Virus record (IMG/VR): IMGVR_UViG_3300017749_000088
Coordinates: 1-28,839 of that record
Length of the DNA: 28,839 nt
Reading direction: 5' to 3' (one strand)
Source: a virus
The notes under the pieces were generated by a model. The model was not told the DNA's origin, did no database searches, and saw only the letters and a list, made by a program, of their open reading frames with translations. Positions 1 through 28,839 of this stretch are shown piece after piece (within the stretch, counting starts at the first letter, position 1; the number at the start of each line of letters is the position of its first letter). Made by a program: the position numbers and the translations under genes.

Positions 1-1
1 A

Positions 2-211
2 ACAATCTTAAAAAGATTTCTTGGTGGAGACATAAGTCTTGAAACTTTCGTAATCTATGATAGAATATTCTCATTCAGAAAGAAGTTTGATAAGAAACTG
101 AAAGATCCTGTATGGGAAACCGTCAGTCTTAAAATACAGAAGTATTCTCCCTTTCTTCAAATAGATATCTTTAAATTCAAAAAGATTTTGCGGGACCTTG
201 TGGATGAGTGA
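2..211 (+). CDS. 59: gp59-like DNA helicase loader, C-terminal end (partial)
   Basis: Only the last 69 codons are present; the gene enters from the left edge in the frame starting at base 2 and stops with TGA at 209-211. In T4, gp59 loads the gp41 replicative helicase onto gp32-coated forked DNA. The fragment lines up with the C-terminus of T4 gp59 as I recall it: a serine-glutamate-threonine-phenylalanine (LETF) element, an aspartate-rich stretch ending in D-P-V-W, then K-x-x-K-Y and L-x-I-D. The next gene starts inside its last codons (ATG at 204 overlaps the stop by 8 nt), and 59-33-32 is also the T4 gene order, which supports the call. The N-terminal part cannot be judged. Confidence 0.85.
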   Translation, partial: TILKRFLGGDISLETFVIYDRIFSFRKKFDKKLKDPVWETVSLKIQKYSPFLQIDIFKFKKILRDLVDE

Positions 212-536
212 CTTTTTTGATTCCGAAATCATTCAGGAAGAACTGAGTGAAATTAATAAAATGCAAGAAAAAATCTACGAGAGTTTTATTTCTTTTGGAA
301 ATATGTCCCGTGAACAAAAACTTGAGCACGTTGAAATACTTTCATCCTTGCTTGAAAAACAGCAAGTGATGTATACAAGATTATCTCTTTCTGATGACCC
401 AAAGGCCATTGAGATGAGAGATAATTTACGCAAATCAGTTTCATCAATGGGGTTTCCTCCAGAAACTGATATGTTGACTTTATTCAGTAGTATGAATGCA
501 ACAATAAAATCTCTCAAAGATTATATTGAAGATTGA
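204..536 (+). CDS. 33: gp33-like late transcription co-activator (DUF1825-like)
   Basis: This 110-residue protein matches T4 gp33 in size (112) and in position between genes 59 and 32. T4 gp33 binds host RNA polymerase and links the late sigma gp55 to the sliding clamp gp45. The sequence is mostly helical and charged, begins with F-F-D-S-E-I-I-Q-E-E, and ends in a hydrophobic and acidic tail (I-K-S-L-K-D-Y-I-E-D). The opening resembles the cyanobacterial DUF1825 family (F-F-D-S-E-I-V-Q-E-E-like), so the phage form may be related to a host protein. I chose ATG 204 rather than the in-frame TTG at 198 because 204 gives tight coupling to gp59. The stop codon lies inside the -35 box of the gp32 promoter. 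Confidence 0.85.
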   Translation: MSDFFDSEIIQEELSEINKMQEKIYESFISFGNMSREQKLEHVEILSSLLEKQQVMYTRLSLSDDPKAIEMRDNLRKSVSSMGFPPETDMLTLFSSMNATIKSLKDYIED

Positions 537-561
537 CAATTAAGTCTCTATTTGTTATACT
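533..561 (+). promoter_or_regulatory. sigma70-type promoter for gp32
   Basis: TTGACA at 533-538 and TATACT at 556-561 are separated by exactly 17 nt. The -35 is perfect and the -10 matches five of six positions. The expected start is near 568, about 40 nt upstream of the gp32 ATG, with AAGG at 595-598 as ribosome binding site. The -35 overlaps the gp33 stop codon. This would let gp32 be made early from unmodified host polymerase, independent of gp59-gp33 readthrough. Confidence 0.8.
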
Positions 562-607
562 ATCTAAGTAAATCCAAAACATCCAAACTAATTCAAGGTA
601 ATTTAAA

Positions 608-1528
608 ATGAGCTTCGCAGATCTTAAAAAGCAATCCAAACTGGGTTCTTTGACACAAAAACTAGTCAAAGAAGTCGAAAAAATGAATAATGCAGGTAGT
701 TCAGGAGATGAACGTCTCTGGAAACTAGAATGTGATAAAGGTGGCAATGGTTATGCCGTTATTCGTTTCCTTCCTGCTCCTGAAGGTGAAGACCTTCCAT
801 TCGTCAAACTCTATTCACATGCCTTCCAAGGTCCTGGTGGATGGTATATTGAGAACTCTCTGACAACTCTGAGTCAGAAAGATCCAATGTCAGAATACAA
901 TACTATGCTGTGGAATAACGGCACCGATTCTGGTAAAGATCAAGCACGTAAGCAGAAACGTAAACTGACTTATGTTGCAAACATCTATGTTGTAAAAGAT
1001 CCTGCCAATCCTGAGAATGAAGGTCGAGTATTCTTGTATAAGTTCGGTAAGAAAATCTTTGATAAGATTACTGCCGCAATGCAACCCGAGTTTGAGGACG
1101 AGGAAGCAATCGATCCGTTTGATTTCTGGCAGGGTGCTAACTTCAAACTGAAGGCAAAGAATGTTGCCGGTTATCGTAACTATGATTCTTCAGAGTTTGC
1201 CCGTCAGGACGCACTTCTGGATGATGATGAAGCAATGGAAGCAATCTGGAAGAAAGAGTATTCTCTCGAAGAGTTTGTTGCTCCAGACCAATTCAAGTCT
1301 TATGATGAACTGAAGAAGCGTCTTGATTATGTTCTCGGTATCAAAGGAACGACTAAGTTCCAAGACCAAGAATCCGTTCAGGAAGAAGAAGAGTTCCGTC
1401 AACAGAATCGTGGAGAATCAAATCCTGTCCCTCAGTCAATGAAGGAAGAACTTGATAGTCTATCACCTACCAAGACTGATGACGATGATGATACTCTCTC
1501 ATACTTTGCCGCACTCGCAGCAGACTGA
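608..1528 (+). CDS. 32: gp32 single-stranded DNA binding protein
   Basis: This 306-residue protein (T4: 301) is the replication, recombination and repair ssDNA binding protein. The N-terminus (residues 1-20) is basic and helical like the T4 cooperativity domain. The core OB-type region contains H-A-F-Q-G-P-G-G-W-Y-I-E (71-82), and a stretch at about 118-154 closely follows T4 (basic K-R-K, then A-N-I-x-V-V-K-D-P, P-E-N-E-G, F-G-K-K-I-x-D-K-I). The C-terminus is acidic (T-K-T-D-D-D-D-D onwards), as expected for the partner-binding tail. The three cysteines that bind zinc in T4 gp32 are absent: the corresponding segment (about 83-98) reads N-S-L-T-T-L-S-Q-K-D-P-M-S-E-Y-N. It has its own promoter and converges on gp53, with a single base between the two stop codons and no visible terminator. 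Confidence 0.97.
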   Translation: MSFADLKKQSKLGSLTQKLVKEVEKMNNAGSSGDERLWKLECDKGGNGYAVIRFLPAPEGEDLPFVKLYSHAFQGPGGWYIENSLTTLSQKDPMSEYNTMLWNNGTDSGKDQARKQKRKLTYVANIYVVKDPANPENEGRVFLYKFGKKIFDKITAAMQPEFEDEEAIDPFDFWQGANFKLKAKNVAGYRNYDSSEFARQDALLDDDEAMEAIWKKEYSLEEFVAPDQFKSYDELKKRLDYVLGIKGTTKFQDQESVQEEEEFRQQNRGESNPVPQSMKEELDSLSPTKTDDDDDTLSYFAALAAD

Positions 1529-1529
1529 G

Positions 1530-2195
1530 TTAGTTAGGGATTGTGACTTTGGTATTCTCAGTTCTAATCAGTGATTCGTTCACATACTCTGAGGATAAAC
1601 CATAAGTCATAATCTCTCTCATATCATTCAAAAATTGTTGTAAATATCCTTGTTTTAGTAAATAAATCGAGGATTTTTTATTGTTCTTAATTGTTTCATA
1701 TTCCCAGTTTGATACTCCTCTTCTTACTGAAATACCAGATACAGAAACTTTATTGCCATTATCACTATAATTTAAAGTAAAGTCTTCATTCACATCTTTA
1801 CCTTCCGGAAGAATTAATCTACCACTTGAGTCTTTGACTTCTTTAGTTTCATAATAATTAATATCAGATAAGTTCTCTACACCATACTTATTTTCTGCAT
1901 ACTTATATAATTGGTAATTAGATAAAGGCCATTCATCTCTTACATTAATAATACCGGCAGTCATTAAGACTACCCAATCTAAATCTGCCTTACCATAAAA
2001 CTCTTCGGCAACTGTATCAGGTCTGGCACCTTCTACGATTTCATACTTATTGAAGAGTGTAAAAACATTTTGTAAATCATCACGCAACTTATTTCTTCTG
2101 AATAAGTTTTTGACTTTTAAGTAATCTTGTGATGAAATTGCATCAGACAAGAATGACTGATATTCTACATCTGGTAGTTCTCTGAAATAACCCAT
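1530..2195 (-). CDS. 53: gp53 baseplate wedge subunit
   Basis: The 221-residue product matches the T4 gp53 family (196 in T4), a small baseplate wedge protein that joins neighbouring wedges around the hub. Diagnostic features are the N-terminus (G-Y-F-R-E-L-P) and the LysM-like segment P-D-T-V-A-E-E-F-Y-G-K-A-D-L-D-W-V-V-L (about residues 59-77), followed by W-P-L-S-N-Y-Q-L-Y-K-Y. It is the last gene of a leftward block gp4 - unknown - gp48 - gp53. It follows gp48 with one base between stop and start (gp48 stop at 2197-2199, gp53 ATG at 2193-2195), so translational coupling is likely. Its stop faces the gp32 stop. Confidence 0.9.
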   Translation of the reverse strand: MGYFRELPDVEYQSFLSDAISSQDYLKVKNLFRRNKLRDDLQNVFTLFNKYEIVEGARPDTVAEEFYGKADLDWVVLMTAGIINVRDEWPLSNYQLYKYAENKYGVENLSDINYYETKEVKDSSGRLILPEGKDVNEDFTLNYSDNGNKVSVSGISVRRGVSNWEYETIKNNKKSSIYLLKQGYLQQFLNDMREIMTYGLSSEYVNESLIRTENTKVTIPN

Positions 2196-2196
2196 T

Positions 2197-3351
2197 TTAG
2201 TATCCTACTCCTGTTTTACCACTTTCTGTATCATAATCTTCTGCATAGACTGGACTCAGTTCTTGGAATGATAATTGCATCACCATATGAACAGGTGTTT
2301 TAGATCCGTCATCATATGTCATATAAGTTCCCGAACCTGTATAATTGACCTGAACATTTGTAAGTGCCGCAACAACAAAACTATTTAAGAATTGGTGATT
2401 ATTGCTTCCAGTTTTATACTTTAATCGAAATACATTTGGAGACTGAAGAAATATACCAGTTTGATTTCCGTTCTCGATTGTTGTTGATGGTGACATACTT
2501 ATTTTTAAAGTTCTAATAATATTTTTCACCATTTCTGCTTCATCACCATTTCTTGGAGCAAGATTAAATGAAAAATTAAAACTTCTTAATTTTACACCAT
2601 TAAATAATAGTTCTTTATTTGGATTTAAGATTTGACCTGTTGATCTTGCTAAAACTCCTTCAAAACTAGTATTTCCTCTTAAAACATTTACTGCATTCGA
2701 AGCAAAAAATGCATTAGATACTTTCTGTGCTTCACCACTTTGTACTAGTCCTTTCACTCCTTCTACGGCTCCTCCTATTGCGCCTACTATTCCTCCGAAA
2801 AATTCTTTAGCATTAATCGCCTCATTTACAAGTCCAAGACCATATGCTGCAAATGGATTTATACTATCTTCACCCCAACCCGTAGAATTTGTTGACGTAA
2901 TATTTTGTGGTATTGGTAAAAGTATTGATCCTAATATGTCTTCTTTTTTATTATAATTTCCTTTAGATGTTTTTAATGATCTTATCGTATTATTTTTTTG
3001 TGTAAGGTCAAGAGATAATGGTTTATATTGTAAAACATCTATTTGCAAATAATCTGTGTTTTTATGTATTTCTTTATTCGGATATCTAAGTTGCTTAAAT
3101 TTAGATGATTTTCTTATTTCTTGTTTGTTGAGTTTAGGTCTGGGAGGTTTAGAAGCAGGTTTTGACCCTTGGTCTGCTGTTGTTGTAGTTTTTGCTGCTT
3201 CTATAACTTTGGGGTTACTTCCAGTTAAACGAGACAATTCTTCTGGAGTTTTTGCAGAAGCACCATAATCTTTTTGTAGTGCTTCTTCTTTAGCCTTTTG
3301 AGCAGCAAGTCTTTCTTTTTCTATTCTTCTATTGGCTGCGCTTCTTCCCAT
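2197..3351 (-). CDS. 48: gp48 baseplate tail-tube cap protein
   Basis: This 384-residue protein (T4 gp48: 364) caps the baseplate hub and starts the tail tube together with gp54. The N-terminal 30 residues are a charged helix rich in K, E and A. A low-complexity linker follows, then a glycine/alanine-rich hydrophobic helix near residues 160-205. A tube-like domain contains L-R-S-F-N-F-S-F-N-L-A-P-R-N-G-D-E-A-E, which lines up with the S-I-N-F-N-W-x-M-x-P-R-N-x-x-E-A-D segment of T4 gp48. The C-terminus carries S-F-Q-E-L-S-P-V. A minus-strand CTAAATA late motif lies 19 bases upstream of the start. It belongs to the leftward baseplate block with gp53. Confidence 0.85.
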   Translation of the reverse strand: MGRSAANRRIEKERLAAQKAKEEALQKDYGASAKTPEELSRLTGSNPKVIEAAKTTTTADQGSKPASKPPRPKLNKQEIRKSSKFKQLRYPNKEIHKNTDYLQIDVLQYKPLSLDLTQKNNTIRSLKTSKGNYNKKEDILGSILLPIPQNITSTNSTGWGEDSINPFAAYGLGLVNEAINAKEFFGGIVGAIGGAVEGVKGLVQSGEAQKVSNAFFASNAVNVLRGNTSFEGVLARSTGQILNPNKELLFNGVKLRSFNFSFNLAPRNGDEAEMVKNIIRTLKISMSPSTTIENGNQTGIFLQSPNVFRLKYKTGSNNHQFLNSFVVAALTNVQVNYTGSGTYMTYDDGSKTPVHMVMQLSFQELSPVYAEDYDTESGKTGVGY

Positions 3352-3364
3352 CTATCTTTCTTTT

Positions 3365-3889
3365 TTAAGTATTTAGAAACTTTCCATAAGGAATTTCTCT
3401 CAGGTCGGCAATTTCACCTGCATATACTTCATACAATTGACCAACAACTCTATCAATCCTATACACTCTTTGTGAGGGAAAGTGAAAATTAGTTCCATTG
3501 AAATATATATTTCCATTTTTAGATTGGGATATATTCTCACAATAAATTAATGGATGTTGATCATATCTTATATTTGGAGTTTCGGCAATGTAAATATAAG
3601 TATAAAATTTTCCAGGAATGGGAACAGGAGTTACAGAACCTTTAACTGCTTCTAATATTTCTAGCATTAAATCATCAGGTGTTTCAGTTCCGATTAAATC
3701 ATTAACAATATTTCTCACACGATTATCATCATCATCTGTTGGTCTATTTGGATTTTTTAGGACTCCATCATCATAAACATTAGAACCTACTTTTACATTT
3801 GGATCACTACTTGTAGTTACTTCACCAGTTTGAGAAACATAATAATATGATCTTCCTGTTTTTCCGCCCCTTTTAATCGTTCTTGCCAT
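3365..3889 (-). CDS. Unknown phage protein, 174 aa, in head/baseplate block
   Basis: I do not recognise a functional family. The first third is basic then low-complexity (G-G-K-T-G-R-S-Y-Y-Y; R-P-T-D-D-D-D-N-R). The second half looks like a compact beta domain with many aromatics (P-G-K-F-Y-T-Y-I-Y-I-A-E-T-P, Y-D-Q-H-P-L-I-Y, R-V-Y-R-I-D-R-V). A similar 'Y-D-x-x-P-L' phrase occurs in uncharacterised proteins of many T4-like phages from memory, so this is probably a conserved structural or packaging-related protein. Its ATG overlaps the gp4 stop codon as TAATG (3887-3891), so it is co-translated with gp4. It might correspond to a head-tail joining or DNA-end protein, but the sequence alone does not show that. 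Confidence 0.8.
   Translation of the reverse strand: MARTIKRGGKTGRSYYYVSQTGEVTTSSDPNVKVGSNVYDDGVLKNPNRPTDDDDNRVRNIVNDLIGTETPDDLMLEILEAVKGSVTPVPIPGKFYTYIYIAETPNIRYDQHPLIYCENISQSKNGNIYFNGTNFHFPSQRVYRIDRVVGQLYEVYAGEIADLREIPYGKFLNT
3370..3376 (-). promoter_or_regulatory. Candidate late promoter for gp48-gp53
   Basis: The plus strand reads TATTTAG, so the minus strand reads CTAAATA, a one-base variant of the ATAAATA core of T4-type late promoters. It is within the last codons of the upstream 174-residue ORF and ends 19 nt before the gp48 start at 3351. The match is short and could be chance; the recurrence of the motif before other genes in this window is the main support. Confidence 0.45.
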
Positions 3890-4335
3890 TACTTAATACC
3901 TAAATCATGTTCCGTGAGCACCTGAAACTCATAACCATGATCTAAACACCATTCTTTAGCGGCATTCCACTTTGCCTTATTTTTAGCATACTCAATAACT
4001 TCATAGATATAACCTTTCGTTTTTCTTTTTTTAACTTTAGGTTCTACACATTGTCTAAGAGGTTTGATTTCAATAATCTTCTTTTTAATTGTCCCATTAG
4101 GATCTTTGACCTTAATATAAAAATCTGGAAAGTATCTGTGGTATCTGTTATCAATGGGTGACCGATATGGAACGACAATTTCTTCACTTCCCCATTCTAA
4201 AATATTCCGGTTGCGGTCACAGTAACCGCAGAATATACGTTCCCAACTAGAACGACATATTATATTATCTACATCTCCTTTATACTTGGTGGGGTATTCG
4301 GGTTTGTATTTACTCTTGTTAAAATGTTTAGTCAC
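3889..4335 (-). CDS. 4: gp4 head completion nuclease-like protein
   Basis: The 148-residue product matches T4 gp4 (150 residues, also called gp50/gp65), which is needed to finish filled heads before tail attachment. Conserved features are N-I-I-C-R-S-S-W-E-R (residues about 25-34), N-x-N-I-L-E-W-G-S-E-E-I-V-V-P-Y, then R-Y-F-P-D-F-Y-I-K and K-K-K-I-I-E-I-K-P. The D of F-P-D-F and the E-x-K of I-E-I-K-P have the spacing of a PD-(D/E)xK nuclease core, as in TnsA-like proteins, so nuclease activity is plausible. It heads the leftward block, with a minus-strand late motif at 4424-4430 upstream. Confidence 0.9.
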   Translation of the reverse strand: MTKHFNKSKYKPEYPTKYKGDVDNIICRSSWERIFCGYCDRNRNILEWGSEEIVVPYRSPIDNRYHRYFPDFYIKVKDPNGTIKKKIIEIKPLRQCVEPKVKKRKTKGYIYEVIEYAKNKAKWNAAKEWCLDHGYEFQVLTEHDLGIK

Positions 4336-4391
4336 TCTTCTGCCCCTTTGCAGTCTTTCTTTTACCGGTTATCATTTCCCTTATATGCCAT

Positions 4392-4398
4392 CTAAATA
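4392..4398 (+). promoter_or_regulatory. Candidate late promoter for gp54
   Basis: CTAAATA on the plus strand sits 33 nt before the GTG start of gp54. It forms a divergent, partly interleaved pair with the minus-strand CTAAATA at 4424-4430 that points to gp4. It differs from the consensus TATAAATA in the second position of the core. Confidence 0.45.
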
Positions 4399-4423
4399 AC
4401 TAATAATCAAGTAGTCTTATAGG

Positions 4424-4430
4424 TATTTAG
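4424..4430 (-). promoter_or_regulatory. Candidate late promoter for the gp4-gp53 block
   Basis: The plus strand reads TATTTAG, giving CTAAATA on the minus strand, 88 nt upstream of the gp4 start. It lies immediately before the gp54 GTG start codon on the other strand, so polymerases leaving leftward would cross the rightward promoter region. Confidence 0.4.
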
Positions 4431-4431
4431 A

Positions 4432-5157
4432 GTGCCGAGAATTAAAAAAATATCAGAATTTAAACCTTTAATTACTAATCTTGCACAGACATCTCATTAT
4501 CAAGTCATGTTTGGTGGGTTGAATGGTCAACTGAGTACACATTTAAATTCCAGAGGAGTAGATACAAGATTTATCACAGAAAGTTCTGGTTTATTATGTT
4601 CTTCTGCTTCCATTCCTGGTAGTTCATTAGCAACTGCGGACATCAATGGAAACTTTATGGGATTGCAAGAGAAGATGGCACATACCCGAATTTTTACTGA
4701 AATGCAATTGGAATTTTATGTTGATTCTGATTATAGAATGATTAAGTTTCTAGAGCACTGGATGGAATTCATTACAGATGGTTCGGAAGTTAACCAAACT
4801 GAAAAAACATATTATTATAGAATGAGATTTCCGGATGAATATAAATGTGACAAAACAAAAATTACAAAATTTGATAGAAATGGTGATAAAGAATTAGAAT
4901 ATACCTTTATAGGATTATTTCCAAAAAATTTAACATCTATTCCAGTTTCTTATGGAACTTCTGATATATTAAAAGTCAGTGCTTCATTTGAATATGAGCG
5001 TTATATTGCTGGTAAGACAACATCGAAGAGTGTAAAAAGTGGAACTAGTAATAATAGAGGATCTGTAGATTTTAAAACATCAGTTGAATTAGGTTCTCGA
5101 ATAGATTTTGGAACCAATAATGTAAGAGATCAAATTTCAAATAATAATCTTGTTTAA
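4432..5157 (+). CDS. 54: gp54 baseplate tail-tube initiator
   Basis: This 241-residue protein is the likely gp54 (T4: 320 residues), a tube-fold protein that sits on gp48 and starts polymerisation of the tail tube. It has the tube-protein layout: an N-terminal H-Y-Q-V-M-F-G-G-L strand, a strand with C-S-S-A-S-I-P-G-S-S-L, F-Y-V-D-S-D-Y-R-M-I-K-F-L-E-H-W-M-E-F-I in the helix region, and a late strand pair with Y-T-F-I-G-L-F-P-K-N-L-T-S-I-P-V-S-Y, echoing G-C-I-P-I-S-V in T4 gp54. The C-terminus is S/N-rich. The start is GTG at 4432; no in-frame ATG lies nearby upstream. A shared tube-protein (gp19-like) role is the alternative. Confidence 0.75.
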   Translation: MPRIKKISEFKPLITNLAQTSHYQVMFGGLNGQLSTHLNSRGVDTRFITESSGLLCSSASIPGSSLATADINGNFMGLQEKMAHTRIFTEMQLEFYVDSDYRMIKFLEHWMEFITDGSEVNQTEKTYYYRMRFPDEYKCDKTKITKFDRNGDKELEYTFIGLFPKNLTSIPVSYGTSDILKVSASFEYERYIAGKTTSKSVKSGTSNNRGSVDFKTSVELGSRIDFGTNNVRDQISNNNLV

Positions 5158-5163
5158 TCCGTT

Positions 5164-5170
5164 CTAAATA
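5164..5170 (+). promoter_or_regulatory. Candidate late promoter for gp26
   Basis: CTAAATA lies 7 nt after the gp54 stop and 28 nt before the gp26 ATG at 5199. The spacing is like that of the motif before gp54. Confidence 0.45.
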
Positions 5171-5198
5171 ATCACAACTGAACTTATAATGGGTTTTT

Positions 5199-5918
5199 AT
5201 GCCTTTACCTAAAATTAATACTCCAATCTATGAGTTGGAATTGCCTTCGACTAAAAAGAAGATTAGATATAGACCATTTTTAGTAAAGGAAGAAAAGATT
5301 CTAATTATTGCGATGGAATCTGAAGATCAGAAACAAATTACGACTGCTATCAAAACTATAATCGGCAACTGTATTCTTTCTAGAGGTATTAAAGTAGAAC
5401 AACTATCTACTTTTGATATTGAATATCTTTTCTTAAATATCAGAGGTAAATCTGTCGGAGAAGAGGTTGAAGTATTATTGACTTGTCCTGATGATGAAGA
5501 GACGCAAGTTTCTGTAGTTATTAATCTCGATGATATTAAGGTTCAATCTGATAAAAATCATTCGAGAGATATTGTATTAGATGAAAATCTAACTATGAGA
5601 ATGAAGTATCCTTCTCTAGATGAGTTCATTAAATCTAATTTTAGTTTTGATGGTAAGTTTGGTGTGGATGAATCATTCCAACTAATTGCTTCTTCGGTGG
5701 AGCAAATTTATAATGAAGAAGAGTCATGGAATTCTTCTGATTGTAGTAAGAAAGAAATGCTTGATTTTATTGAGCAATTGAGTTCCAAACAGTTTAAGGA
5801 AGTTGAGAATTTCTTTGAGACAATGCCAAAACTTTCGCATACTGTAAAACTAAAAAATCCAAATACTGGGGTCGAAAGTGATGTTGTATTAGAAGGTCTT
5901 TCCAGTTTTTTCGCATAG
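5199..5918 (+). CDS. 26: gp26-like baseplate hub / tail chaperone protein
   Basis: The 239-residue product resembles the gp26 baseplate family of T4-like phages (T4: 208). The N-terminus P-I-Y-E-L-E-L-P-S-T-K-K-K-I-R-Y-R-P-F-L-V-K-E-E-K is characteristic, followed by I-E-Y-L-F-L-N-I-R-G-K-S-V-G-E (about residues 75-90) and an acidic middle. The last codons before the TAG stop are S-S-F-F-A, read from a run of six T. That run forms a TTTTTTC slip site in phase, so part of the ribosomes may shift by -1 and continue into gp51, giving a 301-residue fusion. The gene is followed by gp51 and a tape-measure-like gene, the usual place of tail assembly chaperones. In T4 gp26 is needed for hub assembly; a chaperone role here is inference. 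Confidence 0.85.
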   Translation: MPLPKINTPIYELELPSTKKKIRYRPFLVKEEKILIIAMESEDQKQITTAIKTIIGNCILSRGIKVEQLSTFDIEYLFLNIRGKSVGEEVEVLLTCPDDEETQVSVVINLDDIKVQSDKNHSRDIVLDENLTMRMKYPSLDEFIKSNFSFDGKFGVDESFQLIASSVEQIYNEEESWNSSDCSKKEMLDFIEQLSSKQFKEVENFFETMPKLSHTVKLKNPNTGVESDVVLEGLSSFFA

Positions 5919-5948
5919 GTATGGCGCATACTGACCTTGCGTCATACT
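5892..5948 (+). promoter_or_regulatory. Programmed -1 frameshift signal joining gp26 to gp51
   Basis: The elements, in order: GAAGG at 5892-5896 (Shine-Dalgarno-like), heptamer TTTTTTC at 5906-5912, in-frame codons TTT and TTC at 5907 and 5910, spacer of 5-6 nt containing the TAG stop, then a stem pairing 5919-5928 with 5938-5947 (10 bp, one G-U) around a 9-nt loop. Slipping back one base continues as Arg-Ile-Gly and then the gp51 Met at 5921. This is the arrangement known from dnaX and from phage tail chaperone genes. The efficiency cannot be read from sequence. Confidence 0.75.
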
Positions 5949-6103
5949 ACCAAATAACATTTGCCCTGATGCAGCATCATCATTGGTCTTTGACTGAGTT
6001 AAATGAGATGATACCCTGGGAGAAGGACATTTACCTCACTTTATTAGAGCAATATATTGAAGAAGAAAAATTAAAGCAACAACAGAATGGGACAAATTGC
6101 TGA
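5921..6103 (+). CDS. 51: gp51-like baseplate hub assembly protein (likely frameshift extension of gp26)
   Basis: The 60-residue ORF begins M-A-H-T-D-L-A-S-Y-Y-Q-I and contains W-S-L-T-E-L-N-E-M-I-P-W-E-K-D-I-Y-L-T-L-L, a pattern used for gp51-like proteins in cyanophages and typical of the second part of tail chaperones. It is far shorter than T4 gp51 (249). The ATG is only 2 nt after the gp26 stop. A clear ribosome binding site at normal spacing is lacking (AGGT abuts the ATG; GAAGG is 24 nt away), and the ATG lies inside a 10-bp stem. I therefore think it is made mainly or partly as a C-terminal extension of gp26 by -1 frameshifting (238 + 3 + 60 residues). The end is lysine/glutamine-rich, and a similar stretch is encoded again just downstream. 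Confidence 0.7.
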   Translation: MAHTDLASYYQITFALMQHHHWSLTELNEMIPWEKDIYLTLLEQYIEEEKLKQQQNGTNC

Positions 6104-6148
6104 TAAATAATATTGTTGAAGAAGAAAAATTAAAACAGCAGCAAAGCA
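6057..6148 (+). repeat. Duplicated gp51 tail sequence
   Basis: A 19-nt exact copy (6057-6075 and 6116-6134) is followed in both copies by nine bases that differ but still encode Q-Q-Q. Copy 1 is the end of gp51 (E-E-E-K-L-K-Q-Q-Q then N-G-T-N-C stop). Copy 2 reads V-E-E-E-K-L-K-Q-Q-Q-S-S-A-N and a stop, but in another frame. A late promoter motif lies between the copies, so copy 2 is now in the leader of the next gene. Confidence 0.75.
6102..6109 (+). promoter_or_regulatory. Candidate late promoter upstream of tape-measure-like gene
   Basis: GATAAATA fits the NATAAATA form reported for T4-like cyanophage late promoters. It overlaps the gp51 TGA stop codon (6101-6103) and lies 39 nt before the GTG at 6149. 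Confidence 0.6.
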
Positions 6149-8005
6149 GTGCTAACTAATAAATCTTTCAGAGCACCACAATTAAATATGAGGAGAAGTA
6201 AAATTTCTCCTACTAAAATTTCTCCTAGTAAAATTGCTAATACTGGGGCAAATCCTTATACTGGGGAATACTTATCTGCTGGAGAGAGAAAATTATTATT
6301 TCAGAAAATAAATGTAAGTTCTGCAAATGTTTTTAAGAAATCAGGAGCACTTGTAAAAACAACACCATCTACAATCACTCCAGATATTAATGTTACAGTT
6401 TTATCTAAAAGAGTTTTTGTATTAGAAAATGATGTTTCTTTTCTAGCAAAGGCATTAAATAAGGAAGCAGAACTTGAGAAGAAGGCACAGAAACAATATG
6501 AAAAAGATGCAGAAAAAGTAGAAGAAAAGAAACTTAGATCTGGTGAAGAGAAAAAATTAGAGAAAAAAATAACGAAAGGGTTAATTTCTCCAGTAAAAGC
6601 AGTAGGAAAAAAAGCAGGAGGAGTTCTTGGAACCTTGATGGAACTCTTCATGACTTTACTTGGAGGGTGGTTAACAAATCAAGGATTAGAGGCAATAAAT
6701 GCAAATGCAGAAGGTAATATTGGTAAATTAGAATCAATAGCAGCAGAAGTTGGAAAAACTCTTTTAACTGTTGGTGGAATATTCGCATTATTGAATGGTG
6801 GAATACTTGGTATTGTTGCTACTATCGGTGCGATAACTGCTGCTATTATTGCTGCACCATTTAAATTTGCATTTAGAAAACTTAGAGAACTTGTCACAGG
6901 AAAACCAAAACCTCCTGGTGCTGGTGGTGGAAAACCTGGTGCTGGTGGTGGTTCTGGGGGAACAGGAGGTAGTTCTAGATTAAATTATGGAAAAAATGTA
7001 GATCCAACAACTGGAAAACCATTAAGAAGTAATTCTAGTATTAGTAGATTTAATGATTCTTTTTCAAGAAAAATTCAAGGAAAAGCAAATCTTGGAGACA
7101 AAGCAAGATTATTTTTTAGAGGTGGTGCAAAAGAAATAATTAATAATATTCTTAAAAGATTTACAGGAAGTACTCCTATAAAAGCAATTAAAGGAGTTCT
7201 TAATTTTATAAAAAATAGTCCTGGGGGAAAACTTGTTGGATGGGCTTCAAAACCATTCATTAACTTTGGTAAACATGCACTTGGTCTTTTTAAACCAGAA
7301 AATTTAAAAAAAATTGGAACATCACTTGGAAAAGTGGGGGTACTATCTAGACTTCTTCCTATATTATTTGGAGTCATTGATGTTAAAAAAAGAGCAAATC
7401 AAGGAATGTCTCCTGCACAAGCAATTATCCCTGCAATATTAAAAACATTAATGACCAGTGGTGCTGCTATTCTTGGTGGATCGGTTCCAATTCCTGGACT
7501 TAATATTTTAACTTCTTTTGCTGGTGGAACTGCTGGTGCTTGGTTAGGTGATAAAGTTATGGGAGGAATTGATAGTATATGGGATAAATCATGGGATAAT
7601 AATCTCTTCAAAGGATTTAATAAAACTGTTATGGGTATTGGAGAAAAGGATCCCACAGGATTAGTAAGTAAAATATTTCCATATGAAGGAAAAGATAAAA
7701 AATATGATTCTAAAGTAGCATCAACACCAGGAGCACCAACACCAGCAGTAACAACACCAGTACCAGGAGAAATGCCTGCTGCACAAATTGCTTCTCCATC
7801 TTCTCCATCAATGTCAGTACCAGGACCAGTATCTGGTGGTGGGAATACAACCGTAATTTATAAGAAAGTCGGAGGTTCTGGAGGACAGATGCAGGGACAA
7901 CCACTTAAGAGTGGATCTGCGACTGATGTCCCATTGATTGCTTCGGCAGATCCAAGCAATTTCTATACGATGTATTCTCAACTTCTCTATAATGTGGTAG
8001 GTTAA
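6149..8005 (+). CDS. Tape-measure / baseplate hub-like structural protein (gp29 position)
   Basis: This 618-residue protein is not confidently named. Features: a basic N-terminus with repeated S-P-T-K-I-S-P motifs, a charged coiled-coil stretch around residues 95-145, a hydrophobic helix segment around 165-240 rich in G, A, I and L, a glycine/proline linker (about 250-275), a second helical half, and a P/A/T-rich C-terminal segment (about 525-565). This composition, the length (T4 gp29: 590) and the position right after the gp26/gp51 chaperone pair point to the tape measure protein that sets tail length. The start is uncertain: GTG at 6149 lacks a good ribosome binding site, and the ATG at residue 14 (6188) is an alternative. 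It ends one base before the next gene, which has a similar hydrophobic segment. Confidence 0.55.
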   Translation: MLTNKSFRAPQLNMRRSKISPTKISPSKIANTGANPYTGEYLSAGERKLLFQKINVSSANVFKKSGALVKTTPSTITPDINVTVLSKRVFVLENDVSFLAKALNKEAELEKKAQKQYEKDAEKVEEKKLRSGEEKKLEKKITKGLISPVKAVGKKAGGVLGTLMELFMTLLGGWLTNQGLEAINANAEGNIGKLESIAAEVGKTLLTVGGIFALLNGGILGIVATIGAITAAIIAAPFKFAFRKLRELVTGKPKPPGAGGGKPGAGGGSGGTGGSSRLNYGKNVDPTTGKPLRSNSSISRFNDSFSRKIQGKANLGDKARLFFRGGAKEIINNILKRFTGSTPIKAIKGVLNFIKNSPGGKLVGWASKPFINFGKHALGLFKPENLKKIGTSLGKVGVLSRLLPILFGVIDVKKRANQGMSPAQAIIPAILKTLMTSGAAILGGSVPIPGLNILTSFAGGTAGAWLGDKVMGGIDSIWDKSWDNNLFKGFNKTVMGIGEKDPTGLVSKIFPYEGKDKKYDSKVASTPGAPTPAVTTPVPGEMPAAQIASPSSPSMSVPGPVSGGGNTTVIYKKVGGSGGQMQGQPLKSGSATDVPLIASADPSNFYTMYSQLLYNVVG

Positions 8006-8006
8006 G

Positions 8007-9692
8007 ATGGCAGTAGCAGCAGTAGCAGCAGGAGCACTTAGAATAGGTTCAATGTTTGCCAAAGGTGCTGGTTCAGTTCTTTCTGGTGGAGCAAGGGGAG
8101 TTGGTAGAAGTGGAGGAATGCTTCGTAGAGCAGTTCTTAAAAAGACTAAAGTAAAGAGAGAAAATATTGCAAGAAGTAGAAGTTTTAATAAAAAACTTAT
8201 GGAGAGAAATAAGAGAAGACAAAAAGAAAAAACTATAGAAACTTTTAGTATAAAAAAACCTAGACTTGGAAGAATTCCAGGTAAAAGTTTTTTTGATAGG
8301 ATTTTAGATTTTATTGGAACTTTATTTCTTGGGTGGTTATTTAATAATCTTCCAAAAATTATAAAGTTTGTTCAAGATTTAATTAAGAGAATAAATCTTC
8401 TTATTGATAGTTTGAAGAGTTTTGTCGAGAATGTTGGAAAATGGTTTACAGGATTAAAGAATGTGGTCGTTGCTGGATATGAAAATTTAAAGAATTTTGA
8501 TTTTACAGATAGTGAAGGAAAATTAAAAAGTGCATTGGCTGAAATGGATGGTGCATTTAAAGGAATGCAGACTGATGTTGAGGGTATGAAGAATGCTTTG
8601 ACTGCTGATATGAGTGGAGAAACTTCTGGTGGTGCTGATGCATCTGGTGGTGCTGTATCAATCGATGATCCAAATGCAAGAGCATTACTTAATGCCATAG
8701 CAGAAGCGGAAGGAACTTCTAAGTATCAAAATCAAGGATATAATACACAATTTACAGGAACACAGTTTAATGATCTTTCAAAACATCCAGAACAAATAAG
8801 ATCATCAAATGGTCTTGCTTCCGATGCTGCAGGGAGATATCAATTTTTAAGTACAACTTGGAAAAGTGTAATGGGTGGAGCAATGACTCCATCGAGACAA
8901 GATGAAGCAGCACTTAAACTAACTTCTGGTCGGGGAGTTAATATTAAAAATGGACTGTCATTAAACGAGATTTATAAATTGGGTGGGGAATGGGCATCTA
9001 TTGAGGGTGGACCCCAAATGAGAAAGGGTGGTTCTTATGGATCTCAAGCAAAGTATAGTGCTGAAAAGTTTCTTCAAATGTATCAAAAATATGGAGGTAA
9101 AGTTGAAGGTCAAGAAGGTGGTAGTGGTGGAAAATATGGTGGTGGTGGAGGAAATGTTGTAGAATATATTACAGGAGATAGAAGGCACCCAAACTTTGAA
9201 TATAATGGTCATGGGAGAGAATCAAACTATCATGATCACATTGCCTTTAAAACTCTCCAAGAAAAACAGAGAGCAAAAGCAGCATTACGTGCGGCAGGAA
9301 TACAAATAGGTAGTGAATATAGACTGGGAGATCCTGGATGGCACGGAGCAAACTTGGCAATTGATGTTCCTGGAGCACAATGGGGTGGTAGTGGTGCAAT
9401 CGGACAACGAGAATATAATGGTTCTGCAAGAGTAAGGCAGGTATTAACAAATGCCGGATTTGGTGGTGCAGGATTAGGACATGGATCAAGTGCAATCTCT
9501 CGATCTCCGGGAGTGATGCCTGATATTGGATATTCAACAGGACCACAAAATGCAATCATAATTATAGAAGAAGAAGCACCACCACCAATGATGATGGGAC
9601 AATCTGGAGGATCTTCTCCAATTATTGTTATGGGTGCCTCGTTAAATAGTATTATGAAAAGAAAATTACTAACAGATTTAGCATATACTTAA
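8007..9692 (+). CDS. Virion protein with lambda-type lysozyme domain and peptidase-like C-terminus
   Basis: The 561-residue product starts with a basic, alanine/glycine-rich region (1-90) and a hydrophobic helix (about 93-130, F-I-G-T-L-F-L-G-W-L-F-N-N) like that of the preceding protein. Residues 224-365 resemble phage lambda endolysin R, a GH104 lytic transglycosylase: A-E-A-E-G-T-S with E235 at the place of catalytic Glu19, then G-Y-N-T-Q-F-T-G, H-P, A-G-R-Y-Q-F-L-S-T-T-W, and a late W-A-S-I-E-G-G. After a glycine linker, residues 383-495 hold H409-D-H411 and H446-G-A-N-L-A-I-D453-V-P-G, which look like metal ligands of a D,D-peptidase (M15-like) fold. It probably acts at the tail tip to open the peptidoglycan during infection, replacing the lysozyme domain of T4 gp5. 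Confidence 0.75.
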   Translation: MAVAAVAAGALRIGSMFAKGAGSVLSGGARGVGRSGGMLRRAVLKKTKVKRENIARSRSFNKKLMERNKRRQKEKTIETFSIKKPRLGRIPGKSFFDRILDFIGTLFLGWLFNNLPKIIKFVQDLIKRINLLIDSLKSFVENVGKWFTGLKNVVVAGYENLKNFDFTDSEGKLKSALAEMDGAFKGMQTDVEGMKNALTADMSGETSGGADASGGAVSIDDPNARALLNAIAEAEGTSKYQNQGYNTQFTGTQFNDLSKHPEQIRSSNGLASDAAGRYQFLSTTWKSVMGGAMTPSRQDEAALKLTSGRGVNIKNGLSLNEIYKLGGEWASIEGGPQMRKGGSYGSQAKYSAEKFLQMYQKYGGKVEGQEGGSGGKYGGGGGNVVEYITGDRRHPNFEYNGHGRESNYHDHIAFKTLQEKQRAKAALRAAGIQIGSEYRLGDPGWHGANLAIDVPGAQWGGSGAIGQREYNGSARVRQVLTNAGFGGAGLGHGSSAISRSPGVMPDIGYSTGPQNAIIIIEEEAPPPMMMGQSGGSSPIIVMGASLNSIMKRKLLTDLAYT

Positions 9693-11018
9693 ATGTCAGC
9701 ATCCGGATCTTCACTATACGAAACACTAATATTAGAATCTAATGATAAACAGAGAACTGTTGATCTAAAGTTAGGTGCTGTTTCGATTGATTATTATGAG
9801 GATATTTTTTCACCAACAATCACTGCTAAAATCAGAGTGATTAATACTGGAGATTCGATTGAAGGTGAGAAAAGTGGTAAATTACAATCAATATATAATG
9901 GTCTTCCTTTAAGGGGTGGTGAAAGAGTTCGTATGAAAGTTTTGGACAGAGGTGATGGAAAGAAAGGTCTTGATTTTGCATCAAATTCAAGTAAGTATCT
10001 TTTTGTTTCTAGTATTACTGATGTAATTTCTGAATCTCAAACAGAAAGTTTTCTACTTAATCTAGTTTCGAGAGAGGCAATCACAAATGAAACTACAAGA
10101 GTTGCGAGAAAATATACTGGAACAATTGACCAGTCAGTATCAAAAATTTTGAAAGATGTTTTAAAAACTACAAAATTTGATACTGAAGATATAGAAAAAT
10201 CACAAAATCCATATTCATTTATTGGAAATCTAAAAAAACCTTTTACTACTTTAGTTTGGTTAGCATCAAAAGCAGTTCCGGTGTCTTCTGGAGATACCAC
10301 TGCCGGATTTGTTTTTTATCAGACAAAAGATGGATTTAAATTTAAATCTATTGATGGTTTAATGAAAAAAGCAAAAGATGAAAATGTACCAACTTATACT
10401 TACACTGAAGTTAATGTTAATGAAACTGAAAAAAATAATGACTTTAAAATTTTAAATTATTTTACTGATAAAAATCAAAACTTAATTGAAAAATTAAGAT
10501 TGGGAGCATATGCAAGTCGAAATATGTTTTTTAATCCATTAAATTTTGATATTAGTAATAATACATTCGTATTATCAAAATATAAAGGTAAGACAGAAAG
10601 TTTAGGGGCAAACGAATTTAAATTACCAACAACAGGTGAAGGATCTAATACTTCTCTTGCAGAAATTCCTACAAGAATCATATCTGGAATTCTTGATATT
10701 GGAACATTGGATAAAGGAATCTCAACAGAAAAAAATGCAGACCCAGAAAAATATAAATCACAATCTCTTATGAGATATAATGCACTTTTAACTCAAACTG
10801 TAAGTATGATGATTCCTTGCAATACTAATCTGAGTGCCGGTGATGGCATAAGATGCGAATTTCCAAAAATTTCATCAGAAGATGAAAATGAATTAGATAG
10901 TGAAGTAAGTGGAGCATATATAATAAAGGAATTATGCCATCATTTTGAACCTAACAGTTCTTATACTTCTTTGAAATTGGTTAGAGATAATTTCGGAATC
11001 AGTAAAAAAGATCAATGA
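9693..11018 (+). CDS. 27: gp27 baseplate hub subunit
   Basis: The 441-residue protein (T4 gp27: 391) is the hub ring that holds the gp5 spike and joins the tube to the baseplate. Matching features are the N-terminal Y-E-T-L-I-L-E and V-S-I-D-Y-Y-E-D-I-F-S-P-T-I-T-A-K-I-R-V, the central F-V-S-S-I-T-D-V and E-S-F-L-L-N-L-V-S-R-E-A-I-T-N-E, the A-R-K-Y-T-G-T-I-D-Q-S-V-S-K-I-L helix, and a late L-S-A-G-D-G-I-R-C-E-F-P. Its ATG directly follows the preceding TAA. Its own stop overlaps the gp5 start as ATGA (11015-11018). The order gp27-gp5 fits their stable complex. Confidence 0.85.
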   Translation: MSASGSSLYETLILESNDKQRTVDLKLGAVSIDYYEDIFSPTITAKIRVINTGDSIEGEKSGKLQSIYNGLPLRGGERVRMKVLDRGDGKKGLDFASNSSKYLFVSSITDVISESQTESFLLNLVSREAITNETTRVARKYTGTIDQSVSKILKDVLKTTKFDTEDIEKSQNPYSFIGNLKKPFTTLVWLASKAVPVSSGDTTAGFVFYQTKDGFKFKSIDGLMKKAKDENVPTYTYTEVNVNETEKNNDFKILNYFTDKNQNLIEKLRLGAYASRNMFFNPLNFDISNNTFVLSKYKGKTESLGANEFKLPTTGEGSNTSLAEIPTRIISGILDIGTLDKGISTEKNADPEKYKSQSLMRYNALLTQTVSMMIPCNTNLSAGDGIRCEFPKISSEDENELDSEVSGAYIIKELCHHFEPNSSYTSLKLVRDNFGISKKDQ

Positions 11019-13117
11019 TAGAAGAATCTACACTCAAAAGTAATTTTATTGGACGAGACGGATTTCGTTGGTGGATTGGTCAAATTGCACAAACTGCTTC
11101 TGCACCAGAACAGGCAAATGGAGAAGGTTGGGCATTTAGATATAAGGTTAGAATATTAGGATATCACCCTGATAATTACAGTGAACTTTCTGATGAAAAT
11201 CTTCCTTGGGCAGGAGTTATGTTGCCCACAACCGCAGGAAGTGGTGGTGGTGGATTTGCTCAAAGTGCTAGAATTAATCAGGGAGATATTGTTGTAGGGT
11301 TTTTTCTTGATGGTGATGATGCACAAATTCCGGTGATTATGGGTGCTTTTGGAAAAACACAATTTACACCATCACTCGAACCATCAGATCCTTTTGTTCC
11401 ATTTACAGGTTACACTACAAATATAAAAAAACCCGACACAAAAAGTGAACGAGAATCGACAGGACAAAGTTCGCAGGATCAAAAACAACCTAGAAATATA
11501 GAAAATGTTGATCCTCTAAATGAAAATAATAAAGAGAAAGGTAAAGCACGAGAAGTAAAAGCATCAGAAGCAACAGGAAAGGTTATAACATTTGCTGATA
11601 CTTGTGAAGATAATTTTGCCACAGAAGTTACTGGAGTATTAGGAAATCTAATTAATGTTATCAATCAAGGAACTGATTTTCTTAGTGACATTCAAAATGC
11701 AGTTAAAAAAATACAGGTTCTTGCTAATCAGTTTGTAGGAACTTTATTTAACTCATTATATACCGCATTAATTCCAATTTTAAAAAGTGGATTAGATCTT
11801 TTATATAAACAGGTTTATGCTGCAGTTCTTGCTTCAACAGGAAATCCAATTGCGGCACATTTAGCTGGTGTTGCAGCACAAGAATCTATGGTTGGACCAC
11901 TGAAAGCAGTACAAGATGCAATCGCATGTGTTTCTGCAAAAATTATTAATGGTCTTGGAGATACACTCAAAGATTTAATCGAATCAACTGTTTTAGAAGT
12001 TGTTAATTTTGGAGTTTGTACGGCAGAACAATTTATTGGTTCTTTCTTAAATGGTATTATTGATGATATATCGTCCGGATTAGATTCTGTTTTGGGTGGT
12101 ATAAGTAAAATTTTAGAATTGGCAAGTCCAGGATTTAAAATTGTAGATTTTCTTCGTAGTTCTGTTGATGTAATAAAATCTATTCAAAATTTCTTCAGTT
12201 GTAATCAAACTGCAGATAAATGTCATGGTGTTAAGGAATGGACAATTGGTTATGGTCCAAAAAATAAAGCAAAAGTGAATGATATTTTAGACAAAGCATT
12301 AGAATTTGCAAATATTTCAAATGCTTTGTCTGGTATAACAACACAAACTTCACCATATACTAAACCTGATTGTGGAACTCCAACAAGTTGTGGAGGACCA
12401 ACAGTATCATTCTTTGGTGGAAATGGTATAGGTGGTGCTGGAAAAGCAATTTTGGGTGGAATTGTCAATAATACTGATGGTTTAGGAGAAATAACATCTT
12501 CTGTTGCAAGAACAGGAAGTATTATTGGTGTCGAGATTACAGATCCGGGTTCCAAATATACTTATGCTCCACCAATGGTTACTTTTGAAGATTCTTGTGG
12601 TCTTGGATATGGTGCAGTTGGAAGATCAATTGTTGATTATGATAAAAATTCTTCAACATATGGACAAATTATAGCTGTTTATATGCTTTCGGAAGGTGAA
12701 AATTATCCTATAGAAAATACATTAGAAGGTTCTGAAATAGGATTGGATGGTGGTTTGGTTGTAGATACAATAATTCTTTATCCGGGATCTGGATATGCTC
12801 CTGGAGATAGTGCAATTGATAATAATGGAGAAGAGTATGATCTTACCATTGACGACAATGGAAGAATTATATCAGCATCTCCAATAAATAGATTGGAAGT
12901 AACTGAGTTGCCAACAATTACAATTATTACAGATACTGGTATCGGAGCACTTATAAAACCAATAGTAAGAAAATTTTCTCCTTCATCCTCTTCTCAAGAT
13001 GGAATTATTACCGAAACACCTATAACACCAATAGTGAGAACATTTGCTCCTTTACCACCTTCTCAGGATGAACCTCCTTCTCAGGATGAAATTATTAGTG
13101 TTGTAGATTGCGTATAA
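11015..13117 (+). CDS. 5: gp5-like baseplate central hub protein without lysozyme domain
   Basis: The 700-residue product begins with a clear gp5 OB domain (about 12-120): G-R-D-G-F-R-W-W-I-G-Q-I, Y-K-V-R-I-L-G-Y-H-P-D, L-P-W-A-G-V-M-L-P-T-T, and V-V-G-F-F-L-D-G-D-D-A-Q-I-P-V-I-M-G-A-F-G. After a charged linker (about 125-185) there is no T4-lysozyme-like domain. Instead a long amphipathic helical region (about 200-400) is followed by beta segments with G-S-K-Y-T-Y-A-P-P-M-V-T-F and G-S-G-Y-A-P-G-D, phrases common in cyanophage structural proteins. The C-terminus has repeated serine/proline-rich motifs (I-V-R-x-F-x-P, P-P-S-Q-D-E). The lysozyme domain is found in the 8007-9692 protein and the spike in the next gene, so gp5 functions are split over three genes. 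Confidence 0.85.
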   Translation: MIEESTLKSNFIGRDGFRWWIGQIAQTASAPEQANGEGWAFRYKVRILGYHPDNYSELSDENLPWAGVMLPTTAGSGGGGFAQSARINQGDIVVGFFLDGDDAQIPVIMGAFGKTQFTPSLEPSDPFVPFTGYTTNIKKPDTKSERESTGQSSQDQKQPRNIENVDPLNENNKEKGKAREVKASEATGKVITFADTCEDNFATEVTGVLGNLINVINQGTDFLSDIQNAVKKIQVLANQFVGTLFNSLYTALIPILKSGLDLLYKQVYAAVLASTGNPIAAHLAGVAAQESMVGPLKAVQDAIACVSAKIINGLGDTLKDLIESTVLEVVNFGVCTAEQFIGSFLNGIIDDISSGLDSVLGGISKILELASPGFKIVDFLRSSVDVIKSIQNFFSCNQTADKCHGVKEWTIGYGPKNKAKVNDILDKALEFANISNALSGITTQTSPYTKPDCGTPTSCGGPTVSFFGGNGIGGAGKAILGGIVNNTDGLGEITSSVARTGSIIGVEITDPGSKYTYAPPMVTFEDSCGLGYGAVGRSIVDYDKNSSTYGQIIAVYMLSEGENYPIENTLEGSEIGLDGGLVVDTIILYPGSGYAPGDSAIDNNGEEYDLTIDDNGRIISASPINRLEVTELPTITIITDTGIGALIKPIVRKFSPSSSSQDGIITETPITPIVRTFAPLPPSQDEPPSQDEIISVVDCV

Positions 13118-13121
13118 TAAA

Positions 13122-13712
13122 ATGGCAGAAAGACAGAATCAAAATATAGAATTACGTTCTTACGATTCTTACGGACCTAATTATAGTTTTAGTATTTCTG
13201 ATCCTCAAATGAATGGTGATGGACCATCAATTGCAGGATTTTATGCTTATACTGAAAATAAGGATGTAGATTTAAAATTATTTTCTGAAAGTGGAATTTT
13301 TCATCAACATAATGATAAATGTATAGAAATGATTGCCGGAACAAAAAATTCAGCAAAAGATGTTAGTTTTGTTTTAGCAACTGTTAATGGTGATATTACA
13401 ATTACTTGTATGAATAATGGTAATGTAAAAATTAAGGGGCAAAATATTATGATACAGGCAGATGAAGATATTGATCTAAAAGCAGGTAGAAATTTTAATG
13501 TAGTATCTAAAAATGGAAAAATTAATCTTGACGGTCAATCGGTAGATGTAAACGGTCTTACAGGAAATATGGTAGAAATGACTGTTGGTAGTTGGTTACA
13601 AAGAGTTACTGATGGTTCTTATGTGGGATTAGATTTCCTTAAAACTGCCGGTGCAGTTACTGGTATAGGAGATCTTCCTATAGTAGGTCCTGCCGTTTCC
13701 TCAATCTTCTAA
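13122..13712 (+). CDS. Baseplate spike (beta-helix needle) protein
   Basis: This 196-residue protein has a central run of short beta repeats (about 85-145: D-I-T-I-T-C, N-V-K-I-K-G-Q-N-I-M-I-Q-A-D-E-D-I-D-L-K-A-G-R-N, G-K-I-N-L-D-G) that resembles the triple-stranded beta-helix of T4 gp5C and VgrG. The N-terminal 60 residues are beta-rich and lead in from the hub; the last 50 are hydrophobic and glycine-rich (G-I-G-D-L-P-I-V-G-P-A-V-S-S-I-F). It follows gp5 by 4 nt, and its role is inferred to be the trimeric membrane-puncturing needle that T4 carries as the gp5 C-terminal domain. Confidence 0.75.
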   Translation: MAERQNQNIELRSYDSYGPNYSFSISDPQMNGDGPSIAGFYAYTENKDVDLKLFSESGIFHQHNDKCIEMIAGTKNSAKDVSFVLATVNGDITITCMNNGNVKIKGQNIMIQADEDIDLKAGRNFNVVSKNGKINLDGQSVDVNGLTGNMVEMTVGSWLQRVTDGSYVGLDFLKTAGAVTGIGDLPIVGPAVSSIF

Positions 13713-13716
13713 AAAA

Positions 13717-16533
13717 ATGTCAAGAGATTCCCTCAATATTAACGTATTTGGAGAAGAAACTTATTTTAATGATGATGTAACATTTTTTAAAAATGTAAAT
13801 ATTGGTGGCAATCTAAAAGTTGATGGAACATTTTTAGTCAAAGAAAATGCCACCTTCAAAAAAGATGTAAGAATTGAGGGAACATTGGACCTTGATTTCT
13901 TAATAGCAAGAACAAGACTTGATGTCGGTATTGGTGGAACAGCACTTAATATTGATACAAGAACTGAAAAGATTGGTATATTTACTGCAACTCCAATACA
14001 AAAGTTTCAGTTTAATTCTGAAGATGATAAAACTTTTGTTATTACTGATGAGGGGAGAGTTGGAATTGGAAAAACAAATCCCGAATTTGGAATTGTTGGT
14101 CTTAATACTGCAGCACAAGGAGAATTAAAACTTGATGTTGATGGATCAATTTCTATTGCAAGAAATATTTATGATTCTGCCGGTGCTCCTGGTGCAAATG
14201 GAGCATTCTTAAATCGTGATGCAAATGGAATTCGTTGGGTTACATTTGAACCCGCATTCTCTGAAGGTATTTTTATTCAAGATGAAGGTAATTATATTCC
14301 TATTGTTGGTGCTGCACAATCATTTACGGTATTGAATTTTGTTCAAATTAATAGTGGTGGTATAGGAACAGATACAATCATTCCAATTCCGGATCCATCT
14401 AATCCTATTGAAATTGCCAGAATACAATCTCAAGATTTATGGGGATATACTGGAGATGATATCTATAGATTATCAAATGTTGGTGTTGGAAAAGATAATC
14501 CTACATTTACTTTAGATGTTAATGATACCTTGAATGTCGATGGTGCCACTACACTTAATAGTAATTTAGATGTTGATGGTGCTACAACTCTTAATAATAC
14601 ATTAGATGTTGACGGTGATACAACTCTTAATGCAACTTTAGATGTTGATGGTGATACAACTCTTAATGCAACTTTAGATGTTGATGGTGATACAACTCTT
14701 AATGCAACTTTAGATGTTGATGGAGTTTCTACATTTAATGACCCAACAGATGCTACTAGTACGACAAGTGCATCAGTTCAAATTGATGGTGGTGTAGGAA
14801 TAGTTAAGAAGTTATTTGTTGGTGATGATACTAAGATAGATGGAACTTTAGAATTAGATAGTTCTTTAATTGATATTAATCAGCAAACAGGTGTTGCGGG
14901 AAAAGATTATCGTTTATCTTCTGTTGGAACTGGAGTATCTTGGAGACCATCAGGTGTCGAAACACAAAATACTATTTGGGTGTCTAAAAATGGAGATGAT
15001 ACAAACAGTGGATTATTAGAGGGTGATGCGAAGGCAACTGTTGGTGCTGCTGCTGCAATTGCACAACCTGGTGATACAATTAAGATTCGTCCAGGTCGTT
15101 ATATAGAAAATAATCCAGTTGGTCTTCAGAGAGATATATCTGTCACTGGAGAAGACATAAGATTAGTTACGATTGAACCACAAAATTTAACTTCGGATGT
15201 TTTCTGGGTTAGAAGAGGATGTCTAATTGAAAATCTAAATTTTGCTGGTGAATCAGTTGGTTTTGAACATCCTGGTTGTGGTGCTGTTGCCTTTCCAAAA
15301 ACAGGAGCAACTGCAAATAGTGGGTATACTCCTGGTGGTCCGGCAACACAAGGACCGACAGGTAGGTGGAGATCACCTTATGTAAGAAATTGTACCAATT
15401 TCATGACCAAAAGTATCGGTATGAGAATTGACGGTGATGATGCAACAGGATCACCAGACGGTGCAAATCTAAAATCAATGGTTTGTGACTCATTTACACA
15501 ATATAATGAAAATGGTATTGGGGTATCACTTACTAATAATGCATATGCACAATTAGTTTCAATATTTACAATTAATAATGATATTGCAATTTATGCGGAT
15601 ACTGGTGGACAATGTGACTTAACTAACTCCAATAGTTCTTTTGGTAATTTTGGTTTGTATGCCGTTGGATTGGGAGCAACTCAATACACTGGAACAGTAT
15701 TGAATAATGTAATACCAGGAGATAATTCTGATGTTGTGGTTGGAACTGGTGTTACTGATTCGGAAAATGAACCAGAAAGACCTTTTGATGGTCAGGCATT
15801 ATATTTTAAAATTGATTTATCTAATTATCCAGATGCTGTTGGATCTGGAAGAATTGCCGCACCATTACAAGAAGTTTTTAAGATAAACGTATTGGATGGA
15901 GTATCAGGAGGACCGTATAGTCAAACAAATCCTCCGGATATTATTATTAGAGATAATGATGGAACTGTTGCTCCCAAAGGTCCTCAAGGTATTCTGGCAG
16001 AAGGAAGTGCTACTGTAAATGCCGAAGGAACTCTAACTGCGATTGATGTTATTAACTCTGGTAGAAATTATCTATCAACACAAAATATTGTTGTGGAGGT
16101 AAATGGAGATACTTCGGTTGCTGAAGTTGTGATGAAACCATTATATTTCACAATCTCTGAAGCAACAGAGAATACGACTGGAATAACTACCATGACCTTC
16201 AATGAATTTGTTCCTTATGAACTATTCACAGGAGATCCATTTACTCTTCAAAGAATTAGTCGTATCTTAACAAGTTCTCATTCTTTTGAATATGTTGGTT
16301 CTGGTACTAGCATAAATACATCACTACCCTTTGAAGGTGCTCTTCCAATTAAAGCGAATGAAATTGTTGCTCTTGACGGAGCACAAATTCCATTCACTTC
16401 TACGGACCAAAAAGGTAATTTTGATATTGGTGAAGGTATTCAAGTTGATCAGACAACATCAACTATTAGAGGAAGAGATTTCAGTAAGGCAATTCAGGCA
16501 GAAGTTACACCACTCATACTTGCATTGAGATAA
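13717..16533 (+). CDS. Fibre-like virion structural protein, 938 aa
   Basis: No exact family name is assigned. The N-terminus (1-75) has beta motifs of the type F-F-K-N-V-N-I-G-G-N-L-K-V-D-G-T-F, followed by G-I-G-K-T-N-P tail-fibre motifs. Residues 272-343 are six tandem 12-residue repeats (L-D-V-D-G-x-T-T-L-N-x-T). From about residue 419 (T-I-W-V-S-K-N-G-D-D-T-N-S-G) a pectate-lyase-like right-handed beta-helix begins, with A-Q-P-G-D-T-I-K-I-R-P-G-R-Y, as in DUF1565-type proteins. The rest is beta-rich. It starts 4 nt after the spike gene and is probably a tail or baseplate fibre that contacts the host surface polysaccharide; enzymatic activity is not shown by visible catalytic residues. 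Confidence 0.75.
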   Translation: MSRDSLNINVFGEETYFNDDVTFFKNVNIGGNLKVDGTFLVKENATFKKDVRIEGTLDLDFLIARTRLDVGIGGTALNIDTRTEKIGIFTATPIQKFQFNSEDDKTFVITDEGRVGIGKTNPEFGIVGLNTAAQGELKLDVDGSISIARNIYDSAGAPGANGAFLNRDANGIRWVTFEPAFSEGIFIQDEGNYIPIVGAAQSFTVLNFVQINSGGIGTDTIIPIPDPSNPIEIARIQSQDLWGYTGDDIYRLSNVGVGKDNPTFTLDVNDTLNVDGATTLNSNLDVDGATTLNNTLDVDGDTTLNATLDVDGDTTLNATLDVDGDTTLNATLDVDGVSTFNDPTDATSTTSASVQIDGGVGIVKKLFVGDDTKIDGTLELDSSLIDINQQTGVAGKDYRLSSVGTGVSWRPSGVETQNTIWVSKNGDDTNSGLLEGDAKATVGAAAAIAQPGDTIKIRPGRYIENNPVGLQRDISVTGEDIRLVTIEPQNLTSDVFWVRRGCLIENLNFAGESVGFEHPGCGAVAFPKTGATANSGYTPGGPATQGPTGRWRSPYVRNCTNFMTKSIGMRIDGDDATGSPDGANLKSMVCDSFTQYNENGIGVSLTNNAYAQLVSIFTINNDIAIYADTGGQCDLTNSNSSFGNFGLYAVGLGATQYTGTVLNNVIPGDNSDVVVGTGVTDSENEPERPFDGQALYFKIDLSNYPDAVGSGRIAAPLQEVFKINVLDGVSGGPYSQTNPPDIIIRDNDGTVAPKGPQGILAEGSATVNAEGTLTAIDVINSGRNYLSTQNIVVEVNGDTSVAEVVMKPLYFTISEATENTTGITTMTFNEFVPYELFTGDPFTLQRISRILTSSHSFEYVGSGTSINTSLPFEGALPIKANEIVALDGAQIPFTSTDQKGNFDIGEGIQVDQTTSTIRGRDFSKAIQAEVTPLILALR
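14530..14745 (+). repeat. Six tandem 36-nt coding repeats
   Basis: Each unit encodes 12 residues (consensus L-D-V-D-G-D-T-T-L-N-A-T). The three central units are nearly identical at DNA level, while the outer ones have diverged, as expected from recent expansion by slippage or recombination. The reading frame is preserved through all six, so the fibre shaft length could vary between isolates. Confidence 0.9.
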
Positions 16534-16536
16534 GAT

Positions 16537-17208
16537 ATGGCAATTGCACCACTTAATAAATTTATTACGATAGCAGTTCCTGTAGCACCGGGAGAACAAA
16601 CCGTTTATACTGCACCAACTGGAGTTTCTTCTATTGTTCTTTATGCTTCTGCATCTAATGTTGGAGTAAATACATATCCATCAATAACATTTACACACAG
16701 AAGAACAAGCACTGCATCGAAAACATCAGGAAATACGAGGAATATAAGAGTTATAAAAAATGGAGAAATACCTCCGAATGATGCATTAGTGATTGTTGAT
16801 GGTAGATTGGTATTAGAAAGGTCCGCACTTTTACGGGATTCTGTTGTCATTCAAGGAGTTCAGAGTGGAGTCGTATCAATAAGTACAGTACAATATGATA
16901 ATACGACTGGTATTACCACTGTAGAAACAGCAACTCCTCATGGATTTAACGTAAATGATGAAGTTACGATGAGTGGTATTGCCTTTACTTGCGGTTCATA
17001 TACAGGAGGACTAACAACATCAATCTTCCCAGACCCACAAAAATCTTTTATAGTCGATAGTATTACTGGTTCTGTCGGCACATCACTCACATTTACGACT
17101 GATACTGGTGTCGTATCAGGAATTGCACATACATATGTAAGTGGTGGTCAAGCTGCTCCATTACAGATGGAGTTTATTATGAGTATTCTGGAGAATAGTA
17201 CAACATAA
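16537..17208 (+). CDS. Small virion structural protein, 223 aa
   Basis: The function is not known. The N-terminus (Y-T-A-P-T-G-V-S-S-I-V-L-Y-A-S-A-S-N) and the two halves are beta-rich, with T-T-G-I-T-T-V-E-T-A-T-P-H-G-F-N-V-N-D-E-V-T in the middle. This 'H-G-F/L-x-V-G/N-D' phrase is shared with the giant protein at 23827, where T-Q-G-P-H-G-L-D-V-G occurs, and suggests a common beta-sandwich module. It lies between two fibre-like genes with 3 and 2 nt spacing, so it is translated with them and likely forms part of the same appendage or its attachment. Confidence 0.75.
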   Translation: MAIAPLNKFITIAVPVAPGEQTVYTAPTGVSSIVLYASASNVGVNTYPSITFTHRRTSTASKTSGNTRNIRVIKNGEIPPNDALVIVDGRLVLERSALLRDSVVIQGVQSGVVSISTVQYDNTTGITTVETATPHGFNVNDEVTMSGIAFTCGSYTGGLTTSIFPDPQKSFIVDSITGSVGTSLTFTTDTGVVSGIAHTYVSGGQAAPLQMEFIMSILENSTT

Positions 17209-17210
17209 GT

Positions 17211-20200
17211 ATGGCAAAGTATATATCAGGTCGTTCTAAAGTAACACCACAAACTGGATTAAGTTCTGATAGATATCGTTATCTTTCTGTAAGTGAATCC
17301 GAACCAAACTTAGGGGATCCTTTAATTGGTCCATCTGCTTATCTTGACAATCTTCCACCAGCAGGAAATCAATATATTGTTATAGGTGTTGATGGATATC
17401 CGGGTGAAAGATATTGGATTCCAAATCAGGGAGGTATTATTCCCGGTAGTATTACTATTTTTGATGAGGGAGATCAGGTTGGAGGATTAAGTAGTACTAC
17501 ACAATTAGATTTTGTTGGTAATTCTGTAGTTGCAGAAGGTTTAGGTGGAATTAATCCGGGATTTGCAGTTACTATTACAGTCACACCTCCAGGAAATAAC
17601 AATTCAGTATTATTTAAAAATAATGGTGATTTTGCAACAGATAGTAGATTTACATTTAATAATGGATTATTTGCTGCAGGAGATAGAATTACCGTAGGAA
17701 CTGGTGGAACAGTTATTACAACGACTGGTATTGGTTCGGTTGGTATAGGAACCACAAACCCAACACAAGAACTTCATTTAGATGGTGATTTTAGAATCAC
17801 AGGAACAATCTATGATACTACTAATCAACCTGGAGATCAGGGAGATTTAATAGTCAAGGGCGAATCTGGTCTTTTATGGACCAGACCAAATAGTATTATC
17901 TCAGGTGCCGGTGGAACAATAGGACAAGTTCAGTTTCATAATACTTCCGGACTTGTAGATGGTGCAGATAATTTTTATTATGATTTTAATAATAATCGTG
18001 TTGGTATAGGAAGCACACAACCAACACAACTATTAGATGTTCTTGGAGTATCCACATTTAGTGGTGGGGTATTTGTCGATAATCTAACTGTTGGTGGAGT
18101 ATCCACTTTTACAGGACTTGTTGATGCAAATGGTGGTATAGATGCAACTACTTTAAATGTATCAGGTCTTTCTACATTTGTAAGTAATGTAGATATAAAT
18201 GCAGGTCTTGATGTTGATGGAATAACAGACCTTGATGTTCTCAATGTTTCCGATACTGCCAGTTTTACAAATACGAATGATAATACATTAGGTAATACAA
18301 ATACTGGTGCTGTTCAGGTTGATGGTGGTGTTGGTATTGATAAGAATCTTACCGTTGGACAGACAATACAAGCAACTAATCTCAATATTACTGGTGTTGG
18401 AACTATAGCACAATTGGATTTGGGTACAGGAGAGTTTGATAATATTGTTGTAACAGGTGTTTCTACTCTCGGAAATGTTGTAATTGGTGTAAATTCTATA
18501 AGCACAAAACCAGGAACTGGAAATTTAACTATTGACTCTGATGGATCATCAAGTGTAGTCGTCAAAGATTTTATATTACTTCAAAAAGATACAGAATCTA
18601 CCGGAACGGACTCTGGTGCTCTTCAGGTTGATGGTGGTATTGGAGTAAACAAAAGTGTTAATATTGGTCTGGAATTAAATGTAGGTGGTGCAACGACACT
18701 TGCATCTAATGGTGGTATTACAACGACGGGTGGAGATCTATATGTCGGTGGAGACTTATATGTTGGTGATGATATAACTTTTGATTCCTTAACAGCAAGA
18801 ACTGGTACATTTACCGAATCATTAGATGTCCAAGGAATTACAACAACTGATACTTTAAGAGTAGGAACTAATCCAACATTTAGTATTGATGCAATACTTG
18901 ATGAAGATAATTTAGTATCTGATAGTGATACTGCTCTTGCGACACAACAGTCCATTAAAAAATATGTTGATGACCAACTAACCGGACAAGATTTAGATTT
19001 TGGTGGTGATACTGGAACCGGTTCTGTTGACCTTGATAGTCAAACATTTACGATTGCCGGAACCGCAAACGAAATAGAAACTTCTGGATCAAATCAAACA
19101 CTTACGATTGGATTGCCAAATGATGTTACTGTCTCCGGAAATTTAACTGTTAATGGTAATACTGATTTAGGAGATGCTACTTCTGATACCGTAACATTTA
19201 ATGCAAGAGTTGATAGTAGTATACTTCCATTAACAGATGGAACATTAGATTTAGGTGGAACATCTAATAAATGGAATAATGTTTATGCAAATACTTTTAT
19301 AGGTGCTATTGAAGGAAATGCCGATAGTGCAACAAAATTAGAAACACCTAGAACATTTACTTTAGGTGAGGGAACTGATGATGATATTGTTTCTATTGGA
19401 AAAACCTTTGATGGAACTCAACACGTAGGATTTGCACTTACATTAAAAAACGTTGGTCCCGGTACAGGAAATTATGGTGATACTACAGGAAAGAAATTTA
19501 CTAATTTTGATCTTGATAGTAAAGGAAGAGTTATTGGTATAAACACTGTTAGTATTGTATTCAGTGATGCTAATGTTGCCACTGCCGACTATGCAGATAA
19601 TGCTGGTATAGCAACTAACTTAAAAGATGGTCAAGCATATAATATCCCATACCAAAGTGCTGCTAATACGACAGACTTTATTTCTAATGGAACAGATGGA
19701 CAATTACTTCAGTATAATCAAAGTTCAGCACCATCTTGGGTATCTTCAGGAGATATATCTGCAGGAATAGCAGAAACTGCTAATAATCTTGCTGGTGGTG
19801 CAACAGGAAGTTTACCATATCAATCAGCAACAGACACAACAACATTTTTAACAGAACCTGGTGCGGATGATAAAATCCTTTCATATAATAATAACGCTCC
19901 CATATGGATAGATAAATCTTCTGCAGGAGTGGATAATTATGTCGATTCAGTATCATTTAGTAGTGGAACTCTTACACTAGGAAGAACAGGTTCTTTAGCA
20001 AATTTAACCACAACAATAAGTCTTGCTGGTATTGGAGGCACTGATAAATTTATAGGTCTTACAGATACTCCAGCAAATTACACTAATGCCGCAGGAAAAG
20101 TTGTTAAAGTCAACTCCAGTGGGGATGGTTTGGAGTTTGTTGATTCATCTACTGCCGGTAAGACTTATACTCTTACTGCAGTAGATTCTGGAAGTAATGT

Positions 20201-21068
20201 TAAACTTAGATTGAGTGATGGAACTACTAATGATGATGTAAAGATTATTGCTGGTTCTAATATTACTATTAATCCTGTAGCAGCAGGTGGATTTACGATT
20301 GCTGCTGATGCTGGTGCCGGATTAGGTGTTGCCACATCTGCTAATGATATTTTAAGTGTTATAAACGGACAAATTGCAGCAGATGATGCTGGTGGTGATA
20401 AAATTTTCTTCTGGGATGATAGTGCAGGTAAAGCAACTCATCTTACTGCAGGAACTGGTTTAACAATTAGTGGAACTACAATTTCTGCTAATAGTGATGC
20501 CGGTAAGACTTATACTCTTACTGCAGTAGATTCTGGAAGTAATGTTAAACTTAGATTGAGTGATGGAACTACTAATGATGATGTAACGATTATTGCTGGT
20601 TCTAATATTACTATTAATCCTGTAGCAGCAGGTGGATTTACGATTGCTGCTACTGCTAATTATGCAAGAGCAATAAATATAGACAGAGTATCTACTACCA
20701 CTGGGAGTTGGGTGGATACTCTAACTTCTGTTACTATCAACAAAAAGAGTTCTTCTACTGCAATATACATAACGATTGAGGACGCAATGTATGCAGGATC
20801 ACTAGGTGGTCATAGATTATTAAGGGGAAATACAGCTCTTGTAGAATCGACCGGAAATTCATTTGGATTAAGTGGTTCTGCAGTTAGTGGTGGTGCGTGG
20901 TATGGAAGACAATCGATTACTTATGTTGATAATACAACATCTACCGGAAATATTACTTATAAGACTCAAATTAGAAGATCAGCAACCTGGGCTAGTGTTG
21001 CAGTTAATAATAACAATACGTCTACCGGTACTAATACCAGATGCATTGCTGTAGCAATTGAAATTTAA
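17211..21068 (+). CDS. Long tail-fibre-like protein, 1285 aa
   Basis: The N-terminus (1-80) includes P-P-A-G-N-Q-Y-I-V-I-G-V-D-G-Y-P-G-E-R-Y and may attach the fibre. The body has many beta-shaft motifs: V-G-I-G-T-T-N-P, D-G-G-V-G-I-D-K-N-L-T-V-G, repeated S-T-F and L-D-V-D-G. A-T-Q-Q-S-I-K-K-Y-V-D-D-Q-L near residue 585 is a common phage fibre motif. Two copies of a roughly 51-residue segment sit near 982-1032 and 1097-1147. The C-terminus (1150-1285) is a different, aromatic-containing beta domain, the likely receptor-binding tip. A small tail assembly chaperone gene follows, as is usual after tail fibre genes. A host-range role is inference. Confidence 0.8.
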   Translation: MAKYISGRSKVTPQTGLSSDRYRYLSVSESEPNLGDPLIGPSAYLDNLPPAGNQYIVIGVDGYPGERYWIPNQGGIIPGSITIFDEGDQVGGLSSTTQLDFVGNSVVAEGLGGINPGFAVTITVTPPGNNNSVLFKNNGDFATDSRFTFNNGLFAAGDRITVGTGGTVITTTGIGSVGIGTTNPTQELHLDGDFRITGTIYDTTNQPGDQGDLIVKGESGLLWTRPNSIISGAGGTIGQVQFHNTSGLVDGADNFYYDFNNNRVGIGSTQPTQLLDVLGVSTFSGGVFVDNLTVGGVSTFTGLVDANGGIDATTLNVSGLSTFVSNVDINAGLDVDGITDLDVLNVSDTASFTNTNDNTLGNTNTGAVQVDGGVGIDKNLTVGQTIQATNLNITGVGTIAQLDLGTGEFDNIVVTGVSTLGNVVIGVNSISTKPGTGNLTIDSDGSSSVVVKDFILLQKDTESTGTDSGALQVDGGIGVNKSVNIGLELNVGGATTLASNGGITTTGGDLYVGGDLYVGDDITFDSLTARTGTFTESLDVQGITTTDTLRVGTNPTFSIDAILDEDNLVSDSDTALATQQSIKKYVDDQLTGQDLDFGGDTGTGSVDLDSQTFTIAGTANEIETSGSNQTLTIGLPNDVTVSGNLTVNGNTDLGDATSDTVTFNARVDSSILPLTDGTLDLGGTSNKWNNVYANTFIGAIEGNADSATKLETPRTFTLGEGTDDDIVSIGKTFDGTQHVGFALTLKNVGPGTGNYGDTTGKKFTNFDLDSKGRVIGINTVSIVFSDANVATADYADNAGIATNLKDGQAYNIPYQSAANTTDFISNGTDGQLLQYNQSSAPSWVSSGDISAGIAETANNLAGGATGSLPYQSATDTTTFLTEPGADDKILSYNNNAPIWIDKSSAGVDNYVDSVSFSSGTLTLGRTGSLANLTTTISLAGIGGTDKFIGLTDTPANYTNAAGKVVKVNSSGDGLEFVDSSTAGKTYTLTAVDSGSNVKLRLSDGTTNDDVKIIAGSNITINPVAAGGFTIAADAGAGLGVATSANDILSVINGQIAADDAGGDKIFFWDDSAGKATHLTAGTGLTISGTTISANSDAGKTYTLTAVDSGSNVKLRLSDGTTNDDVTIIAGSNITINPVAAGGFTIAATANYARAINIDRVSTTTGSWVDTLTSVTINKKSSSTAIYITIEDAMYAGSLGGHRLLRGNTALVESTGNSFGLSGSAVSGGAWYGRQSITYVDNTTSTGNITYKTQIRRSATWASVAVNNNNTSTGTNTRCIAVAIEI
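20153..20306 (+). repeat. 154-nt direct repeat in fibre gene, copy 1
   Basis: It matches 20498-20651 at an offset of 345 nt with one difference (A at 20242, C at 20587), changing Lys to Thr in V-K-I versus V-T-I. Both copies are in the same reading frame and encode a segment beginning A-G-K-T-Y-T-L-T-A-V-D-S-G-S. Confidence 0.9.
20498..20651 (+). repeat. 154-nt direct repeat in fibre gene, copy 2
   Basis: Second copy of the repeat at 20153-20306. The near identity, including all third codon positions, indicates a recent duplication or gene conversion. The 345-nt period means that recombination between copies would delete or add 115 residues in frame. Confidence 0.9.
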
Positions 21069-21076
21069 AATTATTA

Positions 21077-21084
21077 AATAAATA
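21077..21084 (+). promoter_or_regulatory. Candidate late promoter before chaperone gene
   Basis: AATAAATA lies between the fibre stop (21066-21068) and the ATG at 21106, 21 nt upstream of it. Confidence 0.55.
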
Positions 21085-21105
21085 GTAGTAAATTAATTAG
21101 TTAAA

Positions 21106-21474
21106 ATGTATCATCATATTGATTCTGCACTTTTTGAGTTAGTTCCGAGAGCAGAATGGGTTTTTAGAGGAGATTTGTATTCAGGAATAGAATGGCATAA
21201 TATGCATGAGCATGAAATACCGACTGAAGCAGAAGTTCTTGCTAAACTAGAAGAAATAAGAAATTATGAATCCATGAGACTTTTGAGAGAAGAAAGAAAT
21301 AAAAAAATTGCCACAACAGATTGGAAAGCAGCACCGGATGTTGTAATGTCACAAGAATGGATAGATTATAGACAAGCACTTCGTGATTTGCCTGCTACAG
21401 CAACACCAATATTAGATGATAATTACGAATTAGATATGGCATCTATTATTTGGCCGACAGAACCAACTTCATGA
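21106..21474 (+). CDS. Tail (fibre) assembly chaperone-like protein
   Basis: The 122-residue product contains L-R-E-E-R-N-K-K-I-A-T-T-D-W-K-A-A-P-D-V-V-M-S-Q-E-W-I-D-Y-R-Q-A-L-R-D-L-P, given here in parts: L-R-E-E-R-N-K-K-I then T-D-W then W-x-x-Y-R-Q-A-L-R-D-L-P-A. This is the signature of the phage tail assembly chaperone domain (Pfam Phage_tail_APC type, from memory), usually encoded directly after tail fibre genes. The N-terminal half (Y-H-H-I-D-S-A-L-F-E-L; W-V-F-R-G-D) is specific to this phage group. It has its own late motif and probably helps fold or attach the fibre encoded upstream. Confidence 0.8.
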   Translation: MYHHIDSALFELVPRAEWVFRGDLYSGIEWHNMHEHEIPTEAEVLAKLEEIRNYESMRLLREERNKKIATTDWKAAPDVVMSQEWIDYRQALRDLPATATPILDDNYELDMASIIWPTEPTS

Positions 21475-21481
21475 AGACTTA

Positions 21482-21489
21482 AATAAATA
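21482..21489 (+). promoter_or_regulatory. Candidate late promoter after chaperone gene
   Basis: AATAAATA begins 8 nt after the chaperone stop codon (TGA 21472-21474). It would provide late transcription of the small ORF and RNA cassette in addition to the sigma70 promoter at 21528. Confidence 0.5.
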
Positions 21490-21527
21490 TAGAAAAATAT
21501 CGAAAGTCACTGTCCTGATTGGCACAG

Positions 21528-21556
21528 TTGACACCGGCACTCAAATGCCTTATAAT
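21528..21556 (+). promoter_or_regulatory. Perfect-consensus sigma70 promoter for antitoxin/tRNA cassette
   Basis: TTGACA at 21528-21533 and TATAAT at 21551-21556 are separated by exactly 17 nt, a full match to the sigma70 consensus. Transcription would begin near 21563. The promoter overlaps an in-frame ATG at 21545, which would then lie upstream of the transcript start, so the downstream ATG at 21581 is favoured for the first gene. Confidence 0.85.
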
Positions 21557-21580
21557 AACAAGGTAAGCAACCAAGGCAAG

Positions 21581-21769
21581 ATGCAAGACGAGTTTCTCAT
21601 ATGTTGTGTTATAGACATTACTAGAAGATCAATCTACATGTATTCTAGTGAAGGAAACACTAAAGAAATTTTTTGTGATACTGTAGACCAGTTCATGAAT
21701 GTTCTTGAGGTCATTCGCAATACTTGTCCAAAAGATACTTTGGTTTATGCAAAACCACTGGAGGTGTAA
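21581..21769 (+). CDS. Small early ORF of unknown function, 62 aa
   Basis: I do not recognise a family. I chose ATG 21581 instead of the upstream in-frame ATG 21545, because 21545 sits inside the -35/-10 spacer of a perfect promoter, while 21581 has AAGG just upstream (21573-21576). The product begins M-Q-D-E-F-L-I-C-C-V-I-D-I-T-R-R-S-I-Y-M and reads as a small alpha/beta protein with four cysteines. It is immediately followed, with no intervening base, by an antitoxin-like gene that has GGAGG-type ribosome binding sequence within this ORF's last codons. A toxin role is possible from context only; no toxin family signature is seen. Confidence 0.65.
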   Translation: MQDEFLICCVIDITRRSIYMYSSEGNTKEIFCDTVDQFMNVLEVIRNTCPKDTLVYAKPLEV

Positions 21770-21943
21770 ATGGAAGTTTTTACCCTAAAAGAATGGGAAG
21801 ACAATTTTGATGATCTTATGGAAAGAGTCGAAAATGGTGAAACCATAGGTATTGTAAGAGAAGATGGTAAGGCAGCAGTCATGATGCCTGCCGATGATGA
21901 ACTAATACGAATACACACTGAGAACAATAACGAAGCTCAGTAG
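21770..21943 (+). CDS. Phd/YefM-like antitoxin, 57 aa
   Basis: The ATG at 21770 follows a strong ribosome binding site (GGAGGTG, 21760-21766) and gives 57 residues ending at TAG 21941-21943. The pattern T-L-K-E-W-E-D-N-F-D-D-L-M-E-R-V-E-N-G-E-T-I (split: T-L-x-x-W/F, L-M-E-R-V-E-N-G-E) then G-I-V-R-E-D-G-K-A-A-V-M-M-P matches the N-terminal DNA-binding fold of Phd/YefM antitoxins, where V-E-N-G-E and G-K-x-x-A-V-x-x-P are typical. The C-terminal toxin-binding tail is very short (about 15 residues). No recognisable toxin gene is adjacent, so it could neutralise a host toxin or act as a small DNA-binding regulator. It is expected to be expressed early from the promoter at 21528. Confidence 0.75.
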   Translation: MEVFTLKEWEDNFDDLMERVENGETIGIVREDGKAAVMMPADDELIRIHTENNNEAQ

Positions 21944-21953
21944 TTCATCATCT

Positions 21954-22041
21954 GCTCGTGAGACTTGGTAGTCAGGGGAGTTTTATAAACTCTTTGCACC
22001 CGATTAGTGCCTTTGAGGTGGATCGTAACCACCCACGAGTA
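21954..22041 (+). tRNA. tRNA-like gene with long variable arm; anticodon position reads TAT
   Basis: The 88-nt element has a 7-bp acceptor stem (21954-21960 with 22034-22040, G-U at the end), discriminator A22041, and a 5-bp T stem (GGTGG/CCACC). The anticodon arm is 5 bp with loop TTTATAA, giving TAT at 21984-21986. A long variable arm has a GCAC/GTGC stem. The size fits class II tRNAs (Leu, Ser, Tyr), but TAT would read isoleucine ATA. The D arm is short (3 bp, 4-nt loop) and position 8 is A, so it is either an unusual tRNA or a degenerating tRNA-Leu. The T loop is ATCGTAA instead of TTCRANN. Confidence 0.5.
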
Positions 22042-22043
22042 TT

Positions 22044-22086
22044 GGGTATTTTGCGCTGGAGATGATAATCCAGAATGCCGATACCC
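22044..22086 (+). ncRNA. Hairpin RNA between tRNAs
   Basis: An outer stem GGGTAT/ATACCC (22044-22049 with 22081-22086) encloses an inner stem CTGGA/TCCAG (22056-22060 with 22069-22073) with an 8-nt loop. It has no T tract and so is not a typical terminator. It could be a processing signal or a remnant of a tRNA that kept acceptor- and anticodon-like stems only. Confidence 0.4.
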
Positions 22087-22089
22087 TGT

Positions 22090-22156
22090 GTAGATGTGAT
22101 GTAATGGAAACACGCCTCTTCGGAGAGTAGTGCAGGTTCAAATCCTGTCATCTACA
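22090..22156 (+). ncRNA. tRNA-like RNA with intact acceptor and T arm but collapsed anticodon arm
   Basis: The ends pair as a perfect 7-bp acceptor stem (GTAGATG/CATCTAC) with discriminator A22156. The T arm is canonical (GCAGG, loop TTCAAAT, CCTGT). A D-like arm is present (TGT/ACA around AATGGAA). The whole is only 67 nt because the anticodon arm is too short for a 7-nt loop: it reads CTC-TTCG-GAG, the very stable cUUCGg tetraloop, or alternatively CTCT-TCGG-AGAG. It could therefore not decode. It resembles a tRNA that lost about five bases, or a stable tRNA-shaped RNA such as T4 RNAs C and D. Confidence 0.6.
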
Positions 22157-22163
22157 CTATCTT

Positions 22164-22236
22164 GCCCGTTTGGCCCTCTGGTGAAGGCGATCTGCTCATA
22201 ACAGATAGAAGGTCGGATCGTAACCGACAACGGGCA
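22164..22236 (+). tRNA. tRNA with CAT anticodon (Met or Ile2)
   Basis: A full 73-nt cloverleaf: acceptor GCCCGTT/AACGGGC with discriminator A22236, D stem GCC/GGC, anticodon stem ATCTG/CAGAT with loop CTCATAA and anticodon CAT at 22197-22199, variable loop AGAAG, and T stem GTCGG/CCGAC. The CAT anticodon could be elongator Met, or Ile if the C is modified to lysidine; the G1-C72 pair argues against an initiator. The T loop is ATCGTAA, as in the tRNA-like element at 21954. No CCA is encoded. Confidence 0.85.
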
Positions 22237-22239
22237 TTA

Positions 22240-22407
22240 GGAACTTGAGACGTTCCAATCAAGGTGCTCATCGGTTCGGATATACCGAAACCCTGTTGGT
22301 GAGGATAAACCCCCTTGAATATTCACAACGGAAATTGTGTCTTACTCCATTACAAACTGTCAGTATGTTGGGTGTAGCGCCCACATAGCATACGGATAAG
22401 TGTAATG
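22240..22407 (+). ncRNA. Structured non-coding stretch between tRNAs
   Basis: No gene is seen in these 168 bases, but stems are dense: GGAAC/GTTCC with a 7-nt loop TTGAGAC (22240-22256, anticodon-arm-like); TCAAGG/CCTTGA (22259-22264 with 22313-22318) enclosing a stem around ATATA and a CTCATC/GGTGAG pairing; and CATTACA/TGTAATG (22348-22354 with 22401-22407) enclosing a strong hairpin at 22364-22387 (TATGT and GGGTG paired with CGCCC and ACATA). They may be stable RNAs or tRNA remnants and processing structures. Confidence 0.4.
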
Positions 22408-22411
22408 TCTT

Positions 22412-22485
22412 GTGGGCGTAGTCCAATTGGAAGAGACATGGAGTTTAAGCCTCCATCAGTGCTGGTTCGAGTCCAGTCGCCCATA
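22412..22485 (+). tRNA. tRNA with TAA anticodon (Leu by code), short variable loop
   Basis: A 74-nt cloverleaf: acceptor GTGGGCG/CGCCCAT with discriminator A22485, T8, D arm GTC/GAC with TTGG loop, anticodon stem TGGAG/CTCCA with loop TTTAAGC and anticodon TAA (22446-22448), 5-nt variable loop, and T arm GCTGG, TTCGAGT, CCAGT. The anticodon reads the leucine codon TTA, but bacterial tRNA-Leu normally has a long variable arm, which is absent here. No CCA is encoded. Confidence 0.85.
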
Positions 22486-22498
22486 TTAAGATTTACAA

Positions 22499-22548
22499 CA
22501 TAGTAGTTCAACTCCCTATAAATAATAGTAGGGAGTTGAACTACTATG
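22499..22548 (+). promoter_or_regulatory. 20-bp perfect inverted repeat over homing endonuclease start
   Basis: Arms at 22499-22518 and 22529-22548 are exact reverse complements, separated by 10 nt. The right arm contains the GGGAG ribosome binding site (22531-22535) and the ATG (22546-22548). RNA read through from upstream would fold into a 20-bp hairpin hiding both. Confidence 0.9.
22517..22524 (+). promoter_or_regulatory. T4-type late promoter inside the inverted repeat
   Basis: TATAAATA is an exact match to the T4 late promoter core. With the usual spacing, transcription would begin near 22530-22531, after the left arm, so late transcripts lack the hairpin and expose the start codon. Confidence 0.75.
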
Positions 22549-23109
22549 CAATATCATATGCATCACTTGAAACCCAGATATATGGGAGGTAATGATGCAC
22601 CAGAAAACTTGGTAAGAGTATCAATAAAGAGGCACGCAATGTTTCACTTTTGCAACTATCAGTTATGGGGTAATAAAGAAGATAAAATAGCGTGGTGTGC
22701 TTTAAGTGGTCAGATTTCTTTTGATGAAGCACAATATCAAGCACAACTTTTAGGTGGTGATAGAGCCAGAGAAGTCTTCAAGGAAAAAATGAAGAACGAC
22801 CCAGAGTATAGGGCGGCATTCAGTAGAAGGATGAAAGAAAGATGGAACGACCCAGAGTGTAGAGAAAGAATGGCGGAGAATTGCCGTAAAACACAGAAAA
22901 AGGCAATGACTGCGGCACTATCAAAAGAGGCACGTCAGAAGAAATTGGATACTTTAAAAAGAATAGGTCACCAACAAGGTAAGAAAAACTCTATGTATGG
23001 TAAAATGTGGATTACTGATGGAACTAAAGAAGGATCACGCAGAATACCAAAAGGTGATCCAATACCAGAAGGATTTAGAAAAGGAAGAGTTTGCCAAACA
23101 AAGAAATAA
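22546..23109 (+). CDS. HNH homing endonuclease
   Basis: The 187-residue protein is a free-standing HNH endonuclease of the phage homing type. Residues H6-H7, N21 and H30 form the H-N-H set within H-H-L-K-P-R-Y-M-G-G-N-D-A-P-E-N-L-V, followed by A-M-F-H and I-A-W-C-A-L-S-G-Q-I, a phrase common in such enzymes. The middle has R-R-M-K-E-R-W-N-D-P, a NUMOD3-like DNA-binding motif. The C-terminus carries K-K-N-S-M-Y-G-K-M-W-I-T-D-G and P-I-P-E-G-F-R-K-G-R, another repeat type of these proteins. It probably cuts phage genomes lacking it at a nearby site and spreads itself. It sits between the tRNA cluster and small ORFs; expression appears restricted to late time by the start-site hairpin. Confidence 0.9.
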   Translation: MQYHMHHLKPRYMGGNDAPENLVRVSIKRHAMFHFCNYQLWGNKEDKIAWCALSGQISFDEAQYQAQLLGGDRAREVFKEKMKNDPEYRAAFSRRMKERWNDPECRERMAENCRKTQKKAMTAALSKEARQKKLDTLKRIGHQQGKKNSMYGKMWITDGTKEGSRRIPKGDPIPEGFRKGRVCQTKK

Positions 23110-23126
23110 ATAGTCAAAAAGACTAT
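23105..23126 (+). promoter_or_regulatory. Late motif plus small hairpin over next start
   Basis: AATAAATA (23105-23112) overlaps the endonuclease stop. A 6-bp stem ATAGTC/GACTAT (23110-23115 with 23121-23126) around AAAAA reaches into the ATG at 23125. A transcript begun near 23118 would lack the left arm, as in the larger repeat upstream. Confidence 0.5.
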
Positions 23127-23466
23127 GAAATACTTTCAGCAATTCTCAGAAGATATGGCACAGAGACGTGCTGATCTTGCAAATAAAGAAAAAGAATATG
23201 TTCAAAATTATCAAGATAATTTAGAACGAGATTCCAAAAAATATGCTGAAGATTCTGAAGAAAGAAGACAAAAACAAGAAGCAGAGCAAGAAGCAAGAAA
23301 TCAAGAACAAGAAGAATTGGTGCAAAGAAGAAGAGAAGAACGTCAACAAAGAAAAGAAAGAAAACAAGCAGAAAGAGAAGCAGAAAGAGAATCAAGAGAA
23401 CAACAAGCACAAGATAAATACTTGAGGTCTTTAGAAGCAAGAGTTTCTGAAACCGAAAATAAATAA
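23125..23466 (+). CDS. Charged coiled-coil protein of unknown function, 113 aa
   Basis: No family is recognised. Almost the entire sequence from residue 8 on is a single predicted helix rich in E, K, Q and R, with runs such as R-R-Q-K-Q-E-A-E-Q-E-A and K-Q-A-E-R-E-A-E-R-E, which fits a long coiled coil. The first seven residues (M-K-Y-F-Q-Q-F) are more hydrophobic. The purine-rich coding strand gives a long ORF on the opposite strand that I regard as a shadow. Start ATG 23125 lies in a small hairpin just after a late motif, and a clear ribosome binding site is not visible. It could be a structural, scaffolding or nucleic-acid-associated protein. Confidence 0.65.
   Translation: MKYFQQFSEDMAQRRADLANKEKEYVQNYQDNLERDSKKYAEDSEERRQKQEAEQEARNQEQEELVQRRREERQQRKERKQAEREAERESREQQAQDKYLRSLEARVSETENK
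23458..23465 (+). promoter_or_regulatory. Candidate late promoter for 102-aa ORF
   Basis: AATAAATA overlaps the TAA stop of the coiled-coil gene (23464-23466) and is 17 nt before the ATG at 23483. Confidence 0.55.
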
Positions 23467-23482
23467 AAGAAAGAATAATATT

Positions 23483-23791
23483 ATGTCTTTCACAGTAACC
23501 ACAAAGAAGTGTTGGTATAATGACTATAAAATGATAGTCAAAATGTTCTTTCTTAATGATGTGCCATTTTCGTTTGATGATTTACCTGTAGGTTATTTGT
23601 ATGACCGAGAAACAGTAAGAGAAGCATATAGTAATAAAGATTATTCGGTAGAAGATATTTACAAGGGTTCCAATTATTTGATATTGGAAAATTGTCATCC
23701 TTGCTTTGATGATATTGAGATATTAAATCCCGAAAACTTACCAGAGGAGATTCGAAGTTTTTATAATGGAGAAGAAGATTTACTGAGATAA
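23483..23791 (+). CDS. Unknown acidic protein, 102 aa
   Basis: I do not recognise this protein. It begins M-S-F-T-V-T-T-K-K-C-W-Y-N-D-Y-K, has a beta-rich, aromatic first half and an acidic C-terminal half with E-N-C-H-P-C-F-D-D-I-E-I-L-N-P-E-N-L-P-E-E-I. The C-H-x-C arrangement alone is too little to claim a metal site. A late motif lies directly upstream and another overlaps its stop codon, so it seems to be transcribed as a single late unit. Codon use and base composition resemble the neighbours. Confidence 0.65.
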   Translation: MSFTVTTKKCWYNDYKMIVKMFFLNDVPFSFDDLPVGYLYDRETVREAYSNKDYSVEDIYKGSNYLILENCHPCFDDIEILNPENLPEEIRSFYNGEEDLLR

Positions 23792-23794
23792 ATA
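23787..23794 (+). promoter_or_regulatory. Candidate late promoter for giant fibre gene
   Basis: GATAAATA overlaps the TAA stop (23789-23791) of the preceding ORF and lies 32 nt before the ATG at 23827. Confidence 0.6.
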
Positions 23795-23826
23795 AGTCAT
23801 AGAAATAGCATAGACGCAGTAATACA

Positions 23827-26800
23827 ATGCCTCTGAATAAATTAGATTCTATTATTAAGAACACTGAAGGTCGTATATTATATGTAAGTCCATCAGATTT
23901 GGATTCAACGGATAGTATTAGTAATCAAGGAAACTCACTTGCTCGACCGTTTAAAACTCCTCAGAGAGCATTAATTGAGTCTGCAAGATTTTCATATGTA
24001 AAGGGAAATAATAACGACGAAACAGAGAAGACTACAATCCTCTTAATGCCTGGTAATCATGTAATTGATAATCGTCCCGGTTATTCTATTGATAGTACGG
24101 GAACAATCACATCTGCCGATGGTTCGGCAATAAGACCTTTATCATTAACATTAGATTCTATTTTTGACTTAACGCAAAAAGATAATGATCTTTATAAGTT
24201 TAATAGTGTAAATGGTGGAGTAATTGTTCCTCGTGGAACTTCAATTGTTGGTCTTGACTTAAGAAAGACTAAAATACGCCCTCTTTATGTTCCCAATCCA
24301 ACTGATAATACTCCAAATTCTGCAATCTTTAGAATTACTGGAGCATGTTATCTCTGGCAATTCTCTATTTTTGATGGTGATGAGTTCGGAACTGTTTATA
24401 CACAACCAGATAATTTTGAACTTAAGTCAAGTCCAACATTTTCACACCATAAACTTACAGTATTTGAATATGCCGATGGTGTAAATGATGTTGGCACTCA
24501 AGGTGTAACAGACCTTGCGATGTATTATGCAAAACTATCAGAAGCATATGGTCCTGGATCAGGTCGGGAAGTTGATCCTTCAGATAAATTTGATGTAAAT
24601 AAAGAAGGATTTACTTCAGTAAGACCAGAGTTTGAGATTGTTGGTGCATTTGCAGCAGATCCTATTAGAATTGAAAATATTAAATCAGGTGATGGTGCAA
24701 CACCAACAAGAACAATTACTGTTACAACACAAGGTCCTCATGGATTAGATGTAGGAACACCAATTCGTATTGAAGGTATAGTAGGTGGTGATAATGCTCC
24801 TTATAATATTTCAACCAAAGTCATAGATGTTGATGATACTAGTGATAATATCTTTTTCTACACTATATCATCTAATGATTTTGCACTTATTGATCCTTCA
24901 CCAACACTAAACGATGCAACAGTAACAATCGAAACTGATACAGTTTCTGGAGCTTCTCCTTATATCTTTAATATCTCCATGCGTTCTGTATGGGGTATGA
25001 ATGGAATGCACACTGACGGATCTAAGGCAACTGGATTCCGTAGTATGGTTGTGGCTCAATTCACTGGGGTTAGTCTTCAGAAAGATGATAGAGCATTTGT
25101 AAAGTATATTCCATCATCTAGAGAATATAGAAATGATTTTTATACATCAGGAACAACTCAAACTGGTTCCACTTTATCTTCACAATCTTCATCTAGTGGA
25201 ACTGTATACCATTTAGATTCTGATGCCATTTATAGAAAAGGATGGGAACAAACTCATATTAAGATGTCCAATGATGCAATTGTTCAGGTCGTTTCTGTGT
25301 TTGCGATTGGATATAATAAGCACTTTGAGGCGCAGAGTGGAGGAGATGCCTCTGTAACTAACTCAAACTCTAACTTTGGTCAGTTGTCTTTAGTCTCTGA
25401 AGGATTTAAGAAAGAAGCATTTGAGAAGGATAACAAAGCATTCATTACTCACATTATTCCACCAAGAGCAATTGATTCTACCGAAGAAGATATTGATTGG
25501 TTAACTCTTGATCAGGATGCAACAAATACTTCAACTAAATTATATCTCTTTGGATTTAATGATGAGGATGTAAAACCACCAATTCTTACACAAGGATATC
25601 GTGTTGGTGCAAAAGTAAATGATAAACTTTATCTTGGTACTGATTCTGCCGATATTGTGATGCCAAGTGGTGCCTCATCTTTTGAGGAATATTCAGTAAC
25701 TTCTGGACCTTCGTCAAATATATTTACGATAGGAACTCATAATTTATCAACAGGTGAAAAGGTTATTATTATCAGTGATGATGGAGACCTATCAGAAAAT
25801 TTAAGAACCAACACAGTTTATTATGCAATTGTACCAAATAATACGACTATTAAACTTGCCGCATCAGAAGCAGAAGCACTTGCAGATGAACCAATTACAG
25901 TATATGGTGGAACAAATCTAAAAATTCTTACGAGAGTTTCTGATAAACAATCTGGTGATGCCGGACACCCAGTTCAGTATGATAAACAAGACCCATCATC
26001 AAATCCTAATGGACTGAATCAGTGGTACATTAATGTAAATTCTGATAATAGTATTACTGGGCAACTTTCTGGAACTGGTGCCACAGAACCAACTATTATC
26101 AAGAGAATTGCAGATAATAGAAGTTTAGATGAGAAGATTTATAAAGTTAGAGTTGTAGTTCCAAGTCAGCTTGGAAATGCAAAGACACCAGAAGCAGGAT
26201 TTGTTCTTCAAGAATCTAGCACAACTGGATATGTAGGAACTGCGGATACAAATAGAACGACTATCGATTCTACTAATTATGATTGGAATCGAAATTTAAG
26301 TTTTATTAAAACTTGTTCTTTATCATCACCAACAGTCACTGTTATTACAGAACTTCCTCACAATTTAAAAGTTGGTGATTCAGTTACTATTAAGAATGTA
26401 ACTGATTCTACAAACACGACTGGATTAATTGATAAAGGATATAATGGGACATATGATGTCACTAGTGTTGATGGTTTAGAATTTACATATACAACAACAT
26501 TAACTCCAGGAGCATTTACGAATAATGTAAATGATAGAACAACATCACTTCCAAGATTTGAGAGAACTGACTTAAAGTCAAATCTTTATGTTTATAGGAA
26601 CGAGATAATCTCCGAATATAGTGATGGAGATTCAAATGGTGTGTATCACATTTATGCACTGAATTCTAATAATGCTATTCAGAATGAATTCACTAATCTA
26701 GAGTATAGTCAGAATGTAACTGATTTATATCCACAACTTGATAGAGATAATCCTAATGATGACCCAAATTCTGCAAAAACTTATGCCTTAAGGTCTCCAA

Positions 26801-28839
26801 TTGGAGATGTTCAAACTGATGACCTTAAGAAGAGTATTACAAGAGAAAGTGCCGACTTATTATTAACATCACTCGGTATTGGTCTTAATATAAAATCAGT
26901 CACAAACCCAACATCAACAACACCAACTATCGAATTTGATAGAAATCACAACTTTAATAGTATTGTATCTGGAAGTCTTGGTGCAACTTCAGGGTTTACT
27001 CCAGGAACTTATTATAATGTAAAAATTTCTACAGTAGCAAATCCGATTAGTAGTCCTAGTGCCTTTGATAGTGCGTGGCAAGGTGCAACTGCAAAAGTTG
27101 TTGTTGCTTCTGGAGGTAATATAACTTCCGCAGAAATTATGAACGGTGATTCTGATTATTCTGCAGGAACATATTTCTTAGATACTCGTGTAATTGGAGC
27201 AGGAACTCCTAATACATTTACGGTCACTTCTGCTGATATTTCATCTCCAGTTGGGAATGTAGTTCAGTTTACTGGTATTGGAACAGGAACTGATACTTAT
27301 CACCGTATTACAGGAGTTACTGCTAAAGATAGTATTTCGATTGCAAGAACAACTGGAGATCCAGTAATCACCTCAGATAATTATGCATTCATAACGGCAC
27401 CTTCTGTTCAAATATCCTCTAAGAGTTTTAATAATGGAGTTGTAACGATTAATACTACCAATGGGCATGGATTAGCAGTTGGTAATAAGTTTAGAATTAT
27501 TACTAATTCTAATGTTAATAAAGGTGATTTCACAGTCGGAGAAGTTGTAGATTTCAATACATTTAGATTTAATTCAGAATCTAATGTAACTAGTGTTGGT
27601 AATGGATTTATTCTGAAGCACGGTTTATCATCAAACATTGGTGTTTCTGATAAGTCAAGTGAAAATCTTCAGTCAAGAGCAATTACTATTTTTGATGGAG
27701 AAACATTAACTCTCACTGAATCTGGTGGCATTAATGCTAGTCCAACAACAACATCATTTTCTGTAAGTAGTCCTGGTATTACCAGAACTATGGCAAGGTT
27801 CCCATTAGGTTCTTATATTCAAATTGATAATGAAATTATGAGAATTGCGAGTGATTCTCTGAGTGGAACTCCTATAGATAAAATTACAGTGATTCGTGGA
27901 GCACTTGCTACTTCACCCACAACACATGTCGAGAACTCAACAATCAGAAAGATTAAAGTTCCTTCAATTGAGTTCCATAGACCATCAATTATTCGTGCTT
28001 CTGGTCATACATTTGAGTATCTGGGATATGGTCCTGGAAACTATTCTACGGGTCTTCCACAGGTTCAGGACAGAACACTCACAGAAAGGGAAGAGTTCTT
28101 GTCACAGGCACAGGAAAAGGGTGCTGGTATCGTTGTTTATACTGGTATGAATAACAAAGGTGATTTCTATATTGGAAACCAGAAGAAATCATCTGCAACT
28201 GGTGAAGAAACTAATTTTGATATTCCAGTCCCAACTGTGACTGGTGAAGATCCATCGAGATTGAGTGCGGTATTTGATGAAGTTACAATTAAAGAAAGAT
28301 TAGTTGTAGAAGGTGGAGATTCTGGACAAGTTCTCTCGCAGTTTGGTGGTCCTGTTACTTTTGATGGAAAAATTAAAGCAAATGCTCAAGTAAAAATTGC
28401 TAATGCAACTGATTCTACAGGACCTACATCTGGAGCACTTGTAGTTACTGGTGGTGTTGGTGTTGGCAAAACAATTACTGCATCAAATGCTACAGTCGGT
28501 AATGTTACTCTTAATGGTAATACAAATGAACTAACTTCAACAAGTGGTAATTTGAATATCAATGCCTCTGCAGGAAATTTAGTTAACATTAAAACAGATA
28601 CTACTGTAACTGGTGTTTTAGATGTTAATGGTAGTGCAGACATTGATGATGTAAGAATTGATGGTAATACTGTTACCACAACTAGTAATAATTTAATCCT
28701 TGATTCTAATACTAATGAGGTTGAAATTAATGCTAATACTACTGTAACTGGTATACTAGATGTTAATGGTAGTGCAGACATTGGTGATGTAACAATTGAT
28801 GGTAATACTGTTAACACAACTAGTGATAAGTTAATCCTT
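23827..28839 (+). CDS. Giant fibre-like virion structural protein (partial, at least 1671 aa)
   Basis: The frame is open from ATG 23827 to the right edge with no stop. The N-terminus has a pectate-lyase-like opening (I-L-Y-V-S-P-S-D-L-D-S-T-D, then A-R-P-F-K-T-P-Q-R-A-L-I-E-S-A-R-F), followed by L-L-M-P-G-N-H-V-I-D-N and I-V-P-R-G-T-S-I-V-G-L-D-L-R, a layout like the beta-helix of the 938-residue protein. The middle contains repeated beta-sandwich phrases (T-Q-G-P-H-G-L-D-V-G; T-I-G-T-H-N-L-S-T-G; T-E-L-P-H-N-L-K-V-G-D). Near the right edge are tail-fibre shaft motifs (G-A-L-V-V-T-G-G-V-G-V-G-K-T-I) and 46-residue repeats. It is one of the large cyanophage adhesin-like proteins; the host-binding role is inference. 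Confidence 0.85.
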   Translation, partial: MPLNKLDSIIKNTEGRILYVSPSDLDSTDSISNQGNSLARPFKTPQRALIESARFSYVKGNNNDETEKTTILLMPGNHVIDNRPGYSIDSTGTITSADGSAIRPLSLTLDSIFDLTQKDNDLYKFNSVNGGVIVPRGTSIVGLDLRKTKIRPLYVPNPTDNTPNSAIFRITGACYLWQFSIFDGDEFGTVYTQPDNFELKSSPTFSHHKLTVFEYADGVNDVGTQGVTDLAMYYAKLSEAYGPGSGREVDPSDKFDVNKEGFTSVRPEFEIVGAFAADPIRIENIKSGDGATPTRTITVTTQGPHGLDVGTPIRIEGIVGGDNAPYNISTKVIDVDDTSDNIFFYTISSNDFALIDPSPTLNDATVTIETDTVSGASPYIFNISMRSVWGMNGMHTDGSKATGFRSMVVAQFTGVSLQKDDRAFVKYIPSSREYRNDFYTSGTTQTGSTLSSQSSSSGTVYHLDSDAIYRKGWEQTHIKMSNDAIVQVVSVFAIGYNKHFEAQSGGDASVTNSNSNFGQLSLVSEGFKKEAFEKDNKAFITHIIPPRAIDSTEEDIDWLTLDQDATNTSTKLYLFGFNDEDVKPPILTQGYRVGAKVNDKLYLGTDSADIVMPSGASSFEEYSVTSGPSSNIFTIGTHNLSTGEKVIIISDDGDLSENLRTNTVYYAIVPNNTTIKLAASEAEALADEPITVYGGTNLKILTRVSDKQSGDAGHPVQYDKQDPSSNPNGLNQWYINVNSDNSITGQLSGTGATEPTIIKRIADNRSLDEKIYKVRVVVPSQLGNAKTPEAGFVLQESSTTGYVGTADTNRTTIDSTNYDWNRNLSFIKTCSLSSPTVTVITELPHNLKVGDSVTIKNVTDSTNTTGLIDKGYNGTYDVTSVDGLEFTYTTTLTPGAFTNNVNDRTTSLPRFERTDLKSNLYVYRNEIISEYSDGDSNGVYHIYALNSNNAIQNEFTNLEYSQNVTDLYPQLDRDNPNDDPNSAKTYALRSPIGDVQTDDLKKSITRESADLLLTSLGIGLNIKSVTNPTSTTPTIEFDRNHNFNSIVSGSLGATSGFTPGTYYNVKISTVANPISSPSAFDSAWQGATAKVVVASGGNITSAEIMNGDSDYSAGTYFLDTRVIGAGTPNTFTVTSADISSPVGNVVQFTGIGTGTDTYHRITGVTAKDSISIARTTGDPVITSDNYAFITAPSVQISSKSFNNGVVTINTTNGHGLAVGNKFRIITNSNVNKGDFTVGEVVDFNTFRFNSESNVTSVGNGFILKHGLSSNIGVSDKSSENLQSRAITIFDGETLTLTESGGINASPTTTSFSVSSPGITRTMARFPLGSYIQIDNEIMRIASDSLSGTPIDKITVIRGALATSPTTHVENSTIRKIKVPSIEFHRPSIIRASGHTFEYLGYGPGNYSTGLPQVQDRTLTEREEFLSQAQEKGAGIVVYTGMNNKGDFYIGNQKKSSATGEETNFDIPVPTVTGEDPSRLSAVFDEVTIKERLVVEGGDSGQVLSQFGGPVTFDGKIKANAQVKIANATDSTGPTSGALVVTGGVGVGKTITASNATVGNVTLNGNTNELTSTSGNLNINASAGNLVNIKTDTTVTGVLDVNGSADIDDVRIDGNTVTTTSNNLILDSNTNEVEINANTTVTGILDVNGSADIGDVTIDGNTVNTTSDKLIL
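28600..28839 (+). repeat. 138-nt tandem repeats at the right edge
   Basis: The unit starting at 28600 recurs at 28738 (46 codons apart) and runs off the window. Both encode T-T-V-T-G-x-L-D-V-N-G-S-A-D-I followed by I-D-G-N-T-V. The number of units is not known because the window ends within the second. Confidence 0.85.

Follow-up and report, generated by a model that had tools for sequence, protein, structure and literature searches.

The window, positions 1–28,839 of IMG/VR virus record IMGVR_UViG_3300017749_000088, is a cyanophage-like contig whose nearest named relative is the Synechococcus phage S-SKS1 (gp26 98.7% identical). The tail tube gene is followed by gp26, by the small gp51 reading frame (5921–6103), by two long ORFs, the second at 8007–9692, and then by hub genes (Table 1). 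The match of gp26 to PF12322 scores 253.7 bits against a curated cut-off of 24.5, and a second PF12322 gene was not found in this 28.8-kb genome fragment. The order tube–gp26–gp51–long ORF is that of lambda V-G-T-H, with the first long ORF a tape measure candidate by position only; in Sinorhizobium phage phiM12, an ORF shortly 3′ of gp51 is annotated as tape-measure-like.

Table 1. Features of the gp26–gp51 locus in the window.
Feature	Position	Strand	Evidence
Tail tube protein	4432..5157	+	PF23849 1.4e-24, phrog_45 3.8e-45; lambda V position
gp26, 239 aa, putative short form (TAC-N, lambda G-like) of the tail assembly chaperone	5199..5918	+	PF12322 2e-75, phrog_150 3.4e-82; AlphaFold2 model, pLDDT 86
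GAAGG, Shine-Dalgarno-like, possible stimulator	5892..5896	+	sequence; 9-nt gap before slip site
Slippery heptamer T_TTT_TTC	5906..5912	+	in phase; present in 135/137 relatives
Putative −1 frame extension of 63 aa, forming the C-terminal end of the long product (TAC-NC, GT-like; fusion 301 aa)	5912..6103	+	phrog_634 8e-26, C-terminal part of phrog_150
TAG stop of gp26, within the slip site–stem spacer	5916..5918	+	sequence
Stem-loop, 10 bp plus outer G-U, probable frameshift stimulator	5918..5948	+	folding energy; pairing and covariation in 52 sequences
Long ORF, candidate tape measure protein (lambda H position)	6149..8005	+	synteny; profile matches only weak

The 3′ end of gp26 reads TTT (5907–5909), TTC (5910–5912), GCA and the TAG stop, which places TTTTTTC in the X_XXY_YYZ phase of gp26, 3 nt before the stop. 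These codons bear out the slip site described in the initial annotation. The spacer that separates the slip site from the stem holds the gp26 stop, as stated there, and the −1 frame does run through Arg-Ile-Gly into the gp51 Met, ending at the stop codon 6101–6103. The TTTTTTC string alone is no evidence, since its 15 copies in the window show no excess over the 17 expected. In codon phase, TTTTTT[A/C/T] occupies 2 of the 7,322 codon positions in the window's genes, and gp26 has the sole gene end, among 21, with an in-phase heptamer near the stop. The arrangement at the end of gp26 is far beyond chance. The upstream GAAGG is present at the distance first described, but it follows automatically from conserved Glu-Gly codons (GARGGN), so that a separate test of this element is impossible.

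The slip site is conserved far beyond the window's clade, in cyanophages at large and in many remote T4-type phages. Among 137 IMG/VR and GenBank loci that contain a gp26 homologue, 135 carry an in-phase TTTTTT[C/T] 7–16 nt before the gp26 stop. Counted per lineage, the heptamer is kept in 34 of 36 at 70% protein identity and in 13 of 15 at 50%, and the keepers include Kyanoviridae, Sinorhizobium phiM12, Pseudomonas Milchi, Stenotrophomonas Yut2 and Straboviridae such as Aswh_1 and LPCS28. Given a Phe-Phe pair and each gene's own codon use, the chance that all 13 lineages with the heptamer show NNT and then TTT is ~1e-10; none of the 11 other Phe-Phe pairs in gp26 genes has a T wobble followed by TTT. 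The heptamer is absent in two relatives, Vibrio K397 and Aeromonas phiA8-29, where the extension still lies in the −1 frame. These two share A_CTT_TTC near the gp26 end (L095, 2040–2060; L096, 2220–2240), which may be another kind of slip site, similar to the one in T7 gene 10.

Downstream of the heptamer, positions 5919–5928 and 5938–5947 form a stem of 10 bp with one G-U, to which the outer G-U at 5918/5948 can be added. The stem begins 6 nt after the heptamer, within the 5–9 nt downstream at which a stimulatory RNA structure is placed, and its folding energy of −16 kcal/mol (z −3.6) is equalled in 0 of 200 shuffles. Across 52 sequences from the window's clade and its neighbours, 97.6% of cells in the stem are paired. 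Positions 5926 and 5940 form G-C in 38 sequences, U-A in 11 and A-U in 3, giving 14 double changes, a number that 0 of 500 shuffles reach; compensatory change is limited to this one pair. Its 5′ base falls at the third, silent position of an Ala codon, but a change of the 3′ base turns Ala into Glu or Val, a pattern that speaks for selection on RNA pairing. The stem is therefore a probable frameshift stimulator, as judged from pairing and covariation in the aligned loci.

A single stem common to all clades was considered and rejected, since the clades differ in their hairpin or have no strong one. Bellamy, ACG-2014j and S-CAM3 have another stem than that of the window, and a strong stem is absent in Aswh_1 and in most contigs of L117–L138. 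The S-N03 group (L089, L104, L109 and L111) carries its own 10-bp hairpin, CAATGATGCAC/GTGCATCATT, 7 nt after the heptamer and unlike the stem of the window, apparently an independent solution. The 10-bp stem-loop first described is thus real and covarying in its own clade but clade-specific, and it is not essential in general, because in other clades the stem differs or is lacking. The initial annotation had named slip site, phase and stem as features to be followed through related phages: the first two are kept in nearly all loci, whereas the stem persists inside the clade but is swapped or absent elsewhere.

Every locus has a conserved domain encoded in its −1 frame, marked by a Tyr, a Phe, Gln-x-His and 'YSLTELENMIPWE' among 86 distinct extension peptides. 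Its counterpart in T4 is part of a larger protein. Both T4 gp26 (208 aa) and T4 gp51 (249 aa) match PF12322 and phrog_150, and of the two, gp51 alone covers the C-terminal part of phrog_150 and phrog_634. Profile HMMs were built without T4 sequences, avoiding circularity, and were compared with 1,000 shuffled controls. The gp26 HMM finds T4 gp26 (1e-19) and T4 gp51 (0.0015), and the HMM of the −1 extension finds the C-terminus of T4 gp51 (E 3e-6), each above all 1,000 controls. On these profile matches, T4 gp26 and gp51 are paralogues, T4 gp51 evidently being the long (GT-like) form that carries the extension. The cyanophage 'gp51' matches only the C-terminal tail of T4 gp51. Since T4 gp51 is a full-length gp26 paralogue with the extension, it is the cyanophage frameshift product, and not the small ORF, that would correspond to it. 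The initial annotation was right that the T4 genes are separate and divergently oriented, but cyanophage gp51 should not be equated with T4 gp51. T4 thus has two divergently oriented genes for the short and long forms, whereas cyanophages would use one gene with a −1 frameshift; the slip site is absent from the end of T4 gene 26, which reads GAG TTC TTT GAG TTA CTA TAA. T4 gp51 is required yet absent from the particle; T4 gp26 is tabulated as a hub assembly chaperone, and some genetic work puts it in the hub (PMC3004832).

The predicted structure of gp26 supports the G/GT analogy. In an AlphaFold2 model based on 37 relatives, residues 1–88 were compared with solved structures by VIA-align. The top three matches are 3fgx (Z 7.8), the HK97 tail assembly chaperone gp13 (2ob9, Z 7.8) and YqbN (3klu, Z 7.1), followed by the phage-satellite protein 5ir0 at Z 4.9 and unrelated chains at no more than 4.1. 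Foldseek alone gave no significant solved match for gp26, and a sequence search against solved structures found no gp26 relative. Z scores below 8 are moderate, and the phage-type proteins at the top fit the synteny; gp26 is accordingly predicted to have a tail assembly chaperone fold. HK97 gp13 and YqbN resemble residues 1–88, and gp26 is ~150 residues larger.

Lambda G and GT, the prototype, are among the closest known arrangements: a short protein and its −1 frameshift-extended form encoded between the tail tube and tape measure genes. The body of gp26 (239 aa) is larger than in lambda and the heptamer differs from that of lambda, which is G_GGA_AAG. In lambda, the binding partner of G is the tape measure, and that of T the tube protein (PMC5009743). 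The predicted chaperone fold, the lambda-like gene order and the match of T4 gp51 as a long gp26 support the proposal in the initial annotation that these proteins form a G/GT-like pair, with the chaperone function itself read across from lambda. On the sequence evidence and this analogy, gp26 and 'gp51' are very probably one gene read in two ways, giving a short and a 301-aa long tail chaperone through −1 frameshifting. Most ribosomes would stop at the TAG at 5916 and release the 239-aa gp26 (TAC-N). From the phase and conservation of the heptamer, the coding of the −1 frame, and the pairing and covariation of the stem, we infer that slippage occurs: a minority of ribosomes would pause at the hairpin and move one base back on U_UUU_UUC, with both Phe-tRNAs re-pairing with UUU, and then continue through Arg-Ile-Gly-Met and gp51 to yield the fusion (TAC-NC). 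If labour is divided as in lambda, the tape measure protein would be coated by many short and a few long copies, whose extension would recruit tail tube subunits.

A separate small gp51, made by reinitiation at ATG 5921 just after the stop (TAG, 2 nt, ATG), with the T run and the stem incidental, would account for some of these observations. An ATG follows the gp26 stop by 2 nt in most members of the window's clade, and an ATG lies within 30 nt of the heptamer in 69 of 90 distinct junctions. The lack of a well-placed ribosome binding site for gp51, cited earlier in favour of frameshifting, proved weak when the positive control failed: the ATG of gp26 itself has no Shine-Dalgarno motif in 57 of 70 relatives. 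We dropped it as evidence; such a lack is normal for these genes, which counts in favour of reinitiation. The start codon, however, is not conserved, whereas the heptamer and its phase are. In 16 of the 90 junctions, the nearest ATG, GTG or TTG is more than 60 nt from the heptamer, which leaves frameshifting as the obvious route to the conserved domain there. A start at the head of this domain is absent in S-T4, Bellamy, S-CAM3, ACG-2014j, Aswh_1, LPCS28 and many IMG contigs, all of which keep the heptamer in phase. Reinitiation also leaves the fixation of NNT_TTT_TT[C/T] unexplained, and in T4 gp51 the same C-terminal part is fused to a gp26-like body. As a replacement for frameshifting we consider it improbable; stop-start reinitiation at that ATG could nevertheless be a route to free gp51 as well. 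Less probable still, and to our mind very unlikely, is slippage of RNA polymerase on the run of 6–7 T, which would give mRNAs with gp26 and gp51 fused in frame. The near-universal retention of that run would suit it, but the run is kept in codon phase and closed by C in nearly all loci, and a covarying hairpin 6 nt after the heptamer suits ribosomal −1 frameshifting better; a T6 is also short for polymerase slippage.

Frameshifting in tail chaperones has been described as conserved in long-tailed phages 'except T4' (PMC5009743). As recounted in PMC10885494 and PMC12846349, Vladimirov et al. 2022 identified the tail chaperones of T4-like phages. Some T4-like phages have two genes, one short and one long and fused (PMC10885494), and PMC12846349 refers to Vladimirov et al. 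2022 for the poly-T slip sites that T4-like phages have in their TAC-N genes. The TAC loci of Vandenendeviridae and Andersonviridae described in PMC12846349 have a TAC-N/TAC-NC pair and a poly-T slip site, as here. A direct report of a cyanophage tail frameshift was not found in the literature searched, where Vladimirov et al. 2022 is represented by the papers that cite it. Going by these papers, the cyanophage frameshift chaperone has largely been anticipated, and this case may already be described; the earlier identification of T4-like tail chaperones lowers the novelty accordingly. Annotations of cyanophage genomes now list two proteins, gp26 and a small gp51, or have gp51 cut short or missing; P-SSM2, P-SSM4 and S-SKS1 are examples with both annotated, and in several deposited genomes it is missing or begins inside the conserved domain. 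A short and a frameshift-extended chaperone would be the better annotation. The old T4 hub genes 26 and 51 would thereby be linked to the lambda G/GT principle, and the two phage groups offer a natural comparison in which the same chaperone pair is made by frameshifting or by gene duplication.

We lean towards a broader reading in which the poly-U frameshift is ancestral and near-universal in tail chaperones of the T4 superfamily, stems were gained and lost independently by clade, the two genes of T4 are a derived replacement by gene duplication, and the frameshift product may control how the tape measure gene is translated. The last point comes from the stop of the extension, which in 75 of 122 loci (IMG and GenBank) overlaps the long ORF that follows, much as lambda T overlaps H by 8 nt; translational coupling of the long chaperone and the tape measure protein through this overlap is possible. 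In the window, the gp51 stop and the next start are 45 nt apart, separated by a partial duplication. The 3′ end of gp51 looks recombined or partly duplicated (6030–6160). The ORF terminates in QQQNGTNC and a stop at 6103, after which the usual C-terminal coding sequence (EEEKLKQQQSSAN, then stop) occurs a second time; a relative, L005, has a single copy. The next ORF starts with GTG at 6149, within the duplicated C-terminal remnant.
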